This document shows positions 1 to 64,000 of a DNA stretch of 64,000 nt, piece after piece (the first letter of the stretch is position 1; each line of letters starts with the position of its first letter). Both the position numbers and the translations under genes were made by a program. The notes under the pieces were generated by a model. The model worked only from the letters and a program-made list of their open reading frames with translations. It searched no databases and was not told where the DNA came from. This stretch comes from Paracoccus albus (GTDB lineage Bacteria; Pseudomonadota; Alphaproteobacteria; Rhodobacterales; Rhodobacteraceae). Location: positions 3,078,501 to 3,142,500 of the forward strand of contig NZ_CP115775.1 of NCBI RefSeq assembly GCF_027913035.1, written 5' to 3'.

Positions 1-173
1 TGATCGTCTACGAGCCAGTGCTGGAAGACGATCATTTCTTCAACAGCCGCGTGGTCCGTGATCTCGACGCGTTCAAGGCTGAAAGCGACATCGTTCTTGC
101 GAACCGCCTGTCGCCAGAGATCAGGGACGTTGCCGAGAAGGTCTATACACGCGACCTGTTCGGCGTCGATTAA
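1..173 (+). CDS. UDP-glucose/GDP-mannose dehydrogenase family protein, C-terminal end (partial)
   Basis: Only the last 57 codons are present; the reading frame enters from the left edge and ends with TAA at 171-173. The visible peptide contains VYEPVLEDDHFF, a run of acidic and hydrophobic residues and the ending VYTRDLFGVD. This resembles the C-terminal UDP-binding domain end of Ugd-type dehydrogenases, which oxidise UDP-glucose to UDP-glucuronate with NAD. It is followed 8 bp later by a glycosyltransferase, which suits a polysaccharide locus extending to the left. The assignment rests on a short tail, so the exact substrate cannot be given. Confidence 0.6.
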   Translation, partial: IVYEPVLEDDHFFNSRVVRDLDAFKAESDIVLANRLSPEIRDVAEKVYTRDLFGVD

Positions 174-181
174 GGTCGGCA

Positions 182-1219
182 ATGCGCATCCTTTCGGTAA
201 CGACTCAGCGCAATGAAGGCCCATATCTGATAGAATGGCTCGCCTGGCATCGTATCCTGGGCGTCACCGACTTTCTCATCTATTCAAACGATTGTGACGA
301 TGGAAGCGATTTGCTTCTGGATGCGCTGATGGCGCATGGTGTGCTGCGGCATGAACCCAACAATGCGCCAGAGGGGAAGTCGCTGCAATGGTCGGCGCTG
401 AAGCAGGCATGGCAGGAACAGCTCCGCAAGGACGCGGATTGGATGCTGATCTCTGATATTGACGAATTTCCTGTCATTCATGCGGGCGACGGGTGCTTTG
501 CCGATCTGATCGCGGCGTTGCCATCCGGGACAGATGCCGTTGCCCTGCCGTGGCGTCTTTTCGGGGCGTCAGGCATTGCCCAGTTTGAAGATCGGCCTGT
601 CGTCAGTCAGTTCACGCGCAGCGCGCCGCTGGATATGGTTTATCCGGTTGCGGCGACGATGTTCAAATCGCTGTTTCGGCCCGAGGCCTTTTCTCGTCCG
701 GGCGTGCATCGTCCGCGGAATCGCAAGGAAGGCGCCGCGAAATGGGCATCGGGGTCCGGCGCTACGATGCCGGCGCAATTTGCCTTGAGCGATGGATATA
801 TCTGGACGCTGAACCAGCCAGATGCGCGACAATTGGTCGAGATGCATCATTATTCCTTGCGCTCTGCTGAAGGCTTTCTGGTCAAATCCGAACGCGGCCT
901 TCCGAACCGGTCGCATAAGCAAATTAACGCGGCTTATTGGATCGAACGAAATTTCAACACCGTGGAAAACAGCGCTGCCTTGCGCCTTCTTCCGAATCTC
1001 GAAAAAGAAATCGCGGCGCTGAAATCCCTGCCTGGCATTGCTGAACGGCATGAAGCCTGCGTCACATGGCACCGCAAGCGCATCCAGCACCTGATGGGCC
1101 AACGCGATAGTCTGGCGCTGTTTGGTCAACTGCTGCTTGCACGCGACAGCCGCGTGATGAGCCTTGGCGAACAGCGCCGCCTGATCCAGCTTACTATTCG
1201 AGCGGTCGCCAAGGGCTAG
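182..1219 (+). CDS. Glycosyltransferase family 2-like protein
   Basis: The 345-residue protein starts MRILSVTTQRNEGPYLIEW, the usual opening of the Glyco_tranf_2_4 group (GT-A fold, nucleotide-sugar binding). A DxD-type metal and sugar-nucleotide motif, SDIDEF, lies at residues 91-96. No signal peptide or obvious membrane segment is seen, so it probably acts on the cytoplasmic face. It follows the dehydrogenase tail by 8 bp and is likely co-transcribed with it, suggesting a role in surface polysaccharide or glycolipid assembly. Acceptor and donor sugars cannot be read from the sequence. Confidence 0.75.
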   Translation: MRILSVTTQRNEGPYLIEWLAWHRILGVTDFLIYSNDCDDGSDLLLDALMAHGVLRHEPNNAPEGKSLQWSALKQAWQEQLRKDADWMLISDIDEFPVIHAGDGCFADLIAALPSGTDAVALPWRLFGASGIAQFEDRPVVSQFTRSAPLDMVYPVAATMFKSLFRPEAFSRPGVHRPRNRKEGAAKWASGSGATMPAQFALSDGYIWTLNQPDARQLVEMHHYSLRSAEGFLVKSERGLPNRSHKQINAAYWIERNFNTVENSAALRLLPNLEKEIAALKSLPGIAERHEACVTWHRKRIQHLMGQRDSLALFGQLLLARDSRVMSLGEQRRLIQLTIRAVAKG

Positions 1220-1501
1220 CTTAGATTGCCGTTGGCAAGCAAAATCACGCCTCAGTAGCTTGGGGCGTATTCTATATCTTGTCTGGTTTGTTGCGGAGCC
1301 AGATAGGCCCGCCATTCATGGCCCGACGCAGGCGATAGGTATAGTTGCCTTCTGCCACACTGCATTATCTGCCCGAAGCATCGGGCTCATTATATCCGAA
1401 GACGATGGCGGCGGCTTGCGGCGCTTGACGCCGCTTTGATCCGTGAAGGGCTGACCTTTCGGAAAAAGCGCCGTATAGACGCCGGATAAGCGGAGACTTT
1501 G
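1220..1501. other. Intergenic stretch without a convincing gene
   Basis: This 282-bp gap separates the glycosyltransferase from the RNase D gene. Open frames here are short and lack family features. A small hairpin with arms GCGGCG (1418-1423) and CGCCGC (1429-1434) is present but has no T-tract, so it is a poor intrinsic terminator. The promoter of the RNase D gene is presumably in the right half, but I cannot identify convincing -35 and -10 boxes. Confidence 0.4.
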
Positions 1502-2116
1502 ATGGCCATTCACCTCTATCAGAACGATTTGCCCGACGGGCTGGACCTTGGGCCTGTCGTGGCCATTGATACCGAAACAATGGGGCTTGATCCCCGCCGT
1601 GACCGGCTTTGCCTTGTGCAGATGTCATCCGGCGATGGTGATGCGCATCTGATCCAGATCGCTAAGGGCCAGACAGAAGCGCCGAATTTGACCCGGATGC
1701 TTGCCGATCCGGGCGTCGTGAAGCTTTTCCATTTCGGACGGTTCGATATTGCCGCTTTGGAAAATACCTTTGGTGTTTCGACAGCGCCGGTCTGGTGCAC
1801 GAAAATCGCCTCTAAGCTGATCCGGACCTATACGGATCGTCACGGCCTGAAATATCTTCTGCAATCCTTGGCCGATGTCGATATCTCCAAGCAGCAGCAG
1901 ACCTCGGATTGGGGAGCGGAGGAGCTGACAGAGGCACAGCTTGAATATGCAGCGTCAGATGTACTGTATCTTCACCAGCTCAAGGATGCGCTTGAAGCAA
2001 TGCTGATCCGCGAGGATCGTCTGGCGCTCGCGCAGGCCTGTTTCGACTTTCTTCCAACCCGCGCCCATCTGGACCTGCTGGGTTGGGGGGATGAAAACGA
2101 CATCTTCCACCACTAA
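1502..2116 (+). CDS. rnd: RNase D-like 3'-5' exonuclease
   Basis: The 204-residue protein has the DEDDy exonuclease residues: DTET at 23-26, Asp82 in FHFGRFD, and Tyr149 with Asp153 in YAASD. It is much shorter than E. coli RNase D (about 375 residues) and consists of the exonuclease domain only, without the C-terminal HRDC domains; single-domain forms are common in alphaproteobacteria. It is expected to trim the 3' ends of tRNA and other stable RNA precursors. The ATG at 1502 is preferred over a TTG three bases upstream because GGAG at 1492-1495 is spaced correctly. The stop codon abuts the kdsD start, so the two are probably co-transcribed. Confidence 0.87.
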   Translation: MAIHLYQNDLPDGLDLGPVVAIDTETMGLDPRRDRLCLVQMSSGDGDAHLIQIAKGQTEAPNLTRMLADPGVVKLFHFGRFDIAALENTFGVSTAPVWCTKIASKLIRTYTDRHGLKYLLQSLADVDISKQQQTSDWGAEELTEAQLEYAASDVLYLHQLKDALEAMLIREDRLALAQACFDFLPTRAHLDLLGWGDENDIFHH

Positions 2117-3070
2117 ATGGCGACAATGAGCAGTTATCTGGAAACCGCCCGCCGTGTGATCGAGATCGAGGCAGATGCCCTTTCTATGCTTTCAGCCGGT
2201 CTGGGTGACAGCTTTGACCGCGCGGTCGAGGTCATTCTTGCCGCGCGCGGTCGCGTCGTCGTGTCCGGAATGGGTAAATCCGGCCATATTGCGCGCAAGA
2301 TTGCCGCGACCCTTGCCAGCACTGGCACGCCGGCACAGTTCGTTCACCCGGCAGAGGCAAGCCACGGTGATCTGGGTATGGTCGCAGAGGGTGACGTGGC
2401 CATTGTCATCTCAAACTCTGGCGAGACGCCGGAGATTGCCGATATCGTAGCGCATACTCGACGGTTCAGCATTCCGCTGATCGGTATTGCCAGCCGCGAG
2501 GGCTCGACTCTGGTACGGCAATGCGATGTGGCGCTGCTGTTGCCTGCCGCGCCCGAAGCCTGCGGCAAGGGTATTGTGCCGACCACATCGACCACCATGA
2601 CGCTTGCCTTGGGCGATGCGCTTGCCGTGGCGCTGATGGAGCATCGTCAGTTCACGCCGGAACATTTCCGAACCTTCCATCCCGGCGGCAAGCTGGGTGC
2701 GCAGCTGTCGCGCGTTGCCGATCTGATGCATCACGACATGCCGCTGGTTGCCGAAGACACCCCAATGACCGAGGCCCTGCTGGAGATCAGTCAGAAGGGC
2801 TACGGTGTGACGGGCGTCACCGGAACAGATGGAAAGCTTGTCGGGATCATCACCGACGGTGACCTTCGCCGACATATGAGCGGCCTGCTGGACCATCAGG
2901 CGGCAGATGTTATGACGCCCGATCCGCGGACCATCAGACCGGATCAACTGGCCGAGGCGGCGCTTGCAGAAATGCAGTCGCGGAAGATCACCTGCCTTTT
3001 CGCTGTCGATGATGGCAGTCCGCAGGGCATTCTGCATATCCATGACTGCCTGCGCGCCGGAATAGTGTGA
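2117..3070 (+). CDS. kdsD: Arabinose-5-phosphate isomerase (Kdo pathway)
   Basis: KdsD interconverts ribulose 5-phosphate and arabinose 5-phosphate, the first committed step towards Kdo of lipopolysaccharide. The 317-residue protein has an N-terminal SIS sugar-isomerase domain with GMGKSG at 51-56 and SNSGET at 99-104. A tandem CBS pair follows from about residue 205 and includes GIITDGDLRRH. Length and domain order match the family. It starts directly after the RNase D stop and its TGA overlaps the lptC ATG. Downstream lptC-lptA-lptB ties precursor synthesis to LPS export, as in E. coli, although kdsC is absent from this cluster. Confidence 0.93.
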   Translation: MATMSSYLETARRVIEIEADALSMLSAGLGDSFDRAVEVILAARGRVVVSGMGKSGHIARKIAATLASTGTPAQFVHPAEASHGDLGMVAEGDVAIVISNSGETPEIADIVAHTRRFSIPLIGIASREGSTLVRQCDVALLLPAAPEACGKGIVPTTSTTMTLALGDALAVALMEHRQFTPEHFRTFHPGGKLGAQLSRVADLMHHDMPLVAEDTPMTEALLEISQKGYGVTGVTGTDGKLVGIITDGDLRRHMSGLLDHQAADVMTPDPRTIRPDQLAEAALAEMQSRKITCLFAVDDGSPQGILHIHDCLRAGIV

Positions 3071-3636
3071 TGCGATCACGGGTGGTGGCATGGTTGCGGG
3101 TGCTGCTGCCGCTGGCGGCTCTGGCGATCTTGTCGACCCTGTTCCTTTTGCCCGATTCGCCTGATCCCGATGCCGCGATTCCCTATGCCGATGTCGATGC
3201 CGAGGAACTGGCCCGCAACCCTCGTATGACGCGTCCTGAATTCGCGGGCGTCATGGATGACGGTGCTGCCGTGACCCTGACGGCAGAACAGGCAACACCG
3301 ACCGAAGGGGAAAACGGTGCGGCACAGCAATTGCGGATGACGTGGCGTGCCGAAGACGGCCTTGCCGCTGATCTGACCGCCCCGCATGGCGAGGTTAAGG
3401 CCGACACCATCAACCTCAGCGGTGGCGTGCGTGTGACGACCTCGGATGGCTGGGCGCTTACCGTGCCAACGCTGGATACCGATACCGCAAGCGGCGTCAT
3501 GACGGGTGAGGGCGGGCTCAGCGCTTTTGCCCCTTTCGGCCGCGTCTATGCCGACCGGATGGAGATGTCGCGCAATGATGACGGCCAGCATGTTCTGAAT
3601 TTATCAGGCGGTGTGCGTCTGCTATACCAGCCGTAA
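3070..3636 (+). CDS. lptC: LPS export periplasmic-bridge protein LptC
   Basis: LptC is the inner-membrane anchored bridge that passes LPS from LptB2FG to LptA. This 188-residue protein has one N-terminal membrane segment at about residues 8-27 (leucine/alanine rich, after two Arg-containing turns), then a beta-rich periplasmic part with repeats such as ADTINLSGGVRVTTSDGW that resemble the OstA-like jellyroll. The ATG at 3070 overlaps the kdsD TGA; a GTG at 3067 is also in frame but is less likely. Sequence conservation of LptC is generally low, so position between kdsD and lptA carries much of the assignment. Confidence 0.85.
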   Translation: MRSRVVAWLRVLLPLAALAILSTLFLLPDSPDPDAAIPYADVDAEELARNPRMTRPEFAGVMDDGAAVTLTAEQATPTEGENGAAQQLRMTWRAEDGLAADLTAPHGEVKADTINLSGGVRVTTSDGWALTVPTLDTDTASGVMTGEGGLSAFAPFGRVYADRMEMSRNDDGQHVLNLSGGVRLLYQP

Positions 3637-3657
3637 TGCGCCCGAAAAGGATAGACG

Positions 3658-4146
3658 ATGCGACGTATTTCCAGCATTGCCCTGCTTGCCATGACTATAT
3701 TTGCCGCGCCGGCTGTATCGCAGACGGTTCCCTTCGGCGGTGCCGAGAATGACACCAGTGCCCCCGTTGAGGTTTCGGCAGATGATATGTTGGTCAACCA
3801 GTCGACGGGCCAAGCGCAGCTGACCGGAAGTGTCCTGATCGCGCAGGGCGATATGCGTTTGTCCGCTGACAAAGTTGTCGTGAAATACGATCCGCAGGAT
3901 CAAAGCCGAATCGCGAGCATGGATGCGACCGGCAATGTGACCCTTGTGCAGGGCGAGGACGCGGCAGAGGCCGGGCAGGCGATCTATGACGTCTCCTCTG
4001 GTCTGGTGACTTTGATGGGCGATGTACTGGTGACACAGGGTGAAAATGTCATGTCCGGCGAAAAGATCGTCGTGAATCTGGAAGAAGGCACCGCGCAGGC
4101 GTCTGGCCGCGTCCGCACGATCCTGCAACCCGGATCCTCTCAATGA
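3658..4146 (+). CDS. lptA: LPS transport periplasmic protein LptA
   Basis: LptA forms the periplasmic filament that carries LPS to the outer-membrane LptD/E complex. The 162-residue product has a Sec signal peptide of about 21 residues ending near the sequence APAVSQT. It is followed by an OstA-like domain with typical phrases such as [19 protein letters not shown] and [12 protein letters not shown]. An AAAGGA ribosome site sits 7-8 bases before the ATG. Its last four bases overlap the lptB start (ATGA), indicating translational coupling with the ATPase. Confidence 0.9.
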
Positions 4147-4886
4147 GCAATGCGGCGCCGGACCGCGGGTTGATCGTTCGCAAATTGCGCAAATCCTATC
4201 GCAAGCGCCCGGTCATCCGCGATGTGTCGCTCGATCTTGCCCGGGGTGAGGTGGTGGCCCTTCTTGGGCCGAACGGTTCCGGCAAGACGACCTGTTTTTA
4301 CTGTATCGCGGGACTGGTCACGGCCGATTCGGGCAGCGTGCATATTGACGATGTCGATGCGACCAGCCTGCCGATGTTTCGCCGTGCGCGGCTTGGCATC
4401 GGTTATCTGCCACAGGAAATGTCCATCTTTCGCGGTTTGACGGTAGAGCAGAACATCATGGCCGTGCTGGAGGTCGTCCAATCCGATTCGCACCGTCGCC
4501 GTGACCGGCTGGAAGAATTGCTTGGCGAATTTTCTATCGGTCACATCCGCAACGCCTCTGCAATGGCCTTGTCCGGCGGTGAAAGGCGGCGCGCCGAAAT
4601 CGCACGTTGTCTGGCCTCTAACCCCAGATATCTGCTGCTGGATGAGCCTTTCGCAGGCGTGGACCCCATCGCCGTCGCTGACATTCGCGCCTTGGTGCAT
4701 GATCTGAAATCGCGGGGAATCGGTGTGCTGATCACCGATCATAACGTCCGCGAAACGCTGGGAATCGTTGATCGTGCTTATATTCTGCACGATGGCCATG
4801 TCCTGATGTCGGGCACGACAGAAGAAATCGTGGCCGATCCGCGTGTCCGCGAGGTCTATCTGGGCGAAAGTTTCACGCTAGCATAG
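4143..4886 (+). CDS. lptB: LPS export ABC transporter ATP-binding protein LptB
   Basis: LptB is the cytoplasmic ATPase of LptB2FG, which extracts LPS from the inner membrane. The 247-residue protein has Walker [10 protein letters not shown] at 42-50, the Q-loop in GYLPQE, the signature LSGGERRR from about 143, Walker B LLLDEP at 164-169 and the switch histidine in ITDHNV. All ATPase motifs are intact. It is the last gene of the tight kdsD-lptCAB run. In enterobacteria rpoN would come next, but here 146 bp of non-coding DNA leads straight to hpf. Confidence 0.95.
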
Positions 4887-4940
4887 CGTTATATTGTCGG
4901 AACGCCACCCGCGGCTGCCCGCCATAACCTACCCACATCG

Positions 4941-4981
4941 TTGACAGACCCGCGGCCCGGTCGCAGACTGATCCAGACCGG
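4941..4981 (+). promoter_or_regulatory. Possible promoter region of hpf with inverted repeat
   Basis: A consensus -35 hexamer TTGACA lies at 4941-4946, about 90 bp before the hpf ATG. No good -10 hexamer sits at the expected distance. Inverted arms CCGGTC (4957-4962) and GACCGG (4976-4981) follow immediately. This suggests that hpf-ptsN can be transcribed separately from lptB, but the promoter is not proven by sequence alone. Confidence 0.35.
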
Positions 4982-5032
4982 AGCAACGCTGAATCCCTAG
5001 GTTCAGGATCCGGCAACGAAAGGAAAAAAACG

Positions 5033-5611
5033 ATGCGTTACCAGATCAGTGGAAAGCAGATCGACGTTGGTGAGGCCTTGACCCAGCATGTCGAGACGGA
5101 ATTGGGCGACACGGTGGGGAAATATTCACAGCGCCCGACAGAGGCCGTCGTCACATTCTCCAAAAAGGCCCATATGCTGGTCTGTGACGCGCTCGTCCAC
5201 CTTTCCACGGGTTTGACTGTTCAGGCGAAGGGCGAGGACCCTGAAATCTATGCAGCCTTCGAATCCGCGCGTGAGCGTATGGACAAGCAGCTTCGACGCT
5301 ACAAGCGCAGGTTGAAAGATCACCATAAGGACAGGTCCGAACCGGTTGAATACGGCGCGGCCGGGATGTATGTCCTGCCCGCCGATGAAGATGAGTGGGA
5401 ATCGCAGGATACAGACGGCCTGCAGCCTGTTATCGTGGCGGAAATGGAAGCGCGCGTGCCGACACTTTCGGTTGGCGATGCCGTTATGCAGATGGAATTA
5501 GCCGGGGCGCCTCTGCTGGTGTTCCGAAATGAGAAACATGGTGGCGTGAATGTTGTCCATCGTCGGGATGACGGAAATATCGGCTGGATCGACCCGCGCA
5601 ACATCAGGTAA
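5033..5611 (+). CDS. hpf: Ribosome hibernation promoting factor, long form
   Basis: Long HPF binds the 30S subunit and dimerises ribosomes into inactive 100S particles during starvation. The 192-residue protein has the N-terminal S30AE domain (about 1-100, opening MRYQISGKQIDVGEAL) and the C-terminal dimerisation domain (about 130-190, with VPTLSVGDAVMQMEL and the ending GNIGWIDPRN). This two-domain length separates it from the short HPF/YfiA of enterobacteria. AAAGGA precedes the ATG. The ptsN gene follows 64 bp downstream, a conserved neighbourhood. Confidence 0.93.
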   Translation: MRYQISGKQIDVGEALTQHVETELGDTVGKYSQRPTEAVVTFSKKAHMLVCDALVHLSTGLTVQAKGEDPEIYAAFESARERMDKQLRRYKRRLKDHHKDRSEPVEYGAAGMYVLPADEDEWESQDTDGLQPVIVAEMEARVPTLSVGDAVMQMELAGAPLLVFRNEKHGGVNVVHRRDDGNIGWIDPRNIR

Positions 5612-5675
5612 TTGCCGCTGATTGCGGTGGCTGCCCCGTGCCACGCGGTGCGGGGTGGCAGAAGGACGGATGGGA

Positions 5676-6140
5676 ATGCAGCTTAGCACGATTGTCAAAC
5701 CCGGCGCCGTTCGCGCCTATCCACAGGTCAGTTCCAAGAAGCGGCTGTTCCAGGATATCGCCGAAATGGCCGAACAGCTTTACGGGCTCGATTCCAGCCA
5801 GACCCTCGATGCGCTGCAAGAGCGTGAAAGCCTTGGCCCAACCGGCGTTGGAAATGGCGTTGCCCTGCCCCATGCGCGGCTGCACACGCTGGATCATGTC
5901 GCAGGGATTTTCGTCAAGCTTGATAAGCCGCTGGATTTCGATGCGGTTGATCGCCAGCCGGTCGATCTTATCTTCGCGCTTTTCGCGCCAAAGGGCAGCG
6001 GTGTCGACCACCTGAAGGCACTTGCTTTGGTTTCCCGGACGCTGCGCGATGCAGATTTGCGGGCGAAGCTGCGGGCAAATTCGGACCCTGCGGCGCTTCA
6101 CGCGATCCTGACATCCGGGCAGGGCGTGCAGGCAGCCTGA
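5676..6140 (+). CDS. ptsN: PTS IIA-like nitrogen-regulatory protein PtsN
   Basis: PtsN (EIIA-Ntr) is the phosphate-accepting end of the nitrogen phosphotransferase chain and regulates potassium transport and stress responses in other proteobacteria. The 154-residue length is typical. The phosphorylatable histidine is His66 in GVALPHARL. I chose the ATG at 5676 because AGGA at 5663-5666 is spaced well for it; an in-frame ATG at 5670 is too close. Other PTS components (PtsP, Npr) are not in this window. Confidence 0.9.
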   Translation: MQLSTIVKPGAVRAYPQVSSKKRLFQDIAEMAEQLYGLDSSQTLDALQERESLGPTGVGNGVALPHARLHTLDHVAGIFVKLDKPLDFDAVDRQPVDLIFALFAPKGSGVDHLKALALVSRTLRDADLRAKLRANSDPAALHAILTSGQGVQAA

Positions 6141-6196
6141 TTTTGAATTGAACCGATTCGGCCCTATATTCGTTGAATGTTGAGGAGGATTGTTCA

Positions 6197-6388
6197 ATGA
6201 CCAAGACTGTTACGGATCGTGAACGCAGCACCGGAAACGGGCGTGTTCGTGCATTTGTGGATCAGGAACGTCAGTCCGGCGTCCATCCTGCAATCGAAAC
6301 ACTGCGCCGCCGTCCGCATGAAAGGGATGGCGACGAAAGCCGCAAGGCAAGCGAATATGCCCGGATCGAACGGGGCCGTGAGGTCTGA
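6197..6388 (+). CDS. Hypothetical small charged protein
   Basis: This 63-residue ORF has a strong ribosome site, with GAGGAGGA ending about 7 bases before the ATG, and its TGA abuts the mutY stop codon on the other strand. The peptide is highly charged, rich in Arg, Glu and Asp, with no Cys and no hydrophobic segment, so it is probably soluble and partly disordered or helical. Phrases such as RVRAFVDQERQSGVHPAIE show no motif that I recognise. It may be transcribed with ptsN, 56 bp upstream. No function is proposed. Confidence 0.55.
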   Translation: MTKTVTDRERSTGNGRVRAFVDQERQSGVHPAIETLRRRPHERDGDESRKASEYARIERGREV

Positions 6389-7411
6389 CTAGATAACACT
6401 CAGTTCAGTTTCGGCCCGCTTCCAGACCTTCCGCATCAGCCCGGGAAGGTCAGTGGAAGAAAAGTCGCGACGCGGCAGCCAAAAGCCGCGCTCGGGATTG
6501 CTGACTGTTCTGGCCAGCATCACGCGCAGATCCAGCGAGAAATGCGTAAAGACGTGATTGACCGTGCCGAGGTCGTGCCACACCCCCTCTATCGGCGGCG
6601 CGAAGTCTCTGCCATCCCAACCCATTGACGGAAAGGCCAGCGTCCCGCCCAGCAAACCTTTCGGCGGGCGGCGTTCCAGCAGGATTGTATCCTCGTTGAC
6701 TGCAACCCAGGCGATACCTGTTCGCCGCGGCTTTGGCTGCTTCGGCATCCTGCGGGGTAGTTCGGCAGCGATGCCGGCCTTTCTGGCAGCGCACAGATCG
6801 CTAAGCGGGCAGATCGCGCAGGCCGGACTGCGCGGCGTGCAGATCGTCGCGCCAAGGTCCATCATAGCCTGTGCGAAATCTCCCGGTCGCTGGTTCGGGG
6901 TCAGGGTCGCTGCCAGACGGCGCAACTCCGGCTTGGCAGCGGGCATAGGTTCCTGCACCGCAAAGAACCGCGCGACGACGCGTTCAACATTACCGTCAAC
7001 GACGGTTTCAGGCAGGTCAAAGGCGATGGCCGCAATTGCCGCAGATGTGTAAGGCCCGACGCCGGGCAGGGCCTGCAATGCGGACTGATCAGCCGGAAAC
7101 TGCTCGCCAGAAGCGGCGACGGTTCGTGCACAGGCCAGCAGGTTACGGGCGCGGGCGTAATAGCCAAGGCCCGCCCATTCAGCCATGACCCGTTCGTCAT
7201 CCGCCGCTGCAAGCGCCTCTACCGTCGGCCAGAGCGAAGTGAAGCGGTTGAAATAATCCTTTACCGCTGCAACCGTCGTCTGTTGCAGCATGATCTCGGA
7301 CAGCCAGACACGATAGGGATCTGTCTTTCCCTGACCCGGCGGCGTCCGCCACGGCAGCTTGCGGGCATGGCGATCATACCAGTGAAGCAAGCGCTCAGCG
7401 ACCTCACACAT
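6389..7411 (-). CDS. mutY: A/G-specific adenine DNA glycosylase
   Basis: MutY removes adenine mispaired with 8-oxoguanine. The 340-residue protein has the catalytic Glu39 in LSEIMLQQT, the helix-hairpin-helix motif LPGVGPYTSAAI, and the catalytic Asp in VVDGNVERV. The [4Fe-4S] ligands are spaced Cys-x6-Cys-x2-Cys-x5-Cys in CTPRSPACAICPLSDLC. The C-terminal NUDIX-like domain that reads 8-oxoG covers about residues 225-335. It converges with the 63-residue gene and diverges from the DUF721 gene, whose start is 88 bp away. Confidence 0.95.
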   Translation of the reverse strand: MCEVAERLLHWYDRHARKLPWRTPPGQGKTDPYRVWLSEIMLQQTTVAAVKDYFNRFTSLWPTVEALAAADDERVMAEWAGLGYYARARNLLACARTVAASGEQFPADQSALQALPGVGPYTSAAIAAIAFDLPETVVDGNVERVVARFFAVQEPMPAAKPELRRLAATLTPNQRPGDFAQAMMDLGATICTPRSPACAICPLSDLCAARKAGIAAELPRRMPKQPKPRRTGIAWVAVNEDTILLERRPPKGLLGGTLAFPSMGWDGRDFAPPIEGVWHDLGTVNHVFTHFSLDLRVMLARTVSNPERGFWLPRRDFSSTDLPGLMRKVWKRAETELSVI

Positions 7412-7498
7412 CGTTCACGCTTTTTTTGGGCGGTCTCACTGGCTTCCTCGCTGCGGCTTGGTAAACTGTGGCCTGTTCTTTTAGCCGCAGGAGCGCGA

Positions 7499-8026
7499 AT
7501 GTCATACCCCCCCCGCCGTCGCTCTCGCGGATTTAGGCAGGCAGCCAGTCTGGTTGCCGAGCCGATCCGTCATGCGGCAGAGGGGCGCGGTTTTGCGGTT
7601 GCGCGGCTGCTGACCCATTGGCCCGACATTGCGGGTCCGGACATCGCGGCCCGCGCGCGTCCGGTCAAGATCGCGCATAGCCGTGGCGGGTTCGGTGCCA
7701 CGCTGACCCTGCTGACGACCGGGGCCGCCGCCCCGCTGGTCGAAATGCAGCTTCCGCAGATACGCGAGCGGGTGAACGCGTGTTATGGCTACAACGCCAT
7801 CTCTCGCATCATAGTGACCCAGACAGCACCGACCGGCTTTGCCGAAGGACGCCCGCAATTCGATCATGCGCCTGCCGCGCCGCCGGTCGATGACCCGAAA
7901 ACCCGCGATGCCGCGCAAGCAATGACGGCAGATATCGCAGACCCTGCATTGCAGGCCGCAATGACGCGGCTTGCCATGCTCAAACTGTCCAGAGAGGGCA
8001 GAACCAACCGAAAGGCCACTAAATGA
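7499..8026 (+). CDS. DUF721 (DciA-like) protein
   Basis: The 175-residue protein has a DUF721 domain, seen in RRSRGFRQAASLVAEPI and LTHWPDIAGPDIAARARPVKI, where the W-x-x-I-x-G-P-x-x-A pattern is characteristic. DUF721 includes DciA, the ancestral loader of the replicative helicase DnaB, and is nucleic-acid binding. Whether this alphaproteobacterial form performs that role is an inference. I use the ATG at 7499 with AGGAG at 7489-7493; upstream in-frame starts would overlap the divergent mutY gene. The stop overlaps the next start (ATGA). Confidence 0.75.
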   Translation: MSYPPRRRSRGFRQAASLVAEPIRHAAEGRGFAVARLLTHWPDIAGPDIAARARPVKIAHSRGGFGATLTLLTTGAAAPLVEMQLPQIRERVNACYGYNAISRIIVTQTAPTGFAEGRPQFDHAPAAPPVDDPKTRDAAQAMTADIADPALQAAMTRLAMLKLSREGRTNRKATK

Positions 8027-8739
8027 GCTTCGACCTTCGCTTCGACATCCGTCACATCCTGACCGCCTCGCTGCTGTCAGCGGCAATGGCTATGCCGGCG
8101 CTTGCGCAGGATGCAGCCCCGGCCGCTGAAGGTGACACTTCCGAGCCCGCGTCCGCCGAAACCGCCGATGCTGCGGAGGCCGATGCCCCTGCTCTGGTGG
8201 ACGATCTCTTTCTGGGTGACGAAAGCGCGCCGCTGACCATTTACGAATATGCCAGCTTCACCTGTCCCCATTGCGCTGCCTTTCATACGGATGTCTTTCC
8301 GTCGCTGAAATCGGAATATATCGACACGGGAAAGGTTCGCTTTGTTCAGCGCGATGTTTACTTCGATCAGGTGGGGCTGTGGGCAGGTATTCTGGCCCGC
8401 TGCGACGAATCGAAGTTCTATCCCGTTGCCGGTATGCTTTTGGAAGAGCAGTCGGATTGGCTGAACGCGGAAGACGGTGAAGACCTTGTGGCCAATCTGC
8501 GCAAGATCGGTGCCAAGGCGGGCATGACGCCCGAGCAGATGGATACCTGCTGGAACGATCAGGCGCGTGTCGAAAGCCTTGTCGCCACCTTCCAGAAGAA
8601 CGCGACAGAGGATGAAATCGAAGGCACGCCGACCTTCATCATCGGCGGTGAAACCGTGCAGAATCAGCCCTGGGACAGCATGAAGCCGATCATCGACGAA
8701 AAGCTGGCCGAGGCTGAAGCGGCAGAGCCCGCAAACTGA
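8023..8739 (+). CDS. DsbA-family thioredoxin-fold protein, secreted
   Basis: The 238-residue protein has a signal peptide ending near ALAQ (residue 29), an acidic Ala/Glu-rich linker to about residue 58, then a DsbA/DsbG-like thioredoxin fold. The redox motif is Cys81-Pro-His-Cys84 in YASFTCPHCAAFH, and the cis-proline segment is EGTPTFIIGG. It should act as a periplasmic thiol oxidoreductase. It overlaps the DUF721 gene by ATGA at its start and the CoA-transferase gene by TGATG at its end. The linker is longer than in E. coli DsbA; similar proteins are widespread in Rhodobacteraceae. Confidence 0.88.
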   Translation: MSFDLRFDIRHILTASLLSAAMAMPALAQDAAPAAEGDTSEPASAETADAAEADAPALVDDLFLGDESAPLTIYEYASFTCPHCAAFHTDVFPSLKSEYIDTGKVRFVQRDVYFDQVGLWAGILARCDESKFYPVAGMLLEEQSDWLNAEDGEDLVANLRKIGAKAGMTPEQMDTCWNDQARVESLVATFQKNATEDEIEGTPTFIIGGETVQNQPWDSMKPIIDEKLAEAEAAEPAN

Positions 8740-9860
8740 TGACGCCGCTCGCCGGCCTGAAGGTTGTCGAGCTCGCGCGTATTCTGGCCGGTCCCTGGGC
8801 TGGCCAGATCCTTGCCGATATGGGCGCAGAGGTCATCAAGGTGGAAGCGCCGGAAGGGGATGACACACGTCGTTGGGGACCCCCTTTTGTAGAGCGCAAC
8901 GGGGACCGTTCCGCGTCCTATTTCCATTCGACCAACCGCGGCAAGAAATCAGTCACTGCCGATTTCCGCACGCCGGAAGGGCAGCAGAAGGTCCGTGACC
9001 TTGTCGCGAATGCAGATATCGTCATCGAAAACTTCAAAGTCGGTGGGCTGGCAAAATACGGGCTCGATTTCGCAAGCCTGTCTGCGCTGAATCCGCGGCT
9101 GATCTATTGTAGCGTCACCGGGTTCGGCCAGACCGGACCCTATGCGCATAGGGCGGGCTATGACTATATCATCCAGGGCATGTCCGGCCTGATGAGCGTG
9201 ACCGGGGAACCGTCGGGCCAGCCGCAGAAGGTTGGCGTCGCGGTCACGGATATATTTACCGGGGTCTATGCTGCCACGGCGATTCTGGCGGCGGTCCAGC
9301 AGCGGCACGCCACGGGCCGGGGTCAGCATATCGACATGGCACTGCTGGATGTTGCTGTATCCATCATGGCCAACCAGGCGATGAACTTCCTGACCACCGG
9401 ATCTTCGCCCACACGGATGGGGAACGCACATCCGAACCTTGTGCCCTATGCGGTATTCGACTGCGCAGATGGCTGGATCATCATCGCCACCGGGAATGAC
9501 GGCCAGTATCGTCGCCTTTGCGATGTGCTTGGCCTTCCTGCACTGGCCAATGCGCCGGACTATGCCACCAATGCCGACCGTGTCCGCAATCGCGCCGATC
9601 TGACGGCTGCGCTCGGTGCCGTGACACGGGGATGGCGGCGCGACGACTTGCTGGCATCGCTAGAGGCGCAGGGCATTCCCGCCGGGCCGATCAATGAGAT
9701 GAGCGATGTTTTCGCCGATCCGCAGGTGATTGCGAGGGGTTTACGGATCGACGCTGAAGGTGTGCCGGGCGTACGCCTGCCAGTCATATTCTCGGATGCA
9801 GAGCTGGCGACCGAAGCAGCCTCTCCAACCCTTGGTCAGGACGATCCGATCAAAGGCTGA
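8739..9860 (+). CDS. CaiB/BaiF family (type III) CoA-transferase
   Basis: These enzymes move CoA between carboxylic acids through an aspartyl-CoA intermediate. The 373-residue protein has the family opening LAGLKVVELARILAGPW and the RxxNRGKKS segment. The likely catalytic residue is Asp171 in VAVTDIFTG, matching the active-site aspartate of formyl-CoA transferase. Substrate is not evident; neighbours do not suggest a pathway. The start overlaps the DsbA-like gene stop. The last 25 bp overlap the 3' end of lpxK on the opposite strand. Confidence 0.88.
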   Translation: MTPLAGLKVVELARILAGPWAGQILADMGAEVIKVEAPEGDDTRRWGPPFVERNGDRSASYFHSTNRGKKSVTADFRTPEGQQKVRDLVANADIVIENFKVGGLAKYGLDFASLSALNPRLIYCSVTGFGQTGPYAHRAGYDYIIQGMSGLMSVTGEPSGQPQKVGVAVTDIFTGVYAATAILAAVQQRHATGRGQHIDMALLDVAVSIMANQAMNFLTTGSSPTRMGNAHPNLVPYAVFDCADGWIIIATGNDGQYRRLCDVLGLPALANAPDYATNADRVRNRADLTAALGAVTRGWRRDDLLASLEAQGIPAGPINEMSDVFADPQVIARGLRIDAEGVPGVRLPVIFSDAELATEAASPTLGQDDPIKG

Positions 9861-10834
9861 ATAAGGATGTCCAGTCCGGTCCAGTCTTCCAGCTCCAGCC
9901 TGACGGGGAGCGCCAGGACATTGCGTCGAAAATCGGCGGGCAGGCGCACGGCGTCCTTTTCCGTCGTGACAAGCTGGGCACCCGTGGCCCTCGCTTCTTG
10001 CTGGAGACGTTGCAGAAGTGCCGGCGTGAAGGGTTGATGATCGTCAAGCGCCTCGGCCCTAACCAGATCGGCACCAAGACCATTCAGTGTCGCGAAGAAC
10101 TTCTCTGGATGGCCGATACCGGCAAAGGCGAGCACACGGTGACCTGCCCAGTCAATCCCGGTCCGAAGCGGCTGAAGTGCGCCGCGAAGATGCGGTATCG
10201 AAAGATCGCGCGCCCACCCCGCTCTGAACCGTTCCTGCATATCCGGCCGCCCGATCGAGATCAAGGCATCGGCCCGCGCCAGACCCTGCTTTACAGGCTC
10301 TCGCAATGGGCCTGCCGGGATGCACAAACCGTTACCGAAACCTTTTGCGGCATCGACGACGAGAAGCGAAAGGTCATGGGCAAGGGTCGGGTCCTGAAAA
10401 CCGTCATCCAGAAGGATAAGCTGCGCCCCGTCATCGATCGCGGCGCGCGCGCCCTCTAACCGGCTGTCCGCGACCCAAACCGGCGCGAAAGCCGACATCA
10501 GAAGCGGCTCATCACCGACCTCCTGTGCAGTGTGACGGCGTTCATCAACGCGGGTGGGCTGCTTTGTCGTTCCGCCATAACCGCGACTAACGACTTGCAC
10601 GGAGACGCCGGCTTGCAGCAGCCGTTGCGCCAGAGCGATGACGGTAGGTGTCTTCCCCGTGCCGCCGGCATTGATATTGCCGATGCAGATGACCGGCACC
10701 CCCAGTCGCTGGATTTTGCCCTTTGCCAGCCTGCGCCGCGTTCCTGCCGCATAGAGCGCGCCAAGCGGGCGCAGCAACTGCGCCGAGATCGTTGGCGGGC
10801 GGCGAAACCAGAATCCCGGTGCGCGACGGCTCAT
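9836..10834 (-). CDS. lpxK: Tetraacyldisaccharide 4'-kinase
   Basis: LpxK phosphorylates the 4' position of the lipid A disaccharide at the inner-membrane face. The 332-residue length is normal. The P-loop is in NINAGGTGKTP (about residues 54-63), and the family motifs VSRGYGG and LLDDGFQDPTL are present. It lies downstream of waaA and overlaps it by 4 bp, so lipid A kinase and Kdo transferase are co-translated. Its 3' end overlaps the convergent CoA-transferase gene by 25 bp. Confidence 0.94.
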   Translation of the reverse strand: MSRRAPGFWFRRPPTISAQLLRPLGALYAAGTRRRLAKGKIQRLGVPVICIGNINAGGTGKTPTVIALAQRLLQAGVSVQVVSRGYGGTTKQPTRVDERRHTAQEVGDEPLLMSAFAPVWVADSRLEGARAAIDDGAQLILLDDGFQDPTLAHDLSLLVVDAAKGFGNGLCIPAGPLREPVKQGLARADALISIGRPDMQERFRAGWARDLSIPHLRGALQPLRTGIDWAGHRVLAFAGIGHPEKFFATLNGLGADLVRAEALDDHQPFTPALLQRLQQEARATGAQLVTTEKDAVRLPADFRRNVLALPVRLELEDWTGLDILIQPLIGSS

Positions 10835-12075
10835 GCGACCTCTCCCGTTATGGTATCGCGGATGGCATGGGCGATACGGGTCGCGACGCCAGCACCGCCG
10901 GTCGATACGGCCCAGGCGTTCGTCGCAAGCATCGCAGCCTGATCGGGCGCCAGCAGCGCGATGACGGCCTGGCTCAGCTCTGCCGGTTCGTCAATCGCCC
11001 TGGCCGCCTGAGCCCCGTCAAGCTGTGCCCATTCCGCGGCAAAAGCCCCCTGCTGAGGCCCATGAATGATCGAGGACCCAAGTGATGCCGCCTCGAACGG
11101 ATCGCGCGCCGCCGCCGTAGGTCCGGCCAGCGTCGTTCCCATGAAGCAAAGCGGTGCCAGCCGGTACCACAACCCCAACTCATACACATCATCGGCGAGG
11201 TAGACATTGACCTCTTCTGTCGGATCTTCGTCAAGACTGCGCTGTGCGACGATCAGCCCCGCATCTGCCATGTGCTCCGCCATCGCTCCGCACAGATGGG
11301 GATCGGCGGGCAGCATTATCAGCATCGCCCTGTGGCTATAGCCCAGCACCGTCAGGTGCGCTTCAATAACGGCGTCGAGTTCTGCCTCGTTGACCGTAAC
11401 AGCCAGCCAAAGCTGACGGCCCTGAAATGCCTCTGCCAGGGCTTCCCGCTCTGCCTCGTTATGCCTCAGCGGTTCTCGGATCTGGGTGATGGGACCCGTC
11501 ATTTCGATCCGGCTTGCCGGCGTACCCATATCTAGCGCGACATCACAGCTTGCGTGATCTGGCAGCAGCAACAGCGACAGGTGGGTCAGCGCAGAGCGGC
11601 GATGGAAGAACGGGATCGACCAGCCAGCCTGCGACGCTGTCAAGCGAGCCTCTGCCATAATCACCGGAATGTCCCGCTGATCGGCAGCACCGAGGATCGC
11701 ACGAGGCAGCTCTGCCCCGATCAACAGCACGGCGTCGGGTTTCATGGCATCCAGATAAGCCGCAGCGGCGTCCTGTCCCGTGCCGGGATCGGGTATCGCG
11801 GAGACGCCGCGTGTGCCGATATCGGCCGGATCGCCAATCGCGCGACTGACGGCGATCTGCAGACCGGCTCTGCGCATCTGCACCAGCAACTGGATCAGCG
11901 TGGGTGGAACCGAAGCATTATCTTGCGGCGATGGTTCGTAGCCCGCGCCGATACGCATCCAGACAAGCGGCCCGTCGCCGGTCGGTAACGAAAGCTGTGG
12001 GGCGGGTTCCTGTGGGCGGGCCGGCTTTGCCAGCCAGCGTTTCAGCAAGCCGCCGGGCCCGCCGCCTGCCGTCAT
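10831..12075 (-). CDS. waaA: 3-deoxy-D-manno-octulosonic acid (Kdo) transferase
   Basis: WaaA adds Kdo from CMP-Kdo to lipid IVA. The 414-residue protein is divergent, but the C-terminal donor-binding part reads MGTTLAGPTAAARDPFEAASLGSSI. This matches the family pattern in which a glycine-rich loop is followed by (N/D)P(F/L)E-A-A-LG. The N-terminus lacks the clear membrane anchor of E. coli WaaA and starts with a short Gly-rich and basic stretch. It is flanked by DUF4170 upstream (TGATG overlap) and lpxK downstream (4-bp overlap), a recurrent alphaproteobacterial arrangement that supports the call. Confidence 0.85.
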   Translation of the reverse strand: MTAGGGPGGLLKRWLAKPARPQEPAPQLSLPTGDGPLVWMRIGAGYEPSPQDNASVPPTLIQLLVQMRRAGLQIAVSRAIGDPADIGTRGVSAIPDPGTGQDAAAAYLDAMKPDAVLLIGAELPRAILGAADQRDIPVIMAEARLTASQAGWSIPFFHRRSALTHLSLLLLPDHASCDVALDMGTPASRIEMTGPITQIREPLRHNEAEREALAEAFQGRQLWLAVTVNEAELDAVIEAHLTVLGYSHRAMLIMLPADPHLCGAMAEHMADAGLIVAQRSLDEDPTEEVNVYLADDVYELGLWYRLAPLCFMGTTLAGPTAAARDPFEAASLGSSIIHGPQQGAFAAEWAQLDGAQAARAIDEPAELSQAVIALLAPDQAAMLATNAWAVSTGGAGVATRIAHAIRDTITGEVA

Positions 12076-12323
12076 CAGATACCCAGTTCCGCCGTCGGGC
12101 TGGTTTCACGCCCCTCATCCATCAGGCGATGCAGGTGCGCGATGAAATATCGGGTCTGCGCGCTGTCGACGGTGCGTTGTGCGGCGCCTTTCCATGCGGC
12201 ATGGGCCGAGGCGTAATCGGGGAATACGCCAACCACATCAATGGCCGAGGTATCGCGGAACTCTGTCCCGTCCAGATCGTTCAGTTCGCCGCCGAACACG
12301 AGGTGCAAACGCTGTTGCGTCAT
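12075..12323 (-). CDS. DUF4170 protein
   Basis: The 82-residue protein has the DUF4170 pattern: QQRLHLVFGGEL near the N-terminus, then DVVGVFPDYASAHAAWKGAAQ and ARYFIAHLHRL-like helix ending in a short polar tail. No membrane segment is predicted. The ATG at 12323 is supported by AGGAGA upstream; a longer in-frame start is less plausible. It heads the DUF4170-waaA-lpxK operon, and the conserved proximity suggests a role tied to lipid A/Kdo assembly, but no biochemical function is known to me. Confidence 0.75.
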   Translation of the reverse strand: MTQQRLHLVFGGELNDLDGTEFRDTSAIDVVGVFPDYASAHAAWKGAAQRTVDSAQTRYFIAHLHRLMDEGRETSPTAELGI

Positions 12324-12357
12324 CGGAATGTCTCCTGCTGTCTTTACTGCGCGGAAC

Positions 12358-13077
12358 CTATGCGTCCGGGGCTTCCGACGCAATCACACAGTCGGCCCGT
12401 TGCAATGCAGCTGCAATCATTTCCGGAACTTCTTCAGACAGCCCAATCGGCGGCAGGCAAGGCCCGGCGAACCCGGCCGAGGACAGCCCGGCGGGAATAT
12501 CGTCGGTGACATGCTCTGCCTGCGTCGCGAACAGCGGCAGGGCAATGGCGTGGGGCCCGAGGTCGCGGGCGGCATCGTGCAGAAAAGGTGCCTCTTCGAT
12601 AAAGCCTGTCACGACGCGGCCAAAGCGAGGGCGCAGAAGCTCTGCCATTTCCTCTGTCCCCTCGGCAGAGGCGCGGGCGCGTTGTGACCCGTGCGCAATC
12701 AGCAAAAGCGTGATCTGCTGCGGCTGCCAGCCAGAGCCTTTTGCGGCCTCCGTTACGCTTCTGCGGCACAGATCCGGCAGGGCGGGATCGCGACCGAAGG
12801 GGCGCAGAACGGTGCTTGCCGTTCCACCAGCCTTTGCCAGACGCCGCGGAAGCTCCGTTCCTGTGAACCAGCCCGTCGCCATGAACATCGGATAGATCAG
12901 GGCATCGGGCATGCGCGCCACCGCATCGTCAAGCGCACCGGGCTGGGCCAGCGTCGCGCCAATGACCTTGCGCGGCGACAGCGCAGCCACTTGCGCCGCA
13001 AGCGCCTCTATCGCGGCTTGCTGGGGGCCGGGTTCCGAGGGCTGGCCGTGGGATACGATGATCGCCTGTCTGGTCAT
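12358..13077 (-). CDS. CbiX-type chelatase family protein
   Basis: The 239-residue protein has two CbiX-like halves, one with AIIVSHGQPSEPG at the N-terminus and one with LLLIAHGSQRARA around residues 125-140. The histidines of the SHG and AHG motifs are those used for metal binding in sirohydrochlorin chelatases. It probably inserts iron or cobalt into a tetrapyrrole in siroheme or cobalamin synthesis, but no other siroheme or cobalamin gene is near. It is divergent from the NnrU gene, with 79 bp between starts, and 34 bp upstream of the DUF4170 operon. Confidence 0.75.
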   Translation of the reverse strand: MTRQAIIVSHGQPSEPGPQQAAIEALAAQVAALSPRKVIGATLAQPGALDDAVARMPDALIYPMFMATGWFTGTELPRRLAKAGGTASTVLRPFGRDPALPDLCRRSVTEAAKGSGWQPQQITLLLIAHGSQRARASAEGTEEMAELLRPRFGRVVTGFIEEAPFLHDAARDLGPHAIALPLFATQAEHVTDDIPAGLSSAGFAGPCLPPIGLSEEVPEMIAAALQRADCVIASEAPDA

Positions 13078-13156
13078 GCTGGCATCCGCGCTTGGATTTG
13101 GTTAGATCAACAACAGCCAATCACGCCCGCAGCACGATCTCAAGACGGAGGCGAAC

Positions 13157-13837
13157 ATGTCTGGCTGGACAGAAGTTTCCATCGCATTTGCAGCGTTTCT
13201 GGCTGCCCATATTATCCCCATGCGGCCCGGTTTGAAAGCAAGGCTGGTCGCGATACTGGGCAGAACTGGCTATTTGATCGGGTTCAGCCTCTTGTCACTG
13301 GGGTTGCTGTACTGGCTGCTGAGGGCTGCGGGACGTGCGCCTTATGTTGAGATCTGGCCGCAACAGCTTTGGCAAAGATGGCTGGTCAACTTTGCGATGC
13401 CCTTTGCCATTGCACTGACGGTCTTTGCCGTTGGCGCGAGAAACCCGTTTGCCTTCGGCGGCAGGTCAGAGGGGTTCGATCCGGAACGCCCCGGTATCGT
13501 CGGCTTTACGCGCCATCCGCTGATGTGGGCCTTTGCGCTCTGGGCCGGGGCGCATCTGCTGGTCAACGGCGATCTCGCCCATGTCATGCTGTTCGCCCCA
13601 TTGCTGCTGTTCGCACTGTCAGGCGTTTTCGCGGCCGAGGCCCGCGCACGCCGCGTTCTGCCGGATTTCCAGCGATTGGCGGCGCATAGTTCGCTCTGGC
13701 CCGGCGCGGCGCTGTTGACGGGCCGCTGGCGACCAAGGGGCCTGCCATCGCTGCCACGCCTTTTCATCACGCTGCTGGTATGGGCCGCGCTGATACACCT
13801 TCACCCGCTGCTGATCGGGCCATCGCCATTGCCCTGA
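13157..13837 (+). CDS. NnrU family membrane protein
   Basis: The 226-residue protein is an integral membrane protein of the NnrU family, with about six hydrophobic segments. The family motif is visible in VGFTRHPLMWAFALWAGAHLLVNGD (positions about 116-140), together with GLKARLVAILGRTGY. NnrU was first described next to denitrification genes and resembles isoprenylcysteine methyltransferase-like membrane proteins, but its reaction is not settled. GGAGG precedes the ATG by 6 bases. It is divergent from a tetrapyrrole chelatase-like gene and its 3' end overlaps the next gene on the other strand by 37 bp. Confidence 0.85.
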   Translation: MSGWTEVSIAFAAFLAAHIIPMRPGLKARLVAILGRTGYLIGFSLLSLGLLYWLLRAAGRAPYVEIWPQQLWQRWLVNFAMPFAIALTVFAVGARNPFAFGGRSEGFDPERPGIVGFTRHPLMWAFALWAGAHLLVNGDLAHVMLFAPLLLFALSGVFAAEARARRVLPDFQRLAAHSSLWPGAALLTGRWRPRGLPSLPRLFITLLVWAALIHLHPLLIGPSPLP

Positions 13838-14865
13838 AGGCGAAATCCTTCCGGCAGGTTATTGCGCCCATCCAGCACCAGATCGGCCATGACGCGGGCA
13901 AGTGCGGGTGCCATGCCGAACCCGATCTTGAAGCCGCCATTCAGAACGAAATGCCCCGGTCGCCCCGGCCAGCCTCCTGCCAGAGGGGCTCGTGATCTAG
14001 CACGCGGACGAATGCCTGCCCAACGGGAAATGACTTTCGCATCGGCCAGTTCCGGGCAAATGGCCCGCGATTTTGTGATTACATCGTCCAGTAGGTGGTC
14101 GACCTGATCATGCGCATAGCTGTTTTCGGAAGTCGAACCGATCCCGACCGTGCCGTTGAAATGGGGCACGACATGCAGGCCGTCAGCAAAGACCTGAGGC
14201 GAAGCGGCGGCATCGAATGCCAGCAACGCGCTTTGCCCTTTCACGCCCTGACCGACCTTGCGCCCAAGGTCCTCGCCCAGTTGCTCAAGTCCCGCGACCC
14301 CCGTCGCCCAGAGGGCAGGTGTAGACGTAGTTTCGATTTCTGCCACAGCGCCAAGCTCGATTTCTCCACCTCGTCTGCGGATCGCCGCCGCCAACGCATT
14401 GCACGCGTCGGGCGGCGAGATACGAGCCGTCAGATCGTCCATCAGCCACCATCCATCGGCGCTAAGCGGGCAAAGCGAGCCGTTCGGACGCTCTTGCGTC
14501 AGCCACATCCGTGCCGCACCGTCCCAGAAGTGTTCTGAACCTTCGATGCGGGCGTGAAGCTTGGGCAAATCACCACTGACCACCGGCTGAACCCTGCCTG
14601 TCCGCGCATAACCGGGGTCGACCCCACCCACATCACCGACTTCCGTCCAGAAATCCTGCGCCGACAGCAGGCTTTCAAGCTGAAACTGCTTCTTCGCGTT
14701 CCAGCTTTCCGGCGCATGGGGTGCAAGCGCGCCCACCGTTCCGCCTGACGATCCGGCGGCGATACCCTGCTTCTCCAGCACGCGCACATGCTGGCCGCGC
14801 CGAGTCAGCTCCCACGCGAGCGACAGCCCCGCGATTCCCGCCCCGACGACTGTGATGCTTGCCAT
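13801..14865 (-). CDS. FAD-dependent oxidoreductase, MnmC C-terminal-domain-like
   Basis: The 354-residue DAO-family protein begins with a dinucleotide-binding motif GAGIAGLSLAWEL at residues 8-20. The segment SSGGTVGALAPHAPESWNAK resembles the FAD-domain of bifunctional MnmC, which oxidises cmnm5 to nm5 at tRNA wobble uridine 34. The gene stands divergent from mnmD (start codons 45 bp apart), so the two halves of MnmC may be encoded separately here. A generic amino-acid oxidase (glycine/D-amino-acid type) is the alternative. AAAGGG sits correctly before the ATG. Confidence 0.7.
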   Translation of the reverse strand: MASITVVGAGIAGLSLAWELTRRGQHVRVLEKQGIAAGSSGGTVGALAPHAPESWNAKKQFQLESLLSAQDFWTEVGDVGGVDPGYARTGRVQPVVSGDLPKLHARIEGSEHFWDGAARMWLTQERPNGSLCPLSADGWWLMDDLTARISPPDACNALAAAIRRRGGEIELGAVAEIETTSTPALWATGVAGLEQLGEDLGRKVGQGVKGQSALLAFDAAASPQVFADGLHVVPHFNGTVGIGSTSENSYAHDQVDHLLDDVITKSRAICPELADAKVISRWAGIRPRARSRAPLAGGWPGRPGHFVLNGGFKIGFGMAPALARVMADLVLDGRNNLPEGFRLQGNGDGPISSG

Positions 14866-14910
14866 TTCCGCGCCCTTTCGCCAGTGCTGCCCCTGAAGGA
14901 GTTAGCGCCG

Positions 14911-15567
14911 ATGACGACCAAGGACCAGACACCGGAACTGCAATGGCGCGAAGGCAGCGTGCCGGTTTCCTCTCGTTTCGACGATCCGTATTTCAGCCTT
15001 GCCGGTGGTCTGGCCGAAACGCGACATGTCTTTTTGACCGGCAACGATCTGCCGGAAAGGCTGAGGCCGGGCTTTCATATTGCCGAGCTGGGCTTTGGCA
15101 CGGGCCTGAACCTGCTGGCGCTTGCGGAAATTGCGGATGTGCCCATTCGCTTCACCAGCTTTGAGGCTTTTCCGATGGATGCCGGCCAGCTTGAGCGCGC
15201 GCATGAAGCGTTCCCGGACCTTGCCGCGTTGTCTGCCGAACTGCGCGATGGTGTCGCGGAACGTCGTTTTTCCGTCGGGACGGTGGATGTGCATCTGATC
15301 GTTGGGGATGCCCGAAACGCGCTGCCAGACTGGGACGGGCTCGCGGATGCGTGGTTTCTGGATGGCTTCTCGCCCGCCAAGAACCCCGAGCTTTGGGGGG
15401 CGCCGCTGATGGCAGAGGTCGGCGCACATACGTCGCCGGGCGGGACCTTCGCGACCTATTCAGCAGCCGGTCACGTCCGCCGCTCGCTGGAGGCGGCGGG
15501 TTTCGATGTGGAACGTGCGCCGGGCTTTGCCGGAAAACGGCATATGAGCAGGGGCCGAAAGCGTTAA
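14911..15567 (+). CDS. mnmD: tRNA (mnm5U34)-methyltransferase MnmD
   Basis: The 218-residue protein is a SAM-dependent methyltransferase of the DUF752/MnmD family, which methylates nm5(s2)U34 of tRNA to mnm5(s2)U34. The SAM motif GFGTGLN is at 61-67 and the family signature FLDGFSPAKNPELW lies near 149-162. It corresponds to the N-terminal domain of E. coli MnmC, with no fused oxidoreductase. The ATG at 14911 has AAGGAG at 14896-14901; longer forms would run into the divergent FAD oxidoreductase gene. The stop is 4 bp inside the end of the convergent transglycosylase gene. Confidence 0.88.
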   Translation: MTTKDQTPELQWREGSVPVSSRFDDPYFSLAGGLAETRHVFLTGNDLPERLRPGFHIAELGFGTGLNLLALAEIADVPIRFTSFEAFPMDAGQLERAHEAFPDLAALSAELRDGVAERRFSVGTVDVHLIVGDARNALPDWDGLADAWFLDGFSPAKNPELWGAPLMAEVGAHTSPGGTFATYSAAGHVRRSLEAAGFDVERAPGFAGKRHMSRGRKR

Positions 15568-17726
15568 CCGTCCGTCTCGGCGGAAAGCGTTTCCGGTCTT
15601 GGTGTCGGGCGGGTTGCGTCGGGCGCGGGTGCCGCAGCCTCGGACACAACGCCCTGCTCTGCCACGGCAAAGGCTTCAGCCTCGGACGACATTTCGTCGC
15701 CCTCACGGGGCGGGCGGCGCGATTGGGTCAGCACCTCGGCCAATGTCTGGCGCGGCTTTGGCGGTGGCGGCACGAAGCCGTCCCCGGTCAGATCTTTAGT
15801 CGGCGTCAGTGCGACCGGATGCCCCGCGATGCGAGAGCGATAGACCGGCAATGCCTCTGTCACGCGCATGACATAGTTGCGCGTCTCGTCAAATGGGATC
15901 ATCTCGACCCAATCAACTGGGTCGGCATCGGTCCGGATATCACCAAATCTTTCCGTCCATTGGCGAGAGCGACCGGGCCCGGCGTTATATCCCGCCGCCA
16001 CGAGCGCGGATGAGGGCCCGAAGCGATCGCGCAGCGTCTGCAAATAGGCCGCGCCAAGCTGCGCGTTGTAATAGGGATCTCTTGTCAGGGCCGCCCGATC
16101 ATAGCCGACGCCAACCTTATCCGCCATTTGCTGGGCCGTTCCCGGCATCAGCTGCATCAGCCCAAGCGCACCGACATGTGACGACACCGTGTGATTGAAT
16201 TCAGATTCCTGGCGAGAGATCGACATGACCAGTTCCGGTGGCAGACCAAGGTCTTCACCCTCAAGCCCGGTCAGTGGGAAATAGGCGGCGGGATAAATAG
16301 CACCCTGCCCCGCTGCGCGTTTAGCCAGACGCAACGCATACCATGGATAGCGCATTTCCAGCGTCAGCCGCGCCATCCGCGCGATGTCTTCCGGCGCCGC
16401 AATTTCTGACAGGTGCAGAAAAAACCGCTGGCCCAGCTCGGGCTGACCTGCGGCGAAGGCGAACACGCCGGCCTGAAAGACGCTGTTCTCGCGAAGTTCA
16501 GACCGCCGCCATTGCGGCAATGCAGCCTCGGCCCGACCGGGGATCGACAAGGCCGGGTCCGTGGGGGCGCCGATCCGCTCGGCGGCAAGCTGGCCATAAT
16601 ATGCGGTCTGCATCGATGCGGCCTGTTCAAACGCAGCCCGCGCCTGATCTGCGCTTCCGGCGGCTTCATATGCGCGGCCCTGCCAGTAAAGCGCCCTCGT
16701 CTTGCTGATGACGCTGCTGGTGCCATCGGCGAGATGCTGAAAATGGACCAGTGCACGGTCCGGCGCATCGCCGCGAAGCGCTGCATAGCCCGCCAGAAAC
16801 TCCAGATCGGCGAAGGCTTCCGTGCCGGGCTCCAGAAAATGCGCCTTTGCGATTTCTTCTGCGGCTGCCCAATCACCGTCACGCATCGCTGCACGCGAGT
16901 AATCCGCACGCGCGCTTGCCCAGACCTCGGGCCGGCGCAGGTCCTCGGCAGAGCCGGATTGCTCCAACATCAGTTCTCGCGCCAGATCGTGAAGCTTGGC
17001 CTGAACGCGCCAGACGAACCGGTCCATCGCAAGGCCCGGGTCGTCCTGCTGTGCTTCGGGAAGGGCAAGGATCAAAGCATCAACGCCGCCACGTCTTGCC
17101 TGTGTGGCTATCCGCGCTTCGGCCAGCGGGCGTTCGGCAACCGACATTCGGGCAAGCCCGACCTGCGCCGCCTGCCATTCCTGCTGGTCCAGAAGGGCAA
17201 AGACCCGTGCGTCGTTCAGGTCTTCAACAAGGTCGCGGTTTGCCGAAAGAAATGCGGCTTCCTCTGGCGCGGTCATCGGCAGGCTCAGCCAGATGCGCTG
17301 CGCGAGCTTCCTGGCCGCAACCGCATCGTCGTCACGAAGCGCCGCGATCAGTGCCATCGCGCCGCGGGCGGTCTGCGGCTCATGCGCCGCGAACCAGTCC
17401 ATCACGTCCCGGGCAGAGGCATTGTCGGGAATCTTCGCCTCGCCCCGCTGGTACAGCAGCTCCATCCCCGGCCAGTCGGCATGATCGCGTGCGAAGGCCA
17501 GATAATCCGCAAAGCTGCCCTGACCGGCCCGAAGCGCATGCCATTCGATCAGGCTTTCGGCCACCGGACCAGACGCGGCGGCGGCCTGTTGCGCCGTTTC
17601 CCAGTTACTTGCGCCGGCCGCAGTCAGCGCGGTTGCAAGTTCGCGAACCGATTCCGCGCGGGCAGGCATTGCGACCGCGGATATGAACAGGGAAATGCAA
17701 AGCATGTTTCGAAAAGGATACATCAT
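15564..17726 (-). CDS. slt: Soluble lytic murein transglycosylase
   Basis: This periplasmic enzyme cleaves peptidoglycan glycan strands with formation of 1,6-anhydromuramic ends. The 720-residue protein has a signal peptide ending near MPARAES (residues 20-26). A long alpha-superhelical part of TPR-like repeats extends to about residue 490, and the C-terminal Slt domain has catalytic Glu507 in [18 protein letters not shown] and [10 protein letters not shown]. The 5' end is uncertain: tandem ATGs lie at 17726 and 17723 without an ideal ribosome site, and a further in-frame ATG is at 17705. It diverges from dapA. Confidence 0.92.
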
Positions 17727-17838
17727 CCCGCCCAATCTGTGCCTTCTGCCCGCGACCTTCAATTCACAAGCTTGGCAATTGCTGCACCTGAGGCTAGTGT
17801 CCCGCCAGTTTTTCAACCACATGCAACAGGAGCGTGTC

Positions 17839-18714
17839 ATGTTCAAAGGGTCCTTGCCCGCGCTGATCACGCCGTTCACCTCGGACGGCGAACTGGATCT
17901 GGACACGCTGAAGAAATTCGTCGACTGGCAGATCGAACAGGGCAGCAACGGTCTTGTGCCATGTGGCACAACCGGTGAATCGCCGACGCTCAGCCATGAT
18001 GAGCATCGCAAGGTCGTGGAAGAGGTGATCCGTATCGCCGACGGTCGTGTGCCGGTAATTGCGGGTGCAGGCTCAAATTCCACACGAGAGGCGATTGGTC
18101 TTGCGCAGCACGCGGAAAGCGTGGGCGCGGATGGCGTTCTGGTAGTCACGCCCTATTACAACAAGCCGACGCAGGCGGGATTGATCGCGCATTTCACCGC
18201 GATCCACGAAGCGACCGATCTGCCGATCATCATCTATAACATTCCCGGACGTTCTGTGGTCGATATGACGCCTGAAACGATGGGTGAGCTTGCGCAACTA
18301 CCGCGTATTGCGGGCGTGAAGGATGCGACGGGAAAGCTTGAACGCGTCAGCCAGCAGCGTATGTCATGCGGCACGGATTTCATCCAACTGTCCGGCAATG
18401 ACGACACCGCGCTCGTCTTCAACGCCAATGGCGGCACGGGATGTATCAGCGTGACAGCCAATGTCGCGCCGAAAATCTGTGCTGAATTTCAGGCAGCAAC
18501 GCTTGCCGGAGACTACGCCAAAGCACTGGAGCTTCAGGACAAGCTGATGCCGCTGCACATCGCGATCTTCCTGGAGCCGGGTCTGGTCGGTGCGAAATAC
18601 GCGCTTTCCAGGCTGGGCATCGGGAATGAGCGCGTACGCTTACCGCTCGTTGGTCTGACCCAAGCCACCAAAACCCGCATTGATGAGGCAATGCGCCACG
18701 CTGGCATCCTTTGA
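17839..18714 (+). CDS. dapA: 4-hydroxy-tetrahydrodipicolinate synthase
   Basis: DapA condenses pyruvate with aspartate semialdehyde, the first step of the lysine/diaminopimelate branch. The 291-residue protein has all active-site residues: Thr44-Thr45 in CGTTGES, Tyr133 in IIYNIPGR, and Schiff-base Lys161 in GVKDATGKL. The ATG at 17839 has AGGAG at 17828-17832; upstream in-frame codons are unlikely to be used. It diverges from the lytic transglycosylase. The aspartate semialdehyde it uses is made by the Asd encoded about 13 kb further on. Confidence 0.96.
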
Positions 18715-18720
18715 TAAGGC

Positions 18721-18738
18721 CGCGCGCGGCAGCGCGCG
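18721..18738. terminator. GC-only hairpin between convergent dapA and the Mrp operon
   Basis: Arms CGCGCGC (18721-18727) and GCGCGCG (18732-18738) form a 7-bp stem with a 4-base GGCA loop, just after the dapA stop and before the end of the mrpG gene. There is no T-tract on either strand. It may stall polymerase for both convergent units, but it is not a classical intrinsic terminator. Confidence 0.35.
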
Positions 18739-18744
18739 CTACTG

Positions 18745-19149
18745 TCAGTCGCCTTCGTGGGTCAGACGCGAATCCGCGCCGTCATCCATGATGCTGGGCC
18801 CGTCCGACAGCGTGGCCCAGCCAGAGCCGGTTCCAGTCGGTGGCAGTTCCTCTTTCGTCCATTGCTGGAAGATGTTGGCCTTGGCGATCATCAGGCCGGT
18901 CACAGGCGCGGTCAGGAAGATGAACAGCGTGATCATCAGCTCATGCCAGCTGAGATGGTCGCCGAACCACGCGAAATAGATCATCGAGGCCATAAGCACC
19001 GCGCCGACACCCAGTGTTGCGGCCTTGGTCGGGGCGTGTAGTCGCGTCATCGGCTCTGGCAGCTTGACCAGCCCGTAAGAGCCGACGAAGCCGAATATCC
19101 CGCTGATGACCAGCAGGGCGGTGACGATAATCTCGAATACAAAATCCAT
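18745..19149 (-). CDS. mrpG: Mrp-type cation/H+ antiporter subunit G
   Basis: The 134-residue protein has three membrane segments in its first 100 residues and the MnhG/PhaG family core GSYGLVKLPEPMTRLHAPTKA. It ends in a hydrophilic tail of about 35 residues (PPTGTGSGW onward) that is longer than in many homologues. It is the last gene of the operon and is needed with the other six subunits for Na+(or K+)/H+ exchange across the inner membrane. It starts 9 bp after the mrpF stop. Confidence 0.9.
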   Translation of the reverse strand: MDFVFEIIVTALLVISGIFGFVGSYGLVKLPEPMTRLHAPTKAATLGVGAVLMASMIYFAWFGDHLSWHELMITLFIFLTAPVTGLMIAKANIFQQWTKEELPPTGTGSGWATLSDGPSIMDDGADSRLTHEGD

Positions 19150-19158
19150 ATCCGTCCC

Positions 19159-19428
19159 CTATTCGATGATGTTGCCGCGCAGGATGAATTTCGCATAGGC
19201 GACGGTCGAGACGAAACCGACCATCGCAAACAGCAGCGTTGCCTCGAAATACATCTCTGTGCCCTGGCGGATGCCGAACAATGTCAGCAGGGCAATCATG
19301 TTGATCGTCATCGTATCCAACGCAAGAATCCGGTCCGGCACGCCGGGCGCTATGACGACGCGATACAGGTTGAACAGCAACCCGACGCCATAGCAGGTGA
19401 AGGCAAATAAAAGCGCATATTCGATCAT
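19159..19428 (-). CDS. mrpF: Mrp-type cation/H+ antiporter subunit F
   Basis: The 89-residue protein has three membrane segments and the MnhF/PhaF signature GVPDRILALDTMTINMIALL, where the PDR-x-x-ALD motif is diagnostic. The ATG at 19428 is chosen because it overlaps the mrpE stop in an ATGA junction and has GGAGA upstream. Its length is typical. It functions as a small membrane subunit of the hetero-oligomeric antiporter. Confidence 0.92.
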   Translation of the reverse strand: MIEYALLFAFTCYGVGLLFNLYRVVIAPGVPDRILALDTMTINMIALLTLFGIRQGTEMYFEATLLFAMVGFVSTVAYAKFILRGNIIE

Positions 19429-19913
19429 GCGAAGATCTCCTTCAGGCGGGCCTCGTAGCGGGTCTTGATATCGGTCACGACGGCTTCCGGTTCGGGCGCG
19501 TGAAGGCAATGGACCAGAAGCGCGTGGCCGCATTCGGACAGATCGCAGCTTACTGTGCCGGGTGTCAGCGTGATCGTGCCGGCAAGAACTGCAATCGCCT
19601 CGGGCGAGCGTAGTTCAAGCGGGACGGTGATCCATGCCGGACGAAGCTGATCGTTCGGCTTGAACAGCACGATCTTCGCGACCTCGATATTCGCGATGAT
19701 GATGTCCCAGACCACCAGACCGGTATAGCCAAGCAGCTTGCCGCCCGCATGAAGCGACGGGCGCAGCGGCCAATAGGGCGCGATCAGCGCGGGGATCAGG
19801 ATCGACAGTATCAGCCCGAAGGTCAGTGACCCCCAGCGGAAATCATTGACCAGCAGAAGCCAGACTAGGACCAGCAGGACGGACAGATAGGGATGTGGGA
19901 AGAAACGTCTCAT
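19425..19913 (-). CDS. mrpE: Mrp-type cation/H+ antiporter subunit E
   Basis: The 162-residue protein matches MnhE/PhaE: two N-terminal membrane segments (about 10-50), then a cytoplasmic part with the family phrases VVWDIIIANIEVAKIVL, ITLTPGTVSCDLSECGHALLVHCL. The TPGT motif is the family marker. It overlaps mrpD by one base and mrpF by four, so translation of the subunits is coupled. Confidence 0.92.
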   Translation of the reverse strand: MRRFFPHPYLSVLLVLVWLLLVNDFRWGSLTFGLILSILIPALIAPYWPLRPSLHAGGKLLGYTGLVVWDIIIANIEVAKIVLFKPNDQLRPAWITVPLELRSPEAIAVLAGTITLTPGTVSCDLSECGHALLVHCLHAPEPEAVVTDIKTRYEARLKEIFA

Positions 19914-21511
19914 TACCGCGCCCCCTCCTGTTCGATCAGGACAGAGGAAACATATGGTGCCGGGTCAAACAGTTGTTCTGCGATGGCATCGGTCATCTGC
20001 ATGGCAGGGCGAGCGAACACGGTCAGCAGAACCAGTCCGGCCAACAATGCCCCGGTCGAGACAAAGGTCATCGCGGGGGATACGGCATCCTCGATATCCT
20101 GAATGTGCTCGTCCGGTTCCAGCTTGGGCGGGATCGGACCCTGTGGTCTTGGTCTGCCTTCGGCCTCGGCCTGCCGTTCAATCCGCTGCAACTGGAACGG
20201 CAGCCAGAACAGGGTAGAGCCCGCGCGCCCGAAGCCGACAATGGCAAAGAGCGAGGTGACAAGGATCGTCGACCAGATGCCGATCCACCACGGATCGGGG
20301 CGCGTGACGTCAAGGATCAGCAGCTTGCCGATGAACCCCGACAGCGGCGGCATCCCGGCGATTGCGATGGCCGTCATGAAGAACAGAGAGGCAATCAGGC
20401 CGCTGTCGCGGATCTTGGGTCGAAGCGAAAGCCAAAGCTCTCCCCCACGTCGCGCGGCGACCATGTCCGCGATCAGGAACAGCGCCGCCGCCGACAATGT
20501 CGAATGGATGGTGTAGTACAGCGCCGCCGCGATAGAGGCGGGCGTGAACATCGTCACCGCGATGACCAGCGTGCCAATGGATGCAACGGCAGACATTGCG
20601 GCCACGCGCCCAAGATGCCGTCCGCCAAGGACTCCGATCTGACCCACCACCAGCGTGATCAGCGCGGCGGGCAGAAGCATGTCGGCGATGATATGCTCGA
20701 CCACGGAATCGCCGGGGAAAACCAGCGTGTAGAAGCGGATGATCGCATAGACGCCGACCTTCGACATGATGGCGAACAGTGCCGCAACGGGCCCCGGCGC
20801 GTTCGCATAGGTCGATGGCAGCCAGAAATGCAGGGGCACCAGTGCCGCCTTGATGGCGAACACCAGCATCAGAAGTACAGCCCCGGTGCGCAGCAGGGCG
20901 GTATCTTCTGCCGGCATTTCGGCGACCTTTACGGCCATATCGGCCATGTTCAGCGTGCCGGTCACCGCATAAAGGGTGCCAAGCGCAGCCAGGAACAGGG
21001 TCGAGCCAAGCAGATTGATGATGACATATTGAACACCCGCGCGCAGTCTCAGCCCGCCGCCGCCGTGGATCATCAGCCCGTAAGAAGCGATCAGCAGGAC
21101 TTCGAAGAAGACGAACAGATTGAAGGCATCGCCGGTCAGGAAGGCACCCATGACGCCCATCATCTGAAACTGCCACAGCGCGTGAAAATGCCAGCCCTTC
21201 CGGTCCCAGCCAGAGCCGATCCCGTAAAGCTGCACGACCAGCCCGAGGAAGGCTGTCAGCACCATCATCAGCGCCGCCAGCCGGTCCAGCATCAGCACGA
21301 TGCCGAAAGGTGCAGGCCAATTGCCAAGGCGGTAAACGAAAATGTCCCCCCCGCTCGCATAATAGGCCAGATACAGCGAGACGCCCAGCAGCAGCACAGA
21401 TCCCGCGGTTGAGAACACGCGCTGCAACAGCATGTCATGCCGCATCCAGAGGATGATAAGGCCCCCGATCAGCGCCGGCAGGACGACAGGAGCAATGATA
21501 AAGTGGCTCAT
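19913..21511 (-). CDS. mrpD: Mrp-type cation/H+ antiporter subunit D (complex I ND4/ND5-like)
   Basis: The 532-residue protein is a polytopic subunit homologous to the proton-pumping subunits NuoL/M/N. It carries the core VGVYAIIRFYTLVFPGDSV, the charged helix residues near FAIKAALVPLHFWLPSTYANAP, and about 14 membrane segments. A conserved Lys in the KAALVPLHFWLP helix is expected for ion transfer. The final about 90 residues carry a hydrophilic insertion (QRIERQAEAEGRPRPQG) before a last membrane segment. It overlaps mrpC by 4 bp. Confidence 0.94.
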   Translation of the reverse strand: MSHFIIAPVVLPALIGGLIILWMRHDMLLQRVFSTAGSVLLLGVSLYLAYYASGGDIFVYRLGNWPAPFGIVLMLDRLAALMMVLTAFLGLVVQLYGIGSGWDRKGWHFHALWQFQMMGVMGAFLTGDAFNLFVFFEVLLIASYGLMIHGGGGLRLRAGVQYVIINLLGSTLFLAALGTLYAVTGTLNMADMAVKVAEMPAEDTALLRTGAVLLMLVFAIKAALVPLHFWLPSTYANAPGPVAALFAIMSKVGVYAIIRFYTLVFPGDSVVEHIIADMLLPAALITLVVGQIGVLGGRHLGRVAAMSAVASIGTLVIAVTMFTPASIAAALYYTIHSTLSAAALFLIADMVAARRGGELWLSLRPKIRDSGLIASLFFMTAIAIAGMPPLSGFIGKLLILDVTRPDPWWIGIWSTILVTSLFAIVGFGRAGSTLFWLPFQLQRIERQAEAEGRPRPQGPIPPKLEPDEHIQDIEDAVSPAMTFVSTGALLAGLVLLTVFARPAMQMTDAIAEQLFDPAPYVSSVLIEQEGAR

Positions 21512-21870
21512 TCGTGGTCGCCCCCGGTTTCGCGCCGGTCAGATTCTGGCATGTCGATATAGTCGTCGCCGCCCTCGATAAACGCGCCGAGCGCCAGTAG
21601 CACGACGACGGCGGTCATCCCGAAGGAAATCACGATGGCCGTCAGCGTAAGCGCCTGCGGCAGTGGGTCGGTATAGTCGGTCAGATTGCCGTGGCCGTGA
21701 AGGATCGGCGGCTTGTCTACGGCCAGCCGCCCCGTGGTCACAAGGAACAGGTTGATGGCATAGGACAGCATGGTCATACCGATCACGGTCGGAAATGTGC
21801 GCAGGCGCAGGACAAGGTATACCCCTGCTGCGGTCATGGCACCGATGGCGATTGCGACAAGGGCTTCCAT
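21508..21870 (-). CDS. mrpC: Mrp-type cation/H+ antiporter subunit C (NuoK-like)
   Basis: The 120-residue protein has three membrane segments and resembles NuoK, as MnhC/PhaC does. Typical stretches are GVYLVLRLRTFPTVIGMTML and the motif DPLPQALTLTAIVISFG. A short hydrophilic tail rich in Asp, Glu and Arg follows. It overlaps the large A-B subunit gene by one base and mrpD by four. Confidence 0.93.
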   Translation of the reverse strand: MEALVAIAIGAMTAAGVYLVLRLRTFPTVIGMTMLSYAINLFLVTTGRLAVDKPPILHGHGNLTDYTDPLPQALTLTAIVISFGMTAVVVLLALGAFIEGGDDYIDMPESDRRETGGDHE

Positions 21871-24728
21871 CAGACTGCCTCCCCCGTTTTATGCGTATCA
21901 TTGCGTGACGGGTCGATATCCATCGGCTCTTGATTGACGGGCTCTCCGGCGCGGCGGGCGATGCGCGACAATGAATTAAGTGCCAGCATCACTGCCCCAA
22001 GGACGCAAAGGAACACACCCAGATCAAAGGCCATTGCAGTCGCAAGCTCAAACTCCTCCAGGAAAGGTAGTTTCACATAGGTATAGTTAGAGGTCAGGAA
22101 GGGCTGCCCCCACAGCCACGCGCCGATCCCGGTCGCGGCGGCCACGACGACACCCGCGCCGATCATCGCATGGAATGGCACGCGCTGACGTTCCTGCGCC
22201 CAGGCAAAGCCCGAGGCCATGTATTGCATCAGCAAAGAGATTGCGACGATCAGGCCCGCAACGAAGCCGCCGCCGGGCTCGTTATGGCCGCGCAGGAAGA
22301 TGAACAGACCAACGGTCAGCGAAATCGGCAGGATCAGCCGGGTCGCGACAACCAGCAGCAGCGGGTGCCGGTCGCCCGCCCGTCGCTGATCGCGACGCCA
22401 GTTTGCCAGACGACGGGACGACGCCCCCTTCATCAGCGTTTCAGTCATGGCGTAGATGACAAGGGCCGCGATACCCAGAACAGTGATCTCACCAAAGGTA
22501 TCATAGCCCCGGAAGTCCACCAGCGTGACGTTCACCACGTTATCGCCGCCGCCAAGGTCATGGCTGTTTTCCAGATGGTATTTCGAGATCGTTTCGAACG
22601 CGAAGTCGCGGCGCATGATGGCATAGGCCAATCCGCCAAAGCCAAGACCCACGGCCGTGGCAATCAGCGCATCGGCCCCGCGACGCAACCCGCCGGTTTC
22701 GACCCATGTCCGCTTGGGCAGAAAATTCAGTGCCAGCAGCATCAGCATGACGGTTGCCACCTCGACCGAGATCTGAGTGAGCGCAAGGTCGGGCGCGGAA
22801 AGATAGATGAACCCGCAGGATACGATCAGCCCGACGATCCCGATCAGCACCAGTGCCATCAGGCGGTTGCGGTGGAAGGCGACCATGCAGCCAGTCGCCG
22901 CGATCAGCAGGACAAAGCCGATGGCCGGCACAGGTTCGATCGGCAATATTTCTCGGGTGGCCGGGCCGGTCGCGCCTGTCGCCCATGCGAAAACGCCCGC
23001 CATGACGACGGTCAACGCCATCATGCTGGCCCCGCGTGCCATGCGTCCATCATGCAGCGCGTCGTTTGCAATCTGCGACCATCTTGCCGCCCGGCGAATG
23101 ACGCTGTCGAACATCGTTTTCGCCTCTGGCCGGGGCATTGCGTCCCAGATGGTCTGCAGCGGCTTGTGGAACAGAACCAGCAGCGCGCCACAGGCAATCG
23201 CGATGCACGACGTGATCAGTGCGGTGTTGATGCCATGCCACAGCGCAAGATGCGGATGTGTATCCAGTCCGGTCACGGCATTGGCAGACGCGGTGACCAG
23301 CCAGCCGGCCATCGTCATGGGCATCAGGCCGATCAGCACGACGAGCACCACCAGAAAGACCGGGCTCAGCCACAGGCCGGGGCCGGGATCATGCGGGTGG
23401 TGCGGATATTCCTCGCGCTCCGGCCCCATGAAGACCTGCACGATAAAACGGAAGGAATATGCGACAGAGAATGTGGCGGCGATTCCTGCGACAATCAGAA
23501 ATGCGCTGTGATAGGCGCCCCAGACTGTGTGCGCGGCCTCCTCCAGCATCATTTCTTTCGAGATGAAGCCGTTCAGCGGCGGAATGCCCGCCATCGACAA
23601 TGCGGCGATGGTCCCGATTGCGAAGGTAAACGGCATCAGCTTGCGCAACCCGCCCAGAATACGGATCGAGCGTGTTCCGGTCTCATGGTCGATAATCCCG
23701 GCGGTCATGAACAGTGCGGCCTTGAACGTCGCATGGTTGATGATGTGGAAGACGGCGGCGATTGCGCCTGCCTCTGTTCCCAGTCCAAGCAACATCGTTA
23801 CCATGCCAAGCTGGCTGACCGTGGAAAAGGCCAGCAGGGCTTTCAGGTCATCCTTGAACAACGCTATGACCGCACCGATCAGCATCGTCACAAGCCCAGT
23901 CGTCGCAACGATGTAAAACCATTCCGGAGTACCTGCCAGCACCGGCCAAAGCCGCGCCATCAGGAACAGCCCGGCCTTCACCATCGTGGCGCTGTGCAGA
24001 TAAGCCGATACCGGGGTGGGTGCCGCCATCGCGTGCGGAAGCCAGAAATGGAACGGAAACTGGGCCGATTTGGTGAACGCACCTGCAAGGATAAGCAGCA
24101 GCGCGGGCAGATACATCGGAGAAGCCTGGATCGCCTCTTTCGCTTGCAGGATGTCGCTGATGTTGTAGCTGCCAGCGATATTGCCAAGGATCATCATCCC
24201 CGCAATCATCGCAAGTCCGCCCATCCCGGTGACGGTCAGCGCCATACGGGCACCCTGACGCCCTTCTGGCAGGTGCTTCCAATATCCGATCAGCAAGAAG
24301 GACGACAGCGAGGTCAATTCCCAGAAGACCAGCAACATCAGTATGTTGTCTGACAGCACGATGCCGACCATCGCGCCCTGAAACAGCATCAGATAGGTGT
24401 AGAACTGACCGACCGGGTCGTCCTTGGACAGATAGTACCGCGCATAAAGGATAATCAGCAGACCGATCCCGAGAATCAGGATGCCGAACAGCAGGCTCAA
24501 CCCGTCGATGCGGAAACTGGCGTTCAGCCCGATCTGGGGAAGCCATGCGAAATCAGCCGTAACGACACCGCCCGCAAGCACGGTCGGGATGTGCAGGCAC
24601 AATCCGATCAAAGCCAGAAAACTTGCTGTTGCACAGGCAGAGGCCGCTACGTTGCGCCCCGAACGTATCAGCAATCCGGGCAAAAGTGCGCCCAAGAAGG
24701 GCAGCGCTGCAATCAGGGCTGGCGACAT
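21870..24728 (-). CDS. mrpAB: Mrp-type cation/H+ antiporter subunit A-B fusion
   Basis: The 952-residue protein combines the NuoL-like MrpA with C-terminal MnhB-type domains, as in the PhaAB proteins of rhizobia. The first 500 residues contain the ND5-like core, including SAQFPFHFWLPHAMAAPTPV and LLIGYWKHLPEGRQGARMAL. The segment around 620-760 is the MbhD/MbhE-like part, and the last about 150 residues carry the MnhB domain with LRGHNEPGGGFVAGL. It is the first gene of the seven-subunit operon. GGAGGAC precedes the ATG. Whether Na+ or K+ is carried cannot be decided from the sequence. Confidence 0.94.
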   Translation of the reverse strand: MSPALIAALPFLGALLPGLLIRSGRNVAASACATASFLALIGLCLHIPTVLAGGVVTADFAWLPQIGLNASFRIDGLSLLFGILILGIGLLIILYARYYLSKDDPVGQFYTYLMLFQGAMVGIVLSDNILMLLVFWELTSLSSFLLIGYWKHLPEGRQGARMALTVTGMGGLAMIAGMMILGNIAGSYNISDILQAKEAIQASPMYLPALLLILAGAFTKSAQFPFHFWLPHAMAAPTPVSAYLHSATMVKAGLFLMARLWPVLAGTPEWFYIVATTGLVTMLIGAVIALFKDDLKALLAFSTVSQLGMVTMLLGLGTEAGAIAAVFHIINHATFKAALFMTAGIIDHETGTRSIRILGGLRKLMPFTFAIGTIAALSMAGIPPLNGFISKEMMLEEAAHTVWGAYHSAFLIVAGIAATFSVAYSFRFIVQVFMGPEREEYPHHPHDPGPGLWLSPVFLVVLVVLIGLMPMTMAGWLVTASANAVTGLDTHPHLALWHGINTALITSCIAIACGALLVLFHKPLQTIWDAMPRPEAKTMFDSVIRRAARWSQIANDALHDGRMARGASMMALTVVMAGVFAWATGATGPATREILPIEPVPAIGFVLLIAATGCMVAFHRNRLMALVLIGIVGLIVSCGFIYLSAPDLALTQISVEVATVMLMLLALNFLPKRTWVETGGLRRGADALIATAVGLGFGGLAYAIMRRDFAFETISKYHLENSHDLGGGDNVVNVTLVDFRGYDTFGEITVLGIAALVIYAMTETLMKGASSRRLANWRRDQRRAGDRHPLLLVVATRLILPISLTVGLFIFLRGHNEPGGGFVAGLIVAISLLMQYMASGFAWAQERQRVPFHAMIGAGVVVAAATGIGAWLWGQPFLTSNYTYVKLPFLEEFELATAMAFDLGVFLCVLGAVMLALNSLSRIARRAGEPVNQEPMDIDPSRNDTHKTGEAV

Positions 24729-24853
24729 CTGTCCTCCACAGAGACTTTCTTTCGTGTGTCAGGGATGGCGCTGCTGGTGTCAAGCAAACCGCGCCAGTGA
24801 CGGCGGGGTCTCATTTTGCCTAAACCTGCCACAAAACCAACCCCTTTCACGAT

Positions 24854-24868
24854 GTTCGCGTTTCGTGC
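24854..24868 (+). promoter_or_regulatory. Possible LexA (SOS) operator upstream of ruvC
   Basis: The alphaproteobacterial LexA site is GTTC-N7-GTTC. Here GTTC at 24854-24857 is followed after seven bases by GTGC at 24865-24868, a one-base mismatch. It lies 34-48 bp before the ruvC start, a sensible operator position, and ruvCAB genes are often SOS controlled. A chance match is quite possible. Confidence 0.35.
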
Positions 24869-24901
24869 TAGCGTTCCGAAAAAGAAGGAACGAGGCAGGG
24901 C

Positions 24902-25396
24902 ATGAGAGTGCTGGGCATTGACCCCGGTTTGCAGAATATGGGTTGGGGCGTGATCGAACTTGATGGCCCACGGCTGCGTCACATCGCCAACGGTGTCGTG
25001 CATTCCGACAAGGGAGAGCTGGGCGAACGGCTGCTTCGCCTTTATCGCGGTTTGTGCGCCGTGATCACTTTACACGCGCCCACAGCCGCAGCGGTCGAAC
25101 AGACTTTCGTCAACAAGGATGCCGTGGGAACGCTGAAGCTTGGACAGGCGCGGGGCATTGCCCTGCTTGCCCCGGCAGAGGCTGGGCTTGAAATCGGTGA
25201 ATATGCCCCGAACGCGGTGAAGAAAGCGGTTGTGGGCGTCGGGCATGCCGGAAAGGAACAGGTTCAGCATATGGTCCGACATCAGCTTCCGGGCGTGGAT
25301 TTTGCCTGCGCAGACGCAGCGGATGCCCTGGCCATCGCCATTTGCCATGCCCATCACCTGCAATCGCGCAGCATTCGTATCAAGGTGCGGGCATGA
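24902..25396 (+). CDS. ruvC: Holliday junction endodeoxyribonuclease RuvC
   Basis: RuvC resolves Holliday junctions by paired nicking. The 164-residue protein has the acidic catalytic residues: Asp7 in [12 protein letters not shown], Glu in [12 protein letters not shown], and the C-terminal pair in [15 protein letters not shown]. Length and order are normal. The stop overlaps the ruvA start. The gene is divergent from the Mrp antiporter operon with 173 bp between, which holds the possible SOS operator. Confidence 0.95.
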
Positions 25397-26073
25397 TCGG
25401 ACGCATCGCAGGGGTTATCGTGCATCGCGCGGCGGATCATGTCATGGTCGACGTGCGCGGTGTCGGCTATATCGTTCATATCAGCGAACGCACCGCCGCT
25501 GGACTGCCTCCGGTGGGTCAGGCTGTCGCGTTATATACCGATCTGCTCGTGCGTGAGGATCTGTTGCAGCTTTTCGGCTTCCCGACGCTGCTGGAGAAGG
25601 AGTGGCACAAGCTGCTCACCTCCGTTCAGGGCATCGGGGCGAAGGCGTCGCTTGCCATATTGGGGACGCTCGGCGCCGAGGGGCTGGGGCGTTCCATTGC
25701 GCTTGGCGATTGGGCAGCTGTTCGCAAGGCGCAGGGGGTCGGGCCGAAACTGGCGCAGCGCGTCGTGCTGGAACTGAAGGACAAGGCGCCCTCTGTCATG
25801 GCATTGGGCGGTGTGCTGACGGTGGATGCCGGAACGGCAGTGATTGAAGACGATGCGCCGCCTGTGGCAAAAGCGCCCGTCGCGCCAAAGGCTGCGGCCG
25901 ATGCGCCTTCCTCTGCCGCTGCGCAATCCGAAGCGCTGTCTGCTTTGACCAACCTGGGCTATAATCCGTCCGAGGCCGCATCTGCCGTCGCGCAGGCGGC
26001 AGCAGCGGAACCAGATGCCGCAACCTCTGCGTTGATCCGCGCGGCGCTTCGTTCGCTTGCGCCGAAGGAATAG
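25393..26073 (+). CDS. ruvA: Holliday junction branch migration protein RuvA
   Basis: RuvA binds the four-way junction as a tetramer and loads RuvB. The 226-residue protein starts [12 protein letters not shown] (domain I, OB-fold). The helix-hairpin-helix segments [13 protein letters not shown] and [19 protein letters not shown] (about 70-130) follow, then a long Ala/Pro-rich linker and a C-terminal domain III with [15 protein letters not shown] that contacts RuvB. The linker is longer than in E. coli RuvA (203 residues). The ATG at 25393 overlaps the ruvC stop in ATGA fashion. Confidence 0.94.
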
Positions 26074-26080
26074 GGGAACC

Positions 26081-26164
26081 ATGTCCAGCCTGTATCGGAC
26101 CCACCCGCCAACCGAAGCACGGATCGAGGCTTTGAAAAGATTGGACCTGCATGGCCGCGCCTGA
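26081..26164 (+). CDS. 27-residue ORF resembling the C-terminus of HtpX (M48) proteases, between ruvA and ruvB
   Basis: A short ORF starts at the ATG at 26081, with GGGGAA just upstream, 7 bp after the ruvA stop. It ends at TGA 26162-26164, 14 bp inside ruvB. Its centre reads [16 protein letters not shown], close to the conserved last helix of HtpX-type M48 zinc proteases (THPPTEERI-x-x-L). No protease catalytic domain precedes it. It may be a remnant, a true microprotein, or a leader whose translation couples ruvA to ruvB, because ruvB itself has a weak ribosome site. The resemblance is seen by eye and is not proof of origin. Confidence 0.4.
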
Positions 26165-27182
26165 CCCGACATTGCGCCCGGAACCTCTGCCAGAAGATGA
26201 CACTGGCCGGGCACTTCGCCCGCAGGCGCTGAGCGAGTTCATCGGTCAGGCCGAAGCCCGCGCAAACCTGTCGGTGTTCATCGAAAGCGCCCGCCGTCGT
26301 GGCGAGGCAATGGATCACACGCTGTTTCACGGTCCGCCCGGTCTGGGCAAGACGACGCTGGCGCAGATCATGGCGCGGGAACTGGGCGTGAACTTCAAGA
26401 TGACCTCTGGCCCCGTGCTGGCGCGGGCGGGGGATCTTGCGGCCATTCTGACCAACCTGGAATCGCGCGACGTGCTGTTCATCGACGAAATTCACCGGAT
26501 GAACCCCGCGGTGGAAGAGGTCCTTTATCCGGCGATGGAGGATTTTGAGCTGGACCTGATGATCGGTGAAGGCCCAGCCGCACGGACGGTCAGGATCGAG
26601 TTGCAGCCTTTCACCCTTGTCGGCGCGACAACGCGACTTGGCCTGTTGACGACGCCTCTGCGTGACCGTTTCGGCATCCCGACGCGCCTGCAATTCTACA
26701 ATGAGGATGAGCTGGACGAAATCGTGCGCCGCGGTGCACGGCTGATGGGATATGGTGCCGATCCGGACGGCACGCGGGAAATTGCGCGCCGTGCACGCGG
26801 CACGCCCCGGATCGCGGGCCGGTTGTTGCGGAGGGTTGCGGATTTCGCGCTTGTCGAGGGCGATGGGCGGATTTCCCGGGCGATTGCCGACAATGCGCTG
26901 ACCCGGCTGGGCGTGGATGACCTTGGGCTGGACGGGGCAGACCGGCGCTATCTGGGACTGATCGCCGAAAATTACGGCGGTGGACCTGTGGGCGTCGAGA
27001 CGATCTCTGCCGCTTTGTCGGAAAGCCGCGACGCGATTGAAGAGGTGATTGAGCCCTATCTGTTGCAGCAGGGGCTGATAGCAAGAACGCCGAGGGGGCG
27101 GATGCTGGCGGCGAAAGGCTGGCGGCATCTGGGGCTGAATGCGCCGAAAGCGCCTGCGCAGCAGCCCTTGTTCGAGGATTGA
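26151..27182 (+). CDS. ruvB: Holliday junction branch migration ATPase RuvB
   Basis: RuvB is the hexameric AAA+ motor that drives branch migration with RuvA. The 343-residue protein has Walker [10 protein letters not shown] at 61-69, Walker [10 protein letters not shown], sensor 1 in [19 protein letters not shown], the arginine finger region in that segment and sensor 2 in [15 protein letters not shown]. The C-terminal winged-helix ends with KGWRHLGL. Length is typical. The start lies inside the 27-residue HtpX-like ORF, and no strong ribosome site is visible, so coupled translation is likely. Confidence 0.96.
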
Positions 27183-27189
27183 GGCCGGG

Positions 27190-27216
27190 CCGGGGCGCTG
27201 CCCCGGACCCCGGGGT
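27190..27216. repeat. GC-rich palindromic intergenic element
   Basis: Between ruvB and the thioesterase gene lies a compact palindrome. CCGGGGC (27190-27196) and GCCCCGG (27200-27206) are separated by GCT, followed by the self-complementary ACCCCGGGGT (27207-27216). Its composition and the GGCGCTGCCCCGGACCCC pattern resemble dispersed intergenic repeats that I recall from Rhodobacteraceae genomes. Only one copy is in this window, so its repeat nature is inferred. Confidence 0.45.
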
Positions 27217-27234
27217 ATTGGGAGGTGAAGAAGA

Positions 27235-27642
27235 ATGAGCACCGAGGAAAGGGTCCGCGCAAGCTTCGCGAAGCAGACCATGATGCAGAGTTTGGGGGCG
27301 GAACTGGAAAGCGTTGCGGAGGGGTGGGTCGTGATTACGTCGCCGATTCTGCCCACGGTTTTGCAGCAGCAGGGCGCGGGTCATGCAGGGCTGGCCTTTT
27401 CCATCGGCGATTCGGCGGCGGGTTATTCCGCGCTGACGATGATGGAAGAGGGCAAAGAGGTCATGACGGTTGAGATGAAGATCAACCTGATGGCGCCCGC
27501 TATCGGTGATCGTCTGGTGGCCGAGGGCCGCGTGATCCGCGCCGGCCGCCGTATCGTGGTGGTCGCCGCGGATGTGTTTGCCGAGAAAGACGGTACCCGC
27601 AAACATGTTGCCATGCTGCAGGGCACCATGATCCCGGTTTAA
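27235..27642 (+). CDS. PaaI-family hotdog thioesterase
   Basis: The 135-residue protein is a single hotdog-fold domain of the PaaI/4HBT group. The visible features are QQGAGHAGLAFSIGDSAAGYSAL, the helix with the catalytic Asp-Ser region, and the beta strand VEMKINLMAPAIGDRLVAEGRVI. It should hydrolyse an acyl-CoA or aryl-acyl-CoA thioester, and the substrate is unknown. GGAGG lies about 10 bases before the ATG. Its stop overlaps the convergent peroxiredoxin gene by 4 bp. It follows ruvB after the GC-rich palindrome. Confidence 0.83.
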   Translation: MSTEERVRASFAKQTMMQSLGAELESVAEGWVVITSPILPTVLQQQGAGHAGLAFSIGDSAAGYSALTMMEEGKEVMTVEMKINLMAPAIGDRLVAEGRVIRAGRRIVVVAADVFAEKDGTRKHVAMLQGTMIPV

Positions 27643-28124
27643 GCTTTCTCCAGCAATGCCTCTCCGCCAGAGATCGAGCATTCGCCGGGCGATTCCTCGA
27701 CCTGAAGGGTTTCGATCGTACCGTCCTCGACCAGCATGGCATAGCGCCTGGAGCGGTCGTAAAGGCCAGCCGGCGGGGCGTCGAAATTCATGCCCATGGC
27801 CTTGGTGAAGCTGCCATCGGCGTCTGACAGAAAGGTCAGCCCGGCCTCGCCCGCGCCGGTGTCTTTTTCCCATGCGCCCATGACAAAGGGGTCGTTGACG
27901 CTGATACAGACGATCCGGTCGATGCCTTTCTCCCGGAACTTGTCGGCTGTTCGCATGAAGCTGGGGACGTGCTGGGTCGAACAGGTTCCTGTGAACGCAC
28001 CCGGCAGGGCGAAAATGGCGACGCGACCGGCCTTATAGTCGGACATGTCCACCTGCGCCGGGCCGTCTTCGGTCATTTTCAGCAGCTTGCCACCTGGAAG
28101 TTTGTCACCTTCGGTAAGAGCCAT
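27639..28124 (-). CDS. Peroxiredoxin (Prx5 type)
   Basis: This 161-residue thiol peroxidase reduces hydrogen peroxide and organic peroxides. The peroxidatic Cys48 is in PGAFTGTCS, the Prx5 family motif, and WEKDTGAGEA is the matching helix region. A further Cys occurs in the C-terminal ESPGECSISGGEALL and could serve as resolving residue. The ATG at 28124 has AAAGGA at the right distance. It is the last gene of the asd-yggT-hydrolase-recQ run, 64 bp after recQ, and may have its own promoter. Confidence 0.9.
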   Translation of the reverse strand: MALTEGDKLPGGKLLKMTEDGPAQVDMSDYKAGRVAIFALPGAFTGTCSTQHVPSFMRTADKFREKGIDRIVCISVNDPFVMGAWEKDTGAGEAGLTFLSDADGSFTKAMGMNFDAPPAGLYDRSRRYAMLVEDGTIETLQVEESPGECSISGGEALLEKA

Positions 28125-28188
28125 GAGCGTATCCTTTCGCTTGGGTTTCGTGGCAGAGCCTAGCGGATGCCGACCTGGCGGCAAGGGT

Positions 28189-30228
28189 TCAAAGTGACGC
28201 GATGTCGTGCAGGAACGCTTCGCCGAACCGGTCCAGTCTTGCATCGTCAAGCAGGCGGGACAGCGATTCGCGGCTGGCAGGCCGGGCTTCGGCGATGCGG
28301 CGAAGCTGGGTGGTTGAGCAGCTGAGCGGCTTTTCGGTGCCATCTTCGCCTCGCGCCAGCCGCATCTGGGTTTCAGCGAGACGGTCGAAGAGTGCGCCGG
28401 CCTCGCGCCCAGCAAGTGCGCGGCGCTGCGGGTGCATGGGCGCGGCCTCTCCCGCGATTACGGATATGAAGGCATCGCCATAGCTGTCCAGCTTCTTTGC
28501 ACCTACGCCGTTGATCCGGGCCATCTCATCCAGCGTCTGCGGGCGGCGTTCGGCCATTTCCTGCAAGGTCCGGTCGGGGAAGATGACATAGGCCGGGACA
28601 CGCTGCGCCTCTGCCAAAGCGCGGCGTTTGGCCTTGAGGGCGGAAAACAGCGGTGCATCTTCTTCGGAGACCTGCATTTTAGGGGTGAATGCGGGCTTGG
28701 CGCGTTTGATGCTGTCTTCGCGCAACGTCACCTGCGCCTCGCCCCGCAGGATCGGGTGGGCGGTTTCGGTGATATGCAGGGCACCGTGGCGCGAGGGGTC
28801 GGGGCGGCACAGATCGCGGCCCATCATCTGGCGGATGATGGCCTGCCATTGTGGCTTGGACCATTCCTTGCCGACGCCGAATGTGGGCAGGCGGCTGTGA
28901 CCACGCTCGCGTATCTTGTCGGTTTCATTGCCGGTCAGGATGTCGATGATATGGCCCGCCCCGAACCATTCCCCGCTGCGCAACATGGCCGAAAGCGCCA
29001 TCTGCACGGGCTTGGTCGCATCGAAGATATCGGGCGGGCTCTGGCAGAGATCGCAGTTTCCGCAAGGCTCGGACTCGTCACCGAAATAGGCCAGCAGCAG
29101 CACACGGCGGCAAGCGGTCGCCTCTGCCAGACCGAGAAGCGCATTCAGCCTTGCGTGGTCCGCATCCTTGCGGTCATTCTCGGCCAGCCCCTCGTCGATC
29201 TGGGCGCGGCGCATGCGGATATCGTCTGGGCCATAGAGGGTCAGGGTTTCCGCCGGTGCGCCGTCGCGGCCTGCGCGACCGATTTCCTGATAATAGGCCT
29301 CGATGGATTTGGGCAGGTCGGCATGGGCAACCCAGCGGATGTCGGGTTTGTCGATGCCCATGCCAAAGGCGACCGTAGCAGCCACTATCAGCCCGTCCTC
29401 GCGCTGAAACCGGGCCTCGGCCTCGCGGCGGGCGTCAGCCTCCATCCCGCCGTGATAATGCAGCGCGGGATGGCCTGCGGCGTTCAGCGCGGCGGCCAGC
29501 GTTTCCGTCTTGGCGCGGCTGCCGCAATAGACGATGCCCGACTGGCCGGGACGCGCGGCGACGAAATCCATGATCTGGCGGCGAGGCTGGTTCTTGGGTT
29601 GAAATGCCAGATGAATATTTGGACGGTCGAAGCCGCGCAGGAAGGTGACAGGCTCGGCCCCGCCGAAAAGCCGCGTGACGATCTCGGCACGCGTTTCGGC
29701 ATCGGCGGTCGCGGTGAAGGCGGAAAGAGGCACGTTCAGCGTGCGTTTCAGCTCTCCGATGCGGAGGTAATCGGGGCGGAAGTCGTGCCCCCACTGGCTG
29801 ACGCAATGCGCCTCATCCACGGCAATGGCTGTGACGCCTGCACGGCGCAGCAGGTTCAGCGTCCCGCCAGAGGCGAGGCGTTCAGGCGCCATATAAAGCA
29901 GCTTCAGGCTGCGTTCGCGGATGGCTGCGAAAACATCATCCGTCTCTGCTTCCGTGTTGCCCGAGGTCAGCGCCCCTGCCGCTACGCCTGCCTCGCGCAT
30001 CGCGCGGACCTGATCCCGCATCAGCGCAATCAGCGGAGAGATTACGACTGTCACGCCATCGCGCATCAGCGCGGGCAGCTGATAGCACAGCGACTTGCCG
30101 CCGCCCGTTGGCATGATGGCCAGCACGTTCTGATTGCTGGCTACGGCAGAAACGATTTCCTGCTGGCCAGGGCGAAAGCCGTCAAAGCCCCAGATATCGC
30201 GCAGATGCTGGTCCGCAATATCCTTCAT
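28189..30228 (-). CDS. recQ: ATP-dependent DNA helicase RecQ
   Basis: RecQ unwinds DNA 3' to 5' in recombination and repair. The 679-residue protein has Walker A MPTGGGKS at 39-46, the DEAH box in VDEAHCVSQWGHDFRPDY, and helicase motif VI in QEIGRAGRDG. The zinc site cysteines are in ACRRVLLLAYFGDESEPC and GNCDLC. A winged-helix RQC region is followed by a HRDC domain (MARINGVGAKKLDSYG) and about 90 more residues resembling a second, degenerate HRDC. The start overlaps the upstream hydrolase stop by ATGA. Confidence 0.95.
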   Translation of the reverse strand: MKDIADQHLRDIWGFDGFRPGQQEIVSAVASNQNVLAIMPTGGGKSLCYQLPALMRDGVTVVISPLIALMRDQVRAMREAGVAAGALTSGNTEAETDDVFAAIRERSLKLLYMAPERLASGGTLNLLRRAGVTAIAVDEAHCVSQWGHDFRPDYLRIGELKRTLNVPLSAFTATADAETRAEIVTRLFGGAEPVTFLRGFDRPNIHLAFQPKNQPRRQIMDFVAARPGQSGIVYCGSRAKTETLAAALNAAGHPALHYHGGMEADARREAEARFQREDGLIVAATVAFGMGIDKPDIRWVAHADLPKSIEAYYQEIGRAGRDGAPAETLTLYGPDDIRMRRAQIDEGLAENDRKDADHARLNALLGLAEATACRRVLLLAYFGDESEPCGNCDLCQSPPDIFDATKPVQMALSAMLRSGEWFGAGHIIDILTGNETDKIRERGHSRLPTFGVGKEWSKPQWQAIIRQMMGRDLCRPDPSRHGALHITETAHPILRGEAQVTLREDSIKRAKPAFTPKMQVSEEDAPLFSALKAKRRALAEAQRVPAYVIFPDRTLQEMAERRPQTLDEMARINGVGAKKLDSYGDAFISVIAGEAAPMHPQRRALAGREAGALFDRLAETQMRLARGEDGTEKPLSCSTTQLRRIAEARPASRESLSRLLDDARLDRFGEAFLHDIASL

Positions 30229-31028
30229 GGTGCCAGTTCCAGCCGGTGCAGCCAATCGTCGACAAGTGCGCGCATCAGCGGCATTTGGTGGTCCAGCGGG
30301 TATTCGTGGCTTGCCGCGTCCAGCAAGGCGAGGCTGGCGCGCGACCAGTGCGCAAAGCGGGAAAACGCATCACGCCAGCCAACATTGTCGTCCTGCCGGG
30401 CAAGGACGATCAGCGCCGGACGTTCGAAACGGTCCAGATTGCGGCGGAGGTCATAGCGGACCGGATCATCGCGGACAGGGGAAATTGCATCAAGATTGGC
30501 GCGTCGCATGGCGGGGGCGACCCGCTCGCGCAGCTTGCGGTAAAGGTCGCGGGTCCAGATGGGATCAGCAATAAGGGGTGCCTGATCCGTGGGTAAAGTC
30601 CGCCCCGCCTCTTGGTCAGAGGGCATGTTTGACAGTGGTGCGAACGGATCTAAGTCGCGTCGATCCTCTGGCCCGTGAACCAGCGGCACGCGCAAAAGAA
30701 GGCCCCGTACCTTTTCCGGCATCCTTGCGGCCACGCCACAAGCGATCAGCGCGCCAGCCGATGTCCCGGACAAAAGAAAGGGCTCGCCCGACGTCAGAAG
30801 GTCAATTTCAGTGACCAGCAAATCGGCATAGGCGTCAAGATCATGCGGGACGGGGCTGTCTGCGCTTTCACCCATGCCGGGCATGTCGATATAGATCCGA
30901 CGATAGCCTCGGTCGGCAAAGGCCGCGTCATATGTCGCGGCCTCGTCATTGTGATCCATCATCCAGCCATGCAGGAACACGACCGGCGGGCCATCACCTT
31001 CCGATCTGCTCCAGAGGCTGCTCGGCAT
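30225..31028 (-). CDS. Alpha/beta hydrolase
   Basis: The 267-residue protein has the alpha/beta hydrolase elements: oxyanion segment VVFLHGWMMDHNDE, the nucleophile elbow SGTSAGALIA with Ser in G-x-S-x-G, an acidic residue in LARQDDNVGW and the C-terminal His in DAASHEYPLD. No signal peptide is present. Substrate is unknown. I use the ATG at 31028, which overlaps the yggT stop (TGATG). Upstream in-frame starts would run through yggT. It is joined to recQ by an ATGA overlap. Confidence 0.85.
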   Translation of the reverse strand: MPSSLWSRSEGDGPPVVFLHGWMMDHNDEAATYDAAFADRGYRRIYIDMPGMGESADSPVPHDLDAYADLLVTEIDLLTSGEPFLLSGTSAGALIACGVAARMPEKVRGLLLRVPLVHGPEDRRDLDPFAPLSNMPSDQEAGRTLPTDQAPLIADPIWTRDLYRKLRERVAPAMRRANLDAISPVRDDPVRYDLRRNLDRFERPALIVLARQDDNVGWRDAFSRFAHWSRASLALLDAASHEYPLDHQMPLMRALVDDWLHRLELAP

Positions 31029-31321
31029 CAGTAGCCAAGGAAGAAGCCGGCGTTGTTCGCCAGTGCCGTCCGGATAATGATTATGATGATAAAGACGACC
31101 AGCGGTGCCAGATCCAGCCCGCCGGTATCTGGCAGCATCCGGCGAACGGGGGCATAGATCGGCTCCAGCAGGCGGTTGAGGCCGTCCCAAAGCGTCGCAA
31201 CCATTGGCTGGCGCAGGTTCAGGACCTGAAAATTGATCAGCCATGACATGATGATATGCGCGAACATAAGGAACCACAGCACGCTGAGGATCAGGTCAAT
31301 CGCCTGGTAAAGAGTCGCCAT
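31028..31321 (-). CDS. YggT family membrane protein
   Basis: The 97-residue protein has two hydrophobic YggT segments separated by a loop with NLRQPMVATLWDGLNRLLEPIY and PVRRMLPDTGGLDLAPLVVF, which are the family motifs (L-x-P-x-R-x-x-(I/L)P). YggT proteins are small inner-membrane proteins, related to plant CCB3, with an unclear role; some have been linked to cell division and osmotic shock. It starts 4 bp after the asd stop and overlaps the downstream hydrolase. Confidence 0.88.
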   Translation of the reverse strand: MATLYQAIDLILSVLWFLMFAHIIMSWLINFQVLNLRQPMVATLWDGLNRLLEPIYAPVRRMLPDTGGLDLAPLVVFIIIIIIRTALANNAGFFLGY

Positions 31322-31325
31322 GTGC

Positions 31326-32474
31326 TCAGCCCTCGATCAGAATACGCAACATGCGGCGTAACGGTTCGGCCGCGCCCCACAGAAGCTGGTCGCCGACGGT
31401 AAAGGCACCGACATATTCCGGGCCCATCGCCAGTTTGCGGATGCGACCGACCGGGATATTCATGGTGCCGGTGACGGCAACCGGGGTCAGATCACGCATC
31501 GTCGCCTCTTTCTCGTTAGGGACGACCTTGGACCACGGATTGTCTTCTTCGATCAGCGCTTCGATCTCGCCCACCGGAACGTCGCCCTTCAGCTTGAAGG
31601 TCAGCGCCTGAGAGTGGCAGCGCATCGCGCCAATGCGCACGCAGAAGCCATCCACCGGAATCGCACGTTCATCCGAGCCGCCAAGCGCATCGGGGCCACG
31701 GCCCAGAATCTTGTTCGTCTCGGCCATGCCTTTCCACTCTTCCTTGGAAACGCCATTGCCAAGGTCTGCGTCGATCCACGGGATCAGAGAGCCGCCCAGA
31801 ACAGCGCCGAACTGTTCCGATTCCGCGCCGTCCAGCATCGCTTTCTGACGCGCCAGAATCTGGCGGTCGATTTCGAGGATCGCTGATTTCGGGTCGTCCA
31901 GAAGCGGCTTCACTTCGGCATTCAGCGTGCCGAACTGGGTCAGCAACTCTCGCATATGCTTGGCACCTCCACCAGAGGCCGCCTGATAGGTCTGTGTGGA
32001 CATCCATTCGACCAGACCGGCCTTGAACAGCGCGCCTACGCCCATCAGCATACAGGACACGGTGCAATTGCCGCCGACCCAGTTGCGGTTGCCAGCGGCC
32101 ATCGCATCATCGATCTGCGGGCGGTTGACCGGATCAAGCACGATCAGCGCATCATCCTTCATCCGCAGTGTCGATGCGGCGTCGATCCAGTGGCCGTCCC
32201 AGCCCTCGCCACGCAGCTTGGCATGAACCTGCGTCGTATAATCCCCGCCTTGACAGGACAGGACGATGTCGCAGGCTTTCAGCGCTGCAAGATCATAGGC
32301 ATCTGCCAGCGGCTGATCGCCAAGGGGCGCCGATCCACCGGCATTCGAGGTCGAGAAGAAGACGGGCTCGATCAGGGCGAAGTCGCCTTCGTCCGTCATG
32401 CGGTCCATCAGGACCGATCCGACCATGCCCCGCCAGCCCACAAGGCCGACGCGTGGCGTTCCGTTTATCGCCAT
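31326..32474 (-). CDS. asd: Aspartate-semialdehyde dehydrogenase, E. coli-type
   Basis: Asd reduces aspartyl phosphate to aspartate semialdehyde for lysine/diaminopimelate, threonine and methionine. The 382-residue protein has the opening [18 protein letters not shown], the catalytic Cys137 in GGNCTVSCM, and the substrate-binding segments [14 protein letters not shown] and [13 protein letters not shown]. The sequence is closer to the long enterobacterial type than to the shorter type common in Gram-positives. The ATG at 32474 fits the E. coli start and has GGAG upstream; another in-frame ATG at 32501 is possible. It heads a dense minus-strand run to recQ. Confidence 0.93.
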
Positions 32475-32613
32475 CGTCTTACTCCGTATAAATGCCAGCA
32501 TTCACCTAAGGCAGTGTCGCGCCTCGTGCAAGCTTGCGTGGGTGGAGTTGCGCGACGTTCACATTGACACCACCGGATGCGCTGATACCCCGGCACCAAC
32601 AGGAGGCCGTTGC

Positions 32614-33183
32614 ATGTATCCGCTGATCCGCTTTGCAAAGGAAATGATAAAATTCCGGAATGCGCCCAAGCTGGGGCCGCTGGACACGCATGTTTCGACG
32701 CATATGTGCTGGCCTTGGGATCTTGATCCCTGGATCGAGCTGAACAATGGCCGGACGCTGACCCTGTACGATCTGGGGCGGATACCGATGGCGTCCCGCA
32801 CCGGCCTGATCCATGTGCTGCGCGAAAAGGGCTGGGGTATCACGGTTGCGGGCAATTCGACCCGCTATCGTCGCCGTATCCGCGTGTTCCACCGCTTTAC
32901 CATGCTGTCGCGCCTGATCGGCTGGGATCATCGCTTCATCTATATGGAGCAGTCGATGTGGCGGAATGGCGAATGCTGTAACCATATGCTTTTGCGCAGC
33001 GCTGTGACCGGGCCGAATGGCATCGTCGCGCCGTCCGAGGTCTTCCTCGCGCTTGGACAAGAGATGGAAAGCCCCGAATTGCCCCAATGGGCCACCGCGT
33101 GGATCGAGGCTGACGCGCAGCGTCCTTGGCCGCCGGTCGTTCCGGATGACGCCCGTGCCGCCGTCGCTGACAAAGCGCCCTAG
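32614..33183 (+). CDS. Acyl-CoA thioesterase-like (THEM6/4HBT_2) protein
   Basis: The 189-residue protein has a hotdog-like thioesterase fold. Recognisable stretches are TLYDLGRIPMASRTGL (early helix with an Asp), FHRFTMLSRLIGWDHRFIYME and GECCNHMLLRSAVTGPNG. These match the THEM6/YbgC-like group in which the strand pattern R-x-x-x-V-F-x-x-F/x-W-D-x-R is conserved. AGGAGG at 32601-32606 fixes the start at 32614. It is divergent from asd and 92 bp upstream of the transporter gene. Physiological substrate is unknown. Confidence 0.75.
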   Translation: MYPLIRFAKEMIKFRNAPKLGPLDTHVSTHMCWPWDLDPWIELNNGRTLTLYDLGRIPMASRTGLIHVLREKGWGITVAGNSTRYRRRIRVFHRFTMLSRLIGWDHRFIYMEQSMWRNGECCNHMLLRSAVTGPNGIVAPSEVFLALGQEMESPELPQWATAWIEADAQRPWPPVVPDDARAAVADKAP

Positions 33184-33275
33184 ATCAGCGATTTGCGGAA
33201 AAAGCGAAAAGAAACTTGCCAAAGCGGCGCCTGTCCGGCCTTATCGCGCGGAAACGACGACGGGCAGGACAGAAA

Positions 33276-34631
33276 GTGAACCGAAAACGCATCTGGGGCT
33301 GGTGGTTCTTCGATTGGGCAGGACAGCCCTATCACACGCTTTTGGTGTCGTTCATCTTTTCGATTTATTATTCCGAGGTGGCACGGCGGGAATTCATGTC
33401 TCGGGGCCTCGACGCCACGCAGGCGGGGGTAGAGGCGCAGGCGCTCTGGGGTTACGGTCTGGCAATCGGCGGTGCTGCCATTGCCATTCTTGCCCCGATC
33501 CTTGGTGCCGTGGCAGATTCCACGGGACGACGCCTGCCCTGGGTCTGGTTCTTTTCAGGCATGATCGTGGTCGGATCTGCGGGCTTGTGGTGGCTGACTC
33601 CGGATAATCCCAACCTTCTGCAGGCGGTATTCTTCTTCGGCATCGGGCTTGTCGGGCTGGAGCTTGCGACGATCTTCACCAACGCGCTTTTGCCCAGCCT
33701 CGGCTCTCGCCAAGAGGTCGGGCAGATATCCGGATCGGGTTTTGCCTTTGGCTATCTTGGCGGGCTGACCTCACTTGCGATCATGTTGATCTTCTTTTCC
33801 GAGGGTGAGTCCGGCACGACGCTTGTCGGCCTGACCCCGCCTTTCGGCCTGGACCCGGAACTGCGCGAGGGCACGCGCTTTGTCGGCCCCTTCACGGCGA
33901 TCTGGTATGTCCTGTTCATGATCCCCTTTGCCCTTTGGGTCAAAGAGGCACCGGGAACCGGCCGCCCGCTTCGCCTTGGCGTCGCGATGGGCGAGCTTGG
34001 CCGTTTGCTGTCCAATCTGCCGAAGCGGCGCAGCCTGCTGAACTGGCTGCTTTCGTCGATGCTGTCGCGGGATGCGCTGAACGGTTTGTATCTGTTCGGC
34101 GGCGTCTATGCCGGAACGGTTCTGGGCTGGTCGGTCACGATGTCGGGCATCTTCGGTATCATCGGCGCAATTTCGGCGGCCCTGATTTCGTGGCTGGGCG
34201 GACATGCGGACCGGCGTTGGGGGCCGAAGCCGGTGATTATTGTCGCGATTGTCATGCTGTCACTGGTTTGCGTGATAGTTGTCAGTATGGATCGGCAAAG
34301 CCTGTTCGGTGTAGGTTTGCCGCCCGGTTCCAGCCTGCCGGATATTCTCTTTTTCATTTGCGGCGCGCTGATCGGCGGCGCAGGCGGTGCGATGCAGGCG
34401 TCGTCGCGCACGCTAACGGTCCGCCACACTAGCGAGGAACGCGCGACCGAGGTGTTTGGCCTATATGCGCTGTCCGGCAAGGCGACGGCCTTCCTTGCGC
34501 CTTTCTTCATCGCATTGGTGACAGACCTTAGCGGCAGCCAGCGGGTTGGCGTATCTCCGCTGATCGTGATGTTTATTCTGTCGCTAATCCTGCTAAGCTG
34601 GGTCAACAAAAACGGAGAGGCAGAGCAGTGA
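33276..34631 (+). CDS. MFS transporter, UMF1 (Atg22-like) family
   Basis: The protein of 451 residues has about 12 membrane segments and the UMF1 family opening IWGWWFFDWAGQPYHTLLVSFIF. Characteristic later motifs are APILGAVADSTGRRLPW and GAGGAMQASSRTLTVRHTSEE, plus FGLYALSGKATAFLAP. UMF1 proteins are poorly characterised exporters related to the vacuolar amino-acid effluxer Atg22. I prefer the GTG at 33276 with AGGA at 33266-33269; a TTG at 33216 would add a 20-residue basic N-terminus. The stop overlaps the mepA GTG start. Confidence 0.85.
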   Translation: MNRKRIWGWWFFDWAGQPYHTLLVSFIFSIYYSEVARREFMSRGLDATQAGVEAQALWGYGLAIGGAAIAILAPILGAVADSTGRRLPWVWFFSGMIVVGSAGLWWLTPDNPNLLQAVFFFGIGLVGLELATIFTNALLPSLGSRQEVGQISGSGFAFGYLGGLTSLAIMLIFFSEGESGTTLVGLTPPFGLDPELREGTRFVGPFTAIWYVLFMIPFALWVKEAPGTGRPLRLGVAMGELGRLLSNLPKRRSLLNWLLSSMLSRDALNGLYLFGGVYAGTVLGWSVTMSGIFGIIGAISAALISWLGGHADRRWGPKPVIIVAIVMLSLVCVIVVSMDRQSLFGVGLPPGSSLPDILFFICGALIGGAGGAMQASSRTLTVRHTSEERATEVFGLYALSGKATAFLAPFFIALVTDLSGSQRVGVSPLIVMFILSLILLSWVNKNGEAEQ

Positions 34632-35509
34632 TCCGCAAATTTATTCTGACTGTTGCCGCTGTGGCCGGGCTGGCGATGCCCGCTGCGGCCGATCCTTTGG
34701 CAAAAGACGTCTTTGGCCACGTTCCCGGCCCGACAGGCGGGGCAGGCGTTTCGATCGGCAGCTATTCCAAGGGCTGCGTTTCAGGGGCCGTGCAGCTTCC
34801 CGAAACGGGGCCGACATGGCAGGCGATGCGCTTGTCGCGCAATCGCAACTGGGCGCATCCAGAGATGGTGAAGTTCGTCATCGGCCTGTCGCAGGCCGCT
34901 ACGAAAATGGGTTGGCGCGGTCTTTACGTCGGCGATATGAGCCAGATGCGCGGTGGCCCGATGCTCAGCGGTCATGCCAGCCACCAGTTGGGGCTGGATG
35001 CCGATATATGGATGCTGCCGCCGTCGTCGCTTGGGCTGTCGCGCGCACAACGTGAGAACATCTCTTCCATCACTGTGGTTGCGCAGAACGGGTTGAGCGT
35101 GAATGGCAACTGGACGGGTTCGCATGCCGCGATCATTCAGTCGGCGGCGATGGACCCGCGCGTTGACCGGATATTCCTTGATGCCGCGATCAAGGTCGCG
35201 ATGTGCGACGCCAACCGCGACCGTGGTTCCTGGCTTCAGAAGCTGCGCCCGACGCCCAATCACGACTACCACTTCCATGTTCGCCTGAACTGTCCGGCAG
35301 GGAATAACGGTTGCAGGAATCCGGCATCGCCGGTTGCGGCACTGTCCGGCAATGACAATGGCTGCGGCGCCGCCCGGCAAGAGCTGGCGTACCGCGCCAA
35401 CCCCTCAAGCCGGCCGAAGGGTACACCGAACCCGAATTACCGCCACCCCCGCAGTTTCCGGCTAAGCGAGATGCCCCGTCAATGTCAGGCAGTCGCCACC
35501 GCCCGCTGA
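34628..35509 (+). CDS. mepA: Penicillin-insensitive murein DD-endopeptidase
   Basis: MepA is a periplasmic zinc LAS-type peptidase that cuts D-Ala-mDAP crosslinks. The 293-residue protein has a signal peptide ending near AAADP (residues 19-23). Zinc-site residues are in SGHASHQLGLDADIW (His119 and Asp126) and the C-terminal HDYHFHVRLNC. Paired cysteines (Cys50, NCPAGNNGC) suggest disulfides. A Pro/Asn-rich tail follows. The GTG start overlaps the transporter stop. The last 28 bp overlap the next gene, an unusually deep same-strand overlap. Confidence 0.93.
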   Translation: MIRKFILTVAAVAGLAMPAAADPLAKDVFGHVPGPTGGAGVSIGSYSKGCVSGAVQLPETGPTWQAMRLSRNRNWAHPEMVKFVIGLSQAATKMGWRGLYVGDMSQMRGGPMLSGHASHQLGLDADIWMLPPSSLGLSRAQRENISSITVVAQNGLSVNGNWTGSHAAIIQSAAMDPRVDRIFLDAAIKVAMCDANRDRGSWLQKLRPTPNHDYHFHVRLNCPAGNNGCRNPASPVAALSGNDNGCGAARQELAYRANPSSRPKGTPNPNYRHPRSFRLSEMPRQCQAVATAR

Positions 35510-36375
35510 TCCTTGCGTTCCTGATCTCGACACTGGCCCTGCCGTCCTATGGCAAGGCCAGTGTCGAATATGTGGGAACCTTCGTCTGGTCGCTGCCGGA
35601 AGCTGATTTCGGCGGCTTTTCCGGCATCGAAATCAGCGATGACGGATCAGAGTTTCATATCCTGTCCGACAGGGCGACGATCCGTTGGGGCCGCGTTGAT
35701 CGTGACCCGGCTGGCCGAATTCGTGGCATGCAGATGTCGGGCCGCGCACGACTGCAGGACAGTCAGGGCCGCATGCTGCAGCCGGGCTGGCAGGGCGACA
35801 GCGAAGGGCTTGCCATGGCGGACGGCGGCGGCTTCTGGGTCAGCTTTGAGGGGCTGGACCGGGTGGCCCGTTATGACGATCCGGATCAGCCCGCGATTCG
35901 TATTCCCGTACCCGACGCGTTCGAGGAACTGCCGGTGAACAGCGGGCTGGAGGCTCTGGCTGCAGATCAGGACGGCACGCTTTATGCCGTGCCAGAGCTG
36001 ATGTCGCAGGCGACCAACAGCTTTCCGGTCTGGCGGTTTCGCCGTGGCGAGTGGGATCAGCCGTTCAGTTTGCCTGCCGCGTCAAAATGGCAGTCGGTTG
36101 GTGCAGATATCGGGCCTGATGGCCGGCTCTATCTGCTGGAGCGCTATTTCCGGGGAATTCTGGGTTTCCAGTCGCGCGTGCGTCGCTTCAATCTGGCAGA
36201 GGATGGTGTCAGCGACGAGGAAGTTCTGCTGGAAAGCACGACCCTGCAATATGACAACCTCGAAGGCATTTCTGCATGGAGCGATGGTCAGGGCATCCGT
36301 ATAACGATGGTTTCGGATGACAACTTTCTGCCGATCCAGCGGACTGAACTGGTCGAGTATCGTATCCTGAATTGA
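35482..36375 (+). CDS. Phytase-like esterase domain protein, secreted
   Basis: The 297-residue protein has a signal peptide (about residues 1-25, LILAFLISTLALPSYGKA) and then an esterase-like phytase (PF13449-type) beta-propeller. Typical stretches are DFGGFSGIEISDDGSEFHIL, SDRATI, GDSEGLAMADGG and NLEGISAW. Activity of this family is not well defined; the domain was named for similarity to phytase. It overlaps the end of mepA by 28 bp, so it is almost surely co-expressed with it. It converges with the LysR gene 8 bp away. Confidence 0.83.
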   Translation: MSGSRHRPLILAFLISTLALPSYGKASVEYVGTFVWSLPEADFGGFSGIEISDDGSEFHILSDRATIRWGRVDRDPAGRIRGMQMSGRARLQDSQGRMLQPGWQGDSEGLAMADGGGFWVSFEGLDRVARYDDPDQPAIRIPVPDAFEELPVNSGLEALAADQDGTLYAVPELMSQATNSFPVWRFRRGEWDQPFSLPAASKWQSVGADIGPDGRLYLLERYFRGILGFQSRVRRFNLAEDGVSDEEVLLESTTLQYDNLEGISAWSDGQGIRITMVSDDNFLPIQRTELVEYRILN

Positions 36376-36383
36376 GCGTCGCG

Positions 36384-37286
36384 TCAGGCGTGCTTGCCGC
36401 GCGCAAACCAATCCAGAAAGGCTTTCAGCCGGGCTGATTGCAGGATTCGCGATGGGTAATAGATGTGAAACTGAAGCGGATCAGGTTCATATTCTTGTAG
36501 CAGCTCAACCAGACGTCCGTTTTCGATGGCCTGTTCCTCTATAATGCGGAACGCCTGCGCCATGATCTGACCGGATCGCAGCGCCAGACCGATGCTGCGG
36601 ATGTCATCCAGACTGATGGATGCGGGGGGATCAAGCTCCAGCGTGTGGTCGCCATCGCGAAAGCGCAAGGGTTCCAGTCGCTGGCTACCGGGGAACCTGA
36701 AGCGCTGAAGGCGGTGACCCTGCAGGTCGCCGGGTGTGGCTGGTTTGCCGTGGCGTTCGATATATTCGGGACTGGCCAGCAACACCCGGCGCAGCGGCGG
36801 GCCAATCGGCAGAGAGATCATGTCCCCTTCCAGCGATTCCCGCAGCCTGATCCCGGCGTCGAAGCCACCCTTCACAATGTCCGTCAGGCGGTTATCCGTG
36901 CTCAGTTCCAGTTGAATGGCGGGATGCGCCTGTATGAACTGGGCAAGCTGCGGCATGACGCAGATTTCCGAGGCCAGATGCGAAAGTGAGATTCGCAGCG
37001 GACCCTCTGGCTGTCCCTCACTGTCGCGAAGGGATTCGATCGCGTTCGACAGTCGTCCCAGCGGTGCGTCAATTTCAGCCAGCAACCGGCTGCCTGCTTC
37101 AGTCAGGCGCAGCGAGCGGCTCGTCCTTGCGAACAGCCGGGTGCCGACCTGTTCTTCCAACGCGCGGATGGATTGCGACACGGCAGAGGGGGTAACGCCC
37201 AGTCGCCCGGCAGCGGCGGTGAATCCACCGTTGACCGCAACCGCACGAAAAACCGGCAACCCGGCAAGGATACGAGCTTCTATCAT
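36384..37286 (-). CDS. LysR family transcriptional regulator
   Basis: The 300-residue protein has the N-terminal winged helix-turn-helix (VNGGFTAAAGRLGVTPSAVSQSI, about residues 19-41). It is followed by the linker helix and a co-inducer domain with GPLRISLSHLASEICV and RLREs-like strands (DAGIRLRESLEGD). The subgroup resembles those of the GcvA/DgdR-like regulators that act on a neighbouring gene. It diverges from the serine hydrolase gene with 99 bp between, which is AT-rich and is the likely binding region. Confidence 0.9.
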   Translation of the reverse strand: MIEARILAGLPVFRAVAVNGGFTAAAGRLGVTPSAVSQSIRALEEQVGTRLFARTSRSLRLTEAGSRLLAEIDAPLGRLSNAIESLRDSEGQPEGPLRISLSHLASEICVMPQLAQFIQAHPAIQLELSTDNRLTDIVKGGFDAGIRLRESLEGDMISLPIGPPLRRVLLASPEYIERHGKPATPGDLQGHRLQRFRFPGSQRLEPLRFRDGDHTLELDPPASISLDDIRSIGLALRSGQIMAQAFRIIEEQAIENGRLVELLQEYEPDPLQFHIYYPSRILQSARLKAFLDWFARGKHA

Positions 37287-37385
37287 TAAGCAAAACTAAC
37301 AGAACGAATAAAAAATACCACATTTTTTCTGTATAATTCTGATCGCATATTGGTTTCCGACCTTGATCGAAGGACGGACCGAGCC
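37287..37385. promoter_or_regulatory. Divergent promoter region between LysR regulator and serine hydrolase
   Basis: This 99-bp AT-rich spacer contains a near-consensus -10 hexamer TATAAT at 37332-37337 facing the serine hydrolase, about 50 bp before its ATG. The -35 region at the right distance is poor in consensus bases, which fits an activator-dependent promoter. A run of A and T around 37309-37328 could be the LysR T-N11-A site. The element boundaries are approximate. Confidence 0.4.
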
Positions 37386-38516
37386 ATGACCCGTATTCAG
37401 CCACAGATGACCGCAAAAATGGATGCCGCAATCGACAGCGCGCTTGCAGAGCGCCGGATTGTCGGCACGGTGACCATGCTTTCAGAGAATGGAAATGTTA
37501 CCTATCGACGCGCCGCCGGTTTCTCGGACCGCGAAAGCGCGCAACAGATGCAGATGGAAGACCGCTTCCGCTATGCCTCGATCACAAAGCTTTTTACCAC
37601 CGCCGCGGCGCTGAAGCTGATTGAAGTCGGGCGACTTGATCCGGCGGCGCCTGTCACAAACTATTTGCCGGATTTTCAACCGCGCTTGGCGAATGGTCGG
37701 ATACCAGTCATCACGATTGATCATCTGATGTCGCATATGGCGGGGTTGGACTATGATTTCCAGCAGCCTGTGCAGGGCCCATATGCCCGCGCATGCATTT
37801 CAAACGGGCTGGATAACAACCGGGCCACGATGGCGGAAAACCTGAAACGACTGTCCGGGCAAACGCTGCTGTCTGAACCGGGTGGAAAATGGCGTTACTC
37901 TATGGCGACCGATGTCTTGGGCGGGGTCATTTCTGCGATATGTGACGAACCCTTGCCAATCGTCGTTGCTGAACTGGTCAGCGGGCCCCTTGGCCTGAAT
38001 GCAGGCTTTCATCGCCATCCCGATCGGCTCGTCCCGACCTATAAGGACAGCGACACCCAGCCTGTCAGGTATGACGAGCAGACGGAAATACCGTTTGGCG
38101 ACGGCATCGTGCTGCGCCTCGACCCGCAGCGTATCGGTCGGAACGACAGAGCCTTCGCATCGGGTGGTGGCGGGATGGAGGGCGACGCGGCATCAGCACT
38201 GGTGCTGATCGAGGCGCTGCGCGACGGGGATTTCCTGTCGCCCGGTATGCGGCAGCAGGCGATGAAGTTGCGCACCCCGCCAAATCAGCCGACACGCGGT
38301 CCGGGTTGGGGCTTTAGCTGGCTGGGTTCGTATCTGATTGATCCGAATGCCGCTGGCACGGCACTTGCCGCCGGGACAATCGCCTGGGGTGGCGTCTACG
38401 GTTATTCCTGGCTGATGAGCCCGCAACTTGGGCGCTGCATGGTTGCGCTGACCAATACCGCACTGGAAGGGATGATCGGGCGTTTCGCTGCGGAAATCGC
38501 TGAAGCGACGGCGTAA
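37386..38516 (+). CDS. Serine hydrolase of the beta-lactamase/EstB family
   Basis: The 376-residue protein belongs to the class C beta-lactamase-like serine hydrolases. The nucleophile motif is Ser65-Ile-Thr-Lys68 in RYASITKLF, and the Tyr of motif two is in WRYSMATDVLGG. The third-box HxG/KTG region may be WGGVYGYSWLMSP. No signal peptide is visible, so it may be a cytoplasmic esterase rather than a resistance enzyme. AAGGA lies upstream of the ATG. Divergent LysR gene suggests induction by a small molecule. Confidence 0.85.
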   Translation: MTRIQPQMTAKMDAAIDSALAERRIVGTVTMLSENGNVTYRRAAGFSDRESAQQMQMEDRFRYASITKLFTTAAALKLIEVGRLDPAAPVTNYLPDFQPRLANGRIPVITIDHLMSHMAGLDYDFQQPVQGPYARACISNGLDNNRATMAENLKRLSGQTLLSEPGGKWRYSMATDVLGGVISAICDEPLPIVVAELVSGPLGLNAGFHRHPDRLVPTYKDSDTQPVRYDEQTEIPFGDGIVLRLDPQRIGRNDRAFASGGGGMEGDAASALVLIEALRDGDFLSPGMRQQAMKLRTPPNQPTRGPGWGFSWLGSYLIDPNAAGTALAAGTIAWGGVYGYSWLMSPQLGRCMVALTNTALEGMIGRFAAEIAEATA

Positions 38517-38628
38517 GGTCCGGACATGGACGGGTCTGGCATTGACTCCGCCGCTGCGCTGCCTTATCGCCGCGATGTCCCGGTTTCCGGGGCCGAGTTG
38601 TTCCGCGACCTTGTAAAACGGAAATATC

Positions 38629-39243
38629 ATGACCCGCTTCATTCCCGGCGCTATCGCCATGGCCATTATCGTGGTGGCCTCAAACATCCTCGTGCAATTC
38701 CATCTGGGCGCATGGCTCACCTGGGGCGCGATTACCTATCCCTTCGCCTTTCTGGTCACCGATGTGATGAACCGCGTCTATGGACCCGCCGCTGCCCGGC
38801 GCGTGGTTCTGGCGGGCTTCGCCATCGGTGTCGTCTGTTCGCTGGTCGCCGCAGGCATGGACAAAACGACGCTTCGAATCGCCATCGCATCGGGCGCGGC
38901 CTTTTTGATTGCACAGCTTCTGGACATTTCCGTGTTCAACGCCATGCGCACAAGCGGCGGCTGGTGGAAGGCGCCTCTGGTTTCGTCATTCTTCGGATCG
39001 GCTGTGGATACGGCACTTTTCTTTTCCATCGCCTTTGCTGCTCAGTTCAGCTTTATCGACCCCGCTGACAACGTCGGCTGGGCGAATGAGATGATCCCGC
39101 TGCTTGGTTTCGGCCCCGCTGCGCCGGTTTGGGCCTCGCTCGCGACAGCGGATTGGTTGATGAAAATGTTGCTTGCTTTGCTGGCTTTGGTGCCATTCCG
39201 CCTCATGGTCCGCAATATCTTGCGTCGGAACGCTGCATTTTGA
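38629..39243 (+). CDS. Queuosine precursor transporter, YhhQ/VUT family
   Basis: The 204-residue protein has about six membrane segments and the DUF165/YhhQ pattern: NILVQFHLGAWLTWGAITYPFAFLVTDVMNRVYG and later the QLLDISVFNAMR, SSFFGSAVDTALFFS motifs. E. coli YhhQ takes up queuosine precursors preQ0 and preQ1. The ribosome site is weak. No preQ1 riboswitch could be recognised in the 112-bp spacer upstream. The structured-RNA candidate begins about 50 bp after its stop. Confidence 0.88.
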   Translation: MTRFIPGAIAMAIIVVASNILVQFHLGAWLTWGAITYPFAFLVTDVMNRVYGPAAARRVVLAGFAIGVVCSLVAAGMDKTTLRIAIASGAAFLIAQLLDISVFNAMRTSGGWWKAPLVSSFFGSAVDTALFFSIAFAAQFSFIDPADNVGWANEMIPLLGFGPAAPVWASLATADWLMKMLLALLALVPFRLMVRNILRRNAAF

Positions 39244-39249
39244 GTTGAC

Positions 39250-39266
39250 TTATCCACAGGCTGTGG
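39250..39266. promoter_or_regulatory. DnaA-box sequence within a palindrome
   Basis: A perfect 9-mer TTATCCACA (the E. coli high-affinity DnaA box) is at 39250-39258, 7 bp after the yhhQ stop. It overlaps a 13-bp palindrome with arms CCACAG (39254-39259) and CTGTGG (39261-39266). A lone box may arise by chance, but it lies directly before the structured-RNA candidate. Confidence 0.4.
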
Positions 39267-39308
39267 CAGGCTTCCTTCAGTGGCAACATTTTGAAAGGAG
39301 GTGGTCCA

Positions 39309-39365
39309 GTGTCGAGAGTGATATTGGAGAGAGGTGTCGGGACAGTCAGGGGGGCCGCGGCCTGA
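39309..39365 (+). CDS. 18-residue micro-ORF within the structured RNA
   Basis: GTG at 39309-39311 opens an 18-codon ORF ending with TGA at 39363-39365; the peptide reads MSRVILERGVGTVRGAAA. The extended 16S-complementary sequence reaches directly into the start codon, so pairing over its full length would cover the start. The ORF is rich in Gly, Val and Arg and has no similarity that I recognise. It could be a real peptide, a leader peptide for an attenuator, or a coincidence inside a structured RNA. Confidence 0.4.
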   Translation: MSRVILERGVGTVRGAAA

Positions 39366-39444
39366 GGGCAGACCCCAGGTTTCAGAACTCTGACTGGGAC
39401 GGTCGGATCTTCGATCCCTAACCGGACCATCTTCGTAGATCTCG

Positions 39445-39483
39445 CGGGTCGTTGCCGAAAGGCACGGCCCGTTTCTATTTTTT
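39445..39483 (+). terminator. Strong intrinsic terminator of the structured RNA
   Basis: A stem of eleven pairs with one bulged T (CGGGTCGTTGCC with GGCACGGCCCG) closes a GAAA tetraloop at 39457-39460. It is followed by TTTCTATTTTTT (39472-39483). The stable tetraloop and the T-rich tail make this a convincing rho-independent terminator on the plus strand. It separates the RNA from the response regulator gene that starts 45 bp on. Confidence 0.85.
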
Positions 39484-39528
39484 GGCGGGCTTCACGGTAC
39501 GTTAGGAACTCTGCGCTATCCGGGCCAG

Positions 39529-40791
39529 ATGAACAGGATAGCACCCGATAGATCACCAGCGACGCCAAAGGCGACCGACAGGCGCCTGATCATGCTGGTC
39601 GATGACAGCCGATGGCAGCGCCGTTTGTTCGCGCGCTATCTGGACGGCACGGATTTCGATGTCGTCGAAGCCGAAAGCGGGGCAGAAGCATTGCGGCTGT
39701 TCCGTCAACGCAAGCCGGACTTTATCCTTTCTGATTGGGTGATGGAAAATATGACCGGCCCCGAACTTTGCGCCGAGGTGCGCGAACTCAGCACGGACAG
39801 CTATACCTATTTCATCCTGCTGACGTCGAAGGCCGATCCCGCGGATATCGCTTATGGCCTTGAAAACGGTGCTGACGACTTCCTGACAAAGCCGACCTCC
39901 TCTGCAGAGTTGCGGGCGCGTATTTGTGCGGCAGAACGTATCCTGCACTTGCAGGAGCGTGCGCGGCGCACCAATGAGAAGCTGACCGAAGCGCTGCGGA
40001 TACTTCACAAAACCCAATCCGCGATGGAACGCGATCTGAAAGACGCGAGCAAGCTGCAGCAAGGTCTGATCGGGGAAAGAAGCGAAACCTATGATGGTTT
40101 TGCCGTATCCAACATCCAGCGGCCCGCCGGGCATGTCGGCGGCGACCTGACCGGCAGCTTTGCCATCAATGCCCGGCGCTTCGGTGTGTTCGCAATCGAC
40201 GTCTCGGGTCATGGCGTGGCGGCAGCCCTGCTGACCGCGCGGCTTGCGACACAGTTCTCCCCGTCAGTCGATCAGAATGCCGCTTTGCTGATAAATGAGT
40301 TCGGCTTGTACGAGGCGCGGCCACCTGCGGTTCTGGCGCGTTATCTCAACCATCTGATGCTGACCGATCTTCAGACGGACACCTATTTCACTATGGTTTA
40401 TGCGATGGTCGACCAGATGAGTGGTGAGGTCCGCATGGTCCAGGCCGGTCACCCGCATCCCATCGTGCAGCGCAGCAATGGCGAGATCGAGATGCTGGGA
40501 AAGGGCGGCTACCCCATCGGCGTCATCGAAGAGGCTGGGTTCGAGGAGATATCACTGACACTCGAACCGGGCGACCGTCTGCTGATCGCGTCGGATGGGC
40601 TGTCGGATGCCACGGATGCATCCGGCGCCATAATGGGTGAGGCTGGCGTTGCAGCCATCATGCGGGCCAATCCGGATGCACGTGGTTCAGATCTTTGCGA
40701 CGAACTGGTTCGGTCCGTCAATGCTTTCAGCGATGGGCGACAAAGCGACGATATTTCCGCCGTTCTGATTGAGCGGTTGAGGCCGATCTGA
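39529..40791 (+). CDS. Response regulator with PP2C-type (SpoIIE-like) phosphatase domain
   Basis: The 420-residue protein has an N-terminal receiver domain (about 18-145) with acidic pair Asp25-Asp26, phosphoacceptor Asp69 in ILSDWVMENMTG and Lys121 in FLTKP. A coiled-coil linker (about 145-180) follows, then an RsbU/SpoIIE-type serine phosphatase domain (about 185-418). Metal-binding aspartates lie in GHVGGDLTG, AIDVSGHGVAAALL, SDGLSDATD and QSDDISAVLI. Such proteins control an anti-sigma/anti-anti-sigma partner, but none is adjacent. No clear ribosome site precedes the ATG at 39529. Confidence 0.9.
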   Translation: MNRIAPDRSPATPKATDRRLIMLVDDSRWQRRLFARYLDGTDFDVVEAESGAEALRLFRQRKPDFILSDWVMENMTGPELCAEVRELSTDSYTYFILLTSKADPADIAYGLENGADDFLTKPTSSAELRARICAAERILHLQERARRTNEKLTEALRILHKTQSAMERDLKDASKLQQGLIGERSETYDGFAVSNIQRPAGHVGGDLTGSFAINARRFGVFAIDVSGHGVAAALLTARLATQFSPSVDQNAALLINEFGLYEARPPAVLARYLNHLMLTDLQTDTYFTMVYAMVDQMSGEVRMVQAGHPHPIVQRSNGEIEMLGKGGYPIGVIEEAGFEEISLTLEPGDRLLIASDGLSDATDASGAIMGEAGVAAIMRANPDARGSDLCDELVRSVNAFSDGRQSDDISAVLIERLRPI

Positions 40792-40867
40792 AGACGTCCC
40801 GGTTGCAACCAATCGCAGAGATTCGCCGCCAGTGGCAGGACCGTTAAGCCCCCCATGCGCCACATTG

Positions 40868-43800
40868 TCAGGCCGCAGCGCCCGCCAGCTCGTTCATCAC
40901 CTTATCGGCCTCTTCACGGTATTTGGCGATGGAAGCATGCTTTACAGGCCCGTATCCGCGCATCTGCATGGGCGCAGACAGTACAGCCTCGGCCTTATCC
41001 ACCCCTTTTGCATTTATCAGCGCCGGAAGGTCATCAAGCACCTTTTCAAACCACCGGATCAGATCGCGTTCCTCGCGTCTCTCGGCCATCCAGCCAAAGG
41101 GATCAAATGCCGTTCCGCGCAATTTCTTGCCTCGTGCGAGTATCCTCAACCCCGGTGTCAGCCATCCGCCAAATTGACGTTTCACCGGTCGCCCGCGTGC
41201 ATCGCGTCGCGCAGGAAGAAACGGTGGGGCGAGGTTGTAGACGATGCGGCCACCTTCCCATTCCGCATCCAGCCGCGAAGAAAACTCTGGCGCGGTCAGC
41301 AGTCGGGCCACTTCGTATTCATCCTTATATGCCATGAGCCGGAACAAGGCTTGCGCCGCCGACCGGGTTAGCTCGTCGGTTTTTTCCTCTGGCAAGGCCG
41401 GCAGGGCAGAACGGAAACGGTCGATTCGGTCTGAGAAGCGTTTGGCGTAACCGCTATCCTGATAGGCCGTCAATTCCGCCGCGAAGCGTGTCAACATTTC
41501 CGGCAGCGCTTCGGCCACGCGGGTCTCTTCTGCAAGTGGCAGCTTCTCAGGCGTGGCCGCCAGCACGCGACCCAGATTGAACGCACGCTGGTTGGCGGGA
41601 ATCGCGGTGCCGTTCAGAACAATGGCCTGCTGCAACGACAACAGCCCGACCGGGACCAGACCCGACTGCCAGGCATAGCCAAGCATCATTACATTCGCGA
41701 AGACACTGTCACCCAGCAAACGCTGGGCGATCTGATTGGCGTCAAACCCTTCGACATTTCGCGCACCGACGGCTTTGCGGATCGCCTCGACCCGCGCGGG
41801 CACGCGCAGATCGGCGTCGCGGTTCAGGACAAGATCACCGGTCGGCATTTCCGCAAGGTTCACAACAACCCGCGTTCCCGGACGATAAAGCGCCGAGGCT
41901 TTCGGGGCGGATGACACGACAACGTCGCAGCCGATCACAGCATCGGCTGACCCCGTCTCGATACGTAGCTGATTGATATCTTCTGGCCGCTCGGCAAGCC
42001 GAACATAGCCAAGAACCGTGCCGAATTTCTGCGCGAACCCGGTGAAGTCCAGCACAGAGGTGCCCTTGCCCTCCAGATGGGCGGCCATGCTGATCAGTGC
42101 GCCGACGGTCACGACCCCGGTACCGCCGACACCGCCCACCAGCAGGTCGTAGGGCTGTGAAAGTGCGGGAAGGGCAGGTTCCGGCAGGTCGCGCATCAGG
42201 GCGTCCATATCCAGATCGACGGCCTGTGCCGTGCGGTGGGTTGCACCTTCGATGGTGACGAAGCTGGGGCAGAAGCCGCCGACGCAGGAAAAATCCTTGT
42301 TGCAGCTGTTCTGATTGATCTGCCGTTTGCGACCGAATGGGGTTTCGACCGGCTCGACGGACAGGCAGTTCGAGGCGACAGAGCAATCCCCGCAACCCTC
42401 GCAGACACGGCTGTTGATGACGACCGCCTTGGCCGGATCCTCCATCAGCCCGCGCTTTCGGCGGCGGCGTTTTTCGGTGGCGCAGGTTTGTTCATAGATC
42501 AGTACCGTGACGCCGGGAATATCGCGCAGCTCACGCTGGACTGCGTCCAGACGGTCGCGATGGTCAAAGCTTGTATCGTCCGGGAACTCGGCGCCGTCGA
42601 ATTTCGCGGGCATGTCACTGACGACGGCAATGCGTTCGACCCCCTCTGCGCGGCAGGATTGCGCAATGGAGGCCGCGCTGACCGGCCCGTCAACGGGCTG
42701 CCCGCCGGTCATGGCGACCGCGTCGTTATACAGGATCTTGTAGGTGATATTTGACTGAGCAGCGACGGCCTGCCGGACGGCGAGAGAGCCGGAGTGATAC
42801 CACGTCCCTTCGCCGAGGTTCTGGAAAATATGTTTGCCGCCATTGAACGCCTGCCGCGCGATCCACGGCACGCCCTCTCCGCCCATCTGCGCATAGCCGA
42901 CTGTGTTTCGGTCCATCCAGCTTGCCATGACATGACAGCCGATGCCGGATGCCGCCATGCTGCCATCGGGGAGTTTGGTCGACGTGTTATGCGGACAACC
43001 AGAGCAGAAATAGGGTGTCCTTGTCGCGCCGGACACATTCAGGGTCAGGTCGGGCACTTGCGCCAGAGCGGCTGCACGTGCGGGCAGGTCTTCGGCCGGG
43101 AAATGCCGGTGCAGGCGCTCGGCAATGATCGGCGCCAGCAGGCGCGGCGATAACTCTCCTGAAAATGGGATCAGGGCCGCCCCGGTTTCGTCATGCTTGC
43201 CGACCATCGCCTGCGGCTTGTCGCCGGGCCAGTCATAGAAATGTTCCTTGAACTGGCTTTCGATGATGCCGCGCTTTTCCTCGACAATCAGAACTTCATC
43301 CTTGTTGCGCACAAAGCGCAGCGCGTCCTGTCGTGCCAGCGGCCAGACCATCCCGACCTTGTAGATGTCGATGCCCAGCCGACGGCATTCGTCCTCATCC
43401 AGCCCAAGCAGCCGCAGCGCCTCCATCAGGTCCAGATGGCCTTTTCCGGTCGTGACGATCCCATAGCGGGCGTCCTTGACGTCATAGATACGGCGGTCGA
43501 TGGGGTTGGCGTTCACAAAGGCCTCGACCGCGCGCAGCTTGTGCGTCAGCCGGGTCTCGATTTCGGGGCTGGGAAGGTCGGCGGGGCGCACATGCAGACC
43601 GCCGGGTGGCGGATCAAAGGGCGGCAAGGTGAATACGCGGTCCTTTGGCAATTCGACCGAGGCACCGGATTCCACCGTTTCGGAGATTGCCTTGAAGCCC
43701 ACCCATGTGCCGGAATAGCGCGACAGGGCATAGCCGTATTCGCCGAAGGTCAGGAATTCCGCGACAGAGGCGGGGTTCAGTACCGGCATGAACCAGGACA

Positions 43801-44302
43801 TGAAAGCGACGTCGGATTGATGCGGCATAGAGGATGAGACACAGCCGTGATCGTCACCCGCAACGACCAGAACGCCGCCTTTGGGTGCGCTGCCATAGGC
43901 GTTGCCGTGGCGAAGCGCGTCGCCCGAACGATCCACGCCCGGACCCTTGCCATACCACATCGCAAAAACGCCCTCGACCCGCGCATCCGGGTCCAGAGTT
44001 GCCTGCTGAGAACCCAGAACAGCGGTCGCGCCAAGGTCTTCATTCACCGCAGGCAGAAAGGTGATGTCATGCGCCGCGAGCCTTTTCTTGGCGCGCCACA
44101 ACTCCAGATCGACAGCACCAAGGGGAGAGCCGCGATAGCCCGATATATAACCGGCGGTGTTCAGACCTGCCGCCTTGTCGCGACGGGCCTGATCCAGCAG
44201 AATGCGAACCAGTGCCTGCGTTCCGGTCAGAAAAACCCGGCCTTCTTCGGCCTCGTAACGATCCTCAAGTGCGTAGCTGTGCGGAATCGACTGATCCAAC
44301 AT
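40868..44302 (-). CDS. Indolepyruvate ferredoxin oxidoreductase family protein (fused alpha-beta)
   Basis: The 1144-residue protein unites the TPP-dependent alpha part and the gamma/beta part of indolepyruvate:ferredoxin oxidoreductase. The N-terminal half has GYISGYRGSPLGAVDLEL and the TPP region CSGCPHNTSTKLPDGSM with the ASGIGCH segment. One [4Fe-4S] motif occurs in CEGCGDCSVASNC, and the C-terminal half has GVGGTGVVTVGAL. It should decarboxylate indolepyruvate or related aryl pyruvates from aromatic amino acid transamination. Electron acceptor ferredoxin is not nearby. It diverges from an Lrp-type regulator. Confidence 0.93.
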   Translation of the reverse strand: MLDQSIPHSYALEDRYEAEEGRVFLTGTQALVRILLDQARRDKAAGLNTAGYISGYRGSPLGAVDLELWRAKKRLAAHDITFLPAVNEDLGATAVLGSQQATLDPDARVEGVFAMWYGKGPGVDRSGDALRHGNAYGSAPKGGVLVVAGDDHGCVSSSMPHQSDVAFMSWFMPVLNPASVAEFLTFGEYGYALSRYSGTWVGFKAISETVESGASVELPKDRVFTLPPFDPPPGGLHVRPADLPSPEIETRLTHKLRAVEAFVNANPIDRRIYDVKDARYGIVTTGKGHLDLMEALRLLGLDEDECRRLGIDIYKVGMVWPLARQDALRFVRNKDEVLIVEEKRGIIESQFKEHFYDWPGDKPQAMVGKHDETGAALIPFSGELSPRLLAPIIAERLHRHFPAEDLPARAAALAQVPDLTLNVSGATRTPYFCSGCPHNTSTKLPDGSMAASGIGCHVMASWMDRNTVGYAQMGGEGVPWIARQAFNGGKHIFQNLGEGTWYHSGSLAVRQAVAAQSNITYKILYNDAVAMTGGQPVDGPVSAASIAQSCRAEGVERIAVVSDMPAKFDGAEFPDDTSFDHRDRLDAVQRELRDIPGVTVLIYEQTCATEKRRRRKRGLMEDPAKAVVINSRVCEGCGDCSVASNCLSVEPVETPFGRKRQINQNSCNKDFSCVGGFCPSFVTIEGATHRTAQAVDLDMDALMRDLPEPALPALSQPYDLLVGGVGGTGVVTVGALISMAAHLEGKGTSVLDFTGFAQKFGTVLGYVRLAERPEDINQLRIETGSADAVIGCDVVVSSAPKASALYRPGTRVVVNLAEMPTGDLVLNRDADLRVPARVEAIRKAVGARNVEGFDANQIAQRLLGDSVFANVMMLGYAWQSGLVPVGLLSLQQAIVLNGTAIPANQRAFNLGRVLAATPEKLPLAEETRVAEALPEMLTRFAAELTAYQDSGYAKRFSDRIDRFRSALPALPEEKTDELTRSAAQALFRLMAYKDEYEVARLLTAPEFSSRLDAEWEGGRIVYNLAPPFLPARRDARGRPVKRQFGGWLTPGLRILARGKKLRGTAFDPFGWMAERREERDLIRWFEKVLDDLPALINAKGVDKAEAVLSAPMQMRGYGPVKHASIAKYREEADKVMNELAGAAA

Positions 44303-44327
44303 GGCGTGCCTCCCTATCTGTGACGAT

Positions 44328-44347
44328 AAGGATAAGTCAAAATCCTT
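44328..44347. promoter_or_regulatory. Inverted repeat between IOR and Lrp genes, possible regulator site
   Basis: Arms AAGGAT (44328-44333) and ATCCTT (44342-44347) form a 6-bp inverted repeat in the 111-bp divergent spacer, 25 bp before the oxidoreductase start. Lrp-family regulators usually bind such imperfect palindromes next to the gene they control, so this is a candidate site. The assignment is from position and symmetry only. Confidence 0.3.
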
Positions 44348-44413
44348 GGTAAATCTGGTCCATTCCGCTACTCAATCGACTGGCTGATGGAAAATGTGAC
44401 CGGATAGATCGTC

Positions 44414-44884
44414 ATGTCTGACAAGAATGACCTGCAAGCGGTGGACCGGGCGATTCTGCGTGCCGTGCAGCAGGATTGCCGGCTTTCCAATGCGCAGCTT
44501 GCGGAAAAGGTTGGGCTGTCTGCCTCTGCCTGCTGGCGGCGGGTTCGGATGCTTGAAGAAGCGGGGGTCATCTCCGGCTATGCTGCGCAGGTGAATCCGG
44601 ATCTGGCCGGGCTGGAGTTTCATGCCATCGTTCATGTTCGCCTGACCCGACATGACCGCGATGCAGTGCGCCGGGTGATGACCGAACTGACCGTCCGGCC
44701 GGAAATCGTTGAATGCTATGCCACCACTGGCCAGTATGACTATCACCTTCGTGTCCTCTGCGCGGATATGACGGCCTATCGGCATTTTCTTGACGATTTC
44801 CTGTTTCGTTTGCCCGCTATCGAAAGCGCCCAAACCAATGTCGTTATGGAATCGATCAAACCGCGTGGTGTTATTCCGGTCTGA
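44414..44884 (+). CDS. Lrp/AsnC family transcriptional regulator
   Basis: The 156-residue protein has the N-terminal helix-turn-helix (AVQQDCRLSNAQLAEKVGLSA and CWRRVRMLEEAGVISGY, about residues 15-60) and a C-terminal RAM ligand-binding domain (GLEFHAIVHVRL and YDYHLRVLCAD). Length is standard. It is divergent from the indolepyruvate oxidoreductase gene, the classical position for a regulator of that gene. It probably responds to an aromatic amino acid or related ligand; this is inferred from the neighbour. Confidence 0.9.
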   Translation: MSDKNDLQAVDRAILRAVQQDCRLSNAQLAEKVGLSASACWRRVRMLEEAGVISGYAAQVNPDLAGLEFHAIVHVRLTRHDRDAVRRVMTELTVRPEIVECYATTGQYDYHLRVLCADMTAYRHFLDDFLFRLPAIESAQTNVVMESIKPRGVIPV

Positions 44885-45017
44885 ACGTGCTGTTCAGACC
44901 ACCGCGTGACTATCGGGCCGGGACGCCGGGTTGAACGACAATTGGGGCTTTGCCGTCTCATTTCGCCTCGTCATCGGAGGCTGCCAGTATCGGAATCGGT
45001 GACAAGGTCTCGCTTTT

Positions 45018-45031
45018 GTGGCAAGTGCCAC
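45018..45031. promoter_or_regulatory. Inverted repeat upstream of the epimerase gene
   Basis: GTGGCA (45018-45023) and TGCCAC (45026-45031) form a perfect 6-bp inverted repeat with a 2-base centre, 34 bp before the epimerase start. It has the size and position of an operator. No regulator is adjacent and the repeat could be chance. Confidence 0.25.
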
Positions 45032-45065
45032 GCGATGGCAGCGTTATGCGGAGATTGTTGAATTA

Positions 45066-46082
45066 ATGCGTGTTCTGGTTACCGGCGCTGCCGGATTCAT
45101 CGGTTTTCACTTGTCCGAGTTGCTGCTGGCAGAGGGGCACGACGTGCTGGGTCTCGACAGCCATAACGACTATTACGATCCGGCGCTGAAGCTGGCGCGA
45201 GAAGCACGCCTGCTTGCCCGCACAGGTTATCAGAATATGCGTGGCAAGGTGGAAGATCCGGGCCTGCTGACGGACCTGTTTTCAGAGTTTCGGCCCGATG
45301 CGGTCATTCATCTGGCCGCTCAGGCCGGTGTTCGCTATTCAATCGAAAACCCGCGCGCCTATGTCGAGGCAAACCTGCAAGGTACGTTCGAACTGCTGGA
45401 GGCCGCGCGGGCGCACAAACCGGCGCATCTTTTGCTGGCTTCGACCAGTTCTGTCTATGGGGCGAACACCGAAATGCCCTATCGCGAGACGGACAAGGTC
45501 GACACCCAAATGTCCTTCTACGCGGCGACCAAGAAATCGAATGAGGCGATGGCGCACAGCTATGCCCATCTCTTCGATATTCCGACAACCATGTTCCGGT
45601 TTTTCACAGTCTACGGGCCTTGGGGCAGGCCGGATATGGCTCCCTACCTGTTTACCTCTGCAATCTTCGAAGGCCGCCCGATCAAGGTTTTCAACCATGG
45701 GGATATGCAACGCGACTTTACCTATGTCACCGACCTTGTACGTGCCATTCGCCTGTTGATCGATGCAGCGCCAGAATGTCCCGCGCAGGCCAGTCAGATC
45801 GACGAAGGTGACAGCCTGTCGCCCGTCGCGCCCTGGCGTGTGGTAAATATCGGCAATGGGGAATCGGTGCCGCTGATGGAGTTTATCGCCGCCATCGAGT
45901 GCGCCTCGAACCGCAAGGCCGAAAAGAACATGATGCCGATGCAGCCCGGCGATGTTCCGGCGACCTGGGCCGATACGGCGCTGCTGCGTAAACTGACCGG
46001 CTATGCGCCGAAAACCTCGGTGCGAGAGGGTGTTAAGGCCTATGTGGATTGGTATCGCAGCTATTACGGGATTGAGGGCTGA
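45066..46082 (+). CDS. NAD-dependent epimerase, UDP-glucuronate 4-epimerase type
   Basis: The 338-residue SDR-family protein starts MRVLVTGAAGFIGFHLSE with the NAD glycine motif, then GLDSHNDYYDP, which marks the UDP-glucuronate 4-epimerase (LpsL/WbtF-like) branch. The catalytic Ser is in STSSVYG and the Tyr/Lys pair in FYAATKKSN. The sequence FFTVYGPWGRPDMAPYLF is diagnostic. It produces UDP-galacturonate for polysaccharide or LPS core. This could use the UDP-glucuronate made by the dehydrogenase whose tail opens the window, but the two are 45 kb apart. The start at 45066 has a weak ribosome site; a longer in-frame start at 45018 is possible. Confidence 0.9.
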   Translation: MRVLVTGAAGFIGFHLSELLLAEGHDVLGLDSHNDYYDPALKLAREARLLARTGYQNMRGKVEDPGLLTDLFSEFRPDAVIHLAAQAGVRYSIENPRAYVEANLQGTFELLEAARAHKPAHLLLASTSSVYGANTEMPYRETDKVDTQMSFYAATKKSNEAMAHSYAHLFDIPTTMFRFFTVYGPWGRPDMAPYLFTSAIFEGRPIKVFNHGDMQRDFTYVTDLVRAIRLLIDAAPECPAQASQIDEGDSLSPVAPWRVVNIGNGESVPLMEFIAAIECASNRKAEKNMMPMQPGDVPATWADTALLRKLTGYAPKTSVREGVKAYVDWYRSYYGIEG

Positions 46083-46108
46083 TCACCGGCGCTCAGCGCC
46101 ACGATAAA

Positions 46109-46145
46109 AAATGCCGGGCGAGGTTGCCCGGCATTTCAGTTTTTC
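46109..46145. terminator. Bidirectional intrinsic terminator between epimerase and sugar transporter operon
   Basis: The arms AAATGCCGGGC (46109-46119) and GCCCGGCATTT (46126-46136) make a perfect 11-bp stem with a 6-base loop. A-rich bases precede it (46105-46110) and TTTCAGTTTTTC follows, so it can work on both strands. It serves the plus-strand epimerase gene and the minus-strand transporter operon, whose last gene ends at 46161. Confidence 0.85.
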
Positions 46146-46160
46146 AATCCGCTAGCAGGA

Positions 46161-47120
46161 TCAGAACGGGCTGTCCGGGAAGTGATACTGCTCTGCATTC
46201 TCGGGCGTGATAAGCTGGCTGCTGATGATATAGCGGCCGGTCACCGGCGCGTTTGAGACGAAGTTCAGTGCCGTCATCTCGATTGCCGAGGAAATCAGTG
46301 CGGGCGGGTAGGTGACGTTCACCGGCAGCTGCGGATCGCCTTCCATGATGCGGCTGACGATTTCCTTCATGCCGGCACCGCCGACCACGACCATCTCTTC
46401 TTCGCGGCCTGCCTGCGCAATGGCTTCCAGCACGCCGATGGCCATGTCGTCATCCGCCGCCCAGACCGCGTCGATCTCGGGGTATTTCGCAAGGTAATCC
46501 TGCATCACGTTGAAGGCGTCATCACGGTTCCAGTTGCCGTGCTGCATGTCGAGGATTTCCTTATCCGAACCCTCAAGCGCGGCCTGGAAAGCCTCTACCC
46601 GTTCATTGTCCAGCGTGGTCGGAATGCCGCGCAGCACGACGATCTTCGCGCCCGCATCCAGATTGTCGCGGAAATATTCGCCTGCGACGCGGCCAAAGGC
46701 GGTGTTGTCGCCAGCGACATAGAGATCTTCGATCCCCTCCTCGGCAAGGCCACGGTCGACGACGGTCACGAACTTGCCCGCTTCCTTCACCATCTTGACC
46801 GGGTCGGTCAGCGGTTCGGATTCGAAGGGCAAGACGACCAGACCGTCGATATTCCGGGTGGCCAGCATGTCTTCGATATCCGAAACCTGCTTGCCGGGAT
46901 CACCGGCAGTGGACAGAACGAAGTCCAGGTTGGGATATGCCTCTTCCAGACGGTCGATGGTGTCCTGCGCATGCCAGTTCAGGCCGCCCATGAAGCCATG
47001 CGTGGCCGACGGGATCGAGACGCCGATCACGGTTGTCTCATCCTGCGCCATCGCGCCCCCGGCCATCAGCGCCACGGCAGCGGCAGCCATCGGCATTTTC
47101 AGCAGATTACGACGTTTCAT
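46161..47120 (-). CDS. Sugar ABC transporter substrate-binding protein (RbsB-like)
   Basis: The 319-residue protein has a signal peptide ending near AMAQDE (residue 26) with a twin-arginine-like MKRRNLLKMP start. It then has the type I periplasmic-binding fold of the RbsB family: VIGVSIPSATHGFMGGLNWHAQ, NIDGLVVLPFESEPL, VDRGLAEEGI, AADDDMAIGVLEAI. It should bind a monosaccharide or polyol in the periplasm. It follows the permease by 23 bp. It is the last gene in the minus-strand run, before a bidirectional terminator. Confidence 0.9.
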   Translation of the reverse strand: MKRRNLLKMPMAAAAVALMAGGAMAQDETTVIGVSIPSATHGFMGGLNWHAQDTIDRLEEAYPNLDFVLSTAGDPGKQVSDIEDMLATRNIDGLVVLPFESEPLTDPVKMVKEAGKFVTVVDRGLAEEGIEDLYVAGDNTAFGRVAGEYFRDNLDAGAKIVVLRGIPTTLDNERVEAFQAALEGSDKEILDMQHGNWNRDDAFNVMQDYLAKYPEIDAVWAADDDMAIGVLEAIAQAGREEEMVVVGGAGMKEIVSRIMEGDPQLPVNVTYPPALISSAIEMTALNFVSNAPVTGRYIISSQLITPENAEQYHFPDSPF

Positions 47121-47143
47121 TAAATTTCCTCCCCGTTGTGCCG

Positions 47144-48109
47144 CTACTCTGCGGCGCGTTTTTCCCGCTGTAGCACGACAGCAAGAACAATGATGACGCC
47201 CTGTATGGCCCCGTTCAGATAGGGGCTGACCAGATCCGTCAGATTAAGGATATTGTCGATCATCGACAGGATCAGCACGCCGACCACGGTGCCCCAGACC
47301 CGGCCCCGCCCGCCCTTCAGCGCGGTCCCGCCAATGATGACGGCTGCAATCGCCTCGAGCTCCCACAGAACGCCGGTAGAGCCGGAGGCCGAACCGAGCC
47401 GTGGGACATAAAGGATTGTGGCAAGGCCGACCAGAAGCCCCAGAAGCACATAGGTCATCAGGCGCACACGTTCGACATCGACGGCGGAATAGCGCGCGAC
47501 CCGGTCGTTCGATCCGATCGCCTCGACATGGCGGCCAAAGCGCGTGTGACGCATCACCCATTCGCCCAGCACAGCGACAATCGCGAACGTGATGATCGGC
47601 CAGGTGATCCAGCCGATGCCCCCGTAATAGACCGGGCGATAGATGCTGCGCAGCCCGGAATCGAGGCTCAGTGTGCCGCCATCGGCCAGCCATGTGACGA
47701 GGCTGCGGAAAATCCCCATCGTGCCCAGCGTGACGATAAACGCCTCTATTCGGGCCTTGGTAATCAACGCGCCGTTCACGAAACCGGCAGCGGCCCCGCC
47801 TGCCAGTGCGACGCCCATGCCCAGCATGATCGTGCCCCAGTTCTCACCCGTCACACCGGCAAGACCGTTCATCGCCATGATCGTGACGCCGGCAAGAAAC
47901 GCCGCCATCGACCCGACGGACAGGTCCAGACCGCCTTGCGTGATCACAAATGTCATACCTACCGCGATCAGCCCGATAAAGGCGGATCGTGCCAGCACAT
48001 TTGACAGGTTTGCCGGTGCCAGAAAGGCGGGGTTGAGCAACGCGCCAAGGATGAACAGCGCGACAAGCGCGATGAGCGGGCCCAGCACATGCAGGTCGAT
48101 GCGTTTCAC
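47144..48109 (-). CDS. Sugar ABC transporter permease (RbsC-like)
   Basis: The 321-residue inner-membrane protein has about eight hydrophobic segments and the branched-chain/ribose permease motif in GMTFVITQGGLDLSVGSMAAF and ALKGGRGRVWGTVVG. Length and hydrophobic pattern match RbsC-type permeases. It starts with GTG at 48109, overlapping the ATPase stop (GTGA). One half-length permease in a homodimer is expected, as there is no second permease gene. Confidence 0.92.
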   Translation of the reverse strand: MKRIDLHVLGPLIALVALFILGALLNPAFLAPANLSNVLARSAFIGLIAVGMTFVITQGGLDLSVGSMAAFLAGVTIMAMNGLAGVTGENWGTIMLGMGVALAGGAAAGFVNGALITKARIEAFIVTLGTMGIFRSLVTWLADGGTLSLDSGLRSIYRPVYYGGIGWITWPIITFAIVAVLGEWVMRHTRFGRHVEAIGSNDRVARYSAVDVERVRLMTYVLLGLLVGLATILYVPRLGSASGSTGVLWELEAIAAVIIGGTALKGGRGRVWGTVVGVLILSMIDNILNLTDLVSPYLNGAIQGVIIVLAVVLQREKRAAE

Positions 48110-49599
48110 GCGGTTTCCTCCTCTCGTTCCAGCCCCATTGCAAGGCGAACGATGTTTTCTTCTGTGATCCCTGTGCCCGCGACGTCGCCAGAGATACGTC
48201 CCTGACGCATCACCAGCACGCGGTCGGAAAGGCCGATGATTTCGGGCATCTCGGACGAAATGACGATGACGCCCTTGCCCTGCTTTGCCAGTTCCCGGAT
48301 GAAGGCATAGATCTGCTGCTTGGTGCCGATGTCGATGCCGCGCGTCGGCTCATCAATGATGATGATTTCGGGGTCTGTCAGCATTGTCTTGGCCAGAAGC
48401 AGCTTCTGCTGGTTTCCGCCTGACAGCGCGCCTGCCACCATGTCGTCGGATGCTGCGCGAATATCGAACTCTTTCCGGGCGCGCAGCATTTCAGCGGTTT
48501 CGCGTTTCCGGTCGATGCGGAACCCGAATTTTTCCAAAGCCGCCAGCGTCAGGTTTTCCGGCAGGGGCTTGTCCAGCAGCAGCCCGGCCTCCTTACGGTC
48601 CTCTGTCAGGTAGGCGATGCCTGCCGATGCTGCATCGCGCGGGCTGCGGATCGCCAGCTGCTGGCCGTGAATTGAAATCCGGCCTGTGGCGGGACGCAAC
48701 CCGACGATCCCCTCTGCCAGTTCGGTGCGGCCCGAGCCGACAAGACCTGCAATGCCCAGCACTTCGCCCTTATGCAGCGTCAGTGAGACATCTTCTACCT
48801 GACCGGCAACGCTCAGCCCTGCGACCTCCATCAGCGTTTCGCCGGGACCATCGCCTTTTGCCGGGAAAATATCGTCCAGATCGCGGCCAACCATCGCGGT
48901 CGCCATTCCGTCCTCGGTCAACTCGCCCCGGACCGCCTGCCGCACGACAGAGCCGTCGCGCAGGACAGTGATCCTGTCGGCAAGGTGACTGACCTCGTCC
49001 AGCCGGTGAGAGCAGAACATCAGCGCCACGCCCTCTGCCCGCAGCCGGTCGACCTGCGCATAAAGCGCGTCGACCTCGCGATGAGTCAGGGCGGCGGATG
49101 GTTCATCCATGATCAGAACACGGGCGTTGCGCGACAGGGCTTTCGCAATCTCAACCATCTGGCGGTCAGGCACTGACAACTCACGGATCAACGCATCGGG
49201 ACTGATCGCCGTATCCAGCCGCTGCAACAGCTCTGCCGTGGCAGAGCGCATGGCGCCGTGATCAAGGCGCAGGCCCTTTCGCAGCTCTCGGCCAAGGAAG
49301 ATATTGGCGGCAACCGACAGGTCGGGGACAAGGTTGAACTCTTGATGTATGACGACGACGCCCTGTGCCTCTGCATCTGGCCCGTTGCGATAACCGGCGG
49401 GTTGGCCGTTCAGCAGAACCTGCCCCGAACTGGGCGCAAGATAGCCGCCGAGGATCTTCATGATCGTCGATTTGCCGGCGCCGTTCTCGCCTATCAGGGC
49501 ATGAACCTCACCCGCGTTCAGCGCAAGATCAATGCCGTGCAGGACCTCAACCGGGCCAAAGCTTTTGGTGACATTGTCGAGGGCGAGAACCGCAGTCAT
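48106..49599 (-). CDS. Sugar ABC transporter ATP-binding protein (RbsA-like, two ATPase domains)
   Basis: The 497-residue protein has duplicated ATPase cassettes. The first carries Walker A GENGAGKST, signature LSVPDRQMVEIAKAL and Walker B LIMDEPSAALTHRE. The second is degenerate in the P-loop (GIAGLVGSGRTEL) but keeps LSGGNQQKLLLAK and IIIDEPTRGID. This is typical of the RbsA/MglA group. The ATG at 49599 overlaps the dehydrogenase stop (ATGA), supporting it over an in-frame ATG at 49617. Confidence 0.92.
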   Translation of the reverse strand: MTAVLALDNVTKSFGPVEVLHGIDLALNAGEVHALIGENGAGKSTIMKILGGYLAPSSGQVLLNGQPAGYRNGPDAEAQGVVVIHQEFNLVPDLSVAANIFLGRELRKGLRLDHGAMRSATAELLQRLDTAISPDALIRELSVPDRQMVEIAKALSRNARVLIMDEPSAALTHREVDALYAQVDRLRAEGVALMFCSHRLDEVSHLADRITVLRDGSVVRQAVRGELTEDGMATAMVGRDLDDIFPAKGDGPGETLMEVAGLSVAGQVEDVSLTLHKGEVLGIAGLVGSGRTELAEGIVGLRPATGRISIHGQQLAIRSPRDAASAGIAYLTEDRKEAGLLLDKPLPENLTLAALEKFGFRIDRKRETAEMLRARKEFDIRAASDDMVAGALSGGNQQKLLLAKTMLTDPEIIIIDEPTRGIDIGTKQQIYAFIRELAKQGKGVIVISSEMPEIIGLSDRVLVMRQGRISGDVAGTGITEENIVRLAMGLEREEETA

Positions 49600-50696
49600 G
49601 CCCCGACCCTTGTCCATGCCCCATCCTGCGTCGAGGATTCTTGCGCGGCAGCGATAAACGCCATGCCTGACAGCCCGTCGCGGATGCCCGGAATACGGTC
49701 CAGATGGGTCTCGTCGCCGCGGATAACCTCGGCGATGTCTTTATAAAGATTGGCAAATGCCTCCAGATAGCCCTCCGGATGGCCGGGCGGGGTGCGATAG
49801 GACTGGCTGCGATCACGCGCGCGGGTCAGGCGTTGGGACTGATTGTCCTTTCCGGTGAAGATCAGCGCCTCGGCATCCTGAAGCCGCCATTCAAGCGCAC
49901 CCTCGGTCCCGAACAGGCGAAGCGAAAGCCCACCTTCTTGCCCGACCGCTACCTGCGACACCCACAACCCACCTTTCGCGCCGCTGTCGTAGCGCAGCGA
50001 AATACGTGCATCGTCATCGACGCGGCGACCATCCACCATGCTGGACAAATCGGCTGACAGGGATGAGGGCGTTTGCCCGGTCACGAACTCCGCAAGCTGC
50101 CAGGCATGGGTGCCGATGTCACCGATTGCACCTGCGCCAGATTGCGCGGGGTCGGTGCGCCAGCCAGCCTGCTTGTTCTGAACATCCCCTGACAGCCAGC
50201 CTTGCAGATATTCCGCCTGCACAAGGCGCAGCTTGCCAAGGGCACCTTCCGCGACCATCGCCCTCGCCTCTCGCACAAGGGGATGGGCACAGTAGTTGTG
50301 CGTCAGGAAAAACCGCGCTTTGCTGCGCTTGACCGCCTCGGCCAGCTTCTTTGCATCTTCCTGTGTTGCGGTCAGCGGCTTGTCACAGATGACGTTGATA
50401 CCTGCATCAAGGAAGGCGATCGAAACCGGCGCATGAAGGTGGTTCGGCGTGACGACGGATACAGCTTGGATGCCATCCGGGCGCGCGGCCTCTGCCTGCG
50501 CCATTTCATGATAATCCGCATAGCTGCGTTCGATGCCCAGAGCGTCGGCGGATTTCTGCGCCTTTTCCGCGTCGGATGACAGGGCACCGGCAACAAGCTG
50601 ATAGTCGCCATCCATGCGTGCAGCGATGCGGTGGATTGCGCCGATAAAAGCGCCGTCACCGCCGCCGACCATACCAAGGGGGATAGGTTTGCTCAT
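49596..50696 (-). CDS. Gfo/Idh/MocA family sugar dehydrogenase
   Basis: The 366-residue protein has the Rossmann start PIPLGMVGGGDGAFIGAIHR, the nicotinamide-linked EKP-type motif as CDKPLTAT (Lys of this motif), and the substrate-side His/Asp in GDIGTHAWQL. These belong to Gfo/Idh/MocA enzymes, which oxidise or reduce sugars, often at C3 or as inositol-type substrates. It is in the same run as the transporter and a TIM-barrel enzyme. The pair suggests sugar oxidation followed by elimination, hydration or isomerisation. The exact substrate is not visible. Confidence 0.88.
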   Translation of the reverse strand: MSKPIPLGMVGGGDGAFIGAIHRIAARMDGDYQLVAGALSSDAEKAQKSADALGIERSYADYHEMAQAEAARPDGIQAVSVVTPNHLHAPVSIAFLDAGINVICDKPLTATQEDAKKLAEAVKRSKARFFLTHNYCAHPLVREARAMVAEGALGKLRLVQAEYLQGWLSGDVQNKQAGWRTDPAQSGAGAIGDIGTHAWQLAEFVTGQTPSSLSADLSSMVDGRRVDDDARISLRYDSGAKGGLWVSQVAVGQEGGLSLRLFGTEGALEWRLQDAEALIFTGKDNQSQRLTRARDRSQSYRTPPGHPEGYLEAFANLYKDIAEVIRGDETHLDRIPGIRDGLSGMAFIAAAQESSTQDGAWTRVGA

Positions 50697-51751
50697 CCGT
50701 CCAGCCCCAATGCCCTGTGGTTGGCCGCATCGTCTGTGCCCTGTGCCGCAAAATCGTCAAAGGCGTGCGGCGTCGTTCGGATGATGTGCTTTTTCACGAA
50801 TTCAGCCCCCTCACGCGCCCCGTCCTCGGGGTGTTTCAGCGCACATTCCCACTCTACCACGGCCCAGCCGGAAAAGTCGTATTGTGTCAGCTTGGCGAAT
50901 ATCTGTCCGAAATCGACCTGCCCGTCACCGGGGCTGCGGAACCTTCCCGCACGGTCGGCCCAGGGTTGAAAACCGCCATAGACGCCCTGCCGCCCCGTCG
51001 GATTGAACTCGGCATCCTTGACGTGGAACATCCGGATACGGTCGTGATAGATGTCCAGATGCTGGATATAGTCCAACTGCTGCAGCAGATAATGCGACGG
51101 ATCATACAGCATATTGGCCCGCGCATGACCCCCGACGCGATCCAGAAACATCTCGAACGTTACGCCGTCATGCAGGTCCTCACCGGGGTGGATTTCATAG
51201 CAGACGTCGACGCCGTTTTCCTCTGCCAGATCAAGCAGAGGACGCCAGCGTGCGGCCAGCGTATCGAAAGCGGTTTCCACAAGGCCCGGCGCGCGCTGTG
51301 GCCAAGGGTAAAGATAAGGCCATGCAAGCGCGCCTGAAAACGTCGCCATCGCGTCCAGGCCAAGCAGGCTGCTGGCCCTGATCGTCTTGCCAACCTGCTC
51401 GACCGCCCATTCCTGACGCTGCTTCGGATTTCCGTGAAGGACCGCAGGCGCGAAGGCATCGAATGCGTCATCATAGGAAGGGTGTACGGCCACAAGCTGT
51501 CCCTGGATGTGGCTGGAAAGCTCTGTCACCTCGACACCGTTCTGCCGGGCGATGCCCAGAAACTCGTCGCGCCAATCCTTGGAGGTTACGGCAAGGTCCA
51601 GATCGAACAGCCGGGCATCATTGCTGGGAACCTGCACGCCCTTATAACCAAGCGAGCCGGCCCATGCGGTGATCGAAGCCCAGTCGCTGAAGGGGGCGGT
51701 GTCCCCCGCGAACTGTGCCAGAAACAAGCCCGGTCCCTTGATCGTGCGCAT
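50693..51751 (-). CDS. Sugar phosphate isomerase/epimerase-like TIM-barrel enzyme
   Basis: The 352-residue protein has the xylose-isomerase-like TIM barrel. Expected divalent-metal ligands are spread over CYEIHPGEDLHDG, LYDPSHYLLQQLDY, FHVKDAEFNP and WAVVEWECALKHPEDG. Such proteins act as epimerases, isomerases, 2-keto-inositol dehydratases or 3-keto-glycoside lyases. GGAGGAGG is a very strong ribosome site before the ATG. It is the first gene of the minus-strand operon and is divergent from the LacI regulator. Confidence 0.88.
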   Translation of the reverse strand: MRTIKGPGLFLAQFAGDTAPFSDWASITAWAGSLGYKGVQVPSNDARLFDLDLAVTSKDWRDEFLGIARQNGVEVTELSSHIQGQLVAVHPSYDDAFDAFAPAVLHGNPKQRQEWAVEQVGKTIRASSLLGLDAMATFSGALAWPYLYPWPQRAPGLVETAFDTLAARWRPLLDLAEENGVDVCYEIHPGEDLHDGVTFEMFLDRVGGHARANMLYDPSHYLLQQLDYIQHLDIYHDRIRMFHVKDAEFNPTGRQGVYGGFQPWADRAGRFRSPGDGQVDFGQIFAKLTQYDFSGWAVVEWECALKHPEDGAREGAEFVKKHIIRTTPHAFDDFAAQGTDDAANHRALGLDG

Positions 51752-51793
51752 CGCGTTCCTCCTCCGGATCGATTGAATACACGGAATGTAATC

Positions 51794-51803
51794 GTTTGCA
51801 AAC
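51794..51803. promoter_or_regulatory. LacI-type operator (GTTTGCAAAC)
   Basis: The perfect 10-bp palindrome GTTTGCAAAC lies in the 119-bp spacer between the divergent LacI regulator and the sugar operon, 43 bp from the isomerase start. LacI/GalR-family regulators bind such even palindromes centred on a CG or GC step, and here the centre is GC. It is in the right place to repress the operon and the regulator. A second copy is not seen. Confidence 0.65.
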
Positions 51804-51870
51804 TGTAAGATTTACCCTACTAATCTTTTTTGTGTTAGCCAGAGCCACCTAAAGCGATCAGGAACCATTG

Positions 51871-52878
51871 ATGTCAGACATAGGGCAACCGTCAAGCGCA
51901 CGTCTTGCCGACGTTGCCCGCCATGCCGGCGTTTCCTCCGCTACTGTCAGCCGGGCGCTTTCGCGGCCCGAAATGGTAACCGAGGCGACGCGAATCGCCG
52001 TGATGGAGGCCGTTGCCGCCACTGGCTACCGCGTCAATCAGGCCGCGCGTAATCTGCGAAAGCAGCGAACCGGCGCGATCGTTGCCCTTGTCCCGAATCT
52101 CAGCAATCCGTTCTTCGCCCGCATTCTTGCGGGAATGGGTCAGGAACTGGGTGCGGCTGGCTATGACCTGCTGGTCGGCGACACACGGGATGGCGGCGGC
52201 AAGCATGTCACCCTGAACCGATTTCTGGACCCCTCGCGTGCGGACGGAATCATCCTGCTCGATGGTCAGGTGACAGAGGCCGATCTGGCTGCGGTGCCGT
52301 CCGCGCCGCCTCTGATCATGGCTTGCGAATGGATCCGGGGCGCCGCGCTGCCCCGCGTGGTGCTGGACAACGCGTCTGGCGCAGAAATGGCGACGCGGCA
52401 CCTGCTTGACCTCGGCCATCGACGCATCAGCTGGATTGGTGGCCCGCAGGAAAACGTGCTGCACGGCGCCCGTCTTGAAGGCGTGAGCAGAGTGATGGGC
52501 CGCGCTCCTGACGGCTATGCGGGTGATTTTACGCTTCAGGCCGGCGCAAGTGCCGCCCGTGACTGGTTGGCGCAACCGCCAAGCGAACGCCCGACAGGCA
52601 TCGTCGCTTTCAGTGACGAATCGGCCGCAGGTTTCATGGGCGTTCTTCAGCGCAACGGCGTGGCCATTCCTGACGAAGTCTCAATCGTGGGGTTCGATGG
52701 CATTGATTGGGTCGCTCATCTGGCCGTGCCGCTGACCACTGTCCGCCAGCCGAAGTTCAGGCTCGGCCAAACGGCGGCACAAACCCTGCTCGCCCATATG
52801 CGGGGCAAGGCGGCGTTGTCCACGATGCTGATGCCAGAGCTTGTGATTCGCGAATCAAGCGCCGCAGCGCCGGGTTAG
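51871..52878 (+). CDS. LacI family transcriptional regulator
   Basis: The 335-residue protein has the N-terminal LacI helix-turn-helix (ARLADVARHAGVSSATVSRAL, about residues 10-30, and the hinge VNQAARNLRKQRTGAI). A periplasmic-binding-like effector domain follows, with ALVPNLSNPFFARILAGM, LDNASGAEMATRHLLDLGHR and VSIVGFDGIDWVAH. The ATG at 51871 has AGGAA at the right distance; a TTG three bases upstream is unlikely. It is divergent from the sugar transport operon it probably represses. The stop overlaps the convergent phospholipase gene by 4 bp. Confidence 0.92.
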   Translation: MSDIGQPSSARLADVARHAGVSSATVSRALSRPEMVTEATRIAVMEAVAATGYRVNQAARNLRKQRTGAIVALVPNLSNPFFARILAGMGQELGAAGYDLLVGDTRDGGGKHVTLNRFLDPSRADGIILLDGQVTEADLAAVPSAPPLIMACEWIRGAALPRVVLDNASGAEMATRHLLDLGHRRISWIGGPQENVLHGARLEGVSRVMGRAPDGYAGDFTLQAGASAARDWLAQPPSERPTGIVAFSDESAAGFMGVLQRNGVAIPDEVSIVGFDGIDWVAHLAVPLTTVRQPKFRLGQTAAQTLLAHMRGKAALSTMLMPELVIRESSAAAPG

Positions 52879-54383
52879 CGTCGCCGGCTGCGCGACCACC
52901 ATATCGCACCCACCGCCAAAGCCGCCGCTGCCCCATACATGACGTGGCGTGAGGTGAGGCCGAGCCTGGCCGCCGCACTGCTGCGATAGCGGGGGTCGAA
53001 AAAGCGCGTATCCGCCAGAAGGCTGCCGAGAAATGTTTCTTTCCGGGGATGGATCGGACGAAGTCCCTTGCCAGTCGGCCTGTTCAACGCGTCAATCGCT
53101 GCAATGATGCTGTCCCGGCGCTCGATCTCTTGCCCGACTTCATCCTTTTCGCGGCCAAGATGCTCGGCAATCAGGCTGTCTCTCATCCCGCGAATGGTCC
53201 GGCGATCCTCTTCGCTGTCGGCAAGCAGCGCGACGTCGCATTCGGTGTCAAAGCCCAGAGAGCGCCTGTCGATATTGCTGGAGCCTACGCGCAGGAAACA
53301 ATCATCGAAGATCGTGATCTTTGCGTGCACATAAATTCCCCCATTCGCCGAGTCCGAGGGGTAGAGGATCCTGAAACGTCCATGGGGATCATGCGCCGCC
53401 AGATGACGGATGAAGCGGCTGCGTGTGACGTGCATCGCCTCATCTTCCAGCATAACCTGCGCGGCAACCGGGTTGATGACGATCACCTCGGGCCCGTCAG
53501 GCTCTTGCAGGCGCTGAGCAATCGCAGACGCAATCTCATCGCTCGAGAAATATTGTGACTCCAGATAAATGTAATCCTGCGCAGCCGCGATGGATTCGAG
53601 ATATAGCGCCTCGATCTCCGTGATCGGCGGATGATTCTTGCCCGGCGGCTCTGTCCGGCTGATTGCTATGTCGATATTTCTGAAGTCCGGTTCGATGCTG
53701 TCCGGCCAGCGGTCCATGCCGGGGGTGAAAGGTTCGTCCATCTCGGAATCCTGGGCGCGCGCCCAACGCATCCGGCACAGCTTGCCCAGTTCTGCTGCCG
53801 CATCGCCAGAGATGACAGTGGTCGCGTCATGCCAGGGCTGCGCGATCTCCCCGTTTTTAAGGTGGCGCAGCGGATTGTTCGGGGCGTGATCACGCTGATC
53901 CCAGCGTCCGTCGGTGACGTCAATGCCCCCGCAGAAAGCCAGCGAATCGTCCACGACGACGATCTTCTGATGGTGGCACGCGCCAATGGGGTGCCTGCCG
54001 TCAAAGCCCAGATGCACCTGATCCGGCGACAGCAGCTTTATATGCGCGGTCGGCAGCAGGCGCCCCGGCGCGATCAAGGCCCCGCCGCTCCACTTCAGCA
54101 AATAGATTTCCAGTTCAGGCCGCCGGTCGACCAGAGCTTCAAGGAAAGGCCCTATCTGGTTGGGAAAACCGTCGGGCGCATTGCCTTCATCGTCGCTTTC
54201 ACCGGGCAACATCTCGATCTCAAAGTCGAAATCCCAGCCGACAAGCGTGATAAGACGATCTGCCATAAACAAAGTCTCGCGCAGCGCGCGAAAATAGTCT
54301 GCCCCATCCACGATCAGCGCAAATCGTTCGGCAGACGCCACGCGCCAACAGTTTTCACCGGGCTCGAAAGATAAACGATTCAT
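52875..54383 (-). CDS. Phospholipase D-like (HKD) protein
   Basis: The 502-residue protein has two HKD motifs: HHQKIVVVDDSLAFCGG (about residues 137-153) and HAKITIFDDCFLRVGSSN (about 352-369). Both have His, Lys and Asp intact, so it can use the PLD phosphatidyl-enzyme mechanism. It resembles phospholipase D or cardiolipin synthase relatives. A single membrane segment lies near the C-terminus (HVMYGAAAALAVGAIWW) with a basic tail, so it is probably anchored to the inner membrane. No signal peptide. It converges with the LacI gene. Confidence 0.88.
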   Translation of the reverse strand: MNRLSFEPGENCWRVASAERFALIVDGADYFRALRETLFMADRLITLVGWDFDFEIEMLPGESDDEGNAPDGFPNQIGPFLEALVDRRPELEIYLLKWSGGALIAPGRLLPTAHIKLLSPDQVHLGFDGRHPIGACHHQKIVVVDDSLAFCGGIDVTDGRWDQRDHAPNNPLRHLKNGEIAQPWHDATTVISGDAAAELGKLCRMRWARAQDSEMDEPFTPGMDRWPDSIEPDFRNIDIAISRTEPPGKNHPPITEIEALYLESIAAAQDYIYLESQYFSSDEIASAIAQRLQEPDGPEVIVINPVAAQVMLEDEAMHVTRSRFIRHLAAHDPHGRFRILYPSDSANGGIYVHAKITIFDDCFLRVGSSNIDRRSLGFDTECDVALLADSEEDRRTIRGMRDSLIAEHLGREKDEVGQEIERRDSIIAAIDALNRPTGKGLRPIHPRKETFLGSLLADTRFFDPRYRSSAAARLGLTSRHVMYGAAAALAVGAIWWSRSRRR

Positions 54384-54613
54384 TTTGCCTGTCCGCTTGG
54401 TGCTGTCTGCATCTAGAACAAGTCTGATGCAGGTGAAGTTCCTGCTAATCTTGCCTTCATTTGCGAAGGTAGTCCTCCCCGCGAATCAAAGGCGCGCTTG
54501 GGAGCTTCCAATCTCGTGATTTTCAATATAAGTAAATGCGAGTCATGTTTTCTGTCGGATGACGTTTATCCATCCAGTCCAACCAATAAATACGACAACA
54601 GATCGTTTGGATA
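54384..54613. other. AT-rich divergent intergenic spacer
   Basis: This 230-bp spacer between the phospholipase D-like gene and the small membrane-protein gene contains AT-rich stretches (for example around 54520-54540 and 54585-54605) that could hold promoters for both. I see no motif or structure strong enough to name. Short frames on both strands have no recognisable features. Confidence 0.3.
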
Positions 54614-55000
54614 ATGAAATTGGATCGCCTGATAACGCTGCGGTTGCGCGCCGTTTTTGCTGCGACAGTACTGGCGGCTGTCGGACTTTTGGCAGCCATA
54701 ATCAACAGCATTTCGCATGCGCGAAGTCATTCAGCTGGCGCCGGCCATTCCCATGAGCTTGGTCAGCTGTTCGGGCTGGCGCCGAACGACGCTTTGACGC
54801 CGATTGGCATCTACCGAATGCAGCTTGACTGGCTTCCGAACTGGCTGGCACTGATTGTCGGCAGGTGGATGCATGTGGAGATATGGCTGTTCGCGGTGTG
54901 CTGCATTCCGCTGTTGCTGGTCGTGTTCAGCATCGCATTTGACTGGGCGATCCGGGGCGATGTTCGGGACGATGTTGGTCGCGATGAGGACTATCTCTGA
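54614..55000 (+). CDS. Hypothetical membrane protein with two hydrophobic segments
   Basis: The 128-residue protein has a hydrophobic segment at about 13-32 (AVFAATVLAAVGLLAAII), a polar His-rich loop (SHARSHSAGAGHSHELGQL) and a second hydrophobic segment at about 88-110 (HVEIWLFAVCCIPLLLVVFSI), then an acidic C-terminus with RGDVRDDVGRDEDYL. The loop histidines could bind a metal, but this is speculation. The ribosome site is poor. No family is recognised. An intrinsic terminator follows, so it is a single-gene unit. Confidence 0.5.
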   Translation: MKLDRLITLRLRAVFAATVLAAVGLLAAIINSISHARSHSAGAGHSHELGQLFGLAPNDALTPIGIYRMQLDWLPNWLALIVGRWMHVEIWLFAVCCIPLLLVVFSIAFDWAIRGDVRDDVGRDEDYL

Positions 55001-55032
55001 CTGAACGACCGGCAGTTTTAGCTGCACAACAG

Positions 55033-55061
55033 AAAAGCCGCTGCAAACCGCAGCGGCTTTT
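55033..55061. terminator. Bidirectional intrinsic terminator
   Basis: The arms AAAAGCCGCTGC (55033-55044) and GCAGCGGCTTTT (55050-55061) form a perfect 12-bp stem with a 5-base loop. The A/T ends provide T-tracts for both strands. It terminates the plus-strand membrane-protein gene and the minus-strand tRNA-Leu, whose 3' end is 8 bp away. Confidence 0.85.
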
Positions 55062-55068
55062 CTTGTAG

Positions 55069-55153
55069 TGGTGCCCAGGAGAAGACTCGAACTTCCACGC
55101 CTTGCGGCACACGGACCTGAACCGTGCGCGTCTACCAATTCCGCCACCTGGGC
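55069..55153 (-). tRNA. tRNA-Leu (anticodon CAG)
   Basis: The minus strand gives an 85-nt tRNA with acceptor stem GCCCAGG/CCTGGGC, encoded CCA end and the D-arm with GGAATTGGTAGACG. The anticodon loop TTCAGGT contains CAG, the variable arm is long (class II), and the T-arm has GTTCGAGTC. It reads CUG codons, among the most used leucine codons in GC-rich alphaproteobacteria. It lies between the small membrane protein and the NDUFA9-like gene, with its own terminator at 55033-55061. Confidence 0.95.
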
Positions 55154-55312
55154 AGGTGTCGTGAGGCGGGTCATTATCCCCCCGGCATGGGGCTGTCAAC
55201 GGGGATTCCGTAAAAACTTTGTTGGCGCGAATGGCGCAGCAACGGGCAGAGCTTGCCCGACCCGTCCAGTCGCGCTATCAGCGGAAACAAAGCCGCGAAA
55301 AGGGGGCAGATG

Positions 55313-56299
55313 ATGTCGAAGATCGTCACGATTTACGGCGGTTCGGGTTTTCTCGGGCGTCACATTGCGCGCCGGATGGCGAAGCTGGGCTGGCGTGTCC
55401 GCGTCGCTGTGCGCCGCCCCTCGGAAGCGCTTTTCGTGCGGACCTACGGTGCCGTCGGACAGGTGGAGCCGGTTCCCTGCAACATCCGTGACGATATGTC
55501 GGTCCGCGCGGCGATGGCCGATGCCGAGGTCGTGGTGAACTGTGTTGGCATCATGGTTAGTGAGGGCAAGAACAGGTTCGCGCCTGTCCATGCCGACGGC
55601 GCTGAGCGGATCGGAAGGCTTGCGAAAGAGATGGGTGTTTTGCGCGTTGTGCATATCTCCGCTCTTGGTGCTGACGAGAATTCCGACAGTGAATATGCCG
55701 TTACCAAGGCACAGGGCGAGGCGGCACTGCTGAAGGCCCGTCCGGATGCCGTGATCCTGCGTCCTTCCTTTATGTTTGGCGCTGAGGGTGGACTGTACGA
55801 ACGTATGGCCAGCTCTCCCAGCCTTGGGCCGATCATGAATATTGTCGGTGGCAATTCCAGGGTGCAGCCCGTCCACGTAGATGACGTTGCCGCAGCAGCG
55901 TGCAAGGCCGCTGTCGGTGATGTCGGATCGGATGTGTACGAACTGGGCGGCCCCGACGTCAAAACGCTGCGCGAAGTGGCCGAGCAGATGCTGCAAGCGA
56001 CCTATCGCCGCCGTGCCATTATCAACATTCCCTTCTGGCTGGCGCGGATTGGGGCTGCGGTGCTTGATTTCGGTTCCTATGTGACGGGCGGGCTGCTGAC
56101 CAACCGGCTGCTTACACGTGATCAGGTCAAGCTGCTGGCGCAAGATAATGTCGTCGCGGATGGTGCCAAGGGATTTGCGGATCTGGGAATTAAGCCGGTC
56201 GCGCCTGGGGCTGTCATTGATGAATATCTGTGGCGCTTCCGTCCCAATGGGCAATATGCGGACATGACCGCCTCGGCCAGGAATCTGCGCCTCCGCTGA
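55313..56299 (+). CDS. NAD(P)-binding protein, complex I NDUFA9-like
   Basis: The 328-residue protein is an atypical short-chain dehydrogenase relative of the NDUFA9-type complex I assembly/accessory group. It starts [20 protein letters not shown] with an NAD(P) glycine motif, then [14 protein letters not shown], and carries [21 protein letters not shown] and the C-terminal [15 protein letters not shown]. The catalytic Tyr and Lys of ordinary SDRs are partly retained in the YAVTK segment. In alphaproteobacteria these proteins may influence complex I. The ATG at 55313 has AAGGGGG spaced better than for the ATG at 55310. uppP follows 31 bp on. Confidence 0.82.
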
Positions 56300-56330
56300 T
56301 TGCCGCCAGACATTCCGAAGGGAATCCGAC

Positions 56331-57125
56331 TTGTCTTACTTCAATGACGTGCTCTTCGGTATCATCGAAGGCATTACAGAGTTTCTGCCGATCTCCAGCA
56401 CGGGCCATCTGCTGCTGGCAGAGCATTGGCTGGCCCCGCGCTCGGACATGTATGTCGTTGTCATTCAGGCAGGCGCGATTCTGGCCGTTACGCTGATCTA
56501 CTGGCGTCGTTTGGTCGGGCTGACGCTGGGTTGGCGCGATGCCGAAAACCGCGACTATCTGGCCAAGCTGATGACCGCGTTCCTTGTGACCGCAGTGCTG
56601 GGCCTGATCGTGGACAAGGCAGGATTTCAGCTGCCAGAGACGATTACCCCGATTGCATGGGCCTTGGTCATCGGCGGTATCTGGATGATGGTCGCGGAAT
56701 ATTTTGCCGATAAACTGCCAGACAGTGCGCGCATCACATGGCGGGTGGCGCTTGCCGTTGGGGTGGCGCAGGTTGTGGCGGGTGTCTTTCCCGGCACGTC
56801 GCGATCGGCCACCACGATCTTCGTGGCAATGCTGCTTGGCACGTCCAACAGGGCCGCTGCGACAGAGTTTGCGTTCCTCGTCGGTATACCGACAATGTAT
56901 GCAGCCAGCGGCTATAAACTGCTGCAAAACCTCTCGGACGGCTCGCAGTCCGAGGATTGGACCGGTCTTGCCATTGCTTTCGTCGTGTCGACGGTCACCG
57001 CCTTTGCATCGGTAAAATGGCTGCTGTCCTATATCCAAACGAACCGCTTCACGGTCTTTGCGATCTACCGGATCGTTTTCGGCGCATTGCTGCTGGCTTT
57101 GGCTTGGGGCGGCATCATCGCCTGA
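56331..57125 (+). CDS. uppP: Undecaprenyl-diphosphate phosphatase
   Basis: UppP (BacA) dephosphorylates undecaprenyl diphosphate to the lipid carrier used for peptidoglycan and O-antigen. The 264-residue membrane protein has the family motifs EFLPISSTGH (residues about 15-24) and FPGTSRSATT (about 152-161), which form the active site. It has about seven membrane segments. Translation begins at TTG at 56331 with AAGGGA about 9 bases upstream; the start MSYFNDVLFG fits the family. It follows the NDUFA9-like gene closely and so is probably co-transcribed. Confidence 0.94.
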   Translation: MSYFNDVLFGIIEGITEFLPISSTGHLLLAEHWLAPRSDMYVVVIQAGAILAVTLIYWRRLVGLTLGWRDAENRDYLAKLMTAFLVTAVLGLIVDKAGFQLPETITPIAWALVIGGIWMMVAEYFADKLPDSARITWRVALAVGVAQVVAGVFPGTSRSATTIFVAMLLGTSNRAAATEFAFLVGIPTMYAASGYKLLQNLSDGSQSEDWTGLAIAFVVSTVTAFASVKWLLSYIQTNRFTVFAIYRIVFGALLLALAWGGIIA

Positions 57126-57148
57126 TCTGTGCTATCGTCTGTTAAGGG

Positions 57149-57166
57149 GTCGGATGATTCTCCGAC
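57149..57166 (+). terminator. Weak hairpin after uppP
   Basis: GTCGGA (57149-57154) and TCCGAC (57161-57166) form a 6-bp stem with a 6-base loop 24 bp after the uppP stop. The downstream sequence is only moderately T-rich (GGTTGATGTATTTT), so it is a weak terminator candidate. Confidence 0.3.
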
Positions 57167-57219
57167 GGTTGATGTATTTTCTGGTGCTATTTTCGGGGTT
57201 TATTGATGATGGGTAATTT

Positions 57220-57294
57220 GTGCTGACCTAAATATGCTATTTTAGCCCTCCCGACCTGCGCCAAACCCACAAAAATCGACAAATAGGTCAGCAC
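57220..57294. promoter_or_regulatory. 11-bp inverted repeat upstream of gltD
   Basis: GTGCTGACCTA at 57220-57230 and its exact reverse complement TAGGTCAGCAC at 57284-57294 are separated by 53 bp in the spacer between uppP and gltD. They could be two facing half-sites for a regulator, or arms of a leader RNA hairpin. The right arm is 64 bp before the gltD ATG. No promoter hexamers are clear. Confidence 0.45.
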
Positions 57295-57357
57295 TGCTGC
57301 CTTTTAATCAATTGCCGTCAAGTATAGTGGGGTATCGTGAAATAGGGGCGAAGCGAT

Positions 57358-58839
57358 ATGGCCACGCAAAAAATGCTGAAATTTGTCACCATCGGGCGCG
57401 AGATGCCCGAGAAGCGATCCGCTGAGGAGCGTGGTGAGGATTTCCACGAAATTTACCGTGAATTCGCGGATGCCAAGGCGACGGAACAGGCAAGCCGGTG
57501 CAGCCAGTGCGGCGTTCCCTATTGTCAAAGCCATTGCCCGCTGCACAACAATATCCCCGACTGGCTGCGCCTGACGGCAGAGGGTCGCACGAAAGAGGCT
57601 TATCTGGTCAGCCAGCAGACCAACACCTTTCCGGAAATCTGCGGCCGTATCTGCCCTCAGGACCGTTTGTGCGAAGGCAACTGCGTCATCGAACAATCCG
57701 GCCATGGCACTGTGACCATCGGCGCGATTGAGAAATACATCACCGATACCGCCTTCGAGGAAGGCTGGGTCGAACCCATCGCCCCGACAGAGGAGCGCGG
57801 CGAATCCATCGGGATCATCGGGGCTGGTCCGGGCGGGCTCGCGGCTGCTGATCGCCTGCGCCGCATGGGTTTTCAGGTCACTGTTTATGACCGGCATGAC
57901 CGTTCGGGCGGGTTGATGATCTATGGCATTCCCGGCTTCAAGCTGGAGAAAGAGATTGTTGAACGCCGCAACCGCCAGCTTGAAGAGGGTGGGGTAGAGT
58001 TCGTGCTGAACTGCAATGTCGGCGAGGATCTGAGCTTTGATGCCATTCGCGGCAAGCATGATGCGGTGCTGATCGCGACAGGCGTTTATAAGACCCGTGA
58101 TCTGGATATCGACAACGCAAATGCGCAGGGCGTTATCCGCGCGCTTGATTACCTGACCGCTTCGAACCGCATCGATCTGGGTGACGAAATCCCCGATTAT
58201 GAGGATGGAGAGCTGGACGCCAAGGGCAAGCGCGTGCTGGTCATCGGCGGCGGTGATACGGCGATGGACTGTGTGCGCACCGCGATCCGTCAGGGCGCGA
58301 AATCGGTCAAATGCCTGTATCGGCGCGACCGTGCGAACATGCCGGGCAGCCAGCGAGAGGTGCAGAACGCTGAAGAGGAAGGCGTTGAATTTGTTTGGCT
58401 TTCCGCGCCCGGCAGCTTTGTCGGCGGCGTCGAGGGCGAGACCGGCCATGACACGCCGATCAATGACGAACAGCCAACGATTTCAGCGGTGCGCATCCAG
58501 AAAATGCGTCTGGGCAAGCCGGATGTGTCAGGCCGCCAAAGCCCTGAACTGATCGAGGGTGCCGATTATGACGAACCGGCAGAGATGGTCATCAAGGCGC
58601 TTGGTTTTGAACCCGAAGAGCTGCCTCGTCTGTGGGGCACAGAGGGTCTGGAAGTGACCCGCTGGGGCACGATCAAGGCCGATTTCCGCAGCCACGAAAC
58701 CAGCCTTCCGGGCGTGTTTGCGGTAGGCGATATTGTGCGCGGCGCGTCGCTGGTGGTGTGGGCGATCCGTGACGGGCGAGAGGCTGCGGACAGCATTGCC
58801 GACTTCCTGGGCAATGCCGCGCAGGTCGCGGCGGAGTGA
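57358..58839 (+). CDS. gltD: Glutamate synthase small (beta) subunit
   Basis: GltD feeds NADPH electrons to GltB in the synthesis of glutamate from glutamine and 2-oxoglutarate. The 493-residue protein has the N-terminal Fe-S ligands (Cys48, 51, 56, 60 and Cys95, 99, 105, 109). The FAD motif IIGAGPGG is at about 152-159, the NADPH motif VIGGGDTAMDC is near 292, and the C-terminal DGREAADSI follows. Length is normal. The stop overlaps the next start (TGATG). The unusual feature is that gltB lies two genes downstream instead of next to it. Confidence 0.95.
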   Translation: MATQKMLKFVTIGREMPEKRSAEERGEDFHEIYREFADAKATEQASRCSQCGVPYCQSHCPLHNNIPDWLRLTAEGRTKEAYLVSQQTNTFPEICGRICPQDRLCEGNCVIEQSGHGTVTIGAIEKYITDTAFEEGWVEPIAPTEERGESIGIIGAGPGGLAAADRLRRMGFQVTVYDRHDRSGGLMIYGIPGFKLEKEIVERRNRQLEEGGVEFVLNCNVGEDLSFDAIRGKHDAVLIATGVYKTRDLDIDNANAQGVIRALDYLTASNRIDLGDEIPDYEDGELDAKGKRVLVIGGGDTAMDCVRTAIRQGAKSVKCLYRRDRANMPGSQREVQNAEEEGVEFVWLSAPGSFVGGVEGETGHDTPINDEQPTISAVRIQKMRLGKPDVSGRQSPELIEGADYDEPAEMVIKALGFEPEELPRLWGTEGLEVTRWGTIKADFRSHETSLPGVFAVGDIVRGASLVVWAIRDGREAADSIADFLGNAAQVAAE

Positions 58840-59627
58840 TGGAAAAGCGGTGTAAATATCGCGTAAACAACGCGTCTATATCGCGTCTATATCGCGTATA
58901 TACAGCGTCCGACGCTTGGAAAATCGGCGGACTCTGCGCGATTTTCGCGGCAGCATCACTGACCTTTTCGCCCGCCCGCGCCGCAGACTTCCAGCCGCCG
59001 CAAGGTTGCGAGTTGAAAATGACGGTGCAGCTTCGCGGTTGCGTCGCGGCGCAGCACTTTGTTTGCAGCGCGGATAATCCGGGCGATCAGTGGGTGACCT
59101 ATTATGATCAGGAGGGCGCGCGCTACTCCTCTCGGATAGATGCGGAAACCCGCTGGATGGAATCCATCAATCTGCGCAACGGCATCATCGACGTTCTGGA
59201 GCCTGAGGCAGAAGATCACGCCTCATTCTCTACCCTGATGAAAACCGGGCGCGATGATTTCGATTTCTGGACGCGCTCGAACTCTGGTGAGCGGTTGCGC
59301 AATATCGGTGAGGATCGCCTGACCGGCGAAACCACAGTGATTGACGGCGTGCCGCTGCAACTGACCGAATTCCAGATGCGTATCTTTTCGGAGACCGGCG
59401 ATCTGCTGATCGAGTCGACTGGCCAGCAATTCGTCAACGCCGATCATGGGCGGTTCTATGGCGGGGTAGAGGAATCGCGCGACTGGACGGGCGAGCATCG
59501 CGAAACAGATGACAGCCCGGTCACCTTCGCCATGCCGGGCGAGGCGGGCTTTGGTTCGACCGAGCCGGTCTTTGACTGCGATATGCAGATGGTTCTATCG
59601 CGCCCGTTTTCCGGCAATGCGTCGTGA
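58839..59627 (+). CDS. Hypothetical secreted protein within the glt operon
   Basis: The 262-residue protein has a basic N-terminus and a hydrophobic segment (IGGLCAIFAAASLTF) ending in a signal-peptidase-like ARA site near residue 48, so it is probably exported. The mature part is beta-rich with Trp and acid residues; stretches such as GCELKMTVQLRGCVAAQHFVCS carry several Cys. No family is recognised. The ATG overlaps the gltD stop. An 11-bp tandem repeat near its start (58871-58902) is unusual. Placement inside the glutamate synthase operon hints at a related function but does not define it. Confidence 0.7.
   Translation: MEKRCKYRVNNASISRLYRVYTASDAWKIGGLCAIFAAASLTFSPARAADFQPPQGCELKMTVQLRGCVAAQHFVCSADNPGDQWVTYYDQEGARYSSRIDAETRWMESINLRNGIIDVLEPEAEDHASFSTLMKTGRDDFDFWTRSNSGERLRNIGEDRLTGETTVIDGVPLQLTEFQMRIFSETGDLLIESTGQQFVNADHGRFYGGVEESRDWTGEHRETDDSPVTFAMPGEAGFGSTEPVFDCDMQMVLSRPFSGNAS
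58871..58902 (+). repeat. 11-bp tandem repeat in the 5' end of the secreted-protein gene
   Basis: CGCGTCTATAT occurs twice in tandem (58871-58881 and 58882-58892), followed by a partial third copy, CGCGTATATA (58893-58902). The repeats fall in codons 11-22 of the secreted-protein gene, before the signal peptide's hydrophobic core. Because 11 is not a multiple of three, a change in copy number would shift the reading frame. Confidence 0.7.
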
Positions 59628-59661
59628 TGACGTTCCGTCTTCATAAGATCGAGACGCGGTC

Positions 59662-60345
59662 ATGAGCGCGAACAGCCTGACGGGTCTGTCGCGGCTGCGG
59701 CGGTTCAATGGTGTCGCTTTGCTGGCGATGGCGGCTGTCGAGCTGGTTTATGGTGTCATCACGATCCAGTATCTGGAGTTGATTTACGCGGATCGGGCCA
59801 GTCTGGACCCGGCGGCGTTGGATCAGGAATGGGTCGGTTTTCAGGCGCGGCAAGATCGGGTCGTGTCGATTTATTCGATGATTCTTGTCGCCAGCTATAT
59901 TCTGGGCGCGACCTGGGTCTATGGTGCGGTTCGCAATGCCGATCTGCTGGACCCTGACCGTAAACGGATCTCTCCGGGTTGGGCGATTGGCTGGCATCTT
60001 GTGCCGATTGCCAATTTCTTCATGCCGTATCGGGCGATGAAGCAGACCTATAACAGCTCTACCCGGCCCGCCCGCGAACTGGATGCGCCGCTGCCGCGCC
60101 TGTTCCCTGTCTGGTGGGGGTTCTGGCTGGCGACGAATATGGCCGTGATCGTGCCAGGCTTTATCTATGGCGGTGCGAGCCCTTCGGACCGGATGCTGGT
60201 TTTCGCCGGTGTCACCGATGTGGTGCTGGCGCCGCTTTCTGTCGTGGCCATTTACCTGTGGTGGATGGTCATCACCCGTATCACCGATTTGCAGGGGGCG
60301 CCGCGCCCTGGTGCATTCCATTCAAATAAGGAGGTCATCCAATGA
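59662..60345 (+). CDS. DUF4328 membrane protein within the glt operon
   Basis: The 227-residue protein has about five membrane segments and the DUF4328 pattern SPGWAIGWHLVPIANFFMPY followed by RAMKQTYNSS. The function of DUF4328 is unknown. It starts 34 bp after the secreted-protein stop and ends with an ATGA overlap into gltB, so gltB translation is probably coupled to it. Its position between gltD and gltB is repeated in relatives as far as I recall, which is not verifiable here. Confidence 0.78.
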   Translation: MSANSLTGLSRLRRFNGVALLAMAAVELVYGVITIQYLELIYADRASLDPAALDQEWVGFQARQDRVVSIYSMILVASYILGATWVYGAVRNADLLDPDRKRISPGWAIGWHLVPIANFFMPYRAMKQTYNSSTRPARELDAPLPRLFPVWWGFWLATNMAVIVPGFIYGGASPSDRMLVFAGVTDVVLAPLSVVAIYLWWMVITRITDLQGAPRPGAFHSNKEVIQ

Positions 60346-63300
60346 CAGAACTTCCGCAAAACTGGCAAGCCAACGAAGAAGCCCGCCGCACGTGGATGGC
60401 CGAAAACAGCCTGTACCGGCAGGAGGATGAGCATTCGTCCTGTGGCGTGGGCTTTGTGGTGTCGATCGACGGCAAGCCCTCGCGTCAGGTGGTGCAAAAC
60501 GGCATCGATGCGCTGAAGGCGATCTGGCATCGCGGGGCGGTGGATGCGGATGGCAAGACCGGCGACGGGGCGGGCATTCATGTACAGATCCCGGTGCCGT
60601 TCTTCTATGACCAGATCCGCCGCACCGGGCATGAGCCAGATGCCGACAAGCTGATCGCGGTCGGGCAGGTCTTCCTGCCGCGCACGGATTTCGGCGCGCA
60701 GGAACGCTGCCGGACTATCGTTGAATCCGAAGTGATCCGCATGGGTCACTATATCTATGGCTGGCGGCACGTGCCGGTGGATATCTCTGTATTGGGCGAC
60801 AAGGCCAACGCGACGCGCCCGGAGATCGAGCAGATTCTGATTCGCAATGAAAAGGGGCTGTCTCAGGTCGAGTTCGAACGTGAGCTTTACATCATCCGTC
60901 GCCGGATCGAAAAAGCTGCCGCTGCAGGTGGTGTGCAAGGGCTGTATTTCTGCTCGCTGTCCTGCCGGTCGATCATCTACAAGGGCATGATGCTGGCCGA
61001 ACAGGTGGCAGAGTTCTATCCCGACCTGAAAGACCCGCGTTTCGAAAGCGCATTCGCGCTGTATCACCAGCGGTATTCGACCAACACCTTCCCGCAATGG
61101 TGGCTGGCCCAGCCCTTCCGGATGCTGGCCCATAATGGTGAGATCAACACATTGAAGGGCAACCTGAACTGGTTGCGCAGCCATGAGATCCGCATGGCCT
61201 CGGGCGCTTTTGGCGAGATGGCAGAGGATATCAAGCCGATCGTTCCGGGTGGTTCGTCGGATTCAGCCGCACTGGATGCAGTGTTCGAGGTGATGGTGCG
61301 GTCAGGCCGTTCGGCGCCGATGACCAAGACCATGCTTGTTCCGGAAAGCTGGTCCAAGACCGTGACCGACATGCCCAAGGCCTGGGCGGATATGTATGCC
61401 TATTGCAACGCCGTGATGGAGCCGTGGGACGGCCCCGCTGCCCTTGCGATGACCGATGGACGCTGGGTCTGCGGCGGGCTGGACCGCAACGGGCTGCGTC
61501 CGATGCGCTATGTCGTAACGGGAGAGGGGCTGCTGATCGCCGGTTCGGAAGCGGGCATGGTGCCCGTGGATGAGGCAACGGCGGTGGAAAAAGGCGCGCT
61601 TGGTCCGGGGCAGATGATCTGCGTCGATATGGAAGAGGGCAAGCTTTACCACGATTCCGAGATCAAGGACAGGCTGGCGTCGTCTCAGCCCTTTGGGGAG
61701 TGGCTGGCGAAGGTCACGCAACTTTCCGAACAGATGCGCGACCTGCCAGAGCGCACGACGCTGAAGGGCGAAGATCTGCGCCGCCGCCAGATTGCCGCAG
61801 GCTACACGCTGGAAGAGCTGGAAAATGTGCTGTCCCCAATGGCAGAGGACGGCAAGGAATCGCTGGCATCGATGGGCGATGACACTCCGCCCGCGGTGCT
61901 GTCGAACCAGTATCGCCCGCTGAGCCACTTCTTCCGCCAGAACTTCAGCCAGGTGACGAACCCGCCGATTGACTCGCTTCGTGAGACGCGGGTGATGTCG
62001 CTGAAAACGCGCTTCGGCAACCTGAAGAACGTGCTGGACGAAAGCAGCAGTCAGACCGAAATCCTGCTGCTGGAAACGCCATTCGTCGCCAACCGCGAAT
62101 TCGCCGAGATGATGGAGATGTTCGGCGCTTCGGCGACGCGCATCGACTGCACCTTCCCCAAAGGCGCGGGACCAGAGGCGCTCGGCGATGCTCTGGCGCG
62201 TATCCGCAACGAGGCAGAGGATGCCGTGCGCTCAGGCGCGGGTCATCTGGTGCTGACGGATGAGGGGATTGATGAGGTCCGCGTTGGCGTGCCGATGATC
62301 CTTGCCACCAGTGCAATCCACAGCTGGCTGACCCACAAAGGGCTGCGGACCTTCTGTTCGCTGAACGTGCGTTCCGCCGAATGTATCGACCCGCATTACT
62401 TCGCGGTTCTGATCGGCTGCGGCGCGACGACCGTGAACCCTTATCTGGCGCAGGACAGCGTGGCGGACCGGATTGATCGTGGCCTGTTGGAGGGCTCTCT
62501 GATCGAAAATATGCGCCGTTACCGCGACGCGATAGATCAGGGCCTGCTGAAGATCATGGCCAAGATGGGGATTTCGGTTCTGTCATCCTATCGCGGTGGT
62601 CTGAACTTTGAAGCCGTGGGCCTGTCCCGTGCGCTTGTGAACGAATATTTCCCCGGTATGCACAGCCGGATTTCCGGCATCGGGTTGCATGGTATCCAGC
62701 ACAAGCTTGAAGATGTGCATTCGCGCGGATTCAGCGGCAATGGCGATGAATTGCTGCCGGTTGGCGGTTTCTACAAGCTGCGCCGTTCGGGCGAGAAGCA
62801 CGCCTGGGAAGCCAATACGATGCGGCTGCTGCAACTGGCCTGCGAAAAAGCCAGCTATGACGTCTGGAAGCAGTATTCCAAGGCGATGCGGGCCAATCCG
62901 CCGATCCACATCCGCGATCTGCTGGACATCAAGCCGCTTGGCAAGCCGGTTCCGATCGAAGAGGTGGAGAGCATCACCAGCATCCGCAAGCGTTTCGTGA
63001 CGCCGGGGATGAGCCTTGGCGCCTTGTCGCCCGAGGCGCATATGACGCTGAACATCGCCATGAACCGGATCGGTGCGAAATCCGACAGCGGCGAGGGCGG
63101 CGAGGATCCGGCGCATAGCCATCCGCTGCCGAATGGCGACAATCCCTGTGCGAAGGTGAAGCAGGTGGCGTCGGGCCGGTTCGGGGTCACGGCGGAATAT
63201 CTGAACGCCTGTGAAGAGCTGGAAATCAAGGTCGCGCAGGGTGCGAAACCCGGTGAGGGCGGGCAGTTGCCGGGCATGAAGGTGACGAAGCTGATCGCCC

Positions 63301-64000
63301 GCCTGCGCCACTCGACGCCGGGGGTCACGCTGATCTCGCCGCCGCCGCATCACGATATCTACTCTATCGAGGATCTGGCGCAGCTGATCTATGACCTCAA
63401 GCAGATCAACCCGCGTGCGAAAATCACCGTGAAGCTGGTGGCGTCCTCGGGCGTTGGCACGATTGCGGCGGGTGTGGCGAAGGCGAAGGCCGATATTATC
63501 CTGATCTCTGGCCATAATGGCGGGACGGGGGCTTCGCCCGCGACCTCGATCAAGTTCGCGGGGCTGCCCTGGGAGATGGGCCTGACCGAGGCGCATCAGG
63601 TTCTGGCGATGAACAATCTGCGCGAACGTGTCACGCTGCGCACCGATGGCGGGCTGCGGACGGGCCGCGACATCGTCATGGCGGCGATGATGGGGGCCGA
63701 GGAATACGGCATCGGCACCGCCGCGCTCATCGCCATGGGCTGCATCATGGTGCGTCAGTGCCAGTCGAACACCTGCCCCGTGGGCGTCTGTACGCAGGAC
63801 GAAAAGCTGCGTTCGATGTTCAACGGCAGTGCCGACAAGGTGGTCAACCTGATCACCTTCTATGCAACCGAGGTGCGCGAGGTTCTGGCATCCATCGGGG
63901 CGCGGTCCCTGGATGAGGTGATCGGGCGTGCGGACCTGCTGACTCAGGTCAGCCGGGGTGCCGCGCATCTGGACGATCTGGACCTGAACCCGCTGCTTAT
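60342..64000 (+). CDS. gltB: Glutamate synthase large (alpha) subunit, truncated by the window edge
   Basis: GltB is the iron-sulfur flavoprotein that transfers the glutamine amide to 2-oxoglutarate. About 1219 codons are present and the gene continues past the right edge. The N-terminal Ntn-glutaminase domain has Cys34 in SSCGVGF, the nucleophile exposed after removal of the first 33 residues. The central and FMN domains follow, with the [3Fe-4S] ligands near residue 1135 in RQCQSNTCPVGVCTQ. AAGGAGG precedes the ATG and the start overlaps the DUF4328 gene stop by ATGA. Confidence 0.95.
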   Translation, partial: MTELPQNWQANEEARRTWMAENSLYRQEDEHSSCGVGFVVSIDGKPSRQVVQNGIDALKAIWHRGAVDADGKTGDGAGIHVQIPVPFFYDQIRRTGHEPDADKLIAVGQVFLPRTDFGAQERCRTIVESEVIRMGHYIYGWRHVPVDISVLGDKANATRPEIEQILIRNEKGLSQVEFERELYIIRRRIEKAAAAGGVQGLYFCSLSCRSIIYKGMMLAEQVAEFYPDLKDPRFESAFALYHQRYSTNTFPQWWLAQPFRMLAHNGEINTLKGNLNWLRSHEIRMASGAFGEMAEDIKPIVPGGSSDSAALDAVFEVMVRSGRSAPMTKTMLVPESWSKTVTDMPKAWADMYAYCNAVMEPWDGPAALAMTDGRWVCGGLDRNGLRPMRYVVTGEGLLIAGSEAGMVPVDEATAVEKGALGPGQMICVDMEEGKLYHDSEIKDRLASSQPFGEWLAKVTQLSEQMRDLPERTTLKGEDLRRRQIAAGYTLEELENVLSPMAEDGKESLASMGDDTPPAVLSNQYRPLSHFFRQNFSQVTNPPIDSLRETRVMSLKTRFGNLKNVLDESSSQTEILLLETPFVANREFAEMMEMFGASATRIDCTFPKGAGPEALGDALARIRNEAEDAVRSGAGHLVLTDEGIDEVRVGVPMILATSAIHSWLTHKGLRTFCSLNVRSAECIDPHYFAVLIGCGATTVNPYLAQDSVADRIDRGLLEGSLIENMRRYRDAIDQGLLKIMAKMGISVLSSYRGGLNFEAVGLSRALVNEYFPGMHSRISGIGLHGIQHKLEDVHSRGFSGNGDELLPVGGFYKLRRSGEKHAWEANTMRLLQLACEKASYDVWKQYSKAMRANPPIHIRDLLDIKPLGKPVPIEEVESITSIRKRFVTPGMSLGALSPEAHMTLNIAMNRIGAKSDSGEGGEDPAHSHPLPNGDNPCAKVKQVASGRFGVTAEYLNACEELEIKVAQGAKPGEGGQLPGMKVTKLIARLRHSTPGVTLISPPPHHDIYSIEDLAQLIYDLKQINPRAKITVKLVASSGVGTIAAGVAKAKADIILISGHNGGTGASPATSIKFAGLPWEMGLTEAHQVLAMNNLRERVTLRTDGGLRTGRDIVMAAMMGAEEYGIGTAALIAMGCIMVRQCQSNTCPVGVCTQDEKLRSMFNGSADKVVNLITFYATEVREVLASIGARSLDEVIGRADLLTQVSRGAAHLDDLDLNPLL

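Follow-up and report, generated by a model that had tools for sequence, protein, structure and literature searches.

A probable rreR-type small RNA gene in Paracoccus albus with a complement of the 16S rRNA tail and a candidate internal imitation of that tail

The locus, its signals and its neighbors

The window (the whole stretch of Paracoccus albus DNA that was analyzed, 64,000 nt in length) contained a short unit on the forward strand. It was preceded by a gene at 38629-39243 (+) that was identified as Vut_1 (PF02592) and presumably encodes a YhhQ-type queuosine precursor transporter, and it was followed, on the same strand and 45 nt past its T tail, by a response-regulator/SpoIIE phosphatase gene. 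The features of the unit were as follows.

39245..39272, +, probable promoter (TTGACT, 16 nt, CAGGCT), suggested by similar blocks that recur upstream of relatives
about 39280-39285, +, putative RNA start (GGCAAC), placed by the recurrence of AAC before the Shine-Dalgarno (SD) sequence
39293..39309, +, extended SD sequence, a 17-nt complement of the 16S 3' tail, GAAAGGAGGTGGTCCAG, from pairing, genome scans, and duplex energy
39305..39328, +, hairpin that holds the start codon, UCCAGUGUC-loop-GAUAUUGGA, paired in 97.9% of the cells of 57 sequences
39309..39365, +, rreR-type 18-codon ORF with a GTG start and a TGA stop (39363-39365), from the sequence and the kept stop position
39343..39396, +, helix of CAGUCAGGG (39343-39351) with its partner 39388-39396, 86.7% of cells paired
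39424..39434, +, candidate imitation of the 16S tail, GGACCAUCUUC, able to form 11 pairs (two of them G-U) with SD bases 39297-39307, from comparison and folding
39446..39483, +, intrinsic terminator GGGTCGTTGCC-GAAA-GGCACGGCCC with a T-rich tail, from sequence and fold

A strict consensus scan detected no promoter on the forward strand. The assignment draws on TTGAC-type -35 and CAxxCT-like -10 blocks that, by eye, recurred upstream of relatives, and on the AAC trinucleotide, which in 149 of 165 sequences was present among the 14 nt immediately preceding the SD, against an average of 29.2 for windows placed farther upstream. A simple terminator scan likewise gave none on the forward strand, although a hairpin and a T-rich tail are visible at 39446-39483, where the first-pass annotation had described an intrinsic terminator. 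We infer from these signals that the RNA is transcribed alone, from its own promoter to its terminator. The promoter spacer (39254-39266) had a feature of its own, as in many Rhodobacterales-type copies the stretch that separates the -35 from the -10 contains an inverted repeat resembling CACAAAATCTGTG (CCACAGGCTGTGG in the window), which is possibly an operator. A DnaA-box-like TTATCCACA in the spacer of the window recurred in L064 and was missing from most of the upstream stretches of relatives; therefore, it was taken as chance.

The neighbors were compared among groups that, here and below, were defined by ORF signature and not by taxonomy. A same-strand Vut_1 homolog was located upstream in 58 of the 67 Rhodobacterales-type loci, ending 43-204 nt before the SD, and a same-strand RF-1-domain gene followed the RNA in 30 of the 67 (such as L174, L108, L129, and L173), starting 42-1580 nt after the SD start and at no more than 350 nt in 25 loci. 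This gene carries GGQ (Pfam was run on one 60-residue piece) and is taken to be an ArfB-like ribosome rescue factor; its proximity to an RNA that would bind ribosomes may, perhaps, not be due to chance. The RF-1-domain gene was downstream in 0 of 23 loci of the genus set of the window, and within this genus the downstream gene was variable and located on either strand. Among named records, the neighboring gene had its best matches in Paracoccus loci. No neighbor was common to different orders. The lack of shared neighbors across orders suggests an independent gene, hardly a leader, with some local order within Rhodobacterales.

These neighborhoods bear directly on the possibility that the RNA attenuates transcription of, or serves as a leader for, the gene that follows it, namely the phosphatase gene in the window and the RF-1-domain gene in many relatives. 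Such a role would account for the combination of a short ORF, stems, a terminator, and a closely following same-strand gene, and a local effect is possible at the loci that do harbor the RF-1-domain gene. However, it is highly improbable for a gene whose neighbors change between orders, whose downstream gene varies in identity and strand within the genus, and which in the window is followed by a gene other than the usual one. The trpL-type attenuators, including peTrpL and rnTrpL of Sinorhizobium, resemble the present RNA, as they are small translated RNAs with a short ORF and a terminator. In contrast, rnTrpL is leaderless, whereas the RNA described here has a long SD and no neighbor common across orders.

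The complement of the 16S tail and its distribution

The sequence GAAAGGAGGTGGTCCAG at 39293-39309 (+) forms 17 pairs with the 16S tail of a congener, including 16 Watson-Crick pairs and one G-U. The 16S gene of P. albus itself was not found in its assembly, and the tail was taken from relatives: CGGCTGGATCACCTCCTTTCTAAGG came from one of 41 genomes of the genus, where it closes a full RF00177 match, and an identical tail was found in 11 genomes, of 46 others tested. The 17-pair duplex therefore holds on the 16S of relatives, with a calculated energy of -30.4 kcal/mol for the window copy. The first-pass annotation had described a 17-nt complement with one G-U that leads into the GTG of an 18-codon ORF, and had proposed comparison with the 16S 3' end of the genome; the description was confirmed on the 16S of the congener, and the tails of the congener and of other relatives were complementary.

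With up to two mismatches allowed, 39293-39309 was the sole site in its own genome, in which a reversed control pattern also gave one site. When 196 genomes of the order, all from the family of the window, were scanned for the site plus a start codon with at most one mismatch, 150 had a single match apiece and the control had none; the earlier description had been made to depend on such conservation in relatives. The 16S-tail complement is real and far beyond chance. In some genera, the first G of the site is replaced by T, A, or C while their 16S tail is constant, so the complement that is kept amounts to 16-17 nt. As to covariation between the 16S rRNA and the SD, the genera with T, A, or C at the start of the site have an unchanged tail and so offer no paired changes to compare (the tail being available from 11 of 46 genomes).

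A similar exact pattern was present in 18 of 63 alphaproteobacterial genomes versus 0 of 136 genomes of other Pseudomonadota (a split that was counted from the result rows), and the exact pattern was present in 28 of 289 genomes sampled evenly across the class. A scan of named genomes, which gives at least 120 stretches and is no census, contained among the matches listed three that are titled as Gemmatimonadetes/-ota or Nitrospinota, and the rest are titled as Alphaproteobacteria or plain Proteobacteria/Pseudomonadota. A scan of a plasmid collection gave no match. The three records L062, L082, and L140 (labeled Gemmatimonadetes, Gemmatimonadota, and Nitrospinota) bear the exact pattern, which may reflect chance, transfer, or mis-binned contigs. 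The record L178, labeled Pararhizobium, has a Rhodobacterales-type RNA with an ATG start, pointing to transfer or to a mislabeled genome. Some pattern matches, such as L035 and L040, resemble other genes. In L117, L153, and L168 (Azospirillum), as well as in L040, the same extended SD precedes ORFs of 57-59 codons with signal-peptide-like starts; therefore, ordinary small genes may use the site as well in those loci.

The short reading frame and the relation to known small mRNAs

Of the complete ORFs of the Rhodobacterales type, 64 of 66 have their stop at codon 19 (TGA in 38, TAG in 14, and TAA in 12), and a nucleotide signature without a length condition selected the same 67 sequences with the same stop counts. 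The start codons among 167 sequences were GTG (130), ATG (30), and TTG (7), the search pattern having admitted these three only. The 18-codon product of the Rhodobacterales type is VSRVILERGVGTVRGAVA-like, with LERGVGT recurring. Bradyrhizobium and its kin have KRCHLAGIAR-like ORFs that are mostly 14 codons long, and other groups have ORFs of the form VSHCH...TWILAS... or MSSE..., so that the peptides differ between groups. The conserved peptide motifs fall in paired RNA, with ATATTGGA located in the start hairpin, and CATTGTC and CTGGATC in paired segments of the VSH type.

Among 56 distinct 18-codon ORFs, dN/dS in frame 0 was 0.71 for codons 2-14, 0.90 for codons 2-18, and 1.08 for codons 4-12, and the shifted frames gave 0.80-1.18, which is hardly above frame 0. 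Thus, the comparison of frames in these ORFs gave no sign of purifying selection on the peptide. The start and the stop are kept, and the residues in between seem to be without visible selection at the protein level. A functional micropeptide gene with an over-strong ribosome site is quite improbable on these grounds. The three kinds of start codon (the only ones searched for), the kept stop position, and the recurrence of LERGVGT in the Rhodobacterales type are what such a gene would display; however, its dN/dS of about 0.7-1.1 is that of the other frames, the conserved motifs coincide with paired RNA, and the groups do not share a peptide.

This gene family has probably been described before, under the name rreR. 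Two small mRNAs are reportedly described in the work of Hahn et al. in 2017, rreB and rreR, of which the 18-codon Rhodobacterales type is presumably rreR and the KRCHLAGIAR type presumably rreB. They reportedly resemble the present gene in being discrete small mRNAs in which 16-17 nt complementary to the 16S tail stand immediately in front of a GTG, and their ORF has 14 codons in Bradyrhizobium and 18 codons in the Rhodobacter/Roseobacter lineage, both of which ORF types were found here. The rreR type calls for a complement of at least 16 nt directly before the start codon, and the window has 17 nt with one G-U; the 18-codon ORF of the Rhodobacter/Roseobacter lineage is found in 64 of 66 ORFs, with the type assigned by signature and including the Pararhizobium-labeled L178. 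The rreB RNA is said to co-sediment with the 30S subunit, translation is said to be weak and hampered by the long SD, and removal of the start codon reportedly stabilizes the transcript. Neither an internal imitation of the 16S tail nor a test of selection on the peptide is known to have been part of that work. A literature search on CC2171/RF01867, rreB, and rreR returned no report tied to an internal imitation or to missing peptide selection, the likeliest source (the text of Hahn et al., 2017) lying outside that search. What is added here is the absence of neighbors shared across orders, the absence of visible peptide selection despite a fixed stop, and a candidate SD-covering imitation of the 16S tail.

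The Rfam family CC2171 (RF01867) was also matched. The match covered model positions 1-159 with 24.9 bits, which lies below the gathering cut-off of 75. The likeness consists of the 5' block around GAAAGGAGGUGRUCCAGUGUC and the terminal terminator hairpin. The two differ in that 100 of the 159 model positions, lying in the interior, are skipped in the alignment, and in that the CC2171 consensus leaves most of the SD unpaired. When 61 genomes were searched, 37 had a match at E of 0.001 or lower, one of them above the cut-off, and the genome of the window gave no match under a stricter filter. CC2171 is a Caulobacter sRNA, and the family was also assigned to a predicted sRNA of Mesorhizobium (PMC5596092). 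Most likely, the gene is rreR, the form that a small mRNA of Alphaproteobacteria takes in Rhodobacterales, with a layout that appears related to Bradyrhizobium rreB and to CC2171.

RNA structure, the internal imitation, and possible roles

Two alignments were used for the structure. The alignment A1 contained 57 Rhodobacterales-type sequences, obtained from 67 through 61 non-redundant complete ones (without L014, L024, L026, and L028), and some of its rows end early because they were cut by the terminator rule. The alignment A2 contained 46 of 51 VSH-type sequences (without L079, L126, L148, L159, and L040). In A1, 93.0% of the cells of the whole structure were paired, compared with 39.8-50.6% in slid controls, and 56 cells were changed on both sides, compared with 11-27 in slid controls and a mean of 20.8 in shuffled ones. 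Counted by pairs, changes on both sides were hardly more numerous than in the controls, both in A1 (9 versus 6-8 in slid controls, and reached in 18 of 500 shuffles) and in A2 (11 versus 5-10, and 40 of 500). The compensatory changes that the first-pass annotation had named as a check are therefore seen in the count of cells but not clearly in the count of pairs. The start-codon hairpin had four invariant pairs of nine in A1, whereas the helix 39343-39351/39388-39396 had changes on both sides in seven of nine pairs. The fold of 39285-39478 had a z of -2.9 (one of 200 shuffles was as good), and that of 39280-39500 had a z of only -1.47. The z of -2.9 and the comparative support agree with the earlier suggestion that the RNA folds into stems.

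The segment at 39424-39434 appears to imitate the 16S tail and to cover the SD within the same RNA. In the 57 Rhodobacterales-type sequences, the columns matching 39429-39434 were paired with the SD core in 99.1% of cells (339/342); none of the other blocks among the 150 compared with the core did as well, the runner-up having 81.1%. Changes in the imitation were C/U opposite G and A/G opposite U, and opposite A there was one departure in 57; SD column 22 was paired in no more than 36 of the 57 sequences. Because the SD itself hardly varies, the evidence for this helix is one-sided. The predicted probability of the helix exceeded 0.5 in 54 of 57 sequences and was only 0.25 for the window copy after trimming. 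The pairing is present in both the lowest-energy and the centroid fold of 39285-39478, whereas with the longer flanks of 39280-39500 a different fold wins. The SD:imitation duplex of the window copy has a calculated energy of -19.9 kcal/mol. Directly before the imitation, CUAAC at 39418-39422 is nearly invariant in the 57 aligned RNAs.

The SD also has a partner in the VSH type, at another place. In 46 sequences, CUGGAUC inside the ORF pairs with the 3' half of the SD in 86.0% of cells, which is the best block, the next one having 59.3%; the GAGG:CCTC pairing with the 5' half in A2 was unremarkable (79.3%, sixth among the blocks). The VSH-type pairing crosses two other helices, one of which has changes on both sides in eight of eight pairs, and thus would be a pseudoknot or an alternative fold; its mean probability of 0.13 in a nested model is due to this crossing. 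A first duplex test against body shuffles, on 163 sequences that were not reduced for relatedness, gave 77 at p of 0.05 or lower and 42 at 0.01 or lower. A stricter test kept all types, including a mixed group of 33 that contains several seemingly unrelated loci. At p of 0.05 or lower, it gave 25/43 (VSH type), 22/46 (Rhodobacterales type), 7/33 (mixed group), and 2/13 (Bradyrhizobium type) against body shuffles, and 27/43, 37/46, 18/33, and 6/13, respectively, against shuffled SD letters. Folding and comparison thus make a strong case for an SD-covering imitation in the Rhodobacterales type, a fair one in the VSH type, and a weak one elsewhere.

It is considered reasonably probable that the RNA is a 30S-binding switch that acts via engagement of the ribosome and not via the peptide. 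In the free RNA, as comparison and folding suggest, the internal 16S-tail imitation would close the SD core, and the start codon would lie in its hairpin. The 16S tail of a free 30S subunit, with its 17 pairs, may then displace the internal segment by strand exchange; the difference between -30.4 kcal/mol for SD:16S tail and -19.9 kcal/mol for SD:imitation implies that the 30S could open the closed RNA. The 17th pair uses the G of the GTG, so that full pairing conflicts with decoding of the start codon, and the 30S would be held with slow initiation. Ribosomes that do initiate would translate about 18 codons and reach the fixed stop, and the sequence of the peptide seems immaterial. The RNA would in this manner read or occupy idle 30S subunits, and its structure and lifetime would shift with ribosome engagement. 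The first-pass annotation had offered either a translated leader/attenuator or a small RNA that captures 30S subunits; a 30S-engaging structured RNA is retained here, in view of the conserved complement, the stems, and the reported co-sedimentation of rreB, and the leader is disfavored, given the lack of neighbors shared across orders. A Caulobacter study refers to regions of its ncRNAs as untranslated (PMC4117421), which speaks against translation if CC2171 is included among them.

Two other roles are compatible with the switch. A sponge or dormancy RNA would use the 17-bp duplex to occupy the anti-SD of idle 30S subunits and move initiation away from SD-led mRNAs. Many genomes do retain the full complement, and in Caulobacter an SD marks the start of just 24.6% of coding sequences and there are 375 leaderless mRNAs (PMC4117421), so that anti-SD occupation could bias initiation and the shift would have targets. 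However, the RNA appears to hide its own SD and occurs in one copy per genome, and this role is rather unlikely. An antisense RNA acting in trans, in which 30S binding at the SD frees the imitation CCGGACCAUCUCC to cover the SD of other mRNAs, is also unlikely, if somewhat less so. Apart from the SD and the ORF start, the imitation and the preceding CUAAC belong to the better conserved stretches, and strand exchange is energetically favored, but the sequence and the place of the imitation vary between groups, which fits self-pairing equally well as, or better than, fixed targets.

Beyond the window, it can be proposed tentatively, and with more doubt than confidence, that ribosome-sensing RNAs of this kind are widespread in Alphaproteobacteria, each combining a full 16S-tail complement with an imitation of the tail, the two pairings being exchanged by the 30S, so that a signal on free 30S or anti-SD is passed on and the peptide is a by-product. 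If the switch reading is true, many Alphaproteobacteria possess a single RNA whose pairing with the 16S tail lets it sense or occupy idle 30S subunits, and a copy of this tail serves as a regulatory decoy. The reading would also account for an ORF that is kept in start, length, and stop without visible selection on the peptide, which is relevant to the annotation of small ORFs. Even if the gene is a known one, the SD-covering segment offers a direct mutational handle on its function.

A further pairing, P1, between codons 2-7 and the segment that precedes the terminator, was assessed by a swap test from which L035, L040, L058, L062, L082, L117, L140, L153, and L168 were excluded. For the window it is not proposed, as the test gave no support in the Rhodobacterales type (47 sequences, p 0.52), and none was obtained in the Bradyrhizobium type (13, p 0.42). 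The test was positive in the mixed group (26, p 0.0016) and in the VSH type (42, with 0 of 5000 permutations).
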